Shown piece by piece: positions 1 through 64,000 of a DNA stretch of 64,000 nt. Where the stretch lies: positions 149,826-213,825 of the forward strand of contig NZ_LMDG01000023.1 in the NCBI RefSeq assembly GCF_001426265.1, given 5' to 3'. Source of the DNA: Rhizobium sp. Root1220. GTDB taxonomy: Bacteria; Pseudomonadota; Alphaproteobacteria; Rhizobiales; Rhizobiaceae. Every line of letters begins with the position of its first letter. Positions within the stretch are counted from its first letter, which is position 1. The position numbers and the translations under genes are program-made. The notes beneath the pieces are model-generated. The model was not told the origin of the DNA. It ran no database searches and saw only the letters and a list, made by a program, of their open reading frames with translations.

Positions 1-41
1 ACACTGTTGTCCGTATCACGGACATCGTGGCTGCCAAGTAA
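1..41 (+). CDS. rplU: 50S ribosomal protein L21, 3' end only
   Basis: Only the last 12 codons and the TAA stop are in the window. The reading frame gives a C-terminus TVVRITDIVAAK, which I recognise as the tail of rhizobial L21, a protein of the large ribosomal subunit. It sits 34 bases upstream of rpmA, the usual rplU-rpmA pairing. The 5' part lies outside the window, so nothing can be said about its promoter. Confidence 0.85.
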   Translation, partial: TVVRITDIVAAK

Positions 42-75
42 GATCACGGGACTTAAGGTTTAAAGGAGAACTCCA

Positions 76-345
76 ATGGCACACAAAAAAGCTGGCGGTT
101 CGTCGCGCAACGGTCGTGATTCCGAATCCAAGCGCCTTGGCGTGAAGAAGTTCGGCGGCGAAGCCGTCATTTCTGGCAACATTATCCTGCGTCAGCGCGG
201 TACGCAGTGGCACCCGGGTTCCAACGTTGGCCTCGGCAAGGATCACACGATCTTTGCTCTCACCGCCGGCAATGTGAACTACCGTACGAAGGCCAATGGC
301 CGCGTGTACGTATCCGTGATGCCGAAAGCGGAAGCAGCGGAATAA
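76..345 (+). CDS. rpmA: 50S ribosomal protein L27
   Basis: L27 is a bacterial large-subunit protein whose flexible N-terminus reaches towards the peptidyl-transferase centre. The 89-residue product starts [16 protein letters not shown] and has the basic, glycine-rich N-terminal arm followed by the compact beta domain ([16 protein letters not shown]) typical of the family; the length is normal. There is no N-terminal extension of the kind cleaved in Firmicutes. A good ribosome-binding site, AAAGGAGAA, lies just upstream of the ATG. It is co-transcribed with rplU, and a strong hairpin terminator follows at 413-449. Confidence 0.97.
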
Positions 346-412
346 GCCGGTAGCGCTTTATAGCAGCCGGTGTCTCATCGACCCGGCTGAGCGTACAAGG
401 TTCAGTCAAGAC

Positions 413-449
413 AAAAGGGGAGATGGGGCACCACCCATCTTCCCTTTTT
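413..449 (+). terminator. Rho-independent terminator after rplU-rpmA
   Basis: A 15-bp stem (413-427 with 434-448, one G-U pair) closes a six-base loop and is followed by T at 445-449. It ends the ribosomal protein operon just before the acetyltransferase genes. Confidence 0.85.
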
Positions 450-474
450 CTTTACCCTCAAGGAGGACTGAACC

Positions 475-1131
475 ATGCACGGCGAATTGTTAAGGGATGG
501 CCAATCGCGGTCTCCCCGGGAAGACCAAAGGTCTCCCAAGGAACGGCTGAGGCCGGAACGGTTAAGGACCGATTGCCCTGTCTTGTTATCGGAACGGCTC
601 GTCATGCGCGCGCCGCACGAAGAAGACATCGACGCCCTTGCCCATCTCGCCAACAACGCCAAAGTCGCCACGATGGTGTCGCGTATGCCGCACCCATATA
701 CGGCCAATGATGCCGCCGACTTCGTGCGACGCACGAAAAATGGCGAGATTGGCAAGTGCGTCTATGCGATCACCAAAGCCGAAAACGGCGCCTTCGTCGG
801 TTGCTGCGGGGTCGAGCCGCATCTGGACGGGCGAACCGTCGAGATCGGGTACTGGCTCGGCGAACCCTACTGGAATCAGGGCTTTATGACCGAGGCCTGC
901 CATGCGCTCGTCGATATGGTGTTCCGCACGCGGCAGGACGTCGATCACATCGATGCCCGTTGCCGGGTGATGAACGTCGCATCGCGGCGGGTCATCCAGA
1001 AGTGCGGCTTTCAGTTCCAGGGTTCGGGACTTGCGGTCTCGCTGGCGCTTGGAAGCAATGTGCCGGTGGAATGGTACAGGCTGGACCGCAAGACCTGGAT
1101 GTCGCTCAGAAGCTGGGGGACCGTCCTATGA
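475..1131 (+). CDS. GNAT-family N-acetyltransferase (RimJ/RimL type)
   Basis: Predicted acetyl-CoA-dependent N-acetyltransferase of 218 residues; substrate unknown. The GNAT core begins near residue 38 (LLSERLVMRAPHEEDID), with the acetyl-CoA binding region around WNQGFMTEA and the C-terminal segment NVASRRVIQKCGFQF, as in RimJ/RimL-like enzymes that acetylate protein N-termini or small molecules. The first 35 residues are rich in Arg, Ser and Glu and have no match to the fold, so they are a disordered extension. The start is supported by an AAGGAGG site nine bases upstream. The stop overlaps the start of the next acetyltransferase (ATGA), so the two are translationally coupled. Part of this gene's 5' leader is the rpmA terminator. 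Confidence 0.85.
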   Translation: MHGELLRDGQSRSPREDQRSPKERLRPERLRTDCPVLLSERLVMRAPHEEDIDALAHLANNAKVATMVSRMPHPYTANDAADFVRRTKNGEIGKCVYAITKAENGAFVGCCGVEPHLDGRTVEIGYWLGEPYWNQGFMTEACHALVDMVFRTRQDVDHIDARCRVMNVASRRVIQKCGFQFQGSGLAVSLALGSNVPVEWYRLDRKTWMSLRSWGTVL

Positions 1132-1715
1132 ACGCGATCAGCCTCCAGAGACCGAAGACCCAGTCGCTGATGGCCGGCCCGCAGCCGGTCATAACCACGG
1201 ACCGGCTGACATTGCGCCCACACCGGTTGAGCGATGCCGATGCTATCGCGGGATCGCTTTCCGATTTCGCGGTGACACGGATGCTTGCCCGCGTGCCCGC
1301 GCCCTACGATCGGCAAGATGCGCTCGACTGGCTGGTGGTTGCCACGTCGGGCAGCTTGCCGGACTGGCAGCTGGCGATCACCGACGGCGACGATACGCAT
1401 ATCGGCGTCGTTTCGATCGAACTCCGGCACGGCCGTTGGCACCTGGGGTATTGGCTGAACCGCTACTACTGGCGGCGCGGCTACATGAGCGAGGCAGTCG
1501 CTGCGATGCTTGAGCGCTTCTCGCGGCGGATGCCGGAAACGTCGGTTCATTCCGGCGTCTTCGCCGACAATCCGGCGTCGCTCAGATTGCAGGAGAGGCT
1601 CGGCTTCCGCATGACCGGTTGCAGCGAGATCTACAGTTTCGCGCGCAACACCATGGTCACGCATGTCGAGACGGTGCTGAAGCCTGGTGCATTGTGGCAA
1701 GGCAAGGGCGCCTGA
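1128..1715 (+). CDS. GNAT-family N-acetyltransferase (RimJ/RimL type), second copy
   Basis: A 195-residue acetyltransferase, homologous in layout to its upstream neighbour: ITTDRLTLRPHRLSDAD opens the fold, YYWRRGYMSEAV is the acetyl-CoA pyrophosphate loop, and NPASLRLQERLGFRMTG is the conserved C-terminal block. The two proteins are clearly diverged, so this is an old tandem duplication or two recruited family members. Start codon ATG overlaps the previous stop by four bases. Substrate cannot be read from the sequence. A terminator hairpin follows at 1725-1749. Confidence 0.85.
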   Translation: MNAISLQRPKTQSLMAGPQPVITTDRLTLRPHRLSDADAIAGSLSDFAVTRMLARVPAPYDRQDALDWLVVATSGSLPDWQLAITDGDDTHIGVVSIELRHGRWHLGYWLNRYYWRRGYMSEAVAAMLERFSRRMPETSVHSGVFADNPASLRLQERLGFRMTGCSEIYSFARNTMVTHVETVLKPGALWQGKGA

Positions 1716-1724
1716 GCAAGACAG

Positions 1725-1752
1725 GACGCCGCGGCAACACCGCGGCGTCTCT
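1725..1752. terminator. Hairpin between convergent genes
   Basis: A perfect 10-bp GC-rich stem (1725-1734 with 1740-1749) with a five-base loop lies between the second acetyltransferase and the convergent hydrolase gene. The T-tract is weak on the plus strand (TCTTT). It probably serves as a shared terminator. Confidence 0.6.
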
Positions 1753-1753
1753 T

Positions 1754-2617
1754 TCAGTCGCCGATCTCGACCCACAGCGGGAAGTGGTCTGAACCGATCG
1801 AATTCGTGTCTATATCCGCAGATTTGAGGCGGCCTTCGAGACCGCCGCTCACGAAACAGTAGTCGAGATGCATGCGTTTGCCATGGTCCTTGGGATCCAT
1901 CCAGCTGTAGCTTCCAGGCTCGTAGGCCTTCAGCGCTGCAAGCGCGTCGACCGGCGTGCCGATCCGAGTGGTGCGGCCGTAAAAGCCGTCTTTGCTGCCC
2001 GCGAAACGGCAGTACTCCGGCGATTCCGGGGTCATGTTGAAATCGCCCATGACGACGTAGTCCTCTGGCAAAGGCGGATCGCTGATGTCGAACTCGATAG
2101 CGCCCGTCACCGATCCGCCTTCTGGCAGAAACGCGTTGATGCGATCGCGGAGATAGGCGAGCTGCTGGCTGCGCTCGTCGGCCGACACGTGGTCAAGGTG
2201 CACCGTATAGACCCGGAGCGCTCCACCCGGCGTGTCGATCACAGCTTCTGTGGCGCCGCGCTGGAGGTTCAGCTTGGAGATCGTCCGGCTGCGCGGCAGG
2301 AGCAAGGTCCGGGTCGAGAGAATTGGCCAGCGGGACAGCACCATATTGCCAAACTGGAAGCGGGTACCACGCGGTGGCCAACCATCGGAAGAGGCTTCCA
2401 CGTGGAGGTCGCATGCAGGCCCATAAACCCAAAAATGGTCAGTAAAATGCGCGGCCAGATCGGCCACCATGTCGGCGTAGTCGTTCCGCGCGAAGCCACG
2501 GGTCACTTCCTGGAGCGCGATGATGTCGGCATCTTCGACACTGGCTGCGATTCGATCGAGGTCGTATATCCCATCGAGACCGAAGCCGTACTGTATGTTA
2601 TAGCTCGCAAACTTCAC
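1754..2617 (-). CDS. Endonuclease/exonuclease/phosphatase family protein
   Basis: A 287-residue protein with the complete DNase I-like fold: NIQYG at the N-terminus, the catalytic Glu in IIALQEV (about residue 37), VYTVHLDH with the conserved His, GDFNMTPES (Asp/Asn pair), LDYCFVSGG and the terminal SDHFPLWVEI with the Asp-His dyad. All catalytic positions are present, so an Mg2+-dependent phosphodiesterase or phosphatase is expected. No signal peptide is seen, so it should act in the cytoplasm. The actual substrate (nucleic acid, inositol phosphate or lipid) cannot be decided. It is transcribed divergently from obgE, 82 bases away. Confidence 0.85.
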   Translation of the reverse strand: MKFASYNIQYGFGLDGIYDLDRIAASVEDADIIALQEVTRGFARNDYADMVADLAAHFTDHFWVYGPACDLHVEASSDGWPPRGTRFQFGNMVLSRWPILSTRTLLLPRSRTISKLNLQRGATEAVIDTPGGALRVYTVHLDHVSADERSQQLAYLRDRINAFLPEGGSVTGAIEFDISDPPLPEDYVVMGDFNMTPESPEYCRFAGSKDGFYGRTTRIGTPVDALAALKAYEPGSYSWMDPKDHGKRMHLDYCFVSGGLEGRLKSADIDTNSIGSDHFPLWVEIGD

Positions 2618-2630
2618 GATAATCCTTTGA

Positions 2631-4930
<2,300 letters not shown>

Positions 4931-4938
<8 letters not shown>

Positions 4939-6214
4939 TACCGTTGTGCAGAGCCCTGACGTCGAGGCGCTGATGAACGACATCGGCCGCAAGGCAAAGG
5001 CTGCTGCGCGACCGTTGGGCTTTGCATCCACAGAGGCGAAGAACAGAGCGCTGAGTGCGATGGCCGATGCAATCCTTGCCGACAAGGACCGTATTCTTGC
5101 CGAGAACGCCAAGGACCTCGAGGAGGTGGCCGGCACGGACATGCTGGCTTCCTTCATCGACCGGCTGACGCTGAACGACAAGCGCGTCGTCGAGATGGCT
5201 GAGGGTATTCGGGCCATTGCGGCTCTCAAGGATCCTGTGGGCGAAGTGATCGCCGCCTGGGACAGGCCGAATGGACTGAAGATCGAGCGCGTGCGCACGC
5301 CGCTGGGCGTGATCGGTGTTATCTTCGAGAGCCGGCCGAACGTTACGGCCGATGCGGGCGCGCTCTGCCTCAAGGCCGGAAACGCAGTCATACTGCGTTG
5401 CGGCTCCGACTCGCGGCGTTCCTCCCAGGCCATCCACGACTGCCTCGTCCGAGGACTGAAGGCGGCTGGGCTCCCCGAGCACGCCATCCAGCTGGTGCCG
5501 GTTTCCGACCGCGCTGCGGTGGGGGCGATGTTGCGTGGATTGGATGGCGCGATCGACGTTATTGTTCCGCGCGGCGGCAAGAGCCTGGTCGCGCGCGTCC
5601 AGAATGAGGCGAGGGTGCCTGTGTTTGCGCACCTTGAGGGCCTTTGCCATATCTACGTGGATGCTTCGGCAGACCTTGAAATGGCCAAGCAGATCATCGT
5701 CAATGCGAAGATGCGCCGCACCGGCATTTGTGGAGCGGTCGAGACGGTTCTTGTCGACGGCGCGGTTGCCGGTACTCACCTCCTTCCGCTGCTCGACGAG
5801 CTCTCGGTCGCCGGATGCGAGATACGAGGTTCCGCTGCCGTCGTGACAGCGGCCGTGGGCATCAAGCCCGCAACCGAAGAGGATTGGTCGACGGAATATC
5901 TCGACGCCATTGTCTCCGTTGCCGTCGTCGATGGTATCTCGGGCGCAATCGCGCACATACAGAAATACTCCTCGAACCACACGGAAGCAGTGATCGCGGA
6001 GGATCCGGAGGTCGTGCAGCGCTTCTTCACCGAGGTCGACTCGGCCATCCTGCTGCACAACGCCTCGACGCAGTTCGCCGATGGCGGAGAATTCGGCATG
6101 GGTGCGGAAATCGGCATTGCGACGGGAAAAATGCATGCGCGCGGCCCGGTGGGCGTCGAGCAACTCACTTCGTTCAAATACCGCGTGCACGGTACCGGAC
6201 AGATCCGGACCTGA
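4931..6214 (+). CDS. proA: Gamma-glutamyl phosphate reductase
   Basis: Second enzyme of proline synthesis: NADPH-dependent reduction of glutamyl 5-phosphate to glutamate semialdehyde, acting on the unstable product of ProB. The 427-residue protein is an aldehyde dehydrogenase-superfamily member; the catalytic Cys is in [10 protein letters not shown], and the conserved [10 protein letters not shown] and ILRCGSDS segments are present. The ATG overlaps the proB stop by eight bases. It is followed one base later by nadD. Confidence 0.96.
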
Positions 6215-6215
6215 C

Positions 6216-6845
6216 GTGACCAAGGACGAGATCGAGTCGCGTTATCGTCGCATGCCGCATGCCGAGCGGGGATTGGTCGTCGGTCTCTTCGGGGGATCAT
6301 TCAACCCGCCGCACCAGGGGCATGCGCTTGTCGCCGAAATCGCGATCAAGCGGCTCGCTCTCGATCAGCTGTGGTGGATGGTGACGCCTGGAAATCCATT
6401 GAAGGAACGGAACGACCTGCTGCCACTGGCTGAACGCGTTTCACTCAGTGAAAGACTGGCAAAACATCCCGCGATCAAGGTTACGGCCTTCGAACGGGAC
6501 TTCGGCACCAGCTTTACCGCCAATACGCTGGCCCGCGTCAAGACGCGCAATCCACACGTTCATTTCATCTGGATAATGGGTGCCGATAGCCTGAAAAGCT
6601 TCCATCGATGGCAGAAATGGCAGGATATCGCTCGAACATTCCCGATCGCCGTTATCGATCGTCCTGGTTCAACCTTGTCGTTTCTGTCATCGAAGATGGC
6701 GAAGACGTTCGATTTCGCGCGCGTCGACGAGGATGATTCCCGGGCGCTGTGGAAAAGGCAGGCTCCGGCATGGACCTTCATTCATGGGCCTCGGTCCGGT
6801 CTGAGCTCTACCTTGATCCGCAGGACGAACGGTACGTCGCAGTAG
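6216..6845 (+). CDS. nadD: Nicotinate-nucleotide adenylyltransferase
   Basis: Transfers AMP from ATP to nicotinic acid mononucleotide, the penultimate step of NAD synthesis. The 209-residue protein carries the nucleotidyltransferase motif GGSFNPPHQGH near residue 26 and the C-terminal SSTLIRR, close to the usual ISSTXXR. The start is GTG at 6216, one base after the proA stop; the conserved segment RYRRMPHAE follows nine codons later. A 13-bp terminator stem follows at 6871-6906. In many Rhizobiales rsfS follows directly; here the mod cluster intervenes. Confidence 0.93.
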   Translation: MTKDEIESRYRRMPHAERGLVVGLFGGSFNPPHQGHALVAEIAIKRLALDQLWWMVTPGNPLKERNDLLPLAERVSLSERLAKHPAIKVTAFERDFGTSFTANTLARVKTRNPHVHFIWIMGADSLKSFHRWQKWQDIARTFPIAVIDRPGSTLSFLSSKMAKTFDFARVDEDDSRALWKRQAPAWTFIHGPRSGLSSTLIRRTNGTSQ

Positions 6846-6870
6846 TTCTATTCAGGAAAGCTCCCAAATG

Positions 6871-6909
6871 AAAAGCCCGACGGGGGAGGAGATCCGTCGG
6901 GCTTTTAAA
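6871..6909. terminator. Bidirectional terminator: nadD (+) and anti-SD small RNA (-)
   Basis: A perfect 13-bp stem (6871-6883 with 6894-6906) begins with AAAA and ends with TTTT, so it can act on both strands. On the plus strand it ends the obgE-nadD unit. On the minus strand it is the third hairpin and 3' end of the small RNA, followed by a U-rich tail. Confidence 0.85.
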
Positions 6910-6981
6910 CTTGATCGACAACTGGGAGGAGGAGTGTTGCCGATCCGTATCCAACGGCTTTGGGAGGAGGAGATCGCCGTT
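6871..6981 (-). ncRNA. Anti-Shine-Dalgarno small RNA with three CUCC-rich hairpin loops (alpha-r14 / cuckoo / CcsR type)
   Basis: Read on the minus strand, three successive hairpins each show a C/U-rich anti-SD sequence in the loop. Hairpin 1: arms 6976-6981 and 6953-6958, loop with CTCCTCCTCCC. Hairpin 2: a 10-bp stem 6936-6945 with 6913-6922, loop ACTCCTCCTCCCA. Hairpin 3: the terminator stem, loop ATCTCCTCCC. In hairpin 2 one pair is G-U on the minus strand but an A-C mismatch on the plus strand, which assigns the strand. Alphaproteobacterial RNAs with repeated CCUCCUCCC loops are described as the alpha-r14, cuckoo or CcsR family. A CATACT hexamer at 6987-6992 could be the -10 box. The ends are estimates. 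Confidence 0.75.
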
Positions 6982-7265
6982 CGATGAGTATGTTTTACCA
7001 CAATCTGCGGAAACGTGAAGCGAATGTGTTGCATTGCAGCGGTGCGTATTGCGCATGGCTCATCGAGTCGACCTGAAAAAGCTGCTTATTTCATTTGCAT
7101 GCTGATTGGAGCGTGGAAGTTGTCCCGTCGAACTCGCAAATCTTCACCATGATTCTAAGGCTTCTTGCAGGTCCAATTTTCCAGCCATGCGCTCGACGGA
7201 TGGACGCTTGGTTTTCAATCAGGCGCAATGTTCTACCAAATATATCGCTAGCCAAACGCACCGAT
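6982..7265. other. Intergenic region between the small RNA and modA
   Basis: About 280 bases without a convincing gene. Its left edge should hold the minus-strand promoter of the small RNA (candidate -10 at 6987-6992), its right edge the modA promoter. I see no repeat or conserved coding frame in the middle; short open frames here lack ribosome-binding sites and protein-like composition. Confidence 0.5.
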
Positions 7266-7293
7266 CCCGTTATATTTCCGTAGATATTTCGAA
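7266..7293 (+). promoter_or_regulatory. Candidate ModE operator (Mo-box) upstream of modA
   Basis: Two 11-base half-sites separated by exactly six bases fit the known ModE box layout ATCGNTATATA-N6-TATATNNCGAT: the left half CCCGTTATATT matches 8 of 11 and the right half GATATTTCGAA matches about 7. It lies 18 bases upstream of the modA start, and a modE gene is 2.6 kb away. Repression of modABC by molybdate-replete ModE is the expected use. Confidence 0.6.
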
Positions 7294-7310
7294 AACCTGG
7301 GAGACAATTG

Positions 7311-8096
7311 ATGCACAGCCGTCGTCAATGGATCAAACTTGCAGCCGCCGCCGTTTCGCTGGCCTGGCTGGGCATGGCCTCGACTCCAGCGATCGCTGCC
7401 GAGAAGGTTACAGTCTTTGCAGCCGCCAGCCTGAAGAATGCCCTCGATGCCGCAAATGCAGCCTGGGCGAAGGACGGCGGCAAGGAAGCAGTGGTCTCCT
7501 ACGCGGCCAGCTCCGCACTTGCCAAACAGATTGAAAGTGGCGCACCCGCCGATATTTTTATATCGGCTGACCTGGACTGGATGGACTATGTTGCCAAGAA
7601 GAACCTGATCAAGGCGGATACGCGCTCCAACCTGCTCGGGAACCGGATCGTACTGGTTGCGGCAAAAGACAGGGCAAAGCCCGTCGACATCAAGCGTGGG
7701 TTTGATCTCGCCGCCTTGCTGGATGACGGCAAGCTCGCGATGGGTGAAGTCAAGTCGGTCCCGGCCGGAAAGTATGGCAAGGCCGCACTCGAGAAGCTTG
7801 GCGTATGGTCATCGATCGAGTCCAAGGTCGCGGGCGTGGAGAGCGTCCGCGCTGCTCTCGCTCTCGTTTCCCGTGGAGAAGCACCCTATGGCATCGTCTA
7901 TCAGACGGATGCAGCCGCTGATTCCGGCGTCGCCGTCGTGGGGACCTTCCCTGCGGACTCTCATCCACCGATCATTTATCCGGTCGCCATCCTTGCCGAG
8001 AGCAAGAACCCAGACGCGGCTGCCTATCTGGATTTCCTGAAGTCGGAAAAGGCGGCTCCGTTTTTCACCGCCCAAGGTTTCACCATCCTGAAATGA
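7311..8096 (+). CDS. modA: Molybdate ABC transporter, periplasmic binding protein
   Basis: Binds molybdate (or tungstate) in the periplasm and delivers it to ModBC. The 261-residue precursor has a signal peptide (basic HSRRQWIK, hydrophobic stretch, cleavage after about AIAA), then the ModA landmarks VTVFAAASLKNAL, SYAASSALAKQI, GAPADIFISADLDWMD and the C-terminal PVAILAESKNPDAAAYLDFL. The ATG at 7311 is preceded by TGGGAGAC; an in-frame TTG lies one codon upstream. It is first in modABC. Confidence 0.95.
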   Translation: MHSRRQWIKLAAAAVSLAWLGMASTPAIAAEKVTVFAAASLKNALDAANAAWAKDGGKEAVVSYAASSALAKQIESGAPADIFISADLDWMDYVAKKNLIKADTRSNLLGNRIVLVAAKDRAKPVDIKRGFDLAALLDDGKLAMGEVKSVPAGKYGKAALEKLGVWSSIESKVAGVESVRAALALVSRGEAPYGIVYQTDAAADSGVAVVGTFPADSHPPIIYPVAILAESKNPDAAAYLDFLKSEKAAPFFTAQGFTILK

Positions 8097-8169
8097 TTGC
8101 GGATTTCTGCGTTACGGCATAGCGTGAAGGCCCGCCTCGGTGAGCCTTCGCTTCTGGAGACAATGACGC

Positions 8170-8871
8170 TTGGATGCACTCGGCTTGAGCAACGACGAAT
8201 GGACGGCGATCCTGCTCAGCCTGCGCGTCTCAGTCGTGGCCATGCTGACCAGTCTGCCGTTCGGAATTCTCGTTGCTCTCCTGCTGGCCCGTGGGCGCTT
8301 CTGGGGCAAGTCGATCCTGAACGGCGTCGTTCATCTGCCGTTGATCCTGCCTCCGGTTGTCACTGGTTTCGTTCTTCTCATTCTATTCGGTCGCCGTGGT
8401 CCGATCGGCAGCTTTCTTGATCAGTATTTCGGCATCGTCTTTTCCTTTCGATGGACGGGTGCCGCACTTGCCTGTGCTGTTATGGCGTTCCCGCTCATGG
8501 TCCGCAGTATCCGCCTCTCCATCGAAGCGGTAGACCGAAAGCTGGAAGAGGCCGCCGGAACCCTCGGCGCTGGTCCAATCTGGGTGTTTCTGACAATTAC
8601 GCTGCCGCTGATGCTGCCGGGGATTGTAGCCGGCATGATCCTCGCCTTTGCAAAGGCCATGGGCGAGTTCGGGGCGACGATCACCTTCGTTTCCAACATC
8701 CCGGGTGAGACGCAGACGCTGTCGGCGGCAATCTACTCCTTCACACAGGTGCCGGGCGGCGATGCAGGGGCGTTGCGGCTCACTCTTGTGGCGGTCGCCA
8801 TTTCGATGGCGGCCTTGCTCGCGTCCGAGTTTCTTTCCCGTATTGTCGGTCGGAGGATCGATCCGGAATGA
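8170..8871 (+). CDS. modB: Molybdate ABC transporter, permease
   Basis: Inner-membrane channel of the molybdate importer, 233 residues with about five hydrophobic segments. The cytoplasmic coupling loop [18 protein letters not shown] and the region [19 protein letters not shown] are typical of ModB. A TTG start at 8170 is chosen because the product then begins [11 protein letters not shown], matching the family N-terminus, with CTGGAGAC nine bases upstream; the ATG at 8163 is out of frame. It overlaps modC by four bases (ATGA). Confidence 0.94.
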
Positions 8872-9935
8872 CGCTGGTCGTGGAAGCAAAGCACCGGCTT
8901 GGGTCATTCTCGCTTGACGCCGCCTTCACGTCGGAGCGCGGCATCACGGCGCTTTTCGGCCGCTCCGGTTCCGGCAAGACGTCGATGATCCGCACTATCG
9001 CGGGTCTGGCGCGCCCGGAAGAAGGACGCGTTGTGCTCGACGGGCAGGTATTGACCGATACGGCACAGCGCATCTTTGTTCCGAAGCATCGCCGGCGGTT
9101 CGGCTATGTATTTCAGGAGGCGCGGCTGTTTCCGCACCTCAACGTCCGCCAGAATCTTTCCTATGGCCGCTGGTTCGCCCCCAGAACCGGAGTTGCGGAG
9201 AACCTGGACCGGATCGTGGCGCTGCTGGGCATCGAAGCGCTGCTCCAGCGCAGCCCGGGAACACTCTCCGGTGGTGAGAGGCAGAGGGTAGCGATCGGTC
9301 GAGCGCTGCTTTCTTCACCACGTCTGCTGCTGATGGACGAACCGCTTGCGGCGCTGGACGATGCCCGCAAAGCGGAGGTGATGCCCTACCTCGAGCGTCT
9401 GCGTGACGAAATGGACATTCCGATCGTCTATGTCAGCCACTCGATCGCCGAGGTGGCGCGGCTTGCCGATCAGGTCGTGGTTATGAACGACGGTCGGGTG
9501 GAGGCGGTGGGGTCTGTGAGCGATGTGCTTAGCCACCCCCTGTCATCATTCGATCACCGCGACGCCGGCGCAGTTATGGAAGGAAAGGTCGAAAGCGTCG
9601 ATCCGCAGCACCTTCTTGCGACGATCGCACTCAAATCCGTCCGCCTTCACGTTCCCGGGGCAATGCGCCTGTTGGGCAGGAGCGTTCGGGTTCGTATCCC
9701 GTCCCGCGATGTCATGCTGGCAACAATGCGACCGGAGGGGCTGAGTGCACTCAATATTCTCGAGGGTACCGTTCAGGCATTGACCCCGGCGCGCGACGCG
9801 ACCGTAGACGTTCTCGTCGACTGCGGCGGCGACGTGATCCTCTCCCGGATCACCAGCTTTTCCGCCGAGCGGCTGGGATTGCAGGTGGGGGACAAGGCCT
9901 TTGTGATCATCAAAACCGTGGCGCTGGACCCCTGA
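8868..9935 (+). CDS. modC: Molybdate ABC transporter, ATP-binding protein with C-terminal MOP domain
   Basis: ATPase that drives molybdate import. The 355-residue protein has Walker A GRSGSGKT (about residue 32), Q-loop [11 protein letters not shown], signature [16 protein letters not shown], Walker [13 protein letters not shown] and the switch His in VYVSHS. The last ~70 residues ([19 protein letters not shown]) form the molybdate-sensing MOP/TOBE domain usual in ModC. It starts inside modB and its stop directly abuts the stop of convergent modE with no spacer. Confidence 0.96.
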
Positions 9936-10313
9936 TCAGGTGCCCGCGCTGGGCCGGGAGGCTCGATTTGCTTCCAGCCAGGTCAGATCATCGGCGAGCG
10001 TCAAGCGCACGGCCTGTTCCATCCGCCTGAAGCGGACAAGCAGGTCATAACCGAATGGCGTCAAGCCAGCGCCACCACCCTTTTGTCCGCCGCGCTGCGT
10101 TTCCACCACAGGCTCCTTGAACATCCGGTTCATTTCGCTGACGAGTAGCCAGGCACGGCGGTAGGACATGTGCATCGCTCGGCCGGCAGCCGAAATGGAA
10201 CCCGTCTCGCGAATGTGCTCAAGCAACTCCATCTTGCCTCTTCCGAGGCGATCCTCGTGAGGGAAGCTGATACGCAGAACTGGAAACGGCATATTTTTCT
10301 CGGCGCTTTCCAT
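9936..10313 (-). CDS. modE: ModE-type molybdenum-responsive regulator, DNA-binding domain only
   Basis: A 125-residue winged-helix protein of the ModE N-terminal type: KMELLEHIRETGSISAAGRAMHMSYRRAWLLVSEMN is the helix-turn-helix block (about residues 28-63), followed by the glycine-rich wing and the dimerising helix. Full ModE carries tandem MOP domains that bind molybdate; these are absent here, as in many rhizobial relatives, so how metal is sensed is unclear. It is convergent with modC. A Mo-box upstream of modA is its likely target. A general LysR-like name would also fit, but the context favours ModE. Confidence 0.85.
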   Translation of the reverse strand: MESAEKNMPFPVLRISFPHEDRLGRGKMELLEHIRETGSISAAGRAMHMSYRRAWLLVSEMNRMFKEPVVETQRGGQKGGGAGLTPFGYDLLVRFRRMEQAVRLTLADDLTWLEANRASRPSAGT

Positions 10314-10512
10314 AGGCGGCCTTTTTGAACTCGCAAACCGGCGATCACTCTAAGCATCGCCGCATCAACTGTACACGGGTCGTTGCCTGGCAAAATCGCG
10401 CCGCTGCCACGGCAAATCGTGTATTCATGCTTTGTGATCGCCCACGTCTTGAATCGTTGGTGGTTTGGTGCCTATCTTAACTATGATTTGGTTCGCCAAG
10501 TCAGTGATGTGC

Positions 10513-10953
10513 ATGGTCTGTCATTCCGAGAAAGGGAAAGCACTGACAACATTACACGCGAAGGGAAAAACGCTAGCCGTTGTCCCGAAGAGTGCGGAAC
10601 GTGGCGATGATGCCGCTGCCCGTGCCCTGCACGCCGTCCTCGTAAGTCTCGAGGATTCCAAAGCTGAAGATATCGTCACCATCGACATTGCCGGAAAATC
10701 GGCGCTTGGAGACTTCATGGTTGTTGTCTCCGGCCGTTCGAGCAGGCATGTCATGGCGATTTCGGACCACCTGCTGACTGACTTGAAAGACGAGGGCTAC
10801 GGTAGCGCCCGTGTCGAAGGTCAGGACGCCGGCGACTGGATCCTGATCGATACCGGCGACATCATCGTGCATGTCTTCCGTCCTGAAATCCGAGAGTTCT
10901 ATAACATCGAAAAGATGTGGGCCGCTCCGGACATGGACGAAACGCTGCACTGA
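10513..10953 (+). CDS. rsfS: Ribosome silencing factor RsfS (RsfA/Iojap family)
   Basis: Binds ribosomal protein L14 and blocks subunit joining when nutrients are short. The conserved domain (AARALHAVLVSLEDSKAEDIVTIDI through VHVFRPEIREFYNIEKMW) is complete. The start is uncertain. Rhizobial relatives, as I recall them, begin MTT.HAKGKT, which here corresponds to a CTG codon at 10543, with AAAGGGAAAG just upstream; no ATG, GTG or TTG is at that position. I report the nearest upstream ATG (10513), giving 146 residues; use of CTG would give 136. It is followed by rlmH, a common pair. Confidence 0.9.
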   Translation: MVCHSEKGKALTTLHAKGKTLAVVPKSAERGDDAAARALHAVLVSLEDSKAEDIVTIDIAGKSALGDFMVVVSGRSSRHVMAISDHLLTDLKDEGYGSARVEGQDAGDWILIDTGDIIVHVFRPEIREFYNIEKMWAAPDMDETLH

Positions 10954-11003
10954 CGGGCTGTCTGGACGCTATGTCCAACGCCTGATAGACGGCAACTGAT
11001 TGG

Positions 11004-11034
11004 CCGGTGATATCACCGGACGTGCGGTTTTTTT
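11004..11034 (+). terminator. Palindrome followed by a T-run between rsfS and rlmH
   Basis: CCGGTGATATCACCGG (11004-11019) is a perfect 16-base palindrome, followed after eight bases by seven T (11028-11034). As RNA it would make a short hairpin with too small a loop to use all eight pairs. It may be a partial terminator or an operator between rsfS and rlmH; the spacing to the T-run is longer than ideal. Confidence 0.35.
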
Positions 11035-11065
11035 GCCGCCTGATGTCGAATGCAGGAGCGGACGG

Positions 11066-11548
11066 ATGCGCATAGGTCTCTTTGCCGTGGGGCGGCTGAA
11101 GTCCGGCCCGGAGAAGGATCTTGCGAACCGCTATTTCGACCGTTTTGCCAAAGCCGGACCGGCTGTCGGGCTTGAGTTTTCCCGTGTGGCCGAGGTTGCG
11201 GAAAGTCGGGCCTCCAATGCGGAGACCCGTAAGCGTGACGAGGCGGTGTTGCTCCAGAAATCGCTTTCCGATGGTTGCGTCCTCATCCTGCTGGACGAGC
11301 GTGGCAAGGCCCTGGACAGTGAGGGTTTTGCCAACCTTCTCGGAAACTACCGAGATCAGGGCAAGCGTGACCTGACGATTGCAATCGGCGGCGCCGATGG
11401 ACTCGATCCGTCGCTTTACGACCGCGCGGATGCCACGCTTTGCCTCGGCAAGATGACGTGGCCGCACCAGCTTGTTCGCACGCTGATCGCTGAACAGTTG
11501 TACCGTGCCGTTACCATTCTTTCCGGACATCCCTATCATCGCGTCTAG
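11066..11548 (+). CDS. rlmH: 23S rRNA (pseudouridine-1915-N3)-methyltransferase
   Basis: SPOUT-class methyltransferase that methylates pseudouridine 1915 in helix 69 of 23S rRNA, using S-adenosylmethionine on assembled ribosomes. The 160-residue product begins MRIGLFAVGRLKSGPEK and has the family's SAM-binding knot: LILLDERGKALDSEGFA, IAIGGADGLD, and the C-terminal tail AEQLYRAVTILSGHPYHR. Start chosen at ATG 11066 behind a CAGGAG site. It follows rsfS, both acting on the large subunit. Confidence 0.95.
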   Translation: MRIGLFAVGRLKSGPEKDLANRYFDRFAKAGPAVGLEFSRVAEVAESRASNAETRKRDEAVLLQKSLSDGCVLILLDERGKALDSEGFANLLGNYRDQGKRDLTIAIGGADGLDPSLYDRADATLCLGKMTWPHQLVRTLIAEQLYRAVTILSGHPYHRV

Positions 11549-11668
11549 ATCGATCCGACAAGTCACGCATACGTGCACCGCACTGCTACGCAGCCGTTCT
11601 CAATCTTCTGGAAAAGCATGACAAATCAGCTTAGTCTGCGCGCGATTTGAGAGGATTGCCCTGCAAGC

Positions 11669-13141
11669 ATGCCGATACCTGCGCTCACGCGAAAATATAT
11701 CGTCCTGCCGGCTTTGACCGTGGCCTTGGGTGTATCCGCGATCGCCTCTTCCGGGCGCCCTTTTGATGGTGTTGCATTGGCTCAGGATGCGCCCGTTCAG
11801 GCGTTGGGCGAAGATGCAGGCGTTGGATCGCTTCCGGTTAGGAGCGCCGAGGCGGATACAATGTCAGCGCAGCCTGTGCCAGACCCGGCCGCCGACCTTG
11901 CAAGGAAGCGCGATGAGACGCGGGGTGAGCTTGAGGCTTTGTCCAAGACGATCGTTCTGTCGTCGGACAAGGTCAGCGAGCTCCAGAAGAGCATTGCGGA
12001 TCTGGAGAAGAGCACGACCAGCATTCGGCAGGCGCTGATCGATTCAGCCGCCCGGCGCAAGTCACTTGAACTGCAGATGCTGGAGAGCGAGAGGAAGCTG
12101 GCCGATATCGGGGTGAAAGAGGACGCCGTTCATCGCTCGCTGCACGAGCGGCGCGGCCTACTTGCGGAAGTGCTCGCTGCCTTGCAGCGTATGGGGCGCA
12201 ATCCACCGCCCGCCCTTCTTGTGACCCCCGACGATGCGCTTGCCTCGGTGAGAAGCGCAATCCTGCTCGGCGCAGTCGTGCCCGGCATCCGAAAGGAAAC
12301 CGACAAGCTGGCTGCCGATCTTGCCAGCCTTTCCTCGCTCCAGTCCGCCAGCGCTGCCGAAAAGGCCAACCTGGCGGCAACAATGACGAACAACATCGAA
12401 GAAGAAAGGCGCATGGACCTGCTTCTTGCTGAAAACGACAAGCTTAGCCGCAGCAATACTGCCCAGCTCGAAGCCGAAAGGAAGCATTCGGAAGAACTCG
12501 CCGGCAAGGCGACGAGCCTGGAGGGTCTCGTGGCTTCGATGGAGACCGAGATTTCGTCGGTCCGAGACGCCGCCGCCGCCGCGCGCCAGGCCGAAGAGAA
12601 CCGCAAGCTTCTGACGGTCGAGCAGCAGGCACAGGCCAGGGCGCTTGCCGACAGTGGTGTGCCTGATAAAAACCGCATTGCGCCCGCATATCCGTTCGGA
12701 GAATTGAAGGTGAAACTGGAATTGCCTGTGGCAGGCGATATCCTCCGTCACTTCGGTGATGCCGACGGAACCGGGCACGAGGCCATGGGAATGACGCTTG
12801 CGACCAATCCGGAAACGGTGGTCACCGCGCCCGCGGACGGGCTCGTGGTCTACGCCGGCGCATTTCGCAGTTACGGCCAGATGATTATCTTGGATGCAGG
12901 AGACGGATACCACCTTGTCCTTTCCGGAATGGAAACGATCAGCGCCCGCCAGGGGAAGTTCGTTTTTGCCGGAGAGCCGCTTGCCGTGATGGGAGCAAAA
13001 AGAGTGGCGAGCGCGACTGCATTGGCGCTGGAAACCAATCGGCCAACACTTTACATTGAATTTCGAAAAGACGGAAAACCGGTCGATTCCCGACCATGGT
13101 GGACCGCTAAAGACACTGGAAAGGCACGCAATGATTCGTAG
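11669..13141 (+). CDS. envC: EnvC-like murein hydrolase activator (degenerate LytM/M23 domain)
   Basis: Periplasmic protein of 490 residues that in EnvC-type systems activates cell-wall amidases at the division site. It has an N-terminal signal/anchor segment (about residues 10-28), a long coiled coil (about 75-330) and a C-terminal LytM domain (about 350-470). The zinc-binding motifs of active M23 peptidases (HXXXD and HXH) are not intact: GHEAMGMTL lacks the Asp and TLYIEF replaces HXHYE. This fits a non-catalytic activator. Its stop overlaps ctpA by 11 bases, a conserved pairing. Confidence 0.88.
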   Translation: MPIPALTRKYIVLPALTVALGVSAIASSGRPFDGVALAQDAPVQALGEDAGVGSLPVRSAEADTMSAQPVPDPAADLARKRDETRGELEALSKTIVLSSDKVSELQKSIADLEKSTTSIRQALIDSAARRKSLELQMLESERKLADIGVKEDAVHRSLHERRGLLAEVLAALQRMGRNPPPALLVTPDDALASVRSAILLGAVVPGIRKETDKLAADLASLSSLQSASAAEKANLAATMTNNIEEERRMDLLLAENDKLSRSNTAQLEAERKHSEELAGKATSLEGLVASMETEISSVRDAAAAARQAEENRKLLTVEQQAQARALADSGVPDKNRIAPAYPFGELKVKLELPVAGDILRHFGDADGTGHEAMGMTLATNPETVVTAPADGLVVYAGAFRSYGQMIILDAGDGYHLVLSGMETISARQGKFVFAGEPLAVMGAKRVASATALALETNRPTLYIEFRKDGKPVDSRPWWTAKDTGKARNDS

Positions 13142-14453
13142 GGCTTCTCTTGTTCTGGTCGGCGCATTGATGGGTGCGACCGCGATGAGCGTAATCTATT
13201 CTGCGGGTGTGCCTGCGGAAGCGGCTGGAGCGTCCACTTACAAGGAGCTTTCCGTTTTCGGTGATGTCTTCGAACGCGTGCGGGCGCAGTATGTGACGCC
13301 GCCGGCCGAAGACAAGCTGATCGAAAATGCCATCAACGGTATGCTTTCCTCGCTGGACCCGCATTCGAGCTACATGAATGCCAAGGACGCTGAGGACATG
13401 CAGACCCAGACCAAGGGCGAATTTGGCGGCCTTGGCATCGAAGTCACGATGGAAGACGAACTCGTCAAGGTCATTACGCCGATCGACGATACGCCCGCGG
13501 CAAAAGCCGGCGTTCTTTCCGGCGATTATATCTCCGAGATTGACGGTCAGTCCGTCCGTGGTTTGAAGCTTGAAGACGCCGTCGAAAAGATGCGCGGTCC
13601 AGTCAATACGCCGATCAAGCTGACCCTGATCCGCAAGGGTGCCGATAAGCCGATCGAACTGACGATTGTCCGCGACGTCGTGGCGGTGCAGGCCGTCAAG
13701 TCTCGCGTCGAGGATGATGTTGGTTATCTGCGGGTGATCTCCTTCACCGAGAAAACCTATCCCGATCTGGAAAAAGCGATCGAGAAGATCAAGAAGACCG
13801 TTCCGGCCGACAAGCTCAAGGGCTATGTCCTTGACTTGCGTCTCAATCCGGGTGGGCTGCTCGACCAGGCAATCCAGGTTTCCGATGCATTGCTTCAGCG
13901 GGGCGAAGTCGTTTCGACGCGCGGTCGCAATCCAGATGAAACACGCCGGTTCAACGCCGGTCCAGGCGATCTGACCGACGGAAAGCCGGTGATCGTGCTG
14001 ATCAACGGCGGCTCGGCCTCGGCTTCGGAAATCGTCGCGGGCGCGCTTCAGGACCTGCGTCGCGCCACCGTTCTCGGCACGCGTTCGTTCGGCAAGGGGT
14101 CGGTGCAGACGATCATTCCGCTCGGCGAAAACGGTGCGTTGCGCCTGACGACGGCGCTCTATTACACGCCGTCGGGCCGCTCTATCCAGGGCACCGGCAT
14201 CACGCCTGATATCAAGGTGGAAGAGCCTCTGCCGGATGCCCTTAAGGGCAAAATGGTGACCGAGGGCGAATCCAGCCTGCGTGGCCACATCAAGGGTCAG
14301 AGCGAGACGGACGAAGGCTCCGGTTCGGTTGCCTATGTTCCGCCGGATCCAAAGGACGACGTCCAGCTGAACTATGCGCTTGACCTGCTGCGCGGCAAGA
14401 AGACGGACCCTTCCTTCCCGCCGAACCCGGACAAGGCCGTTAGCGCCAAGTAA
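13131..14453 (+). CDS. ctpA: Carboxy-terminal processing protease (S41 family)
   Basis: Periplasmic serine protease of 440 residues that trims C-termini of exported proteins and cell-wall factors. It shows a signal peptide (hydrophobic residues 5-25), a PDZ domain (GGLGIEVTMEDELVKVITP, about 90-170) and the S41 catalytic core with the nucleophile in NGGSASASEIVAGAL and the general-base Lys in FGKGSVQT. The C-terminal region is proline- and charge-rich. ATG at 13131 lies inside the end of envC, so both are co-translated. A strong terminator follows. Confidence 0.94.
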   Translation: MIRRASLVLVGALMGATAMSVIYSAGVPAEAAGASTYKELSVFGDVFERVRAQYVTPPAEDKLIENAINGMLSSLDPHSSYMNAKDAEDMQTQTKGEFGGLGIEVTMEDELVKVITPIDDTPAAKAGVLSGDYISEIDGQSVRGLKLEDAVEKMRGPVNTPIKLTLIRKGADKPIELTIVRDVVAVQAVKSRVEDDVGYLRVISFTEKTYPDLEKAIEKIKKTVPADKLKGYVLDLRLNPGGLLDQAIQVSDALLQRGEVVSTRGRNPDETRRFNAGPGDLTDGKPVIVLINGGSASASEIVAGALQDLRRATVLGTRSFGKGSVQTIIPLGENGALRLTTALYYTPSGRSIQGTGITPDIKVEEPLPDALKGKMVTEGESSLRGHIKGQSETDEGSGSVAYVPPDPKDDVQLNYALDLLRGKKTDPSFPPNPDKAVSAK

Positions 14454-14464
14454 TGTTAGAATGA

Positions 14465-14505
14465 GGCGTCAGGCCGGGATCGAATGTCCGGCCTGACGCC
14501 TTTTT
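14465..14505 (+). terminator. Rho-independent terminator after envC-ctpA
   Basis: A perfect 13-bp GC-rich stem (14465-14477 with 14488-14500), ten-base loop, then TTTTT. Confidence 0.92.
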
Positions 14506-14534
14506 GCTGTCCTGATGCCGGAGCAGGAAGAAGA

Positions 14535-15725
14535 TTGGGTACGGACCTACACGCGCCTTTGGGACAGAACCGCAAGCCGACGGGGAAGAAACCGGGCATT
14601 CTGCGTTTGGGCCGCATTGCCGCGAGCGGCTGCTTGATCCTTATCGGTGGGTTCTCGATCTACACCGCCTTTCGTGACGACGACTTGAAGGAAGCGAAGC
14701 CGTCGCTTCAGCAGCAGACCACCGCGCCGCCTTCCGAGACACAACAGCCGGCGCCGTCGTCTTCCGTCGCCGCCGGGATGCCGCGATCGGACCCTCAATC
14801 GGGCGCGAACGTCGAGCAGATGGTTGCAGGCGACGGGTCGGTCGTGACCAAATACAGCCCCAAAGCGCGCGATGGAAACGGTCCTGTTCTGGTGGATGCC
14901 ATGCAGTTTGGGCAGGATTCCCGGATGGCTGCGATCCCGAACGATGCGTTGCTGGAGGACACACCCAACGGCCGGCTGCCGGTTGTGGGTCCAGACGGGC
15001 GCCGACCGATGGATCAGTATGCGCGCCCCTGGTCGGGCGCGCGCGGGACGCGAATAGCGATCGTGGTCAGTGGATTGGGCCTCAGCCAAACGGGAACCCA
15101 GCGCGCCATTCAGCAGCTGCCGGAAGAGATCACATTCGCGTTTGCGGCCAGCGGCAACAGCCTGCAGCGGTGGATGCAGGATGCGCGGCGCGGCGGCCAC
15201 GAGATCCTGCTGCAGGTGCCGTTCGAGCCGTTCGATTATCCGGCGAACGATCCAGGTCCCGATACGTTGCTGACATCGAAACCCGTCGCACAGAACATCG
15301 AAAGCCTCCATCGTGTGATGGGCGAGATTACCAATTACACGGGTATCATGAACTACCAGGGCGCGCGTTTTCTGTCCAATCCCGATGCCATCGAGCCGGT
15401 GATGCGGGATATCAGCAAGCGGGGCTTGCTGTTTCTCGATGACGGGACGTCAGCGCAGTCCAAGACCTCCGTGATCGCCAGGGGGACAGGATTGCCCTAT
15501 GCCTTCGCTGATGTTCAATTGGACAGGCAACTGGACGTGAACGCCATCCTGCAGAAGTTGGACGAGCTTGAGCGTGTCGCAAAGCGCAACGGGCAGGCCA
15601 TTGGGGTTGCCTCCGCATTCGACGAGAGTATCGATGCAATCTCCAAATGGACGGAGGAAGCGGCGATGCGTGGAATCGAGATCGTCGGCGTCGCTGCCTT
15701 AACCAATGATCCAAGAAAGCCGTGA
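14535..15725 (+). CDS. Divergent polysaccharide deacetylase family protein (YibQ/DUF610)
   Basis: A 396-residue envelope protein: one N-terminal transmembrane segment (around LGRIAASGCLILIGGFSIYTAF), a low-complexity Gln/Pro/Ser linker, then a NodB-like barrel from TRIAIVVSGLGLSQTGTQ to the end. This family usually lies beside envC and ctpA, suggesting a role in peptidoglycan or division, but its substrate is unproven. I chose TTG at 14535 (GCAGGAAGAAG upstream), since a longer frame would begin inside the terminator hairpin. The gene is six bases from rppH. Confidence 0.82.
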   Translation: MGTDLHAPLGQNRKPTGKKPGILRLGRIAASGCLILIGGFSIYTAFRDDDLKEAKPSLQQQTTAPPSETQQPAPSSSVAAGMPRSDPQSGANVEQMVAGDGSVVTKYSPKARDGNGPVLVDAMQFGQDSRMAAIPNDALLEDTPNGRLPVVGPDGRRPMDQYARPWSGARGTRIAIVVSGLGLSQTGTQRAIQQLPEEITFAFAASGNSLQRWMQDARRGGHEILLQVPFEPFDYPANDPGPDTLLTSKPVAQNIESLHRVMGEITNYTGIMNYQGARFLSNPDAIEPVMRDISKRGLLFLDDGTSAQSKTSVIARGTGLPYAFADVQLDRQLDVNAILQKLDELERVAKRNGQAIGVASAFDESIDAISKWTEEAAMRGIEIVGVAALTNDPRKP

Positions 15726-15731
15726 ATCCGG

Positions 15732-16271
15732 ATGCCCGATGAGCAACGCATGATCAAAGCTGAAGATCTTCCTTATCGCCCGTGCGTCGGCGTGATGATC
15801 CTCAACCGACAAAACCTTGTGTGGGTGGGCAGGCGCATTGCCGAAGAGAATTCCGAGTATGACGGCTCGCCGCAGCTCTGGCAGATGCCACAGGGCGGGA
15901 TCGACAAGGGCGAGGATCCGCTCGATGCCGCCTATCGAGAACTCTACGAAGAAACAGGCATGCGAACCGTCACGCTGCTTGCCGAAGCCCGGAACTGGAT
16001 CAACTACGATCTGCCGCCGCATTTGCTAGGCATTGGTTTGAAGGGAAAGTTCCGTGGCCAGACGCAGCGCTGGTTCGCGTTTCGATTCGAGGGTGACGAG
16101 AGTGAGATTGCGATTAATCCACCACCCGGTGGCCACTCAGCCGAATTCGATGCCTGGGATTGGAAGCCGATGGAGAGCCTGCCGGGATTGATCGTACCCT
16201 TCAAAAGAGCGGTCTACGACCAGGTGGTCAGCGAGTTTCGGCATTTGCCGGAGGTGAATGTGTCCGAATGA
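15732..16271 (+). CDS. rppH: RNA pyrophosphohydrolase
   Basis: Nudix hydrolase that removes pyrophosphate from the 5' end of mRNAs and so starts decay; rhizobial relatives are also called dinucleoside polyphosphate hydrolases. The 179-residue protein begins with [11 protein letters not shown], contains the RppH hallmark [14 protein letters not shown] and the Nudix residues REL-EETG. Length is typical. An internal Met at residue 7 is an alternative start. A 7-bp hairpin at 16277-16294 lies just after the stop, before the convergent bfr gene. Confidence 0.93.
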
Positions 16272-16310
16272 GTATCCGGCCGCCTGAGCGGCCGAATCCT
16301 CGCGAATGTG

Positions 16311-16796
16311 TTACTCGGCCTCGTTGGCGGAATCGGCGTTGAGCTGTCCGTATTTGGCTTCGCCGATTTTCCCCAGCAGTTCCAGCTGCGTTTCAAGGAA
16401 GTCGATGTGGCCTTCTTCGTCGGCCAGCAGTTCCTCGAACAGCTTCATGGAAACATAGTCGCCCGCCTCATGACAGATGTCGCGCGATTTCTTGTAGGCG
16501 GCGCGCGCGTCATACTCGCCGGCGAGATCGGCTTCCAGGACTTCCTTTACGTTCTGGCCGATGCGAAGCGGTGCGAGCGTCTGGAGATTGGGATGTCCTT
16601 CGAGGAAAATGATGCGCGCGACCAAATGGTCGGCGTGATGCATCTCTTCGATGGACTCTGCGCGTTCCTTTTTGGCGAGCTTTGTGTAGCCCCAATCCTC
16701 AAGGAGACGGTAATGTACCCAGTACTGATTGACAGCACCAAGTTCCAAAAAGAGGGCCTCGTTAAGCCGCTCGATGACTTTTTTGTCGCCTTTCAA
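16311..16796 (-). CDS. bfr: Bacterioferritin
   Basis: Iron-storage cage subunit of 161 residues with haem between subunits. Every diiron ligand is in its E. coli position: Glu18, Glu51, His54, Glu94, Glu127 and His130; haem ligand Met52 is also present. The start is TTG at 16796, giving [16 protein letters not shown] and preceded by GGAGAGCGG; upstream in-frame codons belong to the overlap with bfd. Its first 35 bases lie within the 3' end of bfd, so it is coupled to the ferredoxin that reduces and releases its iron. Confidence 0.95.
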
Positions 16797-17073
16797 TGTC
16801 CGCTCTCCTGTTTTCTTCATGGAAGTTTCTGAGGCGGGACATGAAATCAAATATTTCGGCTTCCGTCGAGTGGCGACGGGCGTGATATTCCTCTGTTGTC
16901 TGAATGATCAAATCGACCACGTTCGGGAAACAACCGCAACAGCGGCCACGTTTTTCCATGGCGTGGTAGACTTTTGCAGGTACGATAAGCTGCCAACAGT
17001 CATCGTTAAGAAGTTCGTTGATGACTTCTCGGATTTCTGTGTCAGTTATGTAGTTACAGCTGCAGACAAGCAC
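16762..17073 (-). CDS. bfd: Bacterioferritin-associated ferredoxin
   Basis: A [2Fe-2S] protein that reduces the bacterioferritin core to release iron. The cluster motif is visible: CSC at residues 4-6 and RCCGC at 44-48. The product is 103 residues, longer than E. coli Bfd (64) because of a charged C-terminal tail ([15 protein letters not shown]). The start is GTG at 17073 so the product begins MLVCSCNY. It overlaps bfr by 35 bases. Iron-responsive control is likely, but I could not identify a Fur, Irr or RirA box with confidence. Confidence 0.9.
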
Positions 17074-17245
17074 GTCTTCATTCCAAACATGACAATTACT
17101 ATCGTCTTTTTTGCTAAAGAAGATGATTGTTGTCAAGAAAAAATATCGCCGAAATCACCTGACCCAGTCCACCGCCTGTTCAAATTGCGGTGAGAGAGTT
17201 GATTCGCCTCCGCTGGTTTGCTCGGCGCCCCTACCGGGACGCGGT

Positions 17246-20200
17246 TCAATGAAAGTTACGCCCCTTCGGCATGACCTTGGCTGTTTCCGAAACGTTTGCT
17301 CGATCGTCCGCCGCCAGAATCCGCTTCTTCATTGCGATCTTTTCGAGCATGTCCACCGTCTTCTTCTGTCTTGGATCAGCCGTCGGTCTAAGCGCCTCGT
17401 CGGCACGATCGCACGCGCCAAAACGTTGTGCCTCCTTGTGCAGCAGTCCCAGAGAAGAAGTCAGATCCTCGATGTGATCAACGACGGTATGGATGACGCC
17501 GCTCTGGCTTTGGAGCTTGCCTCTTATTTTGACCAGTCGAGCTCCCATGACGATTGCCCGGTATTTCTCGAATGTTTTTGGCCAGACGATTGCATTTGCG
17601 ACGCCCGTCTCGTCTTCAAGTGTCATGAAGATGACACCCTTTGCAGAGCCCGGGCGCTGACGCACCAGCACCAGACCGGCAATCGTTACCCATTTGCCGT
17701 TTGTCATGTTCAAAAGATCGACACTGCGCGTGACGCCGATCTTATGAAATTCCTCGCGCAGAAATGAAACGGGGTGCGCCTTAAGCGATAGGGAGAGATA
17801 GCGGTAGTCTTCGATAACCTGCTCGCCGGGCAGCATCTGGGGCAGATTCGTCTTTGGCTCGACCTGCAAGTCTACATGGCTTGCCTGATCAAACAACGGC
17901 AGCCTTTCTGCCGCCCCCTTCACGTCAAGTGCCCGCACCGCCCAAAGGGCTTCGCGCCGGGACAGCCCGATTGATCCAAATGCATCGGCGTCCGCCAGCC
18001 GTTCCATATCCGATTTGTCGAGGCCTGAGCGCAGCCAGAGATCACGGATGGATGTGTAACCGGTCCCCCGGCTTGCGATCAGTCTGTCTCCCACGCTCTT
18101 TTCGGAAAGGCCTTTGACCTGTCTAAAGCCAAGACGGACGGCTCTTTTGGTTTGAATGACGTCCTTCATGTCCTTGTGGCGGAAATCGATCCTGGCTTTA
18201 TCGAAAACCGTTTCCTCAAGTAAGCAATCCCAGTCCGACCAGTTGATGTCGACCGCCCGGACCTGCACACCATGTTCCCTTGCATCGCGAACCAATTGCG
18301 CAGGCGCATAAAATCCCATCGGCTGCGAATTCAGCATCGCCGCACAGAAGACGTCAGGATAGTAGGCCTTCATCCAGGAGGAGGCATAGACGAGAAGGGC
18401 GAAGGATGCGGCGTGGCTTTCCGGGAATCCATATTCCCCGAAACCCTTGATCTGGTTGAAGCATTGCTGCGCAAATTCCGGGGAATAGATTCCCTTGGAC
18501 GTCATCCCGTCGATGAAGCGCTTTTCGAAGCCGCCAATGGTGCCAGTCCGTTTGAAGGTCGCCATGGCACGACGCAGTTGATCGGCTTCAGCAGGCTTGA
18601 ATCCCGCCGCGGTGATGGCGATCTGCATGGCCTGTTCCTGAAAAAGTGGGACACCCAGCGTTCGCTTCAACACCTCTTTCAACTCCTCGCTTGGATACTC
18701 GATCGGAATATCGCGGTTGCTCTGCTCCCTTCGCTTCAGATAGGGATGGACCATGTCGCCCTGAATGGGGCCTGGCCGGACGATTGCGACCTCGATGACG
18801 AGGTCGTAGAATGCTCTTGGTCGCAGGCGCGGCAGCATGCTCATCTGCGCCCGGCTCTCGATCTGGAAGACGCCCAGCGTATCGGCCCGGCACATCATGT
18901 CGTAAACCGGCTCTTCGTCCTCATGCGTGTCATTACCGAGATCGGCCAGTGTCTTCTTCACGTCGTAGTGCAGCAGCAGAAGGTCGAAGGCCTTGCGCAG
19001 ACAGGTCAGCATCCCGAGCGCCAGAACATCGACCTTGAGGATTTTCAAATTGTCGAGATCGTCCTTATCCCACTCGATCATGTAGCGGCCCGGCATGGCG
19101 GTGTTCATGATTGGCACGACCTCGTCGAGCCGATCGCGGGTGATGACGAAGCCGCCGACATGCTGGGTGAGGTGGCGGGGGAAGCTCAGAAGCTCGGACG
19201 CATACTTCAGGACGTTGCTGGTCACAGGGTCCTTCGTATCGAGGCCAGCTGCCTTGGCTTCTCGCTCCGTCAGAGCACCATCCGACCAGCCCCAGACCAG
19301 GCTGCCGATCGCCGACTGGATGTCTTCCGAAAGACCGAATGCCTTCGAGACTTCGCGGCCGGCGGAGCGGGTGCGATAGCTGGTCACGGCAGCCGTCAAG
19401 CCGGCATGTTCCTTGCCGTACCGCTGGTAGATATGCTGGATCACCTCTTCGCGCCGGTCGTGCTCGAAATCGACGTCGATATCAGGTGGTTCGTCGCGGT
19501 CGGTGGACATGAAGCGGTCAAACAGGAGCGTGCTTTTCTCCGGATTCACCTCGGTGATCTCAAGGCAATAGCAGATGACCGAGTTGGCAGCCGAGCCGCG
19601 CCCCTGGCAGAGAATCTCGAGTTCGTATCGCGCATGCATGATGATCCTGTGTACTGTCAGGAAATAGGGAGCATACTGCTTCTCCTTGATGAGGCTCAGC
19701 TCGGAATCGATCTGCTCCTGGATTTTGGCCGTGACCCCATTCGGAAAGCGCCGAGCTGCCCCTGTTATGGTCAGGCGCTCCAGGGTTTCGTAAGCCGTCT
19801 CGCCTTCGTCGTTCTCATCCGGGTAGTTATGCTCCAGTTCGTCGAGGCGGAACGACAATTTGGAAAAGAACGTCTCAGTGTTCAAAACAGCATCCGGATA
19901 GTCCCTGAACAGACGGGTCATCTCGCGCTCGTCCTTCAGATAGCGCTCCGCATTCGGCGCCAGAAGAAACCCGGCTTCTGGAATCGGCACATGCTCCCGG
20001 ATCGACGTCATGATGTCGGACAGAGGGCGGCGCGCGCTCTCATGATAGAGCGGCTGATTGGTGGCGATCAGAGGCACGCGATTTCGGGCAGCAAGCATGG
20101 CAAGTACGGAAAACACGCGTTTGTCTCGACCGTCATAGGCGGGCGTTATCGCCACGTAGAGCTTTTCGCGAAAGCGGTCGCGCAGGCGTTCGAGGCAGGC

Positions 20201-20695
20201 TTCGAATGCTTGATAAAGACGGGGATCATCGGCAACCGCCAGATCGGGGACGAGAGCCAGCATCATCTGGCTCCCAAATTCCGACAGATCCGCTTCCATC
20301 AGGATGCAATTGCCCTTTTCCGCGCGCAGATTGCCGGCGCTCAAAAGGCGGCATAGATGCGCCCATCCCTCGCGATTGTGCGGGTAGGCAAGAATATCGG
20401 GTGTTCCGTCCGAGAAGACGAGGCGGGCGCCGGGCTGCAGAAGGACCGGCTCGATAATGTCTTCGGGCTTTTCATCTTTTTCCAGAAGTCCATCTTGTTT
20501 TCTCTCGAATTTCTTCCGGAGAGCCTTTGCCTGGGCATGCGCCCTGACCACGCCCGCAACCGAGTTGCGATCGGCAATGCCAAGGCCTCCGATTTTCAGG
20601 ACCGCCGCCTGCAGCACCATCTCCTCGGGCTTGGAAGCGCCCTCCAGAAACGAGAAATTTGTCTTGGCGCCGATCTCGAAAAAGCCCGACGTCAT
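17246..20695 (-). CDS. dnaE2: Error-prone DNA polymerase DnaE2 (ImuC)
   Basis: Alpha subunit-like C-family polymerase used for translesion synthesis with ImuA and ImuB. The 1149-residue protein has an N-terminal PHP domain whose metal-binding His residues are missing (it reads [15 protein letters not shown]), the catalytic Asp triad ([16 protein letters not shown], about residues 396-411, and [12 protein letters not shown]), helix-hairpin-helix region and a C-terminal OB fold ([14 protein letters not shown]). A beta-clamp motif typical of replicative DnaE is not obvious. The start overlaps the imuB stop by four bases, forming an imuA-imuB-dnaE2 operon under a LexA box. Confidence 0.95.
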
Positions 20696-22302
20696 GCGAG
20701 CATTCCATGCATGAACCAGCGCTGTGTCGCGTCGCGTCCATAAAGGCCTTCGCGATAGATCCAGAAACGATGTCCCTGATCGTCCTCGACACGGAAGTAG
20801 TCCCGCTCAGCCGCATCCGATCCGTCGATCCACCATTCCATGGCAAGCCGCTCCGGTCCTTCGCTTCTGACGACGCGATGGCGCATTCGACGCCAGTGAA
20901 AGTTGGCAGGCGCACCGTCCGGCACCTCGATGGCAAAGGCGTCCATCGGTTCCGGTCTTTCCAGGAGCCTCACGGGTCTTTCACTGCGCGACGGTGGAGG
21001 ATTGCCCTGCCGAGCTTTCAGCCCCGAAAGGGCATCGATTGCGGATACGGCAAGGACCGCTCTTTCCGGCACATGGCTCTCACGCAGCTGAAAGGTCTGC
21101 AAGCAATCGGCGCCGAGACGAGCAGAGACGCGATCGACGAAGACGGTGAGCGATGCATCCTTCTGCTGATGGCCTTCGAAATCGCTTTGCGTCGTATCGA
21201 AAGTCTCGTGGCGAAGGACGTTGAGACGCAGGATTTCAAATCCATACCCAGCATCGAGGTCGTCGTGCACGGTCTGCAGGCGCTCGGCGAACAGGGCCGC
21301 AATCCGCCTGGGTTCGCGCAGCGGCCGGGCCGTCCCTGCCGCAATGCGGAAGACCCTGCCGTCCACACGAAAGAGGACGAGCTCGAAGAGACGGCCGCCG
21401 ACGCCGCGGGCCTCCAGGGAGGGTTTCAGTGAGATTGCGATCTGACCGGCGAGATCAAGAATATCTTCCTCCGCGCCGATTGGTTCGATCAGGCGGCGCT
21501 CGGCCGAGAGGCTTGCAACGGGCCGGCGCGGCGATATCGGTTCTTCATCCATTCCAAGCGCCTGATCCAGCCTTAGCAGCACGCTTGTTCCGAAGCGGCG
21601 GGCAAGCGGGGCGCGCGGGGTTTCCAGCAGGTCGCCAACATATTTCAGGCCCATCTTGGTCAGGGCGGCGACGGTATCTTCGGCAAGGCGCAGCGAGCCG
21701 ACGGGAAGGGGGGCAATTACCTGTTCTGCCTCATCCGCTTCGATGACCCCCCCTTGGCCGAAGCGGCTCACGGCCCATGAGAGGCCAGGCGACGAGGCAA
21801 TGGCACCGCGGACATCAAGCCCTATCTGCAGCAGCCGCGAAAGAATATCCCTGAGAAGCGCCTTCTCTCCGCCGAACAGATGGGCGCAGCCAGTGATATC
21901 GAGAAACAGGCCATCCTTGCCATCGAGGGCGACCAGCGGCGTATATCGGTCGCACCAGTCGGCGATTCCCTCGAGAAAGCGCCGATCGGCAGCAGGATCT
22001 TCCTCGATCACCTCGATCGTCTGATAGATGGCGCGGGCTTCGCCGACACCCATGCTTTTCCTAAGGTTGATCGCTTCCGCCGCCTCATCCAGCGCCGTCA
22101 ACCGCATGGCATTGGCAAAGCGACCGGAACATACGATCGGCGGCGCCTCAGGACGAGCGCGCAAACGCCAGGAAGGGCCCCATTTCTTCCTGGCGATCCG
22201 ATCGGTTGGCAGGTGCGGGAAGCTTAGCGCCAGAATGCGCTGCGCGCTCGGCTGGAAAGCGAGTGTCGGCTGATTGGCGGACAGGGAAAAACCGGCGGTC
22301 AT
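20692..22302 (-). CDS. imuB: ImuB, Y-family-like mutagenesis protein
   Basis: A 536-residue DinB-related protein that lacks polymerase activity in characterised homologues and links DnaE2 to the beta clamp. The Y-family palm/finger part ([45 protein letters not shown]) lacks the usual acidic triad; the little-finger and C-terminal regions follow. ATG at 22302 is preceded by TGGAGTGG. No other start exists before the conserved N-terminus, so a 155-base overlap with imuA in another frame is real. It overlaps dnaE2 by four bases. Confidence 0.92.
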
Positions 22303-23098
22303 GGGGATTCCACTCCAGAAGAAGGGAGAGAGGAGCCGGATTGCGGCTCTTCTCCAGGGTGAGGCGAAAAATTGGATTGCCGATGCTGCCGCCTAGCATC
22401 GAGCCACCCGGCAAGAGCCGCGCCTTGGCCGGCGCGGGTTCGGCAAGGAAACGGAAGAAAGCGCTGCTGGCCTCTTCCTCTCCGGCTTGTCGCAACAGGA
22501 AAAGTGGGCGCCTGGAGGTCTTTGCCCGCAGGTTCAAGCGTCGGCTTTCCGTCAGCCCGAACGATTTCGGATTGCCGCGGACCTCGAAAATGGTTGCCGG
22601 AAAGACGCCGCTTTCAATGGCGGTTTCCGCCAGCCAAAGGGCATCCTCCAGCTTGCGTGGGGTTGCGTGCATAAATAGCCCGGGCCTCAAGCCGAAATCC
22701 TGCAGGCCTACGGCATAGGGTCGCCCCGCCTCCATCGAGGCGACCCTGTCTGATATCCATAGGATGGGGAGTGGCCGGTGCCCGTTCTCTTCATCCTGTC
22801 GCTGCAGCATGGCGGCAAGCGCCAGCACGAAGCCGCTGCTCGAGCCTGCATGGCGCAGCAACTGCGTGCGGATTTCCGTCAGGCCGTCCAGTGGCACGCC
22901 GCCATCCATGACCTCATCGAGAGCGGGTATTCCGAGCGGGAGACGAAGCGCGTTTTCGGCTTCCTCTCCACCCAGATCAGTTTCACCCAAAGCCTGGCTC
23001 TCCGCTGCCGCCAAGGCCGGCGCGGGTTTTCCTTCAAGTTTTGCAATGGTTTCGCGGAGCGCAAAAAGCCGCTCGCGCGTCACGGCCGACTGTGCCAT
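22148..23098 (-). CDS. imuA: ImuA, RecA-like mutagenesis accessory protein
   Basis: First gene of the SOS mutagenesis cassette. The 316-residue product resembles RecA/SulA-type ImuA: GIPALDEVMDGGVPLDGLTEI, a degenerate nucleotide-binding core, PILWISDRVASMEAGRPYAVGL, and the C-terminal RLTLEKSRNPAPLSLLLEWN. Beyond that a tail of about 60 residues overlaps the imuB start, making it longer than ImuA proteins I know. ATG at 23098 follows TTGGAGTG. A LexA box lies 23 bases upstream. Confidence 0.9.
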   Translation of the reverse strand: MAQSAVTRERLFALRETIAKLEGKPAPALAAAESQALGETDLGGEEAENALRLPLGIPALDEVMDGGVPLDGLTEIRTQLLRHAGSSSGFVLALAAMLQRQDEENGHRPLPILWISDRVASMEAGRPYAVGLQDFGLRPGLFMHATPRKLEDALWLAETAIESGVFPATIFEVRGNPKSFGLTESRRLNLRAKTSRRPLFLLRQAGEEEASSAFFRFLAEPAPAKARLLPGGSMLGGSIGNPIFRLTLEKSRNPAPLSLLLEWNPHDRRFFPVRQSADTRFPAERAAHSGAKLPAPANRSDRQEEMGPFLAFARSS

Positions 23099-23120
23099 GA
23101 CGTCACTCCAAATTTCAAAT

Positions 23121-23135
23121 GTTCCTGTTATGTTC
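23121..23135 (-). promoter_or_regulatory. LexA (SOS) box of imuA-imuB-dnaE2
   Basis: GTTCCTGTTATGTTC on the plus strand is GTTC-N7-GTTC, the alphaproteobacterial LexA operator (GAAC-N7-GAAC on the gene strand). It lies 23 bases upstream of the imuA ATG. DNA damage should induce the cassette. Confidence 0.88.
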
Positions 23136-23261
23136 TTATGGATTCCAGAGGTCGACTGAAGAGTCAACAGTCGTTTCCTATGAATTTATTCCTGTCCTTG
23201 ATTCCGCTCTCGAAAATCGACCGCAAAGGTTCTATATGGGCCGCAAAGGAAGGGAATTTTT

Positions 23262-23699
23262 ATGGCCCGCATAGACCAGAGCGATAATTGGCGGGATCGC
23301 CACGCTCCGACGATCAGTACATTCGAGTCCCTGGCAATGGAAGCCTACAGCCATCTGCCAGATGAGTTTCGTTCGCTGACCACCGATCTGACGATCGAAA
23401 TCGAGGATTTCCCCGATGACGAGGTGTTCGAGGACATGGCGCTGGAAACGCCGTTCGACCTGCTCGGTCTTTTTGAAGGCCGCGGGATTTCCGAGCGGTT
23501 TACATTGGAAACCGGCGAGCTGCCTAACCGCATCCGTCTCTACAGGCGCCCGATCCTCGATTACTGGGCCGAGAATGACGAGACGCTGGGCGATATCATC
23601 ACCCATGTCCTGATCCACGAGATCGGCCATCATTTCGGTCTCAGCGACGACGACATGGAGCGGATCGAGGAAAGCGCCGAGGAAGCCGTGGAGCGATAG
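23262..23699 (+). CDS. Zincin-like metallopeptidase family protein
   Basis: A 145-residue small protein with the HEXXH zinc motif in LIHEIGHHFGLSDDDMERIE near the C-terminus, as in the metallopeptidase family formerly called DUF1025. The acidic C-terminus is typical. No signal peptide is seen, so it is cytoplasmic. Substrate and physiological role are not known for the family. The ATG follows AAGGAAGGG. It stands alone, divergent from imuA and convergent with the DUF1737 gene. Confidence 0.85.
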   Translation: MARIDQSDNWRDRHAPTISTFESLAMEAYSHLPDEFRSLTTDLTIEIEDFPDDEVFEDMALETPFDLLGLFEGRGISERFTLETGELPNRIRLYRRPILDYWAENDETLGDIITHVLIHEIGHHFGLSDDDMERIEESAEEAVER

Positions 23700-23710
23700 G
23701 CGGCCCACTA

Positions 23711-23917
23711 TTACTGCTCGGAGAGCTTCATGTCCGGGTGGTAGTCCTTGCCTTCGACGTCCTTGATGATCGCCTGGGCGCACATGACCTGTCCGGTCTG
23801 GGCGTTGAAGGTCAGCGCCGGCGATCCGTTCAGCGACCAGCCTTTGTTGAGGGCGTCGGTCACGCGGTGGCAGAAGGCGGCATCGTCCTGGCCGGTCAGA
23901 AGGCGGTAGAGCTTCAT
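23711..23917 (-). CDS. DUF1737 domain-containing small protein
   Basis: A 68-residue protein, MKLYRLLTGQDDAAFCHRV followed by ALNKGWSLNGSPALTF and the AIIKDVEGKDY tail, matching the DUF1737 pattern as I know it. Function unknown. A GTG at 23932, overlapping the stop of the upstream lyase gene, could add five codons; neither start has a strong ribosome-binding site, which suggests translation coupled to the lyase gene. Confidence 0.75.
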   Translation of the reverse strand: MKLYRLLTGQDDAAFCHRVTDALNKGWSLNGSPALTFNAQTGQVMCAQAIIKDVEGKDYHPDMKLSEQ

Positions 23918-23928
23918 AAAATCGTCTT

Positions 23929-24837
23929 TCACTTCGCCGTTTGGCGTCCTGCAATCAGGCGGGCTTTATGAACCAGACTTTCCGCCTGGACAAGATGTAG
24001 CCGCTCGATCATCCGACCATTGGAATTGATGACATTGAGCCCGTCGGTTTCCGGATCAGCAAAGGCGGCAATGATCGCTTCCGCTTCGGCGATCGCCGAC
24101 GCATCAGGCGCGAAATGCCGATTGGCTGCCTCGATCTGCGCGGGGTGGATCAGCATCTTGCCGTCGAAACCCATAGCCCGGGCCTGGGCGCATTCGGCAT
24201 CGAAGACCTCGGCATCCCTGAAATCGTTGAAGACGCTGTCGATCGCATCGAGGCCATAGGCGCGCACAGCAAGAACGACCTGCATCAGCCAGGGCACAAG
24301 GTAGGTTCTGCCCGGTTGCGGCAGGACACCGGTTTCCTTGCGCAGATCGTTGAGGCCGACGACGAAACAGTCGAGTCTTGAGCCTGGCGTTCGGCCTGCT
24401 TCGGCAATCGCGGCGGCATTCAGTATGCCGCGCGGCGTCTCGATCATCGCCCAGATGCGCAAGCTTTCCGGCGCATCGGCATCGGCAAGACGGTCGCTGA
24501 CGGATAAGACATCCTGTGGTTCGTCGACCTTCGGCAGAAGCACCGCATCCGGTTCCAGTGCCAGGACAAGCTCCATATCTGCCTTTCCGAAGGTGGAAGC
24601 AGGTGCGTTGACGCGAATGATCCGCTCCTGGTCTTTTGCCGGCGTGGCGGCAAAAAATGCCCTTAGGTTTTCCCGGGCTTCGGCTTTTCTCTCAGGTGCG
24701 ACTGAATCTTCAAGATCGAAGATCACGGCGTCGCAATCCAGTGAATACGTCTTTTCCAGAGCGCGGATGTTGACAGCCGGAACGCTTAGCACCGAACGGC
24801 GCAAGCTCATGGAACGGGTGGGAGAATTTCGGGTCAT
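23929..24837 (-). CDS. HpcH/HpaI aldolase/citrate lyase (CitE-like) family protein
   Basis: A 302-residue TIM-barrel enzyme of the CitE/malyl-CoA lyase group. Visible motifs: RRSVLSVPAVN, the DAVIFDLEDSVAP acidic loop, IIRVNAP, VLLPKVDEP, AMIETPRGILNA (metal-binding Glu) and GLNDLRKETG. Members cleave or hydrolyse malyl-CoA, citramalyl-CoA or beta-methylmalyl-CoA; the substrate cannot be told here, and no citrate lyase alpha or gamma genes are nearby. ATG at 24837 is chosen; MSLRRSVL at 24810 is a plausible alternative. It is followed by the DUF1737 gene. Confidence 0.82.
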   Translation of the reverse strand: MTRNSPTRSMSLRRSVLSVPAVNIRALEKTYSLDCDAVIFDLEDSVAPERKAEARENLRAFFAATPAKDQERIIRVNAPASTFGKADMELVLALEPDAVLLPKVDEPQDVLSVSDRLADADAPESLRIWAMIETPRGILNAAAIAEAGRTPGSRLDCFVVGLNDLRKETGVLPQPGRTYLVPWLMQVVLAVRAYGLDAIDSVFNDFRDAEVFDAECAQARAMGFDGKMLIHPAQIEAANRHFAPDASAIAEAEAIIAAFADPETDGLNVINSNGRMIERLHLVQAESLVHKARLIAGRQTAK

Positions 24838-24949
24838 CACGAATATGTGCCAAGCTTTGTGATGGGTGGCAAGACAACAAAAAGCCACGCTTGCCTTGCA
24901 GAAAAAGCAGAGAAGGACCACTTTCCTTTCCAAAGAAAGGTTCAAACCC

Positions 24950-25192
24950 ATGCAGAGTATCCGTTCCATCTTCCTGTTGCTCGCAGGCATCACCGCCTTC
25001 GTTGCCTTGGCGCTTCTCACCTTTTCGGTGACGCTCGCCGTCGGCGGCATTTTGACGGTGCTCATGGTCGGCCGCGCGCTTTCACTGAAGATGAAACCGG
25101 CGCCGGTCCGCGCCACGTCAAACGCCAAGCCCCATTCTGGCGAAACCATGCGTATCTGGAACGACGGGCGCGGCACGATCATCGATCTCTGA
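24950..25192 (+). CDS. Small membrane protein, unknown function
   Basis: An 80-residue protein with a hydrophobic stretch (IFLLLAGITAFVALALLTF and on to LMVGRAL) that could make one long or two short membrane segments, then a basic and polar tail ending IWNDGRGTIIDL. I do not recognise the family. The start at 24950 is preceded by AAAGG; upstream in-frame codons are Lys/Gln-rich and not conserved-looking. It is divergent from the CitE-like gene. Confidence 0.65.
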   Translation: MQSIRSIFLLLAGITAFVALALLTFSVTLAVGGILTVLMVGRALSLKMKPAPVRATSNAKPHSGETMRIWNDGRGTIIDL

Positions 25193-25318
25193 TCTTGCGA
25201 TCAGATCCGAATTTTCTTCGGAAAAATTTACGGAAACTGTCGGCTCTGCCAATCCTCTCGCGTCTTTGAAGCGGCAGCATTTTGTCTGCCCTCATAATCA
25301 CGCGAATGGAGGTCAAGC

Positions 25319-25744
25319 ATGGATAGCGCACCGGAAACCAGCCAAATGAAGTTGCCGCCTGTCAAGGGCGGTTTGTTGCCGTATGTCACGGTCGACGGAG
25401 CCCTGAAGGCTGCGGAATTCTACAAGCGCGCTTTTGGCGCCGAAGAGGCATTCGTCGTCCCAGCTGACGAAAACGGGAGGACGATGCATGTCCACCTCTA
25501 TGTGAATGGCAGCTCGCTGATGCTCAGCGATGCGTACCCGGAGCATGGCCACCCCTTCCAGAAGCATCAGGGTTTCACTCTGCAACTCGTTGTCGACGAC
25601 ATCGATTTCTGGTGGGATCGGGCGGTTGCTGCGGGAGCCGAGGTCGTCATGCCCGTCGAGTTGATGTTCTGGGGCGATCGCTACGGTCAGCTTCGCGATC
25701 CATTCGGTGTCGGCTGGGCGATCAATGCGCCCGTCAAGGCGTAA
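25319..25744 (+). CDS. VOC-fold glyoxalase/PhnB-like protein
   Basis: A 141-residue protein of the vicinal-oxygen-chelate superfamily with the PhnB-type pattern: LLPYVTVDGALKAAEFYKRAFGAEEA at the N-terminus and WGDRYGQLRDPFGVGWAI near the C-terminus. PhnB-like proteins are small dimers of mostly unknown substrate; no phosphonate genes are near. ATG at 25319 follows GGAGG. A stem-loop lies after the stop at 25753-25790. Confidence 0.82.
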   Translation: MDSAPETSQMKLPPVKGGLLPYVTVDGALKAAEFYKRAFGAEEAFVVPADENGRTMHVHLYVNGSSLMLSDAYPEHGHPFQKHQGFTLQLVVDDIDFWWDRAVAAGAEVVMPVELMFWGDRYGQLRDPFGVGWAINAPVKA

Positions 25745-25752
25745 ATCCTGAG

Positions 25753-25790
25753 GCGGCTGGCCATCCCGTGTCTGCGAAGAGGCCAGCCGC
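25753..25790 (+). terminator. Stem-loop between the VOC gene and leuD
   Basis: A 10-bp perfect stem (25753-25762 with 25781-25790) with an 18-base loop follows the VOC stop. There is no clear T-run, so termination is possible but not certain. Confidence 0.4.
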
Positions 25791-25878
25791 TTGATGCAGA
25801 TTTTCCTTCATTTCGGCCGAAAACTGGACTAAACGCTGATCAACAAAAGTTACGTCTGCTGAGATTGGAGACTGGGTC

Positions 25879-26487
25879 ATGGACAAATTCGTAAAGCTGA
25901 CGGGCGTTGCCGCCCCTTTGCCGGTGGTCAACATTGACACCGACATGATCATTCCGAAGGACTACCTGAAGACGATCAAGCGTACCGGTCTTGGCAAGGG
26001 TCTTTTTGCCGAAGCCCGCTACAACGAAGACGGATCCCTGAACCTGGATTTCGTGCTCAACAAGCCGGCCTATCAGAATGCCAAGATCCTCGTGGCCGGC
26101 GATAACTTCGGTTGTGGCTCTTCGCGCGAGCACGCTCCTTGGGCGCTTCTCGACTTCGGCATCCGCTGTGTCATCTCGACAAGCTTCGCCGACATTTTCT
26201 ACAACAACTGTTTCAAGAACGGCATTCTGCCGATCAAGGTCAGTCAGGAAAATCTCGACAAACTGATGGACGATGCTTCTCGCGGTTCGAACGCGATTCT
26301 CACGGTGGATCTCGAAAACCTGGAAATCACCGGTCCGGATGGCGGTTCGATCAAGTTCGATCTCGACGAGTTCAAGCGCCACTGCCTACTCAACGGCCTG
26401 GACGACATCGGCCTTACGATGGAAAAAGGCAAGTCGATCGACAGCTTCGAAAAGTCGAACGCGGCCTCGCGCCCCTGGGCCGCTTGA
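25879..26487 (+). CDS. leuD: 3-isopropylmalate dehydratase, small subunit
   Basis: Swivelling domain of the LeuCD isomerase in leucine synthesis, which interconverts 2- and 3-isopropylmalate. The 202-residue protein has [17 protein letters not shown] at the N-terminus and the substrate-recognition segment [17 protein letters not shown]. The large subunit leuC is not in the window, while leuB is 1.2 kb away; this separation is common in rhizobia. ATG follows TTGGAGACT. A strong terminator follows. Confidence 0.96.
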
Positions 26488-26506
26488 AACTCGAAAATGC
26501 CGCATC

Positions 26507-26535
26507 AAAAGCCGGGTTCTGCCCGGCTTTTCTTT
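26507..26535 (+). terminator. Terminator after leuD
   Basis: A 10-bp stem (26507-26516 with 26522-26531), five-base loop, then T-rich tail TTTTCTTT. The A-run on the other side lets it also act for the convergent dehydratase gene. Confidence 0.88.
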
Positions 26536-26544
26536 GCCTGATTT

Positions 26545-27477
26545 TCAGAGCATTTGCTCCTTCCACACTTTCAATTTCTCCAGCGAAACGCCAATGCCGC
26601 CGCAGACCTCGATCAGTGGGTTGCTGAAGCGTGCGAGAATGTCGGGATGAGCGTCCGCCACAGCCAATGCAGCACCACATGCAGGTTCGACCAGGATCCG
26701 ATAGGTATCGGCGAATTTCAGGCAGGCAGCGACAGCTTCGGCATCGGTGACCGTCACACTTTCAATCGGATGGTGCTTCGGCAGATCAAACACATGCTGG
26801 GCGATCTGGCGCGCACCCAGCGAATTGGCGATTGATGTGATGGCGGGCAGGGTGATGCGCTCGCCTGCCGCGATGCTCGCATGAAAGGACGCGGCGCCTT
26901 CGGTTTCGACCGCGATGACAGGCACATGCGACAGCCCGTTGCGCTTGAGGCCGGCGACAATTCCCGCAAGCAGCCCGCCGCCGCCGACACTGGCGATTAC
27001 GCAATCGAAGCTGGCACCCTTTGCCACGACTTCATCGATCAGCGTGCCGTGTCCCTCCCAGAGAAGCGGATGGTCGAAGGGATGTACGTAAGCGGCCTTG
27101 CGCTCCTCCGCGATCTTGACGGCGTAGGCGTTTGCCTCATCGAAGACGGAGCCGTGGATGAGAACGGTAGCGCCGGTCGCTTCGATCGATTGGCGCACCT
27201 CTTCGGACGTCGTTTCCGGCACAACGATCGTTACCGGTACGCCAAGCGCACGCCCAGCATAGGCGGCCGCGATTCCGGCATTGCCTCCTGAAGCACAGAA
27301 GATTTCTCGTGCGCCGTTTTCCACCTCATGCTGGCAGAGCTTGCCGACGCCGCGCAGCTTGAAGCTTCCTGCTGGCTGCAGGGCGTCGAGCTTCAACCAG
27401 AGCGGCGCGTTGCTGGCGCTATAAGCGGCTGGGGTGCGAAAAAGCGGTGTGTCGAGATGAAGAGGTGGAGTGGGCAT
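26545..27477 (-). CDS. PLP-dependent serine/threonine dehydratase-like enzyme
   Basis: Fold-type II pyridoxal-phosphate enzyme of 310 residues, close to the eukaryote-like L-serine dehydratases. The cofactor Lys is in AGSFKLRG (about residue 40), SGGNAG binds the carboxylate, and the glycine-rich ASVGGGGLL loop holds the phosphate. No ACT regulatory domain is present, so this is a catabolic, not an IlvA-type biosynthetic, enzyme. Deamination of serine or threonine to pyruvate or 2-oxobutyrate is expected. It is divergent from leuB. Confidence 0.85.
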   Translation of the reverse strand: MPTPPLHLDTPLFRTPAAYSASNAPLWLKLDALQPAGSFKLRGVGKLCQHEVENGAREIFCASGGNAGIAAAYAGRALGVPVTIVVPETTSEEVRQSIEATGATVLIHGSVFDEANAYAVKIAEERKAAYVHPFDHPLLWEGHGTLIDEVVAKGASFDCVIASVGGGGLLAGIVAGLKRNGLSHVPVIAVETEGAASFHASIAAGERITLPAITSIANSLGARQIAQHVFDLPKHHPIESVTVTDAEAVAACLKFADTYRILVEPACGAALAVADAHPDILARFSNPLIEVCGGIGVSLEKLKVWKEQML

Positions 27478-27656
27478 CGGTGATATCCAGATAGCGGTCG
27501 CGATGCCCTCTTGTTACCCGCTCTGGCCCCGCGGTCAACTCGCGCAGATAGAACGCTCGGTATCGTGAAGCGTACCGAAACGACCTGTTGTTCGCTTGAA
27601 ATGCCGTTTCCCGAAGGCTAATAAGCCGCAACTTGTTTTTCCGCGGAGGATTTTCC

Positions 27657-28769
27657 ATGATAGCGCGCAATCTTTTCCTGCTGCCGGGTGACGGCATCGG
27701 TCCCGAGGCCATGGGTGAGGTCCGCAAGATCATTGCCTACATGAATGAGGCGATGAAGGCCGGGTTCCTCACCGACGAAGGTCTGGTGGGCGGCAGCGCC
27801 TATGATGCGCACGGGGCGGCGATCTCCGAAGCAGACATGCAGAAGGCGCTCGCGGCGGATGCCGTTCTCTTCGGCGCGGTCGGCGGCCCGAAGTGGGATG
27901 ACGTTCCCTATGAAGTGCGCCCAGAAGCCGGCCTGCTGCGCTTGCGCAAGGATCTGGAACTGTTCGCCAACCTGCGTCCTGCCATCTGCTATCCGGCGCT
28001 TGCAGACGCCTCTTCGCTGAAGCCGGAGTTGGTCGAAGGTCTCGATATTCTCATCATTCGCGAACTCACGGGCGGCGTCTATTTCGGCGAACCCAAGGAG
28101 ATCATCGATCTCGGCAATGGACAAAAGCGCGGCATCGATACGCAGGTCTACGACACCTACGAAATCGAGCGTATCGCCGGCGTGGCCTTCGAAATGGCAC
28201 GCACCCGCGGCAATCGCGTCTGCTCGATGGAAAAGCGGAATGTCATGAAGTCGGGCGTGCTGTGGAACCAGGTGGTCACCGCGACCCACAAGGCCAAGTA
28301 CTCCGATGTTCAGCTCGAGCATATGCTGGCGGATGCCGGTGGCATGCAGCTTGTTCGTGCGCCCAAGCAGTTCGACGTCATCGTCACCGACAACCTGTTC
28401 GGCGACATGCTTTCCGACGTTGCGGCCATGCTCACGGGCTCACTCGGCATGCTGCCATCGGCATCGCTCGGTGCGCCTGACGGGAAGACCGGCAAGCGCA
28501 AGGCGCTCTACGAGCCGGTTCACGGTTCGGCACCTGACATCGCCGGCAAGGGTATTGCAAACCCGATCGCCATGATCGCCTCCTTCGCCATGTGCCTGCG
28601 CTACTCTTTCAACATGGTGACCGAAGCCGACAATCTCGAGAAGGCGATTGCGAACGTGCTCGACAAGGGCATCCGCACGGCAGACATCATGGCGCAAGGC
28701 GCCACGAAGGTCGGCACTGTGGAGATGGGCGAGGCGATCCTGGCCGAGTTCAAGGCTCTTTCTGCCTGA
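27657..28769 (+). CDS. leuB: 3-isopropylmalate dehydrogenase
   Basis: Oxidative decarboxylation of 3-isopropylmalate with NAD+ in leucine synthesis. The 370-residue protein has the family pattern: [13 protein letters not shown], the substrate arginines in [41 protein letters not shown] with metal-binding Asp, and the NAD-specific [21 protein letters not shown] at 27657 follows GCGGAGGA. The parS-like sequence begins directly after its stop codon. Confidence 0.97.
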
Positions 28770-28785
28770 TATTTCACGTGAAACA
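28770..28785. other. parS-like centromere site
   Basis: TATTTCACGTGAAACA differs at one position from the bacterial parS consensus TGTTTCACGTGAAACA, the ParB binding site that nucleates chromosome segregation. It starts at the base after the leuB stop, between gene and terminator, so it is not constrained by coding. parS sites cluster near parAB and the origin in alphaproteobacteria. Confidence 0.75.
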
Positions 28786-28792
28786 CGCTTTT

Positions 28793-28827
28793 GGCCCTTC
28801 GCATCGACAGATACGAAGGGCCTTTGC
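28793..28827 (+). terminator. Terminator after leuB
   Basis: A 9-bp stem (28793-28801 with 28814-28822) and a T-rich tail TTTGCTT follow leuB and the parS-like site. Confidence 0.8.
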
Positions 28828-28887
28828 TTGAAGGCAGTTCAGGTTTCTCCTATCTCCGTTCTTCAATGAGAAATGAGCAGGAGTGGA

Positions 28888-29646
28888 ATGCACGAGACCA
28901 TCGATCCTAAACCGAACGTCTGGAGTCGTCTGCGCAAGCGCTACGATGCACGGCGCACGCTTCATCGTCGCGTCCCCTGGATGGCTTTCACGCTTTCAGC
29001 GATCAATATCGTCGCCATTGCGTTTTTCGTCTTGGATCGACCGTTGGGTCAGGCAGCCAACAGCCTCGCGCCGCCGCTGGTTTCGATTGCTGGCGATGTG
29101 ACTGATATCGGCAGGCTTGCCTGGATTCTTGCCGCTCTGTGTACGGTCCTGATCACTGGATATCTTGTCCATCGCCGGCTATGGAAGGTTCGCTCGCAGT
29201 TCCGAATGGTTTATCTGGGACAGATGGTAGCCTATGTCGGCCTGTCCGTGGCGCTTGCCAGCGTCGTCGCTAATATCCTCAAGTTCGCAATCGGTCGGGC
29301 ACGGCCGCTGCTTTACGACCAGGAAGGTATCTTCAGCTTCGCGCCCTTCAATTGGGATTTCCTGCATCAGAGCTTCCCGTCCGGCCATTCGACCAACATC
29401 GGTGCACTCTTCATGGCGCTGGCCCTTCTCTTTCCGCGCTTCCGGCTCGTCTTCATCGGTATCGGCTTGTGGCTCGGCGCCACGCGGGTCATCATAGGCG
29501 TTCACTATCCGAGCGACGTAGCGGCCGGTCTGGCACTCGGCGTCTGGTTTGCTTTCGCAATCTCTATTCTGCTTGCCCGTTTCGGGATTCTCTTTTCAGT
29601 CGGCCGTGACGGTTGGCCAACACCGAGACTGAGCCGGCTCTTCTGA
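28888..29646 (+). CDS. PAP2-family membrane phosphatase
   Basis: A 252-residue integral membrane protein with about five to six hydrophobic segments and the three acid-phosphatase motifs: KFAIGRARP, PSGHS and RVIIGVHYPSDV, so the catalytic His and Arg residues are intact. Members dephosphorylate lipid phosphates (undecaprenyl diphosphate, phosphatidate, or lipid A in rhizobia); the substrate is not evident. ATG at 28888 has GCAGGAG five bases upstream; ATG at 28873 is in frame but lacks such a site. Confidence 0.85.
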   Translation: MHETIDPKPNVWSRLRKRYDARRTLHRRVPWMAFTLSAINIVAIAFFVLDRPLGQAANSLAPPLVSIAGDVTDIGRLAWILAALCTVLITGYLVHRRLWKVRSQFRMVYLGQMVAYVGLSVALASVVANILKFAIGRARPLLYDQEGIFSFAPFNWDFLHQSFPSGHSTNIGALFMALALLFPRFRLVFIGIGLWLGATRVIIGVHYPSDVAAGLALGVWFAFAISILLARFGILFSVGRDGWPTPRLSRLF

Positions 29647-29695
29647 GCCCACTTCTTACACCGGTATGGAGCGAAAGACGTTCCCTCTGACAAAT

Positions 29696-29727
29696 GAAAA
29701 GCCCGGCGCCTTGTGAGCGCCGGGCTT
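29696..29727 (-). terminator. Terminator after the MHS transporter gene
   Basis: An 11-bp GC-rich stem (29699-29709 with 29717-29727) followed on the minus strand by TTTTC; it lies 22 bases past the stop of the minus-strand transporter and may also end the PAP2 gene. Confidence 0.85.
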
Positions 29728-29749
29728 CATCGGTGTGATTTCCTGGCGG

Positions 29750-31636
29750 TCAATCCATTGCGTGGATATCGCGATTCTTCGTTTCCGGCAGGAAGATAAG
29801 GCCGATCACCAGCGTGATGGATGCGAAGATGATCGGGTACCAGAGGCCAAAGTAGATATCACCGGTGGCGGCGCTCATTGCAAAGGCCGTTGCAGGCAAA
29901 AGGCCGCCGAACCAACCGTTGCCGATATGGTAGGGCAGCGACATGCCGGTGTAGCGGATGCGTGTCGGGAAGAGTTCGACCAGCAGCGCTGCAATCGGGC
30001 CGTAGACCATCGTCACGTAGAAAACGAGCACGAACAGGATGGCAATCGTGCCGATCCAGTTGACCCGGGCCGGATCGGCCGTCATGGCGAAAGTGCCACC
30101 GCCGGCGATGTTGTAGACCGCCATGTCGGTGACGCCATTCGCTTCATCTGCCGTCAGAAGCTTGCCCGCCACCAGCTTATCGGCGGGCATGGTTTCCTTG
30201 GTGCCGGCGCGGACTGCCTCGGCATTCAGTGCGAGCTCAGGATTGGCGGCAATAAAGGCGTCCAGCTTGGCGTCCGGAACCTTGATGGCGCCACGGTTAA
30301 GCGGGTAGCCGCCGTCATGAAGGGCTATGTTGGCGCTCTTTTCGAACGCTGCGGTCAAGCCCTTTGCCTTGTCGCCGGCCGCGATGACGTCAAAGCTGGT
30401 GATCGTTTCATCGCCAATCTTGACTGTCGCCGGTTGGCCAGCCGGGCCCGGAACGACATCGTAAGGCACCGAGTTCTTGGTCAGGAAGGCCGTCGCCACG
30501 TCGCAGGAGCTGGTGAACTTCGACGTTCCAGTCGGGTTGAACTGGAATTTGCAGTCAGCCGGATCCGCAGTGACCGTTGCCCGGACCGAAGCCTGGGCTT
30601 CGGCAAGTGCCGGGTTTGCTGTCCAGGTCATGGCCTTGAACAGCGGATTATAGGTGACTGCTGCAATCAGCAAGCCGGCCATGATGATCGGCTTGCGGCC
30701 GATCTTGTCGGACAGGCCACCGAAAACGACGAAGAAGGGCGTTGCGAGGATCAGCGAGATCGCAACCATGATGTTTGCCGATTGAAGCTCGACCTTCAGC
30801 ACATTCTGCAGGAAGAACAGCGCGTAGAACTGGCCGCCATACCAGACGACTGCCTGACCCATTGTTGCGCCGAGAAGCGCGATCAGCGCGATCTTGGCAT
30901 TCTTCCACTGGCCGAAGGCTTCAGTCAGCGGCGCTTTTGAACCCTTGCCTTCAGCCTTCATTTTCTGGAATGCCGGCGATTCGTTCATCTTGAGACGAAT
31001 CCAGACGGAAACACCGAGAAGCACGAAGGAAAGGAGGAACGGGATGCGCCAGCCCCAAGCAGCGAATGCTTCCTTGCCCATCAGGAACTGGACGCCGACG
31101 ATGACGATCAGCGACAGAAAGAGGCCGAGCGTTGCGGTGGTCTGGATCCAGGAGGTGAAGTAGCCGCGGCGCCCGTTGGGTGCGTGTTCGGCCACATAAG
31201 TTGCAGCCCCGCCGTATTCGCCGCCGAGTGCCAGGCCTTGCAACAGACGAAGACCGATCAGGATGATCGGTGCCGCGATGCCGATCGTTGCGGCACCCGG
31301 AAGGATACCGACAAGGAATGTCGACATACCCATAATCAGGATCGTTACCAGGAATGTATATTTGCGTCCGACGAGATCACCGAGACGGCCGAATACCAGT
31401 GCGCCGAACGGGCGTACCAGGAAGCCGGCGGCAAACGCCAGCAGCGTGAAGATGTTGCGCGTGGCCTCAGGGTACTGCGTGAAATAGGTCGCCCCGATAT
31501 AGGTGGCGAGCGAACCGTAAAGATAGAAATCGTACCATTCGAAAACCGTACCGAGCGACGAGGCGAAGATAACCTTCTTCTCCTCGCTCGTCATCGGGCC
31601 GGCTTTCGTGCCGTCGACGCTTGCGACATTTGCCAT
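29750..31636 (-). CDS. MFS transporter, metabolite:H+ symporter (MHS) type, with a large insertion
   Basis: A 628-residue transporter. The N-terminal half is classical MHS/ProP-like: FASSLGTVFEWYDFYLYG, the cytoplasmic loop GRLGDLVGRKYTF and GLALGGEYGGAATYVAEHAP. The second half has GGLSDKIGRKPIIMAG, then about 185 extra residues (roughly 340-525) before the last membrane helices. The insert is hydrophilic, carries two Cys (ADCKF and SSCDV) that could form a disulphide, and by topology should face the periplasm. Typical MHS proteins have about 430-450 residues. Substrate unknown, probably a carboxylate or betaine. ATG follows GGAGGACAG. Confidence 0.85.
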   Translation of the reverse strand: MANVASVDGTKAGPMTSEEKKVIFASSLGTVFEWYDFYLYGSLATYIGATYFTQYPEATRNIFTLLAFAAGFLVRPFGALVFGRLGDLVGRKYTFLVTILIMGMSTFLVGILPGAATIGIAAPIILIGLRLLQGLALGGEYGGAATYVAEHAPNGRRGYFTSWIQTTATLGLFLSLIVIVGVQFLMGKEAFAAWGWRIPFLLSFVLLGVSVWIRLKMNESPAFQKMKAEGKGSKAPLTEAFGQWKNAKIALIALLGATMGQAVVWYGGQFYALFFLQNVLKVELQSANIMVAISLILATPFFVVFGGLSDKIGRKPIIMAGLLIAAVTYNPLFKAMTWTANPALAEAQASVRATVTADPADCKFQFNPTGTSKFTSSCDVATAFLTKNSVPYDVVPGPAGQPATVKIGDETITSFDVIAAGDKAKGLTAAFEKSANIALHDGGYPLNRGAIKVPDAKLDAFIAANPELALNAEAVRAGTKETMPADKLVAGKLLTADEANGVTDMAVYNIAGGGTFAMTADPARVNWIGTIAILFVLVFYVTMVYGPIAALLVELFPTRIRYTGMSLPYHIGNGWFGGLLPATAFAMSAATGDIYFGLWYPIIFASITLVIGLIFLPETKNRDIHAMD

Positions 31637-31828
31637 GTTCTGTCCTCCACAGATGATGAAACGCGGCGCGCGACTCTACTCTCCTCAAAGCATTCCCCGA
31701 ATCGCGGTTCGCCTGACGGGATTGTGGCAGAAAATTTCCCTCATAAAGAGAGCGGCTTTGGGATTATGACTTTAGTCTAATGCCTTCACAGGCGATTGCT
31801 ACCGAACGGGCGCAAGGTGTCAGCCGGA

Positions 31829-31861
31829 CAAAAAAAGCCGGATGGCAGCACCATCCGGCTT
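31829..31861 (-). terminator. Terminator after ndvA
   Basis: An 11-bp stem (31835-31845 with 31851-31861) followed on the minus strand by a run of T. It lies 28 bases after the ndvA stop. Confidence 0.92.
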
Positions 31862-31888
31862 CGATCGATCGCTTGTCTTGCTGCTTTT

Positions 31889-33652
31889 TTAGGCGGCTTC
31901 CGTCGTGTGGGCCTTGCGGACTTCTTCATCCGTCAGGATGCCGCTGGCACGCAGCAGGGCAGCGAAACGGCCGTTGCTCTGGCTAAGCTCAGCGAAGCTG
32001 CCTTCCTCGACGATGCGGCCGCTATCGAGGAAAAGAACCTTGTCGGCCTCGCGGACCGTCGAGAGACGGTGGGCGATGATGAAGGTGGTGCGGTTCTGAC
32101 GCAGATTGTCGATCGCAGCCTTGACGCGGTTTTCGGTTTCGACGTCGAGCGCGCTCGTCGCTTCATCCAGCACCAGGATCGGAGCATCCTTGAGGATGGC
32201 GCGGGCAATGGCTACGCGCTGGCGTTCGCCACCCGAGAGTTTGTTGCCGCGTTCGCCGACATGGGTGTCGTACTGATCTTCGCGGGTTTCGATGAAGTCG
32301 GCGGCGGCGGCGGCTTCTGCTGCACGGCGCATGTCTTCATCCGACGCACCTTCCCGGCCAAGGCGAATGTTGTCGCTGATCGAACGGTTGAGCAGGCCGG
32401 CATCCTGGAATACCGTTGCGATATAGCGGCGCAGCGACTTGCGGGTCACCTTTGTCGTATCGTGGCCGTCGACCAGGATTTGGCCGTTGTCCGGGTCATA
32501 GACTCGCTGAAGCAGGTTGATCATCGTGGTCTTGCCAGAACCGGTCGGACCGACGATCGCAACGGTCTGTCCAGCCTTGGCGGTAAACGACACGTTGTGC
32601 AAGCCCTGAGCCGTGTTACCGAAGCGGAACGATACGTTGCGGAACTCGACTTCGCCTTTTACTTCCCTGATATCGGCATTGCCGGCAGGTTCCTCGCGTT
32701 CGCGGACCGAGTCTTCGAGAGTGTAGAAGTCCTCGAGCTTGGAGCGTGCTTCGAAGATCTGCGTGGCGAATTGGCGCATCTGGTCGAGCCGCGAGATCAG
32801 CAGATTTGCAAAGCCGATGAAGGCAATGACGTCGCCGATCCGCAACTCGCCAGCCTGTACCATGAGAGTGCCGATGACCAGGATGATCATCATGGCGATG
32901 GTCGATGCCATGCGGTTCATCGCACCCGCCAGGGCCCACCAGTCGAGCACAGGGTACTGAGCCTGAAGAAGACGGTCGGCAAACGACTTCAGTGCCTTGG
33001 TTTCGGCCTCGATGCGATTGTAGCTATGCAGCACCGAGACATTGCTGATCGAGTCGCTGACATGCGAGAAAACCGTATGATAGTGGTTCTCGACAGACGC
33101 CTGGCCATCCTTGGTGCGGCTCATGACGAGGCGACCAATTAGCCAATAAGCGATACCAAGCACCACCAGCACGCCCGAAAGGCGCAGGTCCATCGACATT
33201 GCGGTCGGGATCAGGATGGCGATCGCCACGGCTGTTGCAAGGTGATTGCGCATGAATTCCAGCCACAGGCCGAACAGCGTCTCACACGCACGAAGAAGTG
33301 TGTGCAGCGCGTTGGAGGTGCCGCGCTGGTGGTGCCAGGAGAGGGGCATCGAGATGATGCGCCCGAAGGCCTCCGTCAGCAGCGTCGCACGGCGTCCATG
33401 CGCCAACCGGTCAGCCTCGCGGGCCACCAGAACGAACGCTATCGTGTTGAAGACGGCAAATGCTGCCCACATGAACAGGATAGGCTTGACGTCACCTTTG
33501 CCGGAAATCGCGTCGATGATGCGGCCGAACAGGATCGGCTCGGCGATGGTAATCGCTGCGAGCACAATGTTGGCGATAACGACGAGGGATACGCGGAGCT
33601 TGTAGGCGCCCAGATAGCGCAAAGCTCTTGCATAGACCTTGAATAGCGACAC
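31889..33652 (-). CDS. ndvA: Cyclic beta-1,2-glucan ABC exporter (NdvA/ChvA)
   Basis: Inner-membrane exporter that moves cyclic beta-1,2-glucan to the periplasm, needed for osmotic adaptation, motility and plant infection in rhizobia and Agrobacterium. The 587-residue half-transporter has six membrane helices with the family block EADRLAHGRRATLLTEAFG and SWHHQRGTSNALHTLLRA, then a complete ATPase: Walker A VGPTGSGKTT (about 370), Q-loop [24 protein letters not shown], Walker B LVLDEATSALD and switch His. The sequence agrees closely with S. meliloti NdvA as I recall it. Start is GTG at 33652 behind AAGAGG. Divergent from expR. Confidence 0.95.
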   Translation of the reverse strand: MSLFKVYARALRYLGAYKLRVSLVVIANIVLAAITIAEPILFGRIIDAISGKGDVKPILFMWAAFAVFNTIAFVLVAREADRLAHGRRATLLTEAFGRIISMPLSWHHQRGTSNALHTLLRACETLFGLWLEFMRNHLATAVAIAILIPTAMSMDLRLSGVLVVLGIAYWLIGRLVMSRTKDGQASVENHYHTVFSHVSDSISNVSVLHSYNRIEAETKALKSFADRLLQAQYPVLDWWALAGAMNRMASTIAMMIILVIGTLMVQAGELRIGDVIAFIGFANLLISRLDQMRQFATQIFEARSKLEDFYTLEDSVREREEPAGNADIREVKGEVEFRNVSFRFGNTAQGLHNVSFTAKAGQTVAIVGPTGSGKTTMINLLQRVYDPDNGQILVDGHDTTKVTRKSLRRYIATVFQDAGLLNRSISDNIRLGREGASDEDMRRAAEAAAAADFIETREDQYDTHVGERGNKLSGGERQRVAIARAILKDAPILVLDEATSALDVETENRVKAAIDNLRQNRTTFIIAHRLSTVREADKVLFLDSGRIVEEGSFAELSQSNGRFAALLRASGILTDEEVRKAHTTEAA

Positions 33653-33968
33653 GGCGGTACCTCTTGTGCATCTGCGAAATAGCGGATGTTGCGACGCTAC
33701 AAAAATCTACCTGAACCGGCGATTAACGGGACGTTCAAGTGACATCCGGAATCGTCGACAGCGATACATTTCCCGCAGTGGGAGGCGGAAATTTTACCGG
33801 AGAAAAATTGTAATTCTTACTTTCTGCTTGCGTTGTAGCGCCGTAGTGGCACACCATTAAATATACGTCGCACTGACATTTTAGTTGTATCGATAAATCG
33901 TTTACCATTACGGCTTGTGCCGATGACTGGCGTACCTCATTGCGCGCCGGCGGATCAGGGGCTTTTCT
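33653..33968. promoter_or_regulatory. Intergenic region between divergent ndvA and expR
   Basis: A 316-base AT-richer region that must hold both promoters. I see no coding frame, no strong hairpin and no clear sigma-70 pair. A stretch rich in A/T at 33850-33910 is the likeliest promoter area for expR. Confidence 0.5.
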
Positions 33969-34709
33969 GTGAATATTCATTATTTGATCCAATTGCTTGT
34001 GGTTCTGGAGGAATGTCGAAAGCCCGAAGCCGTGGTCAACGAATTGGCGCATGTCATCCGTTCCTACGGCTTCGAATATTACGGACTGCTGAGACATTCG
34101 AGGCCAAATGCGGAGCACAGTAACCTGCCCCTTGCTGCTCATTGGCCAGAGAAATGGCCGCAAAATTATCTCTTGAAGAAGTATGCTCTGATCGATCCGA
34201 CCGTTCGCTATCTCGCATACGCGCAAAGACCGTTCCGCTGGAGAGACAGTTTGGCGGCTTTCCGGAAGGATCCGCACCATCGTCGCATGGAGCAGATGAT
34301 GGCTGACGCCCAAGGGTATGGACTGAAGGACGGCTATGTCTTCCAGATCCAGGGGCGGAACGGAATTCTCGGCAATATGAGCATCAGCGGGAGCCCGGTA
34401 GAACTCTCTCCGGTCGAAATTTCGCTCCTCGGCGCCGTTGCGCAGAAAGCGTTCTGGCGGCTTCTGGAGCTCGGTGGAGAGGCGCTGGCAGTTGAAAATG
34501 TCTCCAGTATCGACGCCAGACTGACGCGCCGGGAGATGGAAATACTGCAGTTCTTGGCGGAAGGCATGACCTCGGTGGAGATCGGAAAGCTTCTCAAGAT
34601 CTCCAATCATACCGTTGACTGGTACATGAACGGCCTGCAGGACAAGTTGAAAGCAAAGAACAGACAACACGCGGTTGCCGTGGCCTTTCGTCATGGCCTC
34701 ATTACGTAG
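33969..34709 (+). CDS. expR: LuxR-family quorum-sensing regulator, ExpR type (orphan)
   Basis: A 246-residue transcription factor with an N-terminal acyl-homoserine lactone domain and a C-terminal LuxR helix-turn-helix (LTRREMEILQFLAEGMTSVEIG). The lactone-contacting residues of TraR have counterparts at a constant offset of six: Trp63, Tyr67, Asp76, Pro77 and Trp91, so signal binding is expected. No luxI-type synthase is in the window. Its place between ndvA and pyc matches the position of expR in Sinorhizobium meliloti, where it controls exopolysaccharide and motility genes. Start GTG at 33969 behind CAGGGGC. Confidence 0.85.
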   Translation: MNIHYLIQLLVVLEECRKPEAVVNELAHVIRSYGFEYYGLLRHSRPNAEHSNLPLAAHWPEKWPQNYLLKKYALIDPTVRYLAYAQRPFRWRDSLAAFRKDPHHRRMEQMMADAQGYGLKDGYVFQIQGRNGILGNMSISGSPVELSPVEISLLGAVAQKAFWRLLELGGEALAVENVSSIDARLTRREMEILQFLAEGMTSVEIGKLLKISNHTVDWYMNGLQDKLKAKNRQHAVAVAFRHGLIT

Positions 34710-34743
34710 TCAGAGAATTTCCCATCTATCGTTGTTCAGGAAA

Positions 34744-34772
34744 TTGAACTTTTCGTGACAGCGCGTTAAGAC
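34744..34772 (+). promoter_or_regulatory. Candidate sigma-70 promoter of pyc
   Basis: TTGAAC (34744-34749), 17-base spacer, TAAGAC (34767-34772), 52 bases before the pyc start. Confidence 0.45.
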
Positions 34773-34823
34773 TTCTCTTCGCGGGTGCAGCATTGCCCGT
34801 TTCGATGCCGTGAGGAGACTGCA

Positions 34824-37800
34824 TTGCCCATTTCTAAGATCCTTGTCGCCAACCGTTCCGAAATTGCCATTCGCGTGTTTCGCGCAGCCAACGAGCTGGG
34901 CATAAAAACGGTCGCGATATGGGCCGAGGAAGACAAGCTGGCGCTGCACCGCTTCAAGGCGGACGAAAGCTACCAAGTCGGCCGCGGCCCACATCTTGCC
35001 CGCGATCTCGGACCGATCGAGAGTTACCTGTCGATCGAGGAAGTGATCCGCGTCGCCAAGCTGTCCGGCGCCGATGCGATTCATCCGGGCTATGGCCTGC
35101 TGTCGGAAAGCCCCGAATTCGTCGATGCCTGTAAAGAAGCGGGCATAATCTTCATCGGCCCGCGCGGCGATACGATGCGCCAGCTCGGCAACAAGGTGGC
35201 CGCTCGCAATCTGGCGATCTCGGTCGGCGTTCCTGTGGTGCCGGCAACTAATCCTCTTCCTGATGATGCTGCTGAAGTTGCCCGTATGGCCGAAGAGATC
35301 GGCTATCCCGTTATGCTGAAGGCCTCGTGGGGTGGCGGTGGCCGCGGCATGCGCGCCATCCGCGACCCCAAGGACCTTGCCCGCGAAGTCACCGAAGCCA
35401 AGCGCGAGGCGATGGCCGCCTTCGGCAAGGATGAGGTCTATCTCGAAAAGCTGGTCGAACGTGCCCGCCACGTCGAAAGTCAGGTGCTTGGCGATACGCA
35501 CGGCAATGTCGTGCATCTGTTCGAGCGTGACTGCTCGATCCAGCGCCGCAACCAGAAGGTCGTCGAGCGTGCGCCGGCTCCCTACCTCAGCGAAGCGCAG
35601 CGGCAGGAGCTGGCCGCCTATTCGCTGAAGATCGCGGCTGCGACCAACTATGTCGGCGCCGGCACTGTTGAATATCTGATGGATGCCGATACCGGCAAAT
35701 TCTACTTCATCGAGGTCAATCCGCGCATCCAGGTCGAGCACACGGTCACCGAAGTCGTCACCGGCATCGACATCGTCAAGGCGCAGATCCACATCCTTGA
35801 CGGCATTGCGATCGGCACGCCGGAATCGGGCGTTCCGAAGCAGGAAGACATCAAGCTCAACGGCCATGCGCTGCAGTGCCGTATCACCACCGAGGATCCT
35901 GAGCACAACTTCATCCCGGATTACGGCCGCATCACCGCATATCGCTCGGCGTCCGGCTTCGGTATCCGCCTCGATGGCGGCACGTCGTACTCGGGTGCGA
36001 TCATCACCCGCTATTACGATCCGTTGCTGGTGAAGGTCACGGCGTGGGCGCCGAACCCGTCGGAAGCGATTGCCCGCATGGACCGCGCGCTGCGCGAATT
36101 CCGTATCCGTGGCGTCGCTACAAACCTGACCTTCCTCGAAGCGATCATCACGCATCCGAAGTTTAGGGATAACAGCTACACGACCCGCTTTATCGATACG
36201 ACGCCGGAACTGTTCCAGCAGGTGAAGCGCCAGGACCGTGCGACCAAGCTGCTCACCTATCTGGCCGATGTTACGGTCAACGGCCACCCCGAAGCCAAGG
36301 ACCGGCCTAAGCCGACGGCGGATGCCGCCGAGCCCGTCGTGCCCTACACCAACGGCTCCGGCATCAAGGACGGTACCAAGCAGCTGCTCGATACGCTCGG
36401 ACCGAAGAAATTCGGCGAGTGGATGCGCAACGAAAAGCGCGTACTGATGACCGACACGACGATGCGCGATGGCCATCAGTCGCTTCTCGCCACCCGCATG
36501 CGCACCTATGACATCGCCCGCATCGCCGGCACCTATGCGCATGCGCTGCCGAACCTCCTTTCGCTCGAATGCTGGGGTGGCGCGACCTTCGACGTGTCGA
36601 TGCGCTTCCTGACGGAGGATCCGTGGGAACGTCTGTCGATGGTTCGCGAGGCTGCACCGAACCTGCTGCTGCAGATGCTGCTGCGCGGCGCCAATGGCGT
36701 CGGCTACAAGAACTACCCCGACAATGTCGTCAAATACTTCGTCCGCCAGGCTGCGCAGGGCGGCATCGACCTGTTCCGCGTGTTCGACTGCCTGAACTGG
36801 GTCGAGAACATGCGCGTGTCGATGGACGCGGTTGCCGAAGAGAACAAGCTCTGCGAAGCGGCGATCTGCTACACCGGCGATATCTTGAATTCTGCGCGTC
36901 CGAAGTACGATCTGAAGTACTATACCGACCTCGCCGTGCAGCTCGAAAAGGCCGGTGCGCATATCATCGCGCTGAAGGATATGGCCGGCCTCCTGAAGCC
37001 TGCTGCTGCCACGGTGCTATTCAAGGCGCTGCGCGAAGCAACCAGCCTGCCGATCCATTTCCACACGCATGACACATCGGGCATTGCTGCCGCGACGGTT
37101 CTCGCGGCCGTCGATGCCGGCGTCGATGCCGTGGATGCGGCGATGGATGCGCTGTCGGGCAACACCTCGCAGCCTTGCCTCGGTTCGATCGTCGAGGCGT
37201 TGCGTGGCTCCGAGCGCGATCCGGGCCTCGATCCCGAATGGATCCGCCGCATCTCCTTCTACTGGGAAGCGGTGCGCAACCAGTATGCGGCCTTCGAAAG
37301 CGACCTCAAGGGGCCCGCCTCTGAGGTCTACCTGCACGAAATGCCGGGCGGCCAGTTCACCAACCTCAAGGAACAGGCCCGTTCGCTCGGGCTTGAGACC
37401 CGCTGGCACAAGGTGGCGCAGGCCTATGCCGATGCCAACCAGATGTTCGGCGACATCGTCAAGGTAACGCCGTCGTCCAAGGTGGTTGGCGACATGGCGC
37501 TGATGATGGTGAGCCAAGATCTTTCCGTCGCCGATGTCGTCAGCCCGGACAAGGAAGTCTCCTTCCCGGAATCGGTCGTCTCGATGCTGAAGGGCGATCT
37601 CGGCCAGCCTCCGTCCGGTTGGCCGGAAGCGCTGCAGAAGAAGGCGCTCAAGGGCGAAGAACCTTATACGGTTCGTCCGGGCTCGCTGCTCGAGGATGCC
37701 GATCTGGATGCGGAGCGCAAGACGATCGAGACCAAGCTGGAGCGCGAGGTCAACGACTTCGAATTTGCCTCCTACCTGATGTACCCGAAGGTGTTCACCG

Positions 37801-38288
37801 ACTTCGCGCTGGCGTCGGATACCTACGGCCCGGTCTCGGTTCTGCCCACGCCATCCTATTTCTACGGCCTGCCCGATGGCGGCGAGCTGTTTGCCGATAT
37901 CGAGAAGGGCAAGACGCTCGTCATCGTCAACCAGGCTATGAGCGGCACCGACAGCCAGGGCATGGTCACGGTGTTCTTCGAGCTCAACGGCCAGCCGCGC
38001 CGCATCAAGGTTCCGGATCGCGCCCATGGCGCCACCGGTGCCGCTGCGCGCCGCAAGGCGGAGCCGGGCAATGCCGCGCATGTCGGTGCGCCGATGCCGG
38101 GCGTCATCTCGCGTGCCTTTGTCTCCGCCGGCCAGCCGGTCAGCGCCGGCGACGTGCTGGTGTCGATCGAAGCGATGAAGATGGAAACGGCGATCCATGC
38201 GGAAAAGGACGGCACGATCGCCGAGGTCCTCGTCAAGGCCGGCGACCAGATCGACGCCAAGGACCTCCTGGTCACCTACGCAGGCTGA
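34824..38288 (+). CDS. pyc: Pyruvate carboxylase
   Basis: Biotin-dependent carboxylation of pyruvate to oxaloacetate, the main anaplerotic step in rhizobia. The 1154-residue protein has biotin carboxylase (1-~460, with WGGGGRGMRAI ATP loop and EVNPRIQVEHTVTE), carboxyltransferase (~530-830, DTTMRDGHQSLLATR, carboxylated Lys718 in ALKDMAGLL) and the C-terminal biotin carrier domain (EAMKMETA, Lys1119). Both lysine positions equal those of the structurally known R. etli enzyme. A TTG start at 34824 is chosen: it gives MPISKILVANRSEIAIR and follows GAGGAG. Confidence 0.98.
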   Translation: MPISKILVANRSEIAIRVFRAANELGIKTVAIWAEEDKLALHRFKADESYQVGRGPHLARDLGPIESYLSIEEVIRVAKLSGADAIHPGYGLLSESPEFVDACKEAGIIFIGPRGDTMRQLGNKVAARNLAISVGVPVVPATNPLPDDAAEVARMAEEIGYPVMLKASWGGGGRGMRAIRDPKDLAREVTEAKREAMAAFGKDEVYLEKLVERARHVESQVLGDTHGNVVHLFERDCSIQRRNQKVVERAPAPYLSEAQRQELAAYSLKIAAATNYVGAGTVEYLMDADTGKFYFIEVNPRIQVEHTVTEVVTGIDIVKAQIHILDGIAIGTPESGVPKQEDIKLNGHALQCRITTEDPEHNFIPDYGRITAYRSASGFGIRLDGGTSYSGAIITRYYDPLLVKVTAWAPNPSEAIARMDRALREFRIRGVATNLTFLEAIITHPKFRDNSYTTRFIDTTPELFQQVKRQDRATKLLTYLADVTVNGHPEAKDRPKPTADAAEPVVPYTNGSGIKDGTKQLLDTLGPKKFGEWMRNEKRVLMTDTTMRDGHQSLLATRMRTYDIARIAGTYAHALPNLLSLECWGGATFDVSMRFLTEDPWERLSMVREAAPNLLLQMLLRGANGVGYKNYPDNVVKYFVRQAAQGGIDLFRVFDCLNWVENMRVSMDAVAEENKLCEAAICYTGDILNSARPKYDLKYYTDLAVQLEKAGAHIIALKDMAGLLKPAAATVLFKALREATSLPIHFHTHDTSGIAAATVLAAVDAGVDAVDAAMDALSGNTSQPCLGSIVEALRGSERDPGLDPEWIRRISFYWEAVRNQYAAFESDLKGPASEVYLHEMPGGQFTNLKEQARSLGLETRWHKVAQAYADANQMFGDIVKVTPSSKVVGDMALMMVSQDLSVADVVSPDKEVSFPESVVSMLKGDLGQPPSGWPEALQKKALKGEEPYTVRPGSLLEDADLDAERKTIETKLEREVNDFEFASYLMYPKVFTDFALASDTYGPVSVLPTPSYFYGLPDGGELFADIEKGKTLVIVNQAMSGTDSQGMVTVFFELNGQPRRIKVPDRAHGATGAAARRKAEPGNAAHVGAPMPGVISRAFVSAGQPVSAGDVLVSIEAMKMETAIHAEKDGTIAEVLVKAGDQIDAKDLLVTYAG

Positions 38289-38306
38289 TTGATCATTTGA
38301 TATTGG

Positions 38307-38338
38307 AAGGGCGGCTGCAAGGTCGCCCTTTTCTGTTT
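38307..38338 (+). terminator. Terminator after pyc
   Basis: A 9-bp stem (38307-38315 with 38322-38330, one G-T pair), six-base loop, tail TTCTGTTT. Confidence 0.82.
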
Positions 38339-38365
38339 GTGCCTTTAAATGGAGAAAAGGTGGGT

Positions 38366-38926
38366 ATGAGCAAGCTGAAAATTGCCGTTATCATTGGAAG
38401 CACGCGCATCCGTCGTTTTGCCGATCATCCCGCAAAGTGGATCGCCGAGATCGCCGCAAGCCGCCCTGAGCTTGAGGTCGAAGTGCTCGATCTGCTGGAC
38501 TACCCGATGTCTTTTCTCGGCGAGGCGAGCGCCACCGACGCTGAAAACGAAACGGCCGAACGCTGGAAGAAGAAGCTGCGCGAGTTCGACGGCTATGTCT
38601 TTACCGCCGCCGAGTACAACCATGCTCCAACTGCCGTTCTAAAGAACGCGATCGATCTCGGCGAGTTCATCCATAAGCCGGTCGCCTTCGTCGGTTATGG
38701 CGGCGTCGGCGGAGCGCGTGCAGTCGAGCACTTGCGGCTCATCTTCGTCGAGATGAGCGCTGTTTCGGTCAAGACCGGCATCCACATCTCGTTCCCGGAG
38801 TATCTTTCCATCCTAAAGGACGGCAAGACGTTGACCGACTACGCGCACCTCGTGGAAGCAGCGAAGAACCAGCTTGATCAATTGATCTGGTGGGGCAACG
38901 TCCTGAAGGCCGCGCGTTCGGCGTAA
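38366..38926 (+). CDS. NADPH-dependent FMN reductase family protein
   Basis: A 186-residue flavodoxin-fold protein: KIAVIIGSTRIRRFADHPA is the FMN phosphate loop, and FTAAEYNHAPTAVLKNAID is the second conserved loop that packs on the flavin. Members reduce FMN, azo dyes, quinones or chromate with NADPH. Length is normal. The ATG at 38366 is preceded by GGAGAAAAGG. It follows pyc after a terminator and is convergent with the cystine-type ABC operon, with only 24 bases between. Confidence 0.88.
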   Translation: MSKLKIAVIIGSTRIRRFADHPAKWIAEIAASRPELEVEVLDLLDYPMSFLGEASATDAENETAERWKKKLREFDGYVFTAAEYNHAPTAVLKNAIDLGEFIHKPVAFVGYGGVGGARAVEHLRLIFVEMSAVSVKTGIHISFPEYLSILKDGKTLTDYAHLVEAAKNQLDQLIWWGNVLKAARSA

Positions 38927-38950
38927 ACCGACGACTGCCGCCGCCCATCC

Positions 38951-39712
38951 TTATATGTCGTAGGTGTGGGCGGCGTTGATCGTCGAGATGAAGCGCTTGG
39001 TGCGCTCGCGCTCGGGTGCGGTGAAGATGTTCTTGGCGCTGCCGGTCTCGACGACGCTTCCGGCCTCCAGAAACACCACATCATTTGCGATCTTCGAGGC
39101 GAGCCTGAGATCGTGAGTCGCCATGACCATCGTCGTTCCCTCGCTGGCAAGGCGTCCCAGAACATCGACGACCTCTGCCGACAATTCCGGATCGAGTGCA
39201 GACGTCGGCTCGTCGCAAAGAAGAACGCGTGGCGAAGGGGCAAGCGCGCGGGCAATCGCCACGCGCTGCTGCTGCCCGCCCGATAGGGTCGAAGGCCAGG
39301 CGTCGGCCTTGTGCGCCATGCCAACCTTGGTCAGCAACTCCATGGCTCGCTCACGGGCCTTTTCCTTCGGCCACCGGAGCACCGTGACGAGCCCCTCCAT
39401 GACGTTTTCGATTGCCGTCTGATGCGGGAAAAGCTGGAAGTTCTGGAACACCATTCCTGTCTGTCGGCGGATCTTCTGGATCGCCTGCCAGCCGGTTTTC
39501 TGCCCAGGCGTAAAGGTCAGCTTTTCCTCTCCAAGCCGTATCGTTCCGGCGGTCGGGATTTCGAGCAGGTTGATGCAGCGAAGCAGGGTGCTCTTGCCGC
39601 CACCGGAGGGGCCTACCAGTGCTGTGACGCTGCCTTCCGGGATGCGGATGCTGATATCCTTCAGGATGACGGCATCGCCGAAGCGCTTTTCGATGTCGAA
39701 TAGCTCGATCAT
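38951..39712 (-). CDS. Amino-acid (cystine-type) ABC transporter, ATP-binding protein
   Basis: A 253-residue polar amino acid transporter ATPase of the GlnQ/HisP class with Walker A GPSGGGKST, Q-loop VFQNFQLFPHQ, signature LSGGQQQRVAIARAL, Walker B VLLCDEPTSALD and switch His in MATHDL. It is the last gene of a three-gene unit; its ATG overlaps the permease stop (ATGA). Confidence 0.92.
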   Translation of the reverse strand: MIELFDIEKRFGDAVILKDISIRIPEGSVTALVGPSGGGKSTLLRCINLLEIPTAGTIRLGEEKLTFTPGQKTGWQAIQKIRRQTGMVFQNFQLFPHQTAIENVMEGLVTVLRWPKEKARERAMELLTKVGMAHKADAWPSTLSGGQQQRVAIARALAPSPRVLLCDEPTSALDPELSAEVVDVLGRLASEGTTMVMATHDLRLASKIANDVVFLEAGSVVETGSAKNIFTAPERERTKRFISTINAAHTYDI

Positions 39713-40389
39713 GCATTTGCCTCCAGCATGCCGCCATAGCGGGCAAAGCGACGCTCAAGCCGCACCTGCAGGGTGGAAAGAACGGAGCTCAGGGCAAGGT
39801 ATATCAATGCCGCCTCGATGTAGAGGATCAGCGGCTCATAGGTCGTCGCGACAATTCGCTGTGCTGCCTGGAAAAGCTCAGGCACGGTAATGGCGGCGGC
39901 GAGCGACGTGTCCTTGACGAGGGAAATGAAAGTGTTGGACAGCGGCGGCACCGCAACGCGAGCCGCTTGGGGCAGAATGGTGCGGCTCATCGCCTGGCGC
40001 CAGCTCATGCCGATGGAATAGGCGGCCTCCCACTGCCCCTTCGGCACCGATGAAATCACCGCACGGATGATCTCGGAGCTATAGGCGCCGATGTTCAGGG
40101 TGAAGCCGATCAGTGCTGCGGGAAAGGCATCGAGCAGGATGCCGATGCTCGGCAACCCGTAAAAGATGACGAAGAGTTGCACCAGCAGTGGCGTGCCACG
40201 GATGACCCAGACGTAGAAGCGAGCAATCGCGGCGATCGGTGCCGCTCCGAAGAGGCGCGCAATTGCGGTGATCAAGCCGAGAACGAGGCCCAGCGAGAAG
40301 GAGAGCAATGTCAGCGGGATGGTAAAGATCAGCCCGGCCCAGAGGAGCGGCGCGAGCGATTCCGCCATCAATTGAAGCCAGTGCGGCAC
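39709..40389 (-). CDS. Amino-acid (cystine-type) ABC transporter, permease
   Basis: A 226-residue HisM/GlnP-like inner-membrane protein with five hydrophobic segments. RFYVWVIRGTPLLVQLFVIFYG and the coupling loop EAAYSIGMSWRQAMSRTILPQA are typical of polar amino acid permeases. Only one permease gene is present, so the channel should be a homodimer, as in YecS-type cystine systems. It lies 100 bases after the binding-protein gene, with a hairpin between them. Confidence 0.92.
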   Translation of the reverse strand: MPHWLQLMAESLAPLLWAGLIFTIPLTLLSFSLGLVLGLITAIARLFGAAPIAAIARFYVWVIRGTPLLVQLFVIFYGLPSIGILLDAFPAALIGFTLNIGAYSSEIIRAVISSVPKGQWEAAYSIGMSWRQAMSRTILPQAARVAVPPLSNTFISLVKDTSLAAAITVPELFQAAQRIVATTYEPLILYIEAALIYLALSSVLSTLQVRLERRFARYGGMLEANA

Positions 40390-40412
40390 GAACGTATCCC
40401 TTAAAGAAAGAT

Positions 40413-40438
40413 GCGTTCAGCGAGGTTTCGCTGAACGC
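40413..40438 (-). other. Intercistronic hairpin between binding-protein and permease genes
   Basis: A perfect 11-bp stem (40413-40423 with 40428-40438) with a four-base loop. There is no T-run in the gene direction, so it more likely stabilises the upstream binding-protein message and sets the higher level of that component than acts as a full terminator. Confidence 0.6.
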
Positions 40439-40489
40439 TTTCAGGCAGGTATAAAGGATGTGGAGGCGACGGGAAACCGTCGTCGTAGG

Positions 40490-41263
40490 TTACTTCGAAA
40501 CGTCTTGGCCGAAGTATTTGTCGGAGATCTTCTGGTAGGTGCCGTCCGCCTTGATCTCGGCCAGCGCCTTGTTGATCGCTTCGACGAGTTCCGGCTCGCC
40601 CTTGCGGACGATGATGCCGGAATAGTCGGCATTTTCCTGCTGGGCGACGATCTTCACCGGTGCGTCCGGCTTGTGCTTCTTGAAATCGAGGAAGGACAGG
40701 CTGTCGTTGATGGTCGCATCGGCGCGCTTGGTGAGAACCAGCTGGATAGACTGGTCGAAGCCGTCGGTGCCGACGAGTTCGGCGCCGGACTGCTCGGCGA
40801 GCTTGCCGAAATTGCTGGTGAGCGACTGCGCCGATTTCTTGCCCTTCAGGTCCGTGAAGCTCTTGATGCTGTCGTCGCCGTCGCGAACGATCAGAACGGC
40901 CTTGGATGCGATGTAGGGTTCGGAGAAATCGTACTTCTGCTTGCGCGCGTCGGTGATGCCGACCTGGTTGATCACCGTGTCGTACCGCTTGGCATCAATG
41001 CCGGCGATAAGGCCGTCCCATTTACCCTCGATGAATTCCGGCTTGACACCGAGCTTGGTAGCGACCGCCTCGCCGATTTCGACATCGAAGCCGACCAGCT
41101 TGCCGTTGGCATCGTGGTAGGTGAATGGCGCATAGGTTCCTTCCGTGCCGATCTTCAGGACGCCTGCCGATTTGATGGCCGCAAGATTCTCGCCGGCTAC
41201 CGCAGGGAGAAAGGCAGCGGCCTGGATCAGTGCGGCAGCGGCGATGGTCTTCAGGAGGTTCAT
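40490..41263 (-). CDS. Amino-acid (cystine-type) ABC transporter, substrate-binding protein
   Basis: A 257-residue periplasmic protein with a signal peptide (cleavage near AVAG, residue 24) and the polar amino acid binding fold. GVLKIGTEGTYAPFTYHDANG, KWDGLIAGIDAKRYDTVINQVGITDARKQKYDFSEPY and YQKISDKYFGQDVSK resemble E. coli FliY/TcyJ, the cystine-binding protein, more than glutamine or histidine binders. Cystine is therefore an inference. It heads the operon and is divergent from the DeoR regulator. Confidence 0.88.
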   Translation of the reverse strand: MNLLKTIAAAALIQAAAFLPAVAGENLAAIKSAGVLKIGTEGTYAPFTYHDANGKLVGFDVEIGEAVATKLGVKPEFIEGKWDGLIAGIDAKRYDTVINQVGITDARKQKYDFSEPYIASKAVLIVRDGDDSIKSFTDLKGKKSAQSLTSNFGKLAEQSGAELVGTDGFDQSIQLVLTKRADATINDSLSFLDFKKHKPDAPVKIVAQQENADYSGIIVRKGEPELVEAINKALAEIKADGTYQKISDKYFGQDVSK

Positions 41264-41482
41264 TTTTTCTATCCAATTTCACCAGATGTTCGATGCGGGG
41301 AAAATCGCAGAAAAGCCGGTCACGCGATGCGTAGAAAACTGCGAAGAAAATGGGCAGGTGCGAATATTTTTCTCAATTATCACGAATTCGGCGCGTGTTG
41401 TTTCGCGACGTGAAAAAACGTGCTTCATGTTCTGCTTGCGTGCATGTTCATGTTTGTTTATGCGTGTTTGTACCAAATTGCA

Positions 41483-42286
41483 ATGAACGCGGACAAAACC
41501 GGCATGAACGTGAACGAACTTCTGTTGCAGGAACGGCAGAGCGCGATTTCGCGAAAGCTGCAAGCGAATGGCCGAGTCCTTGCGGCAGAGCTTGCAGTCG
41601 AGTTCGGCGTATCCGAAGACACGGTGCGCAGGGATCTTCGCGAGATGGCGGCAGCCGGTCTATGCGAACGTGTCTACGGTGGCGCATTGCCCTTCTCTTC
41701 TGCCAGCGGCAGCCTCTCTCACCGCGTGGGCGTTGCGCGTGATCGCAAGCAAGCGCTTGCGATGGCTGCGGTCTCACAGATTGCCGTCGGTTCGACGGTC
41801 TTCTTTGATGCGGGGAGCACGAACCTCGCGATTGCGGCGGCGTTTCCCACCGACATGGCGCTGACGGCGATCACGAATGCGCCGGCGATTGCGGCGGCAC
41901 TGATCGACAAGCCTGCTGTCAACGTCATTCTGATAGGCGGCCTCGTCGACAGGCAGGTTGGCGGATCGCTCGGCGCCAAGGCCATGCGCGACATGGAAAT
42001 GCTGTCGCCCGACCTTTGCATCCTTGGCGCCTGCGGAATTGACCTCGTGGCCGGGGTGACGACGCTCGGGTTTGAAGACGCGGAGTTCAAGCGCTTCGCA
42101 ACATCGAGAAGCCGGAAGGTTCTTGTCGCCGTCACCTCGGAGAAGTTCGGAACGGCGGCACCGCATGCCGTGCTTCCGATGGCGCAGTGCGAGTGTCTGG
42201 TCGTCGAGCGCGATGCCGACGCCGGGATGCTCGCGCAATACCGCGACCGCGGGTGCAGAACGATTGTCGCTGGTGAAGCGGCGTGA
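41483..42286 (+). CDS. DeoR/GlpR-family transcriptional regulator
   Basis: DNA-binding repressor of about 267 residues. The N-terminal helix-turn-helix (LQANGRVLAAELAVEFGVSEDTVRRDLREMAAAGLCERVYGGAL) and the C-terminal sugar-phosphate sensing domain (VFFDAGSTNLAIA, NVILIGGLVDRQVGG) are both present. The effector is probably a phosphorylated sugar. ATG at 41483 or 41504 both lack a good ribosome-binding site. The upstream region has repeated CATGTTC and TGTTTG words that may be its own operator. The next gene, an MFS transporter, is the likely target. Confidence 0.85.
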   Translation: MNADKTGMNVNELLLQERQSAISRKLQANGRVLAAELAVEFGVSEDTVRRDLREMAAAGLCERVYGGALPFSSASGSLSHRVGVARDRKQALAMAAVSQIAVGSTVFFDAGSTNLAIAAAFPTDMALTAITNAPAIAAALIDKPAVNVILIGGLVDRQVGGSLGAKAMRDMEMLSPDLCILGACGIDLVAGVTTLGFEDAEFKRFATSRSRKVLVAVTSEKFGTAAPHAVLPMAQCECLVVERDADAGMLAQYRDRGCRTIVAGEAA

Positions 42287-42344
42287 TTCAATTCAATGAG
42301 CAACCGGGCATGACAGTTCGGTGGCAAGGGTATCGGGACAAGAC

Positions 42345-43538
42345 ATGGATAATCCAATGAACGCGGTGCAGGCCGCCAGGCCGGGCTTTGTGAACAGGAA
42401 CAGAACGGCGGTTTCGTTGCTCTTCCTGATGAACGGCTTCATCGTCGGTTGCTGGGCGCCGAAGATTCCTGAGTTCGCCGAGCGACTTCAGCTTAGCAAG
42501 TTCGAGCTCGGCCTGATGATCCTGGTGTTCGGCATCGGATCATTGACGCTGATGCCGATTGCGGGTGCGCAGATCGCACGCCATGGTTCGCGACGCGTGG
42601 CGCAGGTCAGCGCCGTCTGCCTGTTGCCAATCCTGCTGGCGCTCACGCTTGCGACCCACGTCGTCACCGGCGCGATCTCGCTATTTCTCTTTGGCGGTTT
42701 CATCGGTGCGATGGACGTGGCGATGAACGCCAATGCCGTCGCAGTCGAGAAGTCGATGCGGCGAGCGATCATGTCCTCGTGCCACGCTTTCTGGAGTCTG
42801 GGCGGCCTTATCGGGGCAGGTCTCGGTGGTCTCGTCATTGCGAAGTTTGGTGTGCTGGGCCATGCCCAGGTTGCGACCGTTCTGGCGGTGATCTTCCTCG
42901 GCATCGCGTGGACCATGATCCTTGCCGATCCACCGCATCCGGATGAGAAGAAGGAAAAGGTCCGTCTTCCTTTCGTGCCGCTGCCGTGGCTGCTTGGCCT
43001 GATGGCACTGTTCTCAATGGTTCCCGAAGGTGCGGTGCTCGATTGGGGAGCCCTGTATCTGCGCCAGGAGCTCGGCGCATCGGTGGCGCTTTCCGGCTTC
43101 GGATTTGCAGCTTTCTCCCTAACCATGGCGATCATGCGATTTGCTGGGGATCTCGTTCGCGATCGGCTGGGCGGCGTCAAGACGCTCAGGATCTGCACGC
43201 TATTTGCGATTGCCGGCATGCTGCTGGCCGCATTCGCGCCCGATGCCGAAGTGGCAATCATCGGGTTTGCTCTCTGCGGTGTCGGCATATCGAACATGGT
43301 GCCGATCGCTTTCTCGGCGGCAGGCAACATTCCAGGGCTCAAGGCTGGCATCGGCCTGTCGGTGGTGACGACGATGGGTTACTCCGGTATGTTGGTGGCG
43401 CCATCCGCCATCGGCTTCGTAGCGGAACATATCGGATTCGGCGTGGTGTTCATGGCGCTACCACTGTTGCTGGTGGTGGTTCTGCTGCTGTCAAATCTCG
43501 CACGCTACGCCGACGGCATCTCCGGCGGCGGTCACTGA
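42345..43538 (+). CDS. MFS transporter, YbjJ-like
   Basis: A 397-residue transporter with about 12 hydrophobic segments, beginning LLFLMNGFIVGCWAPKIPEFAERLQLSKFELGLMI, the hallmark of the YbjJ/fucose-permease-like MFS branch. The middle loop DEKKEKVRLPFVPLPW separates two six-helix halves. Substrate unknown; relatives are annotated as sugar or drug transporters. ATG at 42345 was chosen; a GTG at 42321 is in frame. It lies 58 bases after the DeoR gene, so joint transcription is likely. Confidence 0.82.
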   Translation: MDNPMNAVQAARPGFVNRNRTAVSLLFLMNGFIVGCWAPKIPEFAERLQLSKFELGLMILVFGIGSLTLMPIAGAQIARHGSRRVAQVSAVCLLPILLALTLATHVVTGAISLFLFGGFIGAMDVAMNANAVAVEKSMRRAIMSSCHAFWSLGGLIGAGLGGLVIAKFGVLGHAQVATVLAVIFLGIAWTMILADPPHPDEKKEKVRLPFVPLPWLLGLMALFSMVPEGAVLDWGALYLRQELGASVALSGFGFAAFSLTMAIMRFAGDLVRDRLGGVKTLRICTLFAIAGMLLAAFAPDAEVAIIGFALCGVGISNMVPIAFSAAGNIPGLKAGIGLSVVTTMGYSGMLVAPSAIGFVAEHIGFGVVFMALPLLLVVVLLLSNLARYADGISGGGH

Positions 43539-43634
43539 AACCGCAGCCAACAAAAGTGATGCCCAGGGCGGTTGACAACAAAGCGACCATGATCCACCTG
43601 AAAAGCACGAATTTAAGGGGTTCAAGAACTCTAC

Positions 43635-44885
43635 ATGTCTTCTGCCGCAGATTTTGATCCGGAACCGCGCCGTTCGTCCGTAGCCGTTGATGTCGGTGGC
43701 GTCATCGTGGGCGGTGGCGCGCCGGTTGTCGTTCAGTCGATGACCAATACCGATACCGCCGATATTGATGGGACGGTCGCCCAGGTGGCTGCGCTCTTCA
43801 AAGCGGGATCGGAGCTGGTCCGCATCACCGTCGACCGCGACGAAAGTGCCGCAGCCGTGCCGAAAATCCGCGAACGGCTGCTGCGTCTCGGCATGGACGT
43901 GCCGCTTATCGGCGACTTCCATTACATCGGTCACAAGCTGCTTGCGGATCATCCGGCCTGTGCCGAAGCATTGGCGAAATACCGGATTAATCCCGGGAAT
44001 GTCGGCTTCAAGGACAAGAAGGACAAGCAGTTCGCCGAGATCATCGAGATGGCGATCCGCTACGACAAGCCGGTCCGTATCGGTGTGAACTGGGGTTCGC
44101 TCGATCAGGACTTGCTGACGGCGCTTATGGACCAGAACGCGGAGGCCGGTTCGCCGCTTTCTGCGCGTCAGGTAACGCGCGAGGCGATCGTGCAGTCGGC
44201 GCTGATTTCTGCCAATCTGGCGGAAGAGATCGGCCTGCCGCGCAACCGCATCATTCTGTCTGCCAAGGTCAGCCAGGTTCAGGACCTGATTGCTGTCTAT
44301 TCGATGCTCTCGCAGCGCTCGGATCATGCGCTACATCTCGGCCTTACCGAAGCCGGCATGGGGAGCAAGGGCATTGTCGCTTCGTCAGCCGCCATGGGCT
44401 ATGTCCTGCAGCATGGCATCGGCGATACCATCCGGGTTTCGCTGACGCCTGAACCGAACGGCGATCGTACCCGCGAAGTTCAGGTGGCGCAGGAACTGCT
44501 GCAGGTCATGGGCTTCCGGCAGTTCGTGCCTGTTGTCGCCGCCTGTCCCGGCTGCGGGCGCACGACGTCGACGGTTTTCCAGGAACTGGCGCAGAACATT
44601 CAGAACGACCTGCGCAAGAACATGCCGGTCTGGCGCGACAAGTATCCGGGTGTTGAGGCGCTCAACGTTGCGGTCATGGGCTGCATCGTCAACGGCCCCG
44701 GTGAAAGCAAGCATGCCGATATCGGCATCTCGCTTCCCGGCACCGGCGAGACGCCGGCGGCTCCGATCTTCATCGATGGCAAGAAGGCAATGACGTTGCG
44801 CGGCCCAAATATCGCTTCTGATTTCGAGGGGCTCGTGGCCGACTACATCGAAAAACGGTTTGGTCAGAAGACGGCTGCGGAATAA
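43635..44885 (+). CDS. ispG: 4-hydroxy-3-methylbut-2-en-1-yl diphosphate synthase
   Basis: Iron-sulphur enzyme of the MEP isoprenoid pathway, converting MEcPP to HMBPP. The 416-residue protein has the TIM barrel ([34 protein letters not shown]) and the [4Fe-4S] domain with Cys residues in [11 protein letters not shown] and [13 protein letters not shown]. The length fits the short bacterial form without the plant insertion. No strong ribosome-binding site precedes the ATG. It is convergent with ispA, another isoprenoid gene. Confidence 0.95.
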
Positions 44886-44966
44886 CCGCGGACGTCAAAT
44901 CCGGTAGATTTTTCGGCAGCACGGGGAGGCGGTGCGACCTTCCGGGAGATTGTTTCGGCGATGCTT

Positions 44967-45881
44967 TCAGCTTTTCCGATGGGCAACGAAGCGGGCTGCT
45001 TCGGTCAGGACCGCTCCACGTTTGCCGTAGGGCGCAAGAAGGGCTTCCGCCTCCCGGACTTGCTCTGCGAGTGTTGCTTCCGCCCATGCCAAGCCGTGCA
45101 TCGCGACCAGCGTGCCTTTGCCGCGACCTACGTCCTTGCCCGTCGCCTTGCCCATCGTGGCTGCATCCGACGTCAGGTCGAGAATATCGTCGGCGAGTTG
45201 GAAGGCGAGACCTATCCTTTCGCCGAACCTGCGCAGCCGCTTGCGGTCCGCCAGCGAAGCGCCGGCGATGATCGCGCCCGCCTCGCAGGCGAAGCGAATG
45301 AGCGCGCCTGTCTTCATCGCTTGCAATGTCGTGATCCCCTGTTCGTCAGGTTGCTGCCTTTCGGCGGCGAGATCGAGCGCCTGGCCTCCCGCCATGCCGC
45401 CGATGCCCGCAGCGCGAGCCAGCGCCAGAACGAGCGCCAGCCTGTCGGCCTCGGGAAGGGTGGTTTCCGGCGATGCGATGATGTCGAAGGCGTAGGTCAG
45501 CAGGCTGTCTCCAACGAGGATCGCGGTCGCTTCATTAAAGGCAATATGCACCGTCGGTTTGCCGCGGCGCAGATCGTCGTCGTCCATTGCGGGCAGGTCG
45601 TCGTGAACAAGCGAGTAGCAGTGAACGCATTCGAGCGCTGCACCGACTCGCGAAGCCGCTTTCCCGTCACCACCAAGCAACGCCGCTGTTTCAACGACCA
45701 GGAACGGCCGCAACCGCTTGCCACCATTCAGGACTGCATAATGCATCGCCGAGCGCAGTTGCTCCGGTCGGCCGATCTCGTCATCCAGAACGGTCGCTGA
45801 AAGCAGCGTCTCGAGAAGGGTCTCGATCTCCCGCGCATTGGCGGACAGTCTCGTTTCGAATGCTTCAAAGCTTGGATCCAT
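44967..45881 (-). CDS. ispA: Farnesyl diphosphate synthase (polyprenyl synthetase family)
   Basis: Trans-prenyltransferase of 304 residues that condenses IPP with DMAPP and GPP. The first Asp-rich motif is DDLPAMD with the two-residue insertion typical of bacterial FPP synthases; the second is DDILD. LRPFLVVETAALLGG (usually GGKRLRP), KTGALIRFACEAGA and the C-terminal AHRKS are present. A short-chain product is expected because small residues do not precede the first motif. Start ATG 45881. No dxs gene follows within the window. Confidence 0.9.
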   Translation of the reverse strand: MDPSFEAFETRLSANAREIETLLETLLSATVLDDEIGRPEQLRSAMHYAVLNGGKRLRPFLVVETAALLGGDGKAASRVGAALECVHCYSLVHDDLPAMDDDDLRRGKPTVHIAFNEATAILVGDSLLTYAFDIIASPETTLPEADRLALVLALARAAGIGGMAGGQALDLAAERQQPDEQGITTLQAMKTGALIRFACEAGAIIAGASLADRKRLRRFGERIGLAFQLADDILDLTSDAATMGKATGKDVGRGKGTLVAMHGLAWAEATLAEQVREAEALLAPYGKRGAVLTEAARFVAHRKS

Positions 45882-46052
45882 GCTGCGCTGTTTGGCATGG
45901 GCGCCCCTTCGCTTGCAACGGAATTGTCGATGACAAACGCAAGATTTCCTTTGTCTATGGCATTGAGAGTTTGCAGACGGTATGGAGAGTAGGGAACGAG
46001 ACTGGGTCGGGGAAAATTGGATATCACGCCGGATAGAGAGGACAGCATAGCC

Positions 46053-46763
46053 ATGCCGGCCCACCGGCGCGTGTTTCTTTGGCTGAAGAGTCGCCCGATC
46101 ATGATGCGCATCGTGCTTGCGATCGCAGCGCTTGCCATTCTCCCTTATGTTCTGATCTTCGTTTACCTGCTACCGTTCATTCACCCGATATCGACGCTGA
46201 TGCTCCGCGATCTCGTGCTGCTGCAGGGCTATGACAGGCAGTGGGTGTCCATCGACAAGATTTCGCCGGTTCTGGTGCAATCGGTGATGATGTCAGAAGA
46301 TGGGCAGTTTTGCTTTCACGGCGGGGTCGACTGGGGCGAGATGCGCATGCTGGTGGAGGATACCCTCAGCGGTCAATCCACACGCGGCGGCAGCACGATC
46401 CCCATGCAGACGGCAAAGAACCTGTTCCTCTGGAACAGTCGCTCCTTTGTCCGCAAGGCGCTGGAATTGCCACTCGCCGTGTCGTCGGATTTTGTCTGGT
46501 CGAAGCGACGCCTGATGGAAATCTACCTCAACATCGCGGAATGGGGGCCGGGCATCTATGGGGTCGAGGCCGCGGCCCGCTACCATTTCAAGGTGCCGGC
46601 ATCCAAGCTTACAAGCCGACAGGCAGCGCTGCTTGCAGTGTCGCTCCCGAATCCGATCGACCGCAATGCCGGCAAACCCGGCCGTGGCCTACGCCGACTT
46701 GCCGCCGTCATCGAGCGCCGCGCGCGCAATTCCGGCGATTACGTCGGGTGCATTTATAACTGA
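46053..46763 (+). CDS. mtgA: Monofunctional peptidoglycan glycosyltransferase
   Basis: GT51 enzyme that polymerises lipid II glycan strands without a transpeptidase domain. The 236-residue protein has an N-terminal membrane anchor (about residues 18-42), the catalytic Glu in [16 protein letters not shown], and the motifs [17 protein letters not shown] and [22 protein letters not shown] at 46053 follows GAGAGGAC; an in-frame TTG at 46017 would add 12 residues. It is divergent from ispA with a 171-base spacer. Confidence 0.93.
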
Positions 46764-46871
46764 TATCAGCACATTTGGTTGGTTATGGTCTCTGCCATCT
46801 GGCATTGGTTTGGAACGTGTGGACCAAGACCCGCCCGTGAACAGTTTCGGCGCTAATCGCGGGAGGCCCCA

Positions 46872-47519
46872 TTGGACAAGCTCACCCTCTATATCGGCAA
46901 CAAGAACTACTCGTCCTGGTCGTTTCGGCCATGGATCGCCATGGCTGCAGCCGGCATTCCCTTCGAGGAGGTGCTGGTGCCGTTTGATTTTGCCAACGGC
47001 AATCCACGGTTCAAGGAGTTCTCGCCAACCGGCCAGGTTCCGATGCTGCAGCATGGAAACGTTGGCGTGTGGCAATCACTGGCTATCATCGAGTATATCG
47101 CCGAACTCTTTCCGGAGGCGGGCCTCTGGCCGAAGGAACGGGGCAGGCGAGCGGTTGCACGTGCAGTTTCGACGGAGATGGTCGCGGGCTTCAAGGCATT
47201 GCGGAACGCCTGTCCAATGAACATGCGGCGGCCGAAGGGCAAGATTCCGCTCGCCGACGGTGTCATGGCCGACGTCGCACGGATCGAAACCATTTGGCGT
47301 GACCTGCGTGCTCATTCCGGTGGGCCGTTTCTGTTCGGAGCCTTTTCGGGCGCCGACGCCATGTTTGCGCCAGTCGTCAATCGGTTCGATACCTATGACC
47401 TGGTGACAGCAGGTGACACGCTGAGCTATATGGCTGCGCTGAAGGCGCATCCGGCATGGAAAACGTGGGAAGACGCCGCGCGCGCCGAACCGTGGATTGT
47501 CGAGGAAGACGAGGTTTGA
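46872..47519 (+). CDS. Glutathione S-transferase family protein
   Basis: A 215-residue protein with the thioredoxin-like N-terminal domain (LTLYIGNKNYSSWSFRPWIAM, the glutathione-binding SPTGQVPML-like stretch PTGQVPMLQHG, and QSLAIIEYIAELFPE) and an all-helical C-terminal domain. The Ser in NYSSWS is the probable catalytic residue, as in YfcF-like or zeta-related enzymes. Substrate unknown. Start TTG at 46872 sits behind GGGAGG. It lies between mtgA and rpmF. Confidence 0.87.
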   Translation: MDKLTLYIGNKNYSSWSFRPWIAMAAAGIPFEEVLVPFDFANGNPRFKEFSPTGQVPMLQHGNVGVWQSLAIIEYIAELFPEAGLWPKERGRRAVARAVSTEMVAGFKALRNACPMNMRRPKGKIPLADGVMADVARIETIWRDLRAHSGGPFLFGAFSGADAMFAPVVNRFDTYDLVTAGDTLSYMAALKAHPAWKTWEDAARAEPWIVEEDEV

Positions 47520-47675
47520 GAGTAGAACTGTCAGAATCTCAAAAAATAGTCATGGGGACTGGTCAAGCCCCGTCAAGGCATGTATAAGCGCGCAAAATTT
47601 CCGAAATCGCGATACGTCGTTTCGGCCGCCAGTCTGGCCGTTGGATGTGTTTGCCCGTGACGTGGAGTAAGAAAA

Positions 47676-47861
47676 ATGGCTGTACCGAAGAGAAAAACGA
47701 GCCCGTCGAAGCGCGGTATGCGCCGCTCCGCAGACGCACTGAAGGCTCCGACATACGTTGAAGACAAGAACTCCGGCGAACTGCGCCGCCCGCACCATAT
47801 CGATCTGAAGACCGGTATGTATCGCGGCCGTCAGGTTCTTACGCCGAAGGAAAGCGCATAA
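47676..47861 (+). CDS. rpmF: 50S ribosomal protein L32
   Basis: A 61-residue basic ribosomal protein beginning [20 protein letters not shown], the conserved L32 start; ending LTPKESA. As in many alphaproteobacteria, the zinc-binding cysteines found in some L32 proteins are absent. ATG follows GTGGAGTAAG. A possible promoter (TGGTCA-N17-TATAAG, 47560-47588) lies upstream. It has its own terminator. Confidence 0.97.
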
Positions 47862-47892
47862 TTTTGTGCGTTCTGCTTGAGCAGGACTTGCG

Positions 47893-47922
47893 AGGTCGGC
47901 CATGTGCCGGCCTTTTGCTTTT
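47893..47922 (+). terminator. Terminator after rpmF
   Basis: An 8-bp stem (47893-47900 with 47906-47913, one G-T pair), five-base loop, tail TTTTGCTTTT. Confidence 0.82.
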
Positions 47923-48003
47923 CAGCGATAATAAATCGTTCTGCTCTTGAAGTGATATGGCGGTTTACGGCAGTATTCTCTCAGCCGAGGGGGACTCCGT
48001 CAT

Positions 48004-48411
48004 ATGTTCAATGCTATGCCGCTGATGATTATTCCTTTTATTCTCTACAATCTGACAATTTTGGGTTTGATGGGTGGCGGCGGGCTTCCGGCGCTTGAGA
48101 ACGATATTATTGTTCTTTCGATGATTTCTGGCGCGATGTGGAGCATGTCGCTCGGCGATCTGTTCATCGTTGTGGCGCTGGTCGTGCTGTTCTTCGAAAT
48201 ATTGAGGGCGACACAGAACGCCGGTGGCAGTCTCGCCAACCATATGCTCTCCATGCTGGTATTTATCGCGTTCCTGATCGAGTTTCTTCTTATCCAGGAC
48301 GCGGCAACGCAGATTTTCTTCATCCTGATGACGATTGCGCTCATCGATGTGATTGGCGGTTTTGCTGTTTCCATCCGCACCGCCGGGCGCGATGTCTCGA
48401 TCGGGCTGTAG
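48004..48411 (+). CDS. Conserved membrane protein, unknown function
   Basis: A 135-residue protein with four predicted membrane helices (residues about 5-25, 36-68, 80-98 and 100-123) and a short basic C-terminus. I do not recognise a named family; it resembles small integral membrane proteins common in Rhizobiales. ATG at 48004 with GAGGGGGA upstream. It is convergent with phaR, two bases apart. Confidence 0.75.
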   Translation: MFNAMPLMIIPFILYNLTILGLMGGGGLPALENDIIVLSMISGAMWSMSLGDLFIVVALVVLFFEILRATQNAGGSLANHMLSMLVFIAFLIEFLLIQDAATQIFFILMTIALIDVIGGFAVSIRTAGRDVSIGL

Positions 48412-48413
48412 TT

Positions 48414-48986
48414 TCAGAGAGTATCGAGTTTGTTCTGAAGCGCGCGAAGTTGTTCTTTCAGTTCGTCGATGTCCTTGGCTTCTGCCTTGCGGCTTTCCTT
48501 GGCGGGCGGCGCCATGAATGGCGAGAACATCTGCATCGCCTGTTGGAACATCTCCGTATTGCGACGCACCTGGTCTTCGACCATCTGCAGAGGCAATTGA
48601 AGATTCTTGGTAAGCGGCGTTTCGCCGAAGGCCCGGGTCACCTGCTCTCGCATCTGAGCCTGCTGTTCGGTGAATGCGCGCATGGAGTGTTCAAGGTAGC
48701 TCGGAACGACCATCTGCATCTGGTCACCATAATAGGTGATCAATTGGCGAAGGAACGAGATCGGCAGAAGCGTGTTGCCCGTCTTGGATTCCTGCTCGAA
48801 AATAATCTGCGTCAGCACCGAGTGCGTGATGTCATCGCCGCTCTTGGCGTCCTGGACCGTAAAATCCTCCCCCTTCTTCACCATTTCCGCCAGGTCTTCC
48901 AAAGTCACATAAGTGCTGGTGCCCGTATTGTAGAGGCGGCGATTGGCATATTTCTTGATTACGATCTGACCATCATTCTTCGCCAT
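48414..48986 (-). CDS. phaR: Polyhydroxyalkanoate synthesis repressor PhaR (AniA)
   Basis: Represses phasin and storage-granule genes and binds PHB; the rhizobial version AniA also affects carbon flow and exopolysaccharide. The 190-residue protein has the PhaR N-terminal DNA-binding domain (IVIKKYANRRLYNTGTSTYVTLEDLAEMV) and two PHB-accumulation regulator domains (GNTLLPISFLRQLITYYGDQMQ, MVVPSYLEHSM), then a coiled-coil C-terminus. It is divergent from phaA-phaB, its expected targets. Confidence 0.93.
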   Translation of the reverse strand: MAKNDGQIVIKKYANRRLYNTGTSTYVTLEDLAEMVKKGEDFTVQDAKSGDDITHSVLTQIIFEQESKTGNTLLPISFLRQLITYYGDQMQMVVPSYLEHSMRAFTEQQAQMREQVTRAFGETPLTKNLQLPLQMVEDQVRRNTEMFQQAMQMFSPFMAPPAKESRKAEAKDIDELKEQLRALQNKLDTL

Positions 48987-49222
48987 ATCAGTCTCCCGAA
49001 GCCCATCTGATTGTTATTGAAGTTCCTCCACCTGCGAATGTAGACGCAAAAGAACTCCAGTGACAATCTCTTTGTGCGATGCGGCAACTCCTTTCGCGGT
49101 AGACATAATTTGTCTCAATGTAAGCGATCACGAAAATAGCTGGGCGACTCTTGGCGTTTGACTTGAGAGCGAAGCTTTGTCAGTTTCACTCTACATCTGG
49201 TGGAGTTAATGAGGAGATCCGC

Positions 49223-50404
49223 ATGTCCAGTTCGTCCATCGTCATCGCCGGTGCAGGCCGCACGGCTGTCGGTTCGTTCAACGGAGCTTTTGCCACGGTT
49301 CCCGCCCACGAACTCGGGGCGGCTGCCGTAAAAGGTGCGCTGGAGCGTGCGGGTGTCGATGCCGCTGAAGTGGATGAGGTTATTCTCGGCCAGGTTCTGG
49401 CGGCAGGCGAGGGCCAGAATCCGGCGCGGCAGGCAGCCATGAAGGCCGGCGTACCCAAGGAGGCGACATCATGGGGCGTCAACCAGCTATGTGGTTCGGG
49501 CCTGCGCGCGGTCGCTCTCGGTATGCAGCAGATTGCGCTTGGTGACGCGAAGATCATCGTCGCTGGCGGCCAGGAATCGATGTCGATGGCACCACACGCA
49601 GCGCATCTGCGCAGCGGTGTCAAAATGGGCGACATGAAAATGATAGACACCATGATCAAGGATGGGCTCACCGACGCCTTCTTTGGCTATCACATGGGTG
49701 TCACAGCGGAAAACATAGCGCGCCAGTGGCAACTTACCCGCGAAGAACAGGATCGGTTTGCCGTTTCCTCGCAAAACAAGGCGGAAGCTGCCCAGAAGGC
49801 GGGGCGGTTCGCTGACGAGATCATTCCGTATGTCGTCCAGTCGCGGAAGGGCGACGTGACGGTGGATGCGGACGAATATATCCGCCACGGAGCGACGCTC
49901 GATGCGATGGCGAAACTTCGCCCTGCCTTCGACAAGGAAGGTACAGTCACGGCTGCCAATGCATCTGGCTTGAACGACGGCGCCGCTGCTGCCGTTCTCA
50001 TGACCGAAGCAGAGGCGTCGCGCCGGGGAATCCAGCCGCTCGCCCGCATCGTTTCGTGGGCGACCGCCGGCGTTGATCCGCAGGTAATGGGGACAGGTCC
50101 AATCCCGGCTTCGCGCAAGGCGCTGGAAAAGGCGGGCTGGTCGGTCGGCGATCTTGATCTCGTCGAGGCCAACGAAGCATTTGCGGCACAGGCCTGTGCC
50201 GTCAACAGGGATCTCGGGTGGGATCCGGCGATCGTCAACGTCAACGGCGGCGCGATTGCGATCGGCCATCCGATTGGCGCATCCGGCGCCCGCGTGCTGA
50301 ATACTCTTCTGTTCGAGATGAAGCGTCGTGGAGCCAAGAAGGGACTAGCGACTCTCTGCATCGGCGGCGGCATGGGCGTCGCGATGTGCTTTGAAGCTTT
50401 TTAA
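49223..50404 (+). CDS. phaA: Acetyl-CoA C-acetyltransferase (beta-ketothiolase)
   Basis: Condenses two acetyl-CoA to acetoacetyl-CoA, first step of PHB synthesis. The 393-residue thiolase has the acyl-enzyme Cys in [11 protein letters not shown] (about residue 89), the His of [13 protein letters not shown] and the second active Cys in [10 protein letters not shown]. The start at 49223 ([17 protein letters not shown]) follows GAGGAG; in-frame codons upstream are not part of the fold. It is followed by phaB after a hairpin; no PHB synthase gene (phaC) is in the window. Confidence 0.95.
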
Positions 50405-50431
50405 ATGGCCTACAATTCATATCTCAATAAA

Positions 50432-50453
50432 GTCCCCGCAGGATAGCGGGGCT
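50432..50453 (+). other. Intercistronic hairpin between phaA and phaB
   Basis: A 6-bp GC stem (CCCCGC 50434-50439 with GCGGGG 50446-50451), extendable by two pairs past a bulge. It lies 10 bases before the phaB ribosome-binding site and could tune the phaA:phaB ratio. There is no T-run. Confidence 0.5.
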
Positions 50454-50470
50454 TACAAAGGGAGCGGAAC

Positions 50471-51196
50471 ATGAGCAGAGTGGCTGTCGTCACCGGGGGA
50501 ACGCGCGGGATCGGTGCCGCAATTTCCGTGGCGCTGAAGAGCGCCGGCTATCGAGTTGCCGCCAATTATGCCGGCAATGACGAGAAGGCCAAGGCTTTCC
50601 ATGAGGAAAGCGGTGTGCCGGTGTTCAAGTGGGACGTATCCAATTACGAGGCCTGCGGCGAAGGCATTGCCAAGGTCGAGGCGGAAATCGGCCCGGTTGA
50701 AGTGCTCATCAACAATGCCGGCATCACGCGCGATGCCATGTTCCACAAAATGACGCCGCAGCAATGGCACGAGGTGGTCAACACCAACCTCACCGGTCTC
50801 TTCAACATGACGCATCAGGTCTGGAACGGCATGCGCGACCGTAGTTTCGGCCGTGTCGTCAATATTTCATCGATCAACGGCCAAAAAGGCCAGATGGGAC
50901 AGGCGAACTACTCGGCTGCGAAGGCGGGAGACCTCGGCTTCACCAAGGCGCTTGCTCAGGAGGGCGCGACAAAGAACATCACCGTCAACGCGATCTGCCC
51001 GGGCTATATCGGCACGGAAATGGTTCTTGCGGTTCCGGAGAAGGTCCTCAGCGAGCGGATTATCCCGCAGATACCAGTCGGTCGCCTTGGCGAACCGACA
51101 GAGGTGGCGCGCTGCGTCGTCTTTCTCGTCTCGGATGATGCCGGTTTCATCACCGGCTCGACTCTGACGGCAAACGGCGGCCAGCTGCTCGTTTAG
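50471..51196 (+). CDS. phaB: Acetoacetyl-CoA reductase
   Basis: NADPH-dependent reduction of acetoacetyl-CoA to (R)-3-hydroxybutyryl-CoA, second step of PHB synthesis. The 241-residue short-chain dehydrogenase has the nucleotide motif TGGTRGIGAA, NNAG, and the catalytic Ser-Tyr-Lys in NISSINGQKGQMGQANYSAAKAG. The segment after KGQ(M/F)GQ is diagnostic for PhaB. ATG follows GGGAGCGG. Its last bases overlap the stop of a small convergent gene. Confidence 0.95.
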   Translation: MSRVAVVTGGTRGIGAAISVALKSAGYRVAANYAGNDEKAKAFHEESGVPVFKWDVSNYEACGEGIAKVEAEIGPVEVLINNAGITRDAMFHKMTPQQWHEVVNTNLTGLFNMTHQVWNGMRDRSFGRVVNISSINGQKGQMGQANYSAAKAGDLGFTKALAQEGATKNITVNAICPGYIGTEMVLAVPEKVLSERIIPQIPVGRLGEPTEVARCVVFLVSDDAGFITGSTLTANGGQLLV

Positions 51197-51345
51197 CGGA
51201 TGGAGGCTGTCAGCCCGTTGTCACGGCTCTCGACCTGTTGCGAATAGCCGTGCGACGTGTTGGCTGGGCCATACGGGTTTATGGATGCTGCATAGGTAGC
51301 GGCCGCAATCGTCAAAAGTGCTGCCGCGCCGATGATTTTAGTCAT
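51193..51345 (-). CDS. Small secreted protein, unknown function
   Basis: A 50-residue product: a signal-peptide-like start (MTKIIGAAALLTIAAATYAA), then a short polar tail (INPYGPANTSHGYSQQVESR). If cleaved, the mature peptide is about 30 residues. The ATG has a good GGAGTTGGG site. The stop overlaps the stop of phaB. I do not recognise a family; it resembles other small rhizobial exported proteins. It is followed upstream by another small gene of the same type. Confidence 0.6.
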   Translation of the reverse strand: MTKIIGAAALLTIAAATYAASINPYGPANTSHGYSQQVESRDNGLTASIR

Positions 51346-51418
51346 TGTCCCAACTCCGGATTCCCAATGGTGCATTGGTCGTTCAGCCCGGTGTCGATAT
51401 TTGGGCCGATTCAAGGAA

Positions 51419-51580
51419 TTATTTGGCTGTTCTTCCGACCTTCGGATGGCGTCCCGCCCGTGCCCTGACGGGCACCTTTTGCATCGTTTGACTTTCATCG
51501 CGCAACGCAGCGAGAGTCGTTGTCGCAAAGGCAGCCGCAATTAGGATGGCGACCGCGGAATTTGAGATTATCTGAAGCAT
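51419..51580 (-). CDS. Small secreted protein, unknown function, second gene
   Basis: A 53-residue product with a signal-peptide-like segment (ISNSAVAILIAAAFATTTLA), then a basic tail (RDESQTMQKVPVRARAGRH). The ATG at 51580 is preceded by CGAGGAA with an eight-base spacer. The gene lies 73 bases upstream of the other small secreted gene in the same direction. The predicted mature part is strongly basic (about 30 residues with ten Lys/Arg/His). The evidence is composition and ribosome-binding site only. Confidence 0.5.
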   Translation of the reverse strand: MLQIISNSAVAILIAAAFATTTLAALRDESQTMQKVPVRARAGRHPKVGRTAK

Positions 51581-51734
51581 GGATGCATTCCTCGTCGAAG
51601 CGCCGACGAAACATTTCGCCTAGCTGTTCCTGAAGGAAATATGCGCCTCGACCCTCGGCTTCGGTAGGCCGCCTTTGGCGACCGACTGTCACCGTGGCGT
51701 TGACAATATGCACTTGCGGCGCCGATAATCGTTA

Positions 51735-52463
51735 TCAGAGGTGTGGATTGCGCGGTCGGTATTTTTTCACCAAGCGCTCGTTCACGGCGGCGGCGCCCGG
51801 CATGTTGGCGCTGAGATAAATCGGTGCATCACCGGTTTTTGCCAGTTCGGAGGCAACTTCGGCGAAAATGGCATTCAGCACCGTTGCGCCCAATGCCGTC
51901 GAAGCTGGCCCGACCTTCAAATCCGTACCGGCAAGATCGATCAATGCGTCCCCGGGGGGAAGACCGTTGTCGAGCACGATGTCAGCGATGTCCGCAAGGC
52001 GGCGACGTCCGTTGGCCACTGCGCTTGAGTAGGCGACCGACGTGATGGCGATGACCGTCGCACCGACTTCGTGGCCATAATCGGCCGCTTCCACCGGAGC
52101 GGCGTTTACCCCGGAGTTCGAAACGATGATGAAGACATCGGCTGGCTGCATGCCGTAGCGCTCGAGGGCCGGCCGCACCAGCCCCTCCGTTCGCTCGTAT
52201 ACGGAACTGATTACCGCACCCTCATGCAACATGGCGGAACCGACCAGCACCGGCACGGCAAAGGCAAGGCCGCCGGCGCGATAGTGAACCTCTTCCGCCA
52301 GCATATGCGAGTGGCCAGTGCCGAACACATAGACGCGCTTATCGTTGCGCGCGGCCTCGAGAATCACGGAGGCGGCTGTGGCCATGGGGTCCGCCAGCTC
52401 TGTCTTCAAAGTCTGAAGCCGCCGGATCAGGTCGGCAAAATAAGTGTCGGTGATTGCCGTCAT
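51735..52463 (-). CDS. SIS-domain sugar-phosphate protein (UPF0309)
   Basis: A 242-residue protein with one SIS domain: [37 protein letters not shown], and a helical C-terminus. UPF0309 proteins bind or isomerise phosphosugars, but their reaction is not settled. It is the last gene of a four-gene amino-sugar operon, 14 bases after nagA, so its substrate is probably an amino-sugar phosphate. Start ATG 52463 follows GAGGAAA. Confidence 0.83.
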
Positions 52464-52477
52464 CGCTTTTCCTCGAT

Positions 52478-53629
52478 CTAGGCTGCTTCGCCGCTGATCC
52501 AAGTCCGCGTGACTTCGATTGCGTCGGTCAGGTGGACGAGATCCGCGCGTGAACCGGCGGAAAGATGGCCATGGTTCTTGAGGCGCAGAAAGCGTGCCGG
52601 GTAAAGTGATGCCATGCGGAGAGCTTCCGAAAGCGCAAGGTCGAGATAGGTGACGCCATAACGGATCGTTGAAGCCATATCGACATCGGAGCCGGCAAGC
52701 GTGCCATCTGAAAGGACCAGCTTGGAGCAGAAGCCGCCCCGCTCACGGCGGACTGTCCGGCCGTTCAACGTGAAGGTCTCCCGATCGGAACCGACGAGTG
52801 ACATCGCGTCGGTCACGAAGAACAACTTGCCTTCGCCACGCTTTGCCCGCAATGCCGTTCGGAGTGCCTTCGGGTCGACATGGTGCCCGTCGGCGATGAT
52901 GCCGCACCAGACTGAGGGGTGATCGATCGCTGCGCCTACCAGACCGGGCGCGCGGTGTCCAAGCTGGCTCATGGCATTGAAGAGATGCGTCACGCCCCTT
53001 GCACCGGCGTCGAAGCGCTCTTCCGCAGCCTCGCTCGAGCAGTCGGAATGGCCGATGCTGACGATGACGCCTGCCTCGCTCAACGCGCGCACCTGGCGAG
53101 GGGTGACCTGCTCGGCAGCCATCGTCACGAGAAGCGTACCTATCGACTGCCTTGCTGCGATCAGCGCTCGTACGTCGCTGTCTTCGACGGGACGCATGAG
53201 CTGGGCGAGGTGTGCTCCCTTGCGCGCCGGGGCCAGATGCGGTCCTTCAAGATGCAGGCCCGCCACGCCCCGGTTTGTCTTGACGGCGTCTGTTGCTGCT
53301 TCGATGGCCGCAGTTGTTGCATGCGCGGTGTCGGTGATCAGCGTCGGCAAAAGGCCCGTTGTGCCATAGGGCCGGTGGCCTTCGGCAATCATGTGCATTG
53401 AGGCAACGGAAGGCTCGTCATTGAGCATGCGTCCGCCGCCGCCGTTTACCTGCGCGTCGACAAAGCCTGCAGACAGAATGCCGCCGTCGAGATGGACTTG
53501 TTCGCCAGCCGGCAGATCATTCTTCGCAAGGATTGCCTCGACGCGCCCATCCGAAACGATGAGCGCCTTGTCGTCGTGGAAACGGTGGCCGTCGAAGATC
53601 CGCGCACCGGTGAAGATCTTCCTGGTCAT
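52478..53629 (-). CDS. nagA: N-acetylglucosamine-6-phosphate deacetylase
   Basis: Removes acetate from GlcNAc-6-phosphate. The 383-residue amidohydrolase has the metal-binding Glu in [17 protein letters not shown], His residues in VSIGHSDC and GVTHLFNAM, and the catalytic Asp in FVTDAMS. The start ATG shares one base with the stop of the upstream deaminase gene (TGATG), so the two are coupled. Its product, glucosamine-6-P, is the substrate of that neighbour. Confidence 0.94.
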
Positions 53630-54660
53630 CAGACCGTCTCCGTGACCTTGAGCAGGTTTGCCGGCTTGTCCGGGTCGAAACCCTTGCGGCGGGTGACCGA
53701 CTCGATCAGGCGATAATAGACAAGCAGCGATACCAGTGGGTCGAGAAGCCCGTTGCCTGTGCTCGGCACGCGCAGATTGGCACCGGACAGCGGCTGGGTC
53801 GAGAACGGCACAGTGGTCGCGCCCAGCTTCTGCAAGCGCTCGAGTGCCTGGACGTTGTTGACATAGGCCGGATCATCAGGCGTGAAGGCGACGATCGGAA
53901 ACCCCGGCTGAACAAGGCGCATGGGGCCATGCATCAATTCCGCAAGGGAAAACGCCTCGGCGTGCAGGCCAGCCGTTTCCTTCGCCTTCAGCGCTGCTTC
54001 GAGCGCAATGGCAAAGGCAGGGCCTCGACCAGCAGTGTAAAGCGAGGTGGCGTTAAAGAGAACATCCTCGGCTGCTGCTGTGTCGATGCCGTTTGTCGCC
54101 AGAAGTGCTTCGGGAAGTTTGTCCAGTGCGGCGTGGAGATCGCGCTTGCCGCCGATGGCGGCAGTGACGCCGGAGAGAGCGGCGACGGAGGCGATAAACG
54201 ACTTGGTTGCCGCCACGCTCTTCTCGGCGCCCGCGTTCAGGTTGAGAACGATGTCCGCTTGCCTGGCGAGCGGGCTGTCCGTGACATTGACAACGGCGAT
54301 CGTCGTCGCGCCACCACGCTTGGCCGCGTCCTGCAATGCAACGATGTCCGGGCTGGCGCCGGATTGCGACACGGTGAAATGGATCCCGCCCTTGAGGTGC
54401 AGCGGCGCGCCGTAGACCGAGGCGATCGAAGGGCCGACCGATGCGACGGGCACGCCGCAGGTGATCTCGAAGAGGTACTTGAAGAAGGTTGCGGCGTGGT
54501 CCGAAGATCCGCGTGCGGCTGTTGTCACCACGCTTGGTGCACCGGAAGCGAACAGCTTGGCGATCTCGTCAAAGACCGGTTGCTCCTTCTGAAGAAGCGT
54601 TGCCACAACCTCCGGCGACTGCTGGGCTTCCTGCAACATCAGCGATTGGCTCTCACTCAT
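53629..54660 (-). CDS. SIS-type glucosamine-6-phosphate deaminase (NagB-II/AgaS-like)
   Basis: A 343-residue protein with two SIS domains, like the isomerase half of GlmS but without the glutaminase domain. ARGSSDHAATFFKYLFE, VSQSGASPDIVALQ, SVAATKSFIAS and GRGPAFAIALEAALKAKETAGLHAEAF are the typical sites. In operons with nagA such proteins act as glucosamine-6-P deaminase, giving fructose-6-P and ammonia. It overlaps the GntR gene (ATGA) and nagA (TGATG). Amino-sugar isomerase is the alternative. Confidence 0.88.
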   Translation of the reverse strand: MSESQSLMLQEAQQSPEVVATLLQKEQPVFDEIAKLFASGAPSVVTTAARGSSDHAATFFKYLFEITCGVPVASVGPSIASVYGAPLHLKGGIHFTVSQSGASPDIVALQDAAKRGGATTIAVVNVTDSPLARQADIVLNLNAGAEKSVAATKSFIASVAALSGVTAAIGGKRDLHAALDKLPEALLATNGIDTAAAEDVLFNATSLYTAGRGPAFAIALEAALKAKETAGLHAEAFSLAELMHGPMRLVQPGFPIVAFTPDDPAYVNNVQALERLQKLGATTVPFSTQPLSGANLRVPSTGNGLLDPLVSLLVYYRLIESVTRRKGFDPDKPANLLKVTETV

Positions 54661-55430
54661 AGGTCATCTCCAATTCTCAATTCTGCAACAAAATCATACG
54701 CATCGCCTCGGTAGTGCGAGCGGGTATATTCAACGACGCGTTGGTCCTCCAGGCGGGAGACGCGTTCGATTAGAAGTGCCGGTGCACCTGCCTTGACGCC
54801 GAGCGCGGCAGCCGACGACGGATCGAGTGTGACCGCTGTCAGGCGTTGAAGAGCACGAACGGGGCGATGGCCGCTTGCGGCCAATGCCTCGTAGAGCGAG
54901 CCCTCGCCACCGGAATTTTCTCCAAGGAACTTGACGGGCACGACCGCGCGCTCGATTGCCAGTGGCAGGCCATCGGCAAGGCGCAGACGGTCCAGCCGAA
55001 GAACCGGCTCGCCGAGACCCAGGCCAAGCAGAAACGCTTCGTCGGGCGATGGCGTATTGACGGTTCGCGCCAGAATTCTTGCAGCAGGCGCGCGACCGCG
55101 GGAATGCATGTCGGCCGAAAAGGAAGAGAGGCGCCAAAGCGATTGCTCCATCCTCTCGACCTTGCTGGAAACGAACGTGCCACTCCCATGTCGCGATTCA
55201 AGCGTACCCGCGTTCATCAGCCCGCGGTATGCGGTGCGAACCGTGACGCGGCCAACCCGTAGAGCTTCGGCAAGGTCGCGCTCGCCGGGCAGCGCCGTGC
55301 CAGGCTTCAGCAAGCCTTCCTGAATCAGACCAGTCAATGCCTGCGCCAGCCGCTTGTAGAGCGGTCCGGCCAATGCTTCGTCGCGAAGCCCTCGACTGTT
55401 GAGTTCGGCTATCAGACTGGTTCTATCCAT
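54657..55430 (-). CDS. GntR/HutC-family regulator of the amino-sugar operon
   Basis: A 257-residue repressor. The N-terminal winged helix is clear (PLYKRLAQALTGLIQEGLLKPGTALPGERDLAEALRVGRVTVRTAYRGLMNAG), with the C-terminal UTRA ligand domain (ILARTVNTPSPDEAFLLGLGLGEPVLRLDRLR). This architecture matches NagR/DasR, which respond to glucosamine-6-P or GlcNAc-6-P. It heads the operon and probably controls itself through the GGTTCTA repeats around its start. ATG 55430 has no clear ribosome-binding site. Confidence 0.88.
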   Translation of the reverse strand: MDRTSLIAELNSRGLRDEALAGPLYKRLAQALTGLIQEGLLKPGTALPGERDLAEALRVGRVTVRTAYRGLMNAGTLESRHGSGTFVSSKVERMEQSLWRLSSFSADMHSRGRAPAARILARTVNTPSPDEAFLLGLGLGEPVLRLDRLRLADGLPLAIERAVVPVKFLGENSGGEGSLYEALAASGHRPVRALQRLTAVTLDPSSAAALGVKAGAPALLIERVSRLEDQRVVEYTRSHYRGDAYDFVAELRIGDDL

Positions 55431-55458
55431 GCCGTGATAATAGAACCTATTTAGAACC
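55419..55458. promoter_or_regulatory. Candidate operator of the amino-sugar operon (three GGTTCTA heptamers)
   Basis: TAGAACC occurs at 55441-55447 and 55452-55458, exactly 11 bases (one helical turn) apart, and its reverse GGTTCTA at 55419-55425, just inside the gene. Three exact copies of a heptamer in 40 bases around the start of a GntR gene suggest autoregulation. The pattern is related in form to HutC-type half-sites. Confidence 0.55.
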
Positions 55459-55483
55459 AATCGCAAGCGTGAAATGGAACGAC

Positions 55484-55517
55484 AATGAAAAACCCTCGCA
55501 GATGGGCTGCGAGGGTT
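55484..55517 (-). terminator. Terminator after galM
   Basis: A perfect 10-bp stem (55491-55500 with 55508-55517) followed on the minus strand by TTTTCATT. It lies 35 bases after the galM stop and before the GntR promoter region. Confidence 0.88.
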
Positions 55518-55551
55518 GATAGGCCTGACGTTTTACAGCTGTGCGTCAGCG

Positions 55552-56574
55552 TCAGTTCTTGGAGAAAATATAGTCGGTTTCCTGCCGCAGCACTTCGCCG
55601 GGGCGCAGGACTGCGTTCGGAAAGGCCTCGTGGTTGATTGCGTCCGGCCAAATCTGCGTTTCAAGGCAGAAGCCAGCGAAGGGCCCATACTTGTGGCCGC
55701 CGATCCCAGGGACGGGCGTGTCGAGCTTGAAGCCGGCATAGAACTGAACGCCGGGCTCAGTCGTGCGGACCTCCAGTGAAACGCCGGAGTGGAGGCTTCG
55801 GGCGAGTGCAACGGAGCGCTTGGCCGTGCGCTCGCTCGAAAGGCAGAAATTGTGGTCGTACAGCGCCTGCTCGCCGCCGTCGAAGCGTTTCATCGGCGAC
55901 ATCTCGCGGAAATCGAAGGCAGTGCCGGCGACAGGCCGCACCTCGCCGGTCGGGATTTGCCGCTCATTCGTAACGAGATAGCCGTCGGCTGCAATCATGA
56001 TGTCGTGACCGAGCGCGTCCTCGCGGCCGTCGAGATTGAAATATGCATGCTGGCAGACGTTGGCCAGGGTGGGTTGGTCCGAGGTCGATTCGTAGACGAC
56101 GGAAAACTCTCCGTCGCCATGCACCCGATAGGTCACCTGAACGATGCAGTTGCCGGGATAGCCGGCGCGACCATCGGGATCGACGATCGTCAAGACCACC
56201 TGGTCGGCGGTATGCTCGACGATCGTCCAGTTGCGCTGGGCGAGATTGTCGCGTCCGCCGTGGAGGTGGGTAACGCCGTTCTCGTTCAGGTCGAGCTGAA
56301 AAGCTTTGCCGTCGAGAACGAATTTGCCGTCTCCGATCCGGTTGGCGCAGCGACCGGGTGTCGCACCGAAATACGCGGAGTGGGCCGGGTAGCTGTCAAA
56401 GTCGTCGAAGCCGAGCAAGAGCGGTGCATCGTGGCCGTCAAGGCGGAGATCCTGGATGACCGCGCCCCAGGTCATGATCTTGGCGGTCAGCCCGCCACCC
56501 CGGATTTCGACACGATAGACGGGTTCGCTCGTCTTTGTCCGCCCGAAAACTTCCCGCTCCAACATTTCCGTCAT
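55552..56574 (-). CDS. galM: Aldose 1-epimerase
   Basis: Mutarotase of 340 residues interconverting alpha and beta forms of aldoses such as galactose and glucose. The active-site residues are visible: His in THLHGGRDN, His in NVCQHAYFNLDG, Asp in the DHNF segment and the catalytic Glu in GFCLETQIWPDA. No signal peptide, so cytoplasmic. It lies between metA and the amino-sugar operon, in the same direction as both but separated from the latter by a terminator. Start ATG 56574. Confidence 0.92.
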   Translation of the reverse strand: MTEMLEREVFGRTKTSEPVYRVEIRGGGLTAKIMTWGAVIQDLRLDGHDAPLLLGFDDFDSYPAHSAYFGATPGRCANRIGDGKFVLDGKAFQLDLNENGVTHLHGGRDNLAQRNWTIVEHTADQVVLTIVDPDGRAGYPGNCIVQVTYRVHGDGEFSVVYESTSDQPTLANVCQHAYFNLDGREDALGHDIMIAADGYLVTNERQIPTGEVRPVAGTAFDFREMSPMKRFDGGEQALYDHNFCLSSERTAKRSVALARSLHSGVSLEVRTTEPGVQFYAGFKLDTPVPGIGGHKYGPFAGFCLETQIWPDAINHEAFPNAVLRPGEVLRQETDYIFSKN

Positions 56575-56691
56575 GACGCCCGCCCAGATATATCTTTGAA
56601 TGAGGCACGGAACCTGCCTTCATTTGCCGCAAACCGCAACCGCTGTGCCCCAAAAAAGAAATGCCGCCAATGAGGCGGCGCAGCTTCGAGA

Positions 56692-57615
56692 TCAGCCGGC
56701 CTTGCCGATCTCGTTGAGATCGTAGGACGTCGTTTGGTAGATCTCGTTGATCCAGTTACCAAACAGCAGATGGGCATGGCTGCGCCAGCGGTTGTGGGGT
56801 GCCAGCGCCGGATCGTTGTGTGGGAAGTAGTTGTGCGGCATCTTGATCGGTACGCCCGCATTTACGTCGCGGAAATACTCGTCGGAAAGCGATGTCGAAT
56901 CGTATTCGACATGGTTGAACATATAGAGCCGCCTGCCCTTGCGCTCATGCACGAGGCAGATGCCCATTTCGCTGGATTCCATCAGGACTTCCAGGCTCTC
57001 CGATTTTTCGATGTCGGCGCGGCGCACCTCTGTCCAGCGTGAAACCGGCACTTCGAAATTGTCCGAGAAACCGTTCAGGTAGACGGAGGATGGCTTCAGG
57101 TTGCTGTGACGGTAAACCCCGAAGGCCTTTTCCTTGAGTTCGTACTTCGGAACACCGTGGAAATGGTAGATCGCGGCCATCGCTCCCCAGCACACATTCA
57201 TCGACGAATGGACGTTGGTCTCCGTCCAGTCGAAAATCTGCTGCATTTCACTCCAATAATTGACGTCCTCATAGGGAAGCATCTCTATCGGCGCGCCGGT
57301 GATGATGAAACCATCGAACTTCCGGTGCTTCACTTCCTCCCACGTTTGGTAGAAGGAGAGAAGATGGTCTTCAGAGGTGTTCTTCGCCTTGTGATTTCCG
57401 ACGCGGATGAGCGACAGTTCGACCTGCAGCGGCGACGCGCCGACGAGGCGTGCCATCTGCAGTTCGGTCTTGATCTTGTTCGGCATCAGATTGAGAAGCC
57501 CGATCTGCAGCGGTCGGATGTCCTGACGGATCGCCGCCGTCTCGGTCATCACACGCACACCTTCCTGCACAAGGGTTTCAAAGGCGGGCAGGGTATCGGG
57601 GATCTTGATCGGCAT
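56692..57615 (-). CDS. metA: Homoserine O-acetyltransferase (MetA type)
   Basis: Activates homoserine for methionine synthesis. The 307-residue protein is of the MetA fold with nucleophile Cys142 (NVCWGAM), His in FNHVEYDS and the following Glu. Residue 111 is Glu (ITGAPIE), the residue that marks acetyl-CoA users; Gly at this place marks succinyl-CoA users, so acetylation is predicted. The start is ATG 57615 ([12 protein letters not shown]); a GTG three codons upstream is less likely. A SAM-II riboswitch in the leader controls it. Confidence 0.95.
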
Positions 57616-57665
57616 AGCGGTCACTCGATGAAAAAAACGAAAACATCGCTATCGGTCCGCACGCG

Positions 57666-57721
57666 GCCCTTTAGCAACTTTTTTAACGTGGCTGCAAGCC
57701 GGCCGGCCAAATCACCACGGA
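57666..57721 (-). promoter_or_regulatory. SAM-II riboswitch of metA
   Basis: On the minus strand the leader contains CGTGGTGATTTGG, then CTTGCAGCCACGTTAAA and GCTAAAGGG, the conserved blocks of the SAM-II (metA motif) pseudoknot riboswitch. Stem P1 pairs CGTGG with CCACG. The 3' end is about 51 bases from the metA ATG. S-adenosylmethionine binding is expected to lower metA expression. Confidence 0.93.
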
Positions 57722-57727
57722 GTGGTT

Positions 57728-57756
57728 TAAATAGCCCTAGTCGGGCCGCGAATCAA
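57728..57756 (-). promoter_or_regulatory. Promoter of metA
   Basis: Minus-strand -35 TTGATT (57751-57756), 17-base spacer and -10 TATTTA (57728-57733). A start about seven bases downstream would put the 5' end of the message at the beginning of the riboswitch, as is usual for SAM-II leaders. Confidence 0.65.
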
Positions 57757-57795
57757 TGGCCTATAGGTTTGGCTCGCGCACCCGCAGTAACTCAC

Positions 57796-57825
57796 GCATT
57801 AATGCATGCTAGAAACTGTTTCTAG
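57796..57825. promoter_or_regulatory. Palindromic operator-like sequences between metA and the ABC protein gene
   Basis: CTAGAAAC-T-GTTTCTAG (57809-57825) is a perfect 8+1+8 inverted repeat, and GCATTAATGC (57796-57805) is a perfect 10-base palindrome beside it. They lie 54-74 bases upstream of the plus-strand start and upstream of the metA -35 box. A dimeric regulator is implied; its identity is unknown. Confidence 0.5.
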
Positions 57826-57878
57826 ACAGGCTGAATCATCATGTTATTCAGATATGGTAGGCGGCGTAAGGACGTGTA

Positions 57879-59705
57879 ATGGCAGATGACGTGAAAGACA
57901 GGCCGAGCATTCAGGGTCAAGACAGGGTCGGATACGACCTGAGCCTGATTTACCGGCTTAAAGTCATGTTTTCCGCGTTCTGGAGTTCTAGGGTGCGTGG
58001 GCGTGTGCTCGTCCTGTCGACGGCCTTGATTGCCGTCATCCTTGCCACGGCCTATGCCACCGTCATCCTCAATCAGTGGAACGCGCCCTTCTATGACAGC
58101 ATCACACGGCGTGATCTGCCGGGGTTCTTCCATCAGTTGAAGGTCTTCGCGGTCATTGCCGGTACGCTGTTGCTGCTTAATGTCATCCAGGCCTGGTTCA
58201 ACCAGATGACGGCGCTCTACATGCGCGAGGGCCTGACGCGAGATCTGGTCGACCAGTGGCTGCAGCGCAAGCGGGCACTTCGGCTGGCATCGAGCGGCCT
58301 CATCGGCGTCAACCCCGACCAGCGCATGCACGAGGACGCGCGCAACCTGGCGGAGAGCACCACCGGCCTCGTGATCGGACTTGTACAGTCGACAATCCTT
58401 CTGGTGAGCTTTATCGGCGTGCTGTGGGAGCTCTCAAGCGGATTCGTCTTCCACTTCGGCACCCATAGCTTTTCCATTCCGGGATATATGGTCTGGGCTG
58501 CGATCTTCTATGCGGCCTCGGCCTCGGTGCTCAGCCAGTTGGTTGGCCGCAAACTCGTCAAGTTGAATGCCGATCGCTTCTCCAAGGAGGCAGAGCTTCG
58601 CTTTGCCCTGATGCACGCCAACGAAAACATACCTGCCATCACCGCTGCGCGCGGCGAGGAAAACGAGCGTGGCCGCATCAATACCGATATCAGTGCGGTC
58701 CTGGCCGTCATCAAGCGGTTGGCAATGGCCACTGTCAACCTGACATGGGTTTCGGCCGGTTACGGCTGGCTCGTTGTCGTCATTCCGATCATCGTCGCGG
58801 CGCCGGCCTATTTTTCGGGCGGACTTACCTTCGGCCAGCTGATGATGTCTGTCGGCGCGTTCAATCAGGTCAATACGGCTCTTCGCTGGTACGTGTCGAA
58901 TTTCGGACCTATTGCCGAATGGCGCGCCACCCTGATGCGCGTCACCGATTTTCGTCAGGCGCTGACCACCATGGGCGACAAAGTCGATCTCAAGGAAATG
59001 ATTGCCTACGAACGAAGCGCGCCCGGTACGCTGACACTCGACCATGTGAGGATCGCCGCCAAAATCGATGAGGAAATCGACCAGTGCGGCGGCTTCCGGT
59101 TGCATGAGACCAGCGTTACGATCAAGGCCGGCGAGAAGGTGATGATCAATGGCGATCACAATATAAACCGCAAGCTGCTTTTCCTTGCGCTCTCCGAACT
59201 ATGGCCCTGCGGCGGAGGCAAGATCGGCTTGCCCCCCGCCGACGATATACTGTTCGTCCCGCAATCCGCCTACATTCCGGGTGGCACGCTTCGCGAGGCG
59301 CTGGCATTCCCGGAGCCCGCGGATACTTACAAGGACGATGATATTCACGCCGCTCTTGAGACGGCGGGGCTGCACAAGCTGATTGCGCGCCTCGACACGC
59401 GTGCGCGCTGGGACAAGCTTCTCGATTCCGACGAGCAGCGGGCGATCGGTTTTGCGCGGTTGCTTCTCGTGCGGCCCCGCTGGGTGGTGTTCGACGAAGT
59501 GCTGGAAGGCATGGAACCGGATTGGCAGTCCACGATGATGAACGTCCTGCTTTCCATGCCGGAGAGCACAATGATCTATATCGGACGTTCCGAAGCGTAT
59601 CTCGAGGCCTTTCAGCCGCGGGTGCTACATCTCGAAGGGCTGGCGGCGAAGCCGGAAGCGAAGGCGCCCGCAAAGGCGCCAAACGCACCAGCACCGGCAC
59701 TCTGA
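57879..59705 (+). CDS. SbmA/BacA-like ABC membrane protein with a degenerate ATPase domain
   Basis: A 608-residue protein of the ABC_membrane_2 (SbmA/BacA, YddA, ExsE) group. The N-terminal ~380 residues hold six membrane helices with the family pattern YATVILNQWNAPFYDSITRRD, NPDQRMHEDARNLAE and PAYFSGGLTFGQLMM. A nucleotide-binding domain follows, but Walker A reads GDHNINRKLL (about residue 425), the signature reads LDSDEQRAIG instead of LSXGEQQR, the D-loop is lost and the switch His is Arg (YIGRSEA, about 566). The Q-loop and Walker B (WVVFDEV) persist. ATP hydrolysis is therefore doubtful. It may be a peptide or lipid transporter; substrate unknown. Confidence 0.85.
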   Translation: MADDVKDRPSIQGQDRVGYDLSLIYRLKVMFSAFWSSRVRGRVLVLSTALIAVILATAYATVILNQWNAPFYDSITRRDLPGFFHQLKVFAVIAGTLLLLNVIQAWFNQMTALYMREGLTRDLVDQWLQRKRALRLASSGLIGVNPDQRMHEDARNLAESTTGLVIGLVQSTILLVSFIGVLWELSSGFVFHFGTHSFSIPGYMVWAAIFYAASASVLSQLVGRKLVKLNADRFSKEAELRFALMHANENIPAITAARGEENERGRINTDISAVLAVIKRLAMATVNLTWVSAGYGWLVVVIPIIVAAPAYFSGGLTFGQLMMSVGAFNQVNTALRWYVSNFGPIAEWRATLMRVTDFRQALTTMGDKVDLKEMIAYERSAPGTLTLDHVRIAAKIDEEIDQCGGFRLHETSVTIKAGEKVMINGDHNINRKLLFLALSELWPCGGGKIGLPPADDILFVPQSAYIPGGTLREALAFPEPADTYKDDDIHAALETAGLHKLIARLDTRARWDKLLDSDEQRAIGFARLLLVRPRWVVFDEVLEGMEPDWQSTMMNVLLSMPESTMIYIGRSEAYLEAFQPRVLHLEGLAAKPEAKAPAKAPNAPAPAL

Positions 59706-59708
59706 CCC

Positions 59709-60332
59709 TTACATCGGCGGGACGACGCCGTTCGTGCCGACGGTGACCTGTGCCGCGGATACGGCGCCATCGGTCGATTTTTCGCCCATGACGATCACGC
59801 GTGCGCCGGGTGTCAGGTCCGTCTTGCCAGCGGGTGCGAAGGTGACGATCGGCGTGTCATCGGCGATGGATATGGTCTTTTCCTTGCCCTGGTAGGTGAG
59901 CGTGATGCTGTGGCCGTTGACGGATTTCACCGCCTTCGCAACGGTGGCATTGGTCATCGTGCTATTCGGCTTCAGGTCCCATGGGCGGCTACCTTCGCCC
60001 GTGCCTTTCATCGCGGCCGGAAAGATCAGAACCTCCAGCGCGCCATCACCGCCGTCCGCGCTCGGCAGCGACGCTACACCAACAAAATCTCCCGGCTTGA
60101 TGTCTTCGACCGAAGCCTTGGCGATGCCAGCGACTTTCCAGCCAGGTTTCAACATGACTGTCTGATCAGCACCCTCTCTTGTCTTGACGACAAGCGTGTC
60201 GCCGCTAAGGCTTTCGATCGCGCCGCGCACGCGCACGCGCTGGGCGTCTTCTGCCGAGGCGGTTTGTGATGCGATGACGAGAATGCCAGCGGCAAGCGCT
60301 GCAGCCATTGAGGTGTTGAATTTGCGGGACAT
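59709..60332 (-). CDS. Periplasmic protein, DUF5666-like
   Basis: A 207-residue exported protein: signal peptide (KFNTSMAAALAAGILVIASQTASA), then two repeats of a small beta domain (RVRGAIESLSGDTLVVKTREG; KAVKSVNGHSITLTYQGKEK) resembling DUF5666 modules. No catalytic motif is seen, and the function is unknown. Its stop lies three bases from the stop of the convergent ABC protein. ATG 60332 follows AAGGAGAAAG. Confidence 0.75.
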   Translation of the reverse strand: MSRKFNTSMAAALAAGILVIASQTASAEDAQRVRVRGAIESLSGDTLVVKTREGADQTVMLKPGWKVAGIAKASVEDIKPGDFVGVASLPSADGGDGALEVLIFPAAMKGTGEGSRPWDLKPNSTMTNATVAKAVKSVNGHSITLTYQGKEKTISIADDTPIVTFAPAGKTDLTPGARVIVMGEKSTDGAVSAAQVTVGTNGVVPPM

Positions 60333-60473
60333 GCTCTTTCTCCTTGCGGTCGCCCCGTGGGCCAGACCGCTCGGCGTCAGCTTAGTCCCGGCGAGCGAAT
60401 GCTGACGAATCAATGAAACGTGAGAGATTGTGCGCCTAAGCGGCGGAACAATTCGGTCGAAGGGGAGGACCGT

Positions 60474-62297
60474 TCAGCCCTCCAGTTCTTCCCGCAGCAT
60501 TTCGAGTTCCAGCCATTCCTCTTCCATCTTTACCAGGCTGTTGCGAAATTTCTCCATCTCGGCAGCCAGTCGGTTGAAGGTGGCAGGATCCTTGGAGAAG
60601 AGGTTCGGGTCCACCATTTTTTCCTCGCGCTTGGCGATTTCGGCTTCAGCCTTTGCCATCTCCTTCGGCAGGTTCTCGAGTGCGAACTTTTGCTTGAAGG
60701 AGAGCTTGGCTTTGTTCTTCGGTGGTTCTGCTGCCGTGGCCGTGTCCTGACCCTTGGCCTTCTCGGCTTTTTCCGCTTTCCTGCGCTCGTCGGCAGCACC
60801 CTTTCGTTGGGTCAGCATATCGGAATAGCCGCCGGCATATTCTATCCAGCGGCCGTCCGGCGCGTCTGGGACAGCCGGGGCAATGGTCGACGTGACAGTG
60901 CGATCGAGGAAATCGCGATCATGGCTGACGAGGATGACGGTACCTGGAAAGCCTGCGACGATTTCCTGCAACAGGTCCAGGGTTTCGATGTCGAGGTCGT
61001 TGGTCGGCTCGTCGAGGATCAGCAGGTTTGCCGGGCGCGACATGATGCGCGCCAGCATCAGGCGGGCGCGCTCACCGCCGGAAAGGCTCCTGATCGGCGT
61101 GCGAGCCTGCTCGGGCTGAAACAGGAATTCCTTCATGTAGCCGGTGACGTGGCGCTGTTCGCCGTTGACGAGCAGGTTGTCGCCGCGACCGTCCGTCAGA
61201 TAATGCGCGAGCGTTTCTTCGGGGTTCAGATCCTCACGCTTCTGGTCGAGCGTGGCGATTTCGAGATTGGTGCCGAGTTTGATTGTGCCACTGTCCGGAT
61301 CGAGCTGGCCGGTCAGCATTTTCAGCAGTGTGGTCTTGCCGGCACCGTTCGGTCCGACAAGGCCGATGCAATCGCCGCGATGGACGCGGATCGAAAAAAG
61401 CGTGACGATCGACCGGTTGCCGTATGCCTTGGTGATCTTGTCGGCTTCGATGACAAGCTTGCCGGATTCCTGCGCATCAGAAACGGTCGCCTGCACCGTT
61501 CCCTGCGGTCCCTTGTGGCCCCGATAGCTCGAACGCATCGTCTGCAATTCGCCGAGGCGCCGCATATTGCGCTTGCGTCGAGCGGTGACACCGTAGCGCA
61601 GCCAGTGTTCCTCGCGCTCGATCGCCTTGCCGAGCTTGTGCTGCTCCAGCTCTTCGGCCTCCAGCACCTGGTCGCGCCAGGCTTCAAAATGGCCAAAGCC
61701 GCGGTCGAGCCGGCGGGCGGTGCCGCGGTCCAGCCAGACGGTGGCGGTGGAGACCTTCTCCAGGAAGCGCCGGTCGTGCGAGATGAGAACGAGTGCGCTG
61801 CGGGTCTTCTGCAATTCGCCTTCCAGCCATTCGATGGTGGGCAGGTCTAGATGGTTGGTTGGCTCGTCGAGCAGCAGAATATCAGGCTCCGGCGCAAGGA
61901 CGCGTGCGAGCGCGGCGCGTCGTGCTTCACCGCCCGAGAGGTTCTTCGGCTCTTCGTCGCCGGTAAGCCCAAGATGCGATAGCAGATAGGTCACGCGATA
62001 AGGATCGTCGCCGGGTCCAAGGCCGGCCTCGGCATAGGCCTGCACCGTCTTGAAATCAGCGAAATCGGGTGCTTGCTCCAGGTAGCGCACCGTCGATGAC
62101 GGATGACGAAAGACCTCTCCCGACTGTGCCTCGACCAGGCCGGCAGCAATCTTCAGGAGCGTCGACTTGCCCGAGCCGTTGCGGCCGACAAGGCAAATCT
62201 TGTCGCCGGGCTCGACCTGCAATGCCGCGCCGGCGAGCAGCGGCGCACCGCCAAAGCTCAGGAAAATGTCATCGAGTTTCAGAATGGGAGGTGCCAA
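60474..62297 (-). CDS. uup: ABC-F family ATPase, Uup type
   Basis: A 607-residue soluble protein with two complete ATPase domains: Walker A GRNGSGKST and GPNGAGKTT, signatures LSGGEARRAALARVL and LSGGERARLMLARIM, Walker B LLLDEPTNHLD and LILDEPTNDLD. The linker between them carries the ABC-F P-site tRNA interaction motif region, and a C-terminal Lys/Glu coiled coil (about 510-607) marks the Uup branch, linked to DNA or ribosome functions. The start is TTG at 62297, four bases after the stop of the thiamine pyrophosphokinase gene. Confidence 0.9.
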   Translation of the reverse strand: MAPPILKLDDIFLSFGGAPLLAGAALQVEPGDKICLVGRNGSGKSTLLKIAAGLVEAQSGEVFRHPSSTVRYLEQAPDFADFKTVQAYAEAGLGPGDDPYRVTYLLSHLGLTGDEEPKNLSGGEARRAALARVLAPEPDILLLDEPTNHLDLPTIEWLEGELQKTRSALVLISHDRRFLEKVSTATVWLDRGTARRLDRGFGHFEAWRDQVLEAEELEQHKLGKAIEREEHWLRYGVTARRKRNMRRLGELQTMRSSYRGHKGPQGTVQATVSDAQESGKLVIEADKITKAYGNRSIVTLFSIRVHRGDCIGLVGPNGAGKTTLLKMLTGQLDPDSGTIKLGTNLEIATLDQKREDLNPEETLAHYLTDGRGDNLLVNGEQRHVTGYMKEFLFQPEQARTPIRSLSGGERARLMLARIMSRPANLLILDEPTNDLDIETLDLLQEIVAGFPGTVILVSHDRDFLDRTVTSTIAPAVPDAPDGRWIEYAGGYSDMLTQRKGAADERRKAEKAEKAKGQDTATAAEPPKNKAKLSFKQKFALENLPKEMAKAEAEIAKREEKMVDPNLFSKDPATFNRLAAEMEKFRNSLVKMEEEWLELEMLREELEG

Positions 62298-62301
62298 ATA
62301 A

Positions 62302-62958
62302 TCAGACTCCGGAAAGATCGTAGGGGCGGGCGAGCACTATGGCGCGGCCGCTTTCAAGCGAGAAGCGCACCTTGCCTTCCGCGACGTTGGAAATGGTGCG
62401 CGACGAGCCGAAGGGCAAATGGAAATCGGCCAGCGGATAGCGGGCGTTTTCGATGGACAGACCACGAAGCTCGCTGAAGCCCGGGACGGAGAAGACGCTG
62501 CCCGGCGGCAAGTCCAGTTCGATGTAGCCCCGGATAAGCGGCGAAGCCTCCTCGCTGCCGGATGTCAGCAGCACATCGAAGCCTTCCTCGGCCAGGTTGA
62601 CAGCATAGAGCAAATGCTGGACCGCATGATCCGAGCGTTCTCCGGCGAGCGCGCCAGCAAGGATCAAGCGCCTTGCGCCGCGTCGGATCGCTTCCGAAAC
62701 GGCGATTTCGCCGTCGGTCGACGCTTTTGCTGCGGGGTAGGGTTGCTTCGGAACGTCTTCAAACATGGCTTCGAGATCGGCGGGCGTGGAATCGAAGTCA
62801 CCAACCCAAAGCTCGGGCACCACCCCAAGCGTGGCCGCGTGCCGCATGCCACCGTCAGCGGCAATAAAACGTGTTCCCGTGACCGTGTCGCGCAGCCGAT
62901 CGGTCTGTTGCAACTCGCCGCCGAGCAGGATGGTGAAGGTAGACTGGCTCATGGGCAT
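62302..62958 (-). CDS. thiN: Thiamine pyrophosphokinase
   Basis: Converts thiamine and ATP to thiamine diphosphate. The 218-residue protein has the family signatures FIAADGGMRHAATLG, VGDFDSTPADL, ASTDGEIAVSEAIRRGARRLILAGALAGERSDHAVQ and the C-terminal thiamine-binding part (PFGSSRTISNVAEGKVRFSLESG). The start is ATG 62958 or the ATG two codons later. It is the first of a likely two-gene unit with uup. No TPP riboswitch was seen upstream. Confidence 0.88.
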   Translation of the reverse strand: MPMSQSTFTILLGGELQQTDRLRDTVTGTRFIAADGGMRHAATLGVVPELWVGDFDSTPADLEAMFEDVPKQPYPAAKASTDGEIAVSEAIRRGARRLILAGALAGERSDHAVQHLLYAVNLAEEGFDVLLTSGSEEASPLIRGYIELDLPPGSVFSVPGFSELRGLSIENARYPLADFHLPFGSSRTISNVAEGKVRFSLESGRAIVLARPYDLSGV

Positions 62959-62997
62959 TGCCCATAGCGCAAAGCGGGGAGAAAGGGAAAGGGTCGG

Positions 62998-63531
62998 TCA
63001 GGCTTCGTCAGCCATATCTCTGGCGTGCGCGTGAAAAACCTCTTCGAAACCCGAGATGAACTTCTCGAAGAGTTCGCCGAAAATCTCCACTTCCTGAGGT
63101 TTCCAGTCCGCGACGATCTCGGAGATGATCGCGAGCTTCTGCGCCCGCAATTCGGAAAGCAGCCTCTGGCCGAGCGGCGTCATCACGACGACGATCCGTC
63201 GCGCGTCGGCCTGTGACGCCTTGCGCATCAGAACATCGCGGCTGACCATGTCTGCGACGACCCGGCTTGCCCGCGACGGATCGATGCGCATCATCTCGGC
63301 GATGGTGCCAACAGTGACCTCTCCATCGGCCTGGGCGCGCCGAACGACGTCGAGGACATCAAGATGCGTCAGCTCAACGCCGGGGGTGACGCTCTGGATG
63401 GCAAGCCGCCCGATCAGTCGGCGCCCCATCATCAGCCGCATTCGCGTCATGCTCTGGCCGATGCGAACAACGCCTTCGTCGCTCTTTTCGCGGCTGTTCA
63501 GGTCCTCAAATTGCAGTTGGTTTTCGCGCAT
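62998..63531 (-). CDS. MarR-family transcriptional regulator
   Basis: A 177-residue winged-helix dimer repressor. The DNA-binding part is LTHLDVLDVVRRAQADGEVTVGTIAEMMRIDPSRASRVVADMVSRDVLMRKASQADARRIVVVMTPLG, with the usual DXR wing (QADARR). It is divergent from a DHA2-type exporter and two palindromic boxes lie between them, so it should repress the exporter and itself until a drug or phenolic ligand binds. Ligand unknown. Confidence 0.9.
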   Translation of the reverse strand: MRENQLQFEDLNSREKSDEGVVRIGQSMTRMRLMMGRRLIGRLAIQSVTPGVELTHLDVLDVVRRAQADGEVTVGTIAEMMRIDPSRASRVVADMVSRDVLMRKASQADARRIVVVMTPLGQRLLSELRAQKLAIISEIVADWKPQEVEIFGELFEKFISGFEEVFHAHARDMADEA

Positions 63532-63575
63532 CCGATGATCATAGCAGAGCGAACGAGCGATGAGAATATGCTGAT

Positions 63576-63623
63576 GTCATTTATATGACGTTGACATTTG
63601 TATGCTAATAGCATATAAATGAC
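63576..63623. promoter_or_regulatory. Two MarR operator boxes and the exporter promoter
   Basis: GTCAT-TTAT-ATGAC (63576-63589) is a perfect palindrome. A second, nearly identical copy on the opposite strand lies at 63610-63623 (AGCATATAAATGAC), 34 bases centre to centre. Between and across them is a near-consensus promoter: TTGACA 63591-63596, 17-base spacer, TATAAA 63614-63619. The second box covers the -10, so repressor binding should block transcription. Confidence 0.8.
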
Positions 63624-63648
63624 GCTTGCCAATTCGGAACGAAGCCCC

Positions 63649-64000
63649 ATGGACATGCAGATTACCCAGTCGCCGCTAGTGACGGACCATCGTCGGCGGC
63701 TCATTCTTTTCCTATTCCTGATGAGCGCCATGTTCATGGCGACGCTGGACAACCAGATTGTCTCCACGGCACTCCCGACGATCGTCGGCGAATTCGGCCA
63801 CATCGAGCGCTTTGGCTGGATCGGCTCGGCCTATCTGCTGTCTCTGAGTGCCGTAATGCCGCTCTATGGTAAGCTTGGCGACCTCTTTGGCCGCAAGTAC
63901 GTGATGATGACGGCGATTGCGATCTTTACAGTCGGCTCTGCTGTCTGCGGCCTTGCGGTATCGATGAACAGCCTGATTGCCGCGCGGGTGCTCCAAGGGC
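63649..64000 (+). CDS. DHA2-type multidrug MFS exporter, 5' part
   Basis: The first 117 codons of a 14-helix drug:H+ antiporter; the rest lies beyond the window. Helix 1 contains LDNQIVSTALPTIVGEFG, the DHA2 motif D1, and motif A is GKLGDLFGRKYVMM, then RVLQG begins motif B. The ATG at 63649 is chosen because the promoter's -10 box (63614-63619) makes an in-frame ATG at 63619 too close. Regulation by the divergent MarR protein is strongly suggested by the operator layout. Confidence 0.88.
   Translation, partial: MDMQITQSPLVTDHRRRLILFLFLMSAMFMATLDNQIVSTALPTIVGEFGHIERFGWIGSAYLLSLSAVMPLYGKLGDLFGRKYVMMTAIAIFTVGSAVCGLAVSMNSLIAARVLQG

Follow-up and report, generated by a model that had tools for sequence, protein, structure and literature searches.

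The 64,000-nucleotide stretch of Rhizobium sp. Root1220 DNA analysed here (the window) carries a gene for an ABC half-transporter whose ATPase domain (NBD) is predicted to be intact in fold, with most of its catalytic motifs replaced. We interpret the product as a conserved ExsE/YddA-type (ABCD-like) inner-membrane transporter that would not hydrolyse ATP and would keep its NBD as a structural or regulatory module, a reading to which we give a probability of roughly two in three. A preliminary description had called it an ABC protein of the SbmA/BacA branch with an eroded ATPase site; that observation was right and understated, in that a conserved protein carries ABC motifs that appear ATPase-dead and its clade, as judged from the sequences, displays a stepwise loss of the motor.

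Table 1 Features of the ABC half-transporter gene in the window; residue numbers are those of the encoded protein.
Feature	Positions	Strand	Basis
ABC half-transporter gene, 608 aa, ExsE/YddA-like, NBD catalytic motifs replaced	57879..59705	+	ORF, ATG 57879 to stop 59705
Membrane domain, residues 20-362 (PF06472/PF05992 region)	57936..58964	+	Profiles, AlphaFold2 model, dN/dS
Coupling helix 1 (presumed), residues 130-138	58266..58292	+	Helix in AlphaFold2 model
Coupling helix 2, residues 251-256	58629..58646	+	AlphaFold2 model; decays in NBD-less relatives
NBD, residues 386-588	59034..59642	+	AlphaFold2, block pLDDT ~83-94
Replaced Walker A, residues 424-434 NGDHNINRKLL	59148..59180	+	Alignment of 110 NBD-bearing loci
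Q-loop region, residues 460-465 VPQSAY	59256..59273	+	Gln in 105/110 rows
Replaced signature, residues 514-522 LLDSDEQRA	59418..59444	+	Alignment of 110 NBD-bearing loci
Walker B (kept) and replaced D-loop, residues 536-548 VVFDEVLEGMEPD	59484..59522	+	Alignment of 110 loci
Replaced switch (H-loop), residues 566-571 IYIGRS	59574..59591	+	Alignment of 110 NBD-bearing loci

The protein matches the Pfam families PF06472 (105.8 bits, cut-off 24.4) and PF05992 (88.4 bits, cut-off 24), both over residues 39–362. The first identifies a membrane domain of the ABCD/YddA/ExsE type, and the two together bear out its placement in the group of SbmA/BacA and YddA/ExsE, although the PF05992 match does not discriminate SbmA/BacA, because the canonical ABC relatives L186, L190 and L198 pass it too. 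ABC_tran (PF00005) is absent from the Pfam matches of the protein at E values up to 1. Across the relatives, the PF00005 score drops broadly in step with motif state: three canonical proteins score 63, 74 and 81 bits, two that keep Walker A score 47 and 34 bits, and of four that lack it three score 37, 18 and 13 bits and one has no match.

The top solved relative by sequence (phmmer) is Rv1819c (6tqe), which aligns with residues 74–587 and covers the NBD; parts of the chain also align with chains of ABCD1, ABCD3, ABCD4, CydC and SbmA. An AlphaFold2 model computed from 34 aligned sequences has a mean pLDDT of 73, rising to about 90 in the NBD and falling below 50 at residues 178–193, 195–209 and 302–328 of the membrane domain. 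Foldseek places Rv1819c first and ABCD1 second for this model, and VIA-align places ABCD1 first; the structural matches have a Z-score of 22.4, an rmsd of 2.9–3.7 and 422–430 aligned residues for ABCD1, and a Z-score of 19.7, an rmsd of 5.6 and 451 aligned residues for Rv1819c (6tqe). The sequence and structure matches therefore indicate the fold of an ABC half-transporter of the ABCD/YddA kind, with a full-length NBD of intact predicted fold, as had been proposed from the sequence. Residues 130–138 are taken by us to be a coupling helix from their position in the membrane domain.

A rebuilt nucleotide pocket under purifying selection

Compared with the consensus GxxGxGK[ST], the Walker A stretch of the window protein has substitutions at G4, G6, the Lys and the S/T position; the signature departs from LSGG[EQ], the D-loop reads VLEGMEPD, and the switch His is Arg (R570). 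These losses, which the preliminary description had listed, can be seen residue by residue. Walker B (FDE; D539, E540) is intact and the Q-loop Gln (Q462) is retained.

The same replacements recur throughout the homologues. The first comparison comprised 111 loci, the window counted in, with identities from 93% down to 54%; 110 of them carry an NBD (L002 is BacA), corresponding to 83 distinct proteins, because some genomes occur twice (L003–L031 and L032–L103 overlap). In all 110 the P-loop Lys is Arg, G6 is Asn, the signature Ser is Asp, the D-loop contains E-G and the switch reads G-R-S, Agrobacterium and Ciceribacter among them; the signature Gly is Asp in 109 and Glu in one, and G4 varies between N, S and G. 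The preliminary description had proposed asking whether homologues share the motif losses, and all 110 of these loci do. A broader clade around the window protein (36 rows, hand-picked from the tree described below) retains this pattern: the P-loop Lys is Arg in 35 and Gln in one, the signature Ser is Asp in 33, Glu in two and Thr in one, the signature Gly is Asp in 31 and Glu in five, and the switch His is Arg in 34, with one Gly and one Gln. The P-loop S/T position, which binds Mg in a working P-loop, is Lys, Arg or His in every one of these rows. That Walker B and the Q-loop are kept holds for the window protein itself, but Asp takes the place of the Walker B Glu in 7 of the 110 near rows (Glu in 103) and in 25 of the 36 broader rows (Glu in 11), and the Q-loop is of average conservation.

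Ranking NBD stretches of equal length by conservation in a thinned set of 32 sequences places the altered switch (566–571) first of 198, the altered Walker A (424–434) second of 193 and the Walker B/D-loop stretch 19th of 191, with the altered signature (96th of 195) and the Q-loop (100th of 198) near the average. NBD residues invariant in 34 aligned rows include N424, G425, N430, R431, E543, G544, E546 and Y567–S571; in ABC proteins, these motif elements line one nucleotide pocket. The word 'eroded' is thus wrong for Walker A and the switch, both of which are conserved in their new form, and the signature stretch is not specially conserved. The former nucleotide pocket was rebuilt and afterwards maintained.

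Selection on the two domains was compared by the Nei–Gojobori method in 75 distinct Rhizobium-type genes, with dS of 0.1–0.8 in both domains. In 32 disjoint pairs the NBD has a median dN/dS of 0.089 and the membrane domain one of 0.020, with the NBD higher in 32 of 32; all 768 pairs within the dS limits give medians of 0.155 and 0.036. Selection is weaker on the NBD than on the membrane domain, yet it is purifying on both, and open frames together with low dN/dS rule out a plain pseudogene, in agreement with the preliminary description. The gene is almost certainly functional.

The ratio of NBD dN to membrane-domain dN is 1.18 in canonical paralogues of genus g68 (15 pairs) and 0.92 in those of Rhizobium (3 pairs). 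The degenerate sets give 1.93 (Walker-A-keepers from the same six species of g68), 1.77 (window type, 3 pairs) and 1.88 (another set that has lost Walker A, 6 pairs). In g68, the NBD dN/dS is nearly equal in degenerate (0.15) and canonical (0.17) proteins; values for the paralogue sets are rough, because some pairs have high dS. The canonical orthologues L186–L188 form an unfair control, since two of the three NBDs are frameshifted.

Distribution, motif series and NBD-less relatives

All 148 genomes of the genus contain a match at an E value of 1e-20 or better, the weakest of which (6.5e-79, in G110, an 82% complete genome) may be a paralogue. The gene adjoins metA in 72 of 72 named Rhizobium/Xaviernesmea loci (L032–L103), 68 of which also have an ABC-F gene nearby. 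None of the eight loci L104–L111 has metA beside the gene, and 3 of 23 further loci, most with short flanks, have it (L121, L123 and L126). L126 is a Walker-A-keeper, which supports orthology of the Walker-A-keeper and window types.

Trees were computed from the membrane domain only, with 158 rows and again with 89 rows and bootstraps. Canonical members are basal in the clade, firmly for L186 (99/99 split) and weakly for L190 (91/56), and along the tree the motif states run from canonical, through Walker A kept with signature and switch lost, to Walker A lost and finally NBD absent. The order of loss read from these sequences is the signature and switch His first, Walker A later and the whole NBD last. 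Among 125 NBD-bearing clade rows, whose state counts are shaped by near-copies and by the choice of rows, GK[STA], SxG[EQ] and the switch His occur jointly in two, GK[STA] survives in 52 that lack the other two motifs, and 69 lack all three. Of the remaining two rows, L142 has its His two positions away from the switch, and L254, placed near the window clade, has a genuine switch His. Well-supported branches force at least six (89-row tree) or at least seven (158-row tree) state changes for the loss of Walker A, and the absence of the NBD needs three, one of them in SbmA/BacA; these counts do not separate gain from loss. SbmA and the BacA of the window's own genome, the sole rows of that family, split off on a long branch (100/100) with the window protein outside. 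Frameshifted NBDs occur in L148, L187 and L188.

The preliminary description had considered the protein a possible evolutionary intermediate between a pump and a proton-driven carrier. The window lineage lies within a series from ATP-driven to NBD-less proteins, and so the intermediate is supported as evolution; proton drive, considered below, is not. Homologues with canonical motifs in sister species, named there as counter-evidence, are absent among the close sisters examined; distant members keep Walker A without signature or switch, and the two canonical rows above belong to the clade.

Relatives that end right after the last membrane helix were found in 15 genomes of 7 genera and fall into two groups: group 1 with three genomes of g62 and one each of g204, g73 and g69 (L150/L203–L208), and group 2 with three of g86, two of g28 and four of g14 (L257–L265). 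The count leaves out the matching g86 and g14 genomes G602, G681, G710 and G686, and one of the four g62 genomes, G518 (87% complete), has no match. In AU tests the two groups are separate from each other (p 0.00084), and a BacA relationship is rejected for group 2 (p 0.0072) and marginally for group 1 (p 0.0486), p values that are optimistic because the first tree had already been seen when the groups were named. The NBD was thus apparently lost twice, independently of SbmA/BacA. The dN/dS of group 2 is 0.02–0.05 (three genera); that of group 1 is relaxed (0.18–0.33), so part of this group may be decaying.

Misassembly or gene splitting does not account for these proteins, as each of the 15 genes closes with a stop codon that is followed by 138 to 4006 bases of sequence (138 for L206 alone, 1461 for the next shortest). 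In the split-gene check, nearly all panel matches fall within the end of the membrane domain, a part contained in the panel sequences, and a few, each shorter than 45 residues, possibly lie beyond it. Genome-wide NBD searches of the 15 genomes found no detached NBD resembling that of the window protein: all matches have at most 38% identity, the best of them belong to frames of full-length ABC proteins, and some weak matches, at E 1e-5 or worse, belong to frames of 219–381 aa, as free-standing ABC ATPases would give. A high-scoring BacA is present in g62, g73, g69 and g14, with a partial match in G524 of g204, and was not found in the group 2 genera g86 and g28.

Coupling helices were scored as conservation against the Walker-A-keeper consensus, compared with the remainder of the membrane domain (2 canonical rows, 53 Walker-A-keepers, 34 other rows that have lost Walker A, 36 of the window clade, 6 and 9 NBD-less and 2 BacA/SbmA). 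For helix 2 the scores are 1.10 (canonical), 0.94 (Walker-A-keepers), 0.92 (other Walker-A-lost), 0.78 (window clade), 0.54 and 0.34 (NBD-less groups 1 and 2) and 0.30 (SbmA/BacA). The corresponding values for helix 1, at 0.79, 0.98, 0.95, 0.80, 0.80, 0.37 and 0.22, are out of step with the series. Neither helix is extreme in the window clade (58 of 310 membrane windows are as low for helix 1 and 33 of 318 for helix 2), ranks that would also fit an NBD that is still coupled. By rank, clearly low values of helix 2 are confined to the NBD-less groups, for which 9 and 17 of the 318 windows are as low, and the NBD of the window clade is therefore probably still docked; docking is an assumption here, because the model shows a monomer and is weak in parts of the membrane domain.

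Energy source and role of the retained domain

In a homodimer, each ATP site would be formed by a Walker A and a signature that are both dead, and hydrolysis would therefore be lost; we consider it very probable that the window protein does not hydrolyse ATP. Becoming proton-driven had been the earlier suggestion, with the glutamates of SbmA as its check. SbmA has a ladder of six (E193, E203, E269, E276, E287 and E378), of which the window protein has three or four: it has Glu at 193, 276 and 378, Thr at 203 and Asn at 269, and position 287 depends on the alignment, being Glu in one and N248 next to E249 in another. Throughout the clade, canonical members included, position 203 is mostly Thr or Ala and 269 mostly Asn, E276 is present in every row counted, and 378 is Asp or Glu in most rows and Gln in six of the nine group 2 rows. 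Because this pattern is nearly equal in the ATP-driven relatives, we see no gain of a ladder; a newly acquired one was found neither in the window protein nor in the NBD-less proteins, and the suggestion is not supported by this check. The link to protons rests on analogy with SbmA (PMC13316013) and LmrA-MD (PMC2704374), and on that analogy gradient-driven or facilitated transport is slightly favoured.

The mechanism that we propose, modelled on SbmA and NBD-truncated LmrA, is one in which the membrane domain would alternate unaided between inward- and outward-open states, driven by gradients of its substrate and/or of an ion, probably the proton. The NBD would remain docked as a structural clamp or regulatory module, a role that we hold to be somewhat more likely than not, and the former pocket (N424-G425, N430-R431, E543-G544-E546, Y567-I568-G569-R570-S571) would act as an internal lock or ligand sensor. 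Reuse of the domain for regulation, the other option of the preliminary description, is a possible role that the conserved new pocket favours, and an NBD this constrained could still bind nucleotide. As a wider and more tentative proposal, a Hyphomicrobiales clade may have made ATP dispensable stepwise (hydrolysis, nucleotide binding, then the domain), may twice have re-created the SbmA architecture, and in Rhizobium may have converted the dead pocket into a binding site for a ligand, or into a lock, by which a gradient-driven transporter is controlled.

In another reading the NBD is a sensor, whose pocket would bind nucleotide or a small ligand but not hydrolyse it, and would gate a transporter or channel. 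This would suit the altered Walker A and switch, which top the NBD stretches in conservation; the 52 clade rows in which the GK[STA] P-loop outlives signature and switch, a class defined by that P-loop, also look as if binding had outlived hydrolysis. This alternative is unlikely, however, given the Arg for Lys and the basic residues at the Mg-binding position in the hand-picked window clade, and given that the NBD has been deleted in a lineage inside or next to that clade whose membrane part is still under selection. Pseudo-active domains can persist for protein contacts, and the protein might be a scaffold or receptor without transport, but this is very unlikely, as the membrane domain is the more constrained part and survives loss of the NBD. 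About as little can be said for ordinary decay, in which an NBD that has lost its use drifts and will be lost: the NBD changes about two to four times faster than the membrane part, some NBDs are frameshifted and loss has apparently occurred twice, yet NBD dN/dS medians of 0.09–0.15 and substitute motifs fixed across genera make it very unlikely.

That the protein is still driven by ATP, with unusual residues doing the catalysis or with a canonical protein as its partner in a heterodimer, is the hardest reading to credit. Walker B is intact in the window protein and keeps its Glu in most near rows, and a canonical paralogue occurs in part of the genus (L299–L301, for instance; L198 and L199 stand for the same genes). 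Against this, the Glu is Asp in most of the broader clade, and PF06472 matches two places in the window's own genome at E 0.01, the gene itself and BacA; this genome has no canonical PF06472 half-transporter, and therefore no ExsE-like partner for a mixed dimer. Even in such a dimer neither ATP site would be complete, because one chain lacks Walker A as well as the signature. We thus retain the reading of a transporter that would work without ATP hydrolysis and keep its NBD for structure or regulation.

Comparison with known systems

One of the closest known counterparts is S. meliloti ExsE, which we take to be the pSymB coding sequence WQO99124.1 in CP140934 (named from its proximity to exsH); the protein is identical in strain 1021. 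ExsE has the same domains as the window protein, with 47% identity over residues 22–585, and its NBD is degenerate too (GDPRAGKT, LGDDEQ, IGR). Unlike the window protein, it keeps the GKT of the P-loop and the Walker B Glu, and it belongs to a sister clade, judged from L234. The gene setting also differs, with metA beside the Rhizobium/Xaviernesmea genes and que genes and regulators beside S. meliloti ExsE.

The ATP-driven type IV ABC proteins YddA, BclA, Rv1819c and ABCD1–4 have architecture and fold in common with the window protein. YddA, Rv1819c and ABCD1 hold the ATP-site motifs, of which the window protein retains Walker B and the Q-loop Gln, the others having been replaced. The heterodimeric exporters TM287/288, BmrCD and MsRv1273c/72c retain one working ATP site per dimer; a window homodimer would, by contrast, have no complete site. 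Degenerate ATP-site motifs in a kept protein are what these exporters and the window protein have in common (see also PMC12038006).

In the portions available of the respective papers, YddA and ExsE are named as closer to Rv1819c than BacA/SbmA are (PMC3603451), and BacA, BclA, ExsE and a Bradyrhizobium clade are classified (PMC12003926). The latter reports that Phyllobacterium zundukense ExsE in an S. meliloti bacA mutant gave intermediate complementation of the gentamicin phenotype and little to none for NCR247; we do not take this as proof of function, and a match on a P. zundukense plasmid is only 31% identical to ExsE. A YddA-like COG4178 match is listed among candidate genes for S. meliloti nodule competitiveness (PMC8407117), a match that we could not link to the ExsE-like family, and the word exsE is absent from the main text of the paper on a minimal pSymB gene set (PMC12239276). 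Among the open papers listed, titles and abstract openings contained no report of degenerate NBDs in ExsE/YddA-like proteins, and the available portions of PMC13316013, PMC12003926 and PMC3603451 do not mention lost ATPase motifs in ExsE-like proteins.

SbmA/BacA proteins are needed by rhizobia in nodules and are an entry door for peptide antibiotics. In the clade described here the intermediates are extant, ordered and countable, and the NBD-less end state has apparently been reached in two further, separate cases. The passage from primary pump to secondary carrier, formerly inferred from trees, thereby becomes testable as to what changes first and what use an NBD has without ATP. Proteins of this clade annotated as 'ABC transporter ATP-binding protein/permease', ExsE included, may not be ATP-driven.

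SbmA itself is argued, in the sections of PMC13316013 available, to derive from a YddA-like ABC transporter by loss of the NBD; those sections mention an R. tibeticum membrane-domain gene with no NBD gene in its operon and, beyond that case, describe no series of intermediates. According to the same sections, SbmA/BacA, the SLiPT family, lacks both NBD and coupling helices and has the full glutamate ladder, whereas the window protein has a full NBD and is 25% identical to the BacA of its own genome. A precedent is LmrA without its NBD, for which part of PMC2704374 reports reversible ethidium–proton symport without ATP. LmrA-MD resembles the NBD-less relatives in being an ABC membrane domain without an NBD, and it works as a secondary transporter; it is engineered and of another subfamily, whereas the NBD-dead and NBD-less forms of the window clade are natural and known from their sequences.

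Genes flanking the ABC half-transporter gene

On one side, a SAM_alpha riboswitch lies upstream of metA, within the gap that separates metA from the ABC half-transporter gene. On the other side, a gene for a secreted-looking protein with a marginal DUF5666 match is placed between the ABC half-transporter gene and an ABC-F gene.

Features flanking the ABC half-transporter gene
Feature	Position	Strand	Match
metA	56692-57624	-	
SAM_alpha riboswitch	57651-57728	-	RF00521, 81.7 bits
Secreted-looking protein	59709-60413	-	DUF5666, marginal (27.2 bits; cut-off 27)

Duplicated copies and broken nucleotide-binding domains among relatives

One genome (G029) encodes the protein type that has lost Walker A twice, at loci L153 and L154. 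Another (G480) carries two copies with membrane parts approximately 98% identical, of which L186 has a canonical nucleotide-binding domain (NBD) and L187 a frameshifted one. The NBD of L188 (genome G303) is also broken, lying in two pieces approximately 0.9 kb apart, which may be an assembly error. In L148 (genome G199), the membrane part is intact and the NBD contains an internal frameshift, with its remnant in another frame.

NBD-less relatives and SbmA/BacA

Proteins that end after the membrane domain, encoded at loci L257–L261 in genera g86 and g28, pass the PF05992 cut-off. No high-scoring BacA was found in the genomes that carry these five loci, and their NBD-less proteins could be mistaken for SbmA/BacA.
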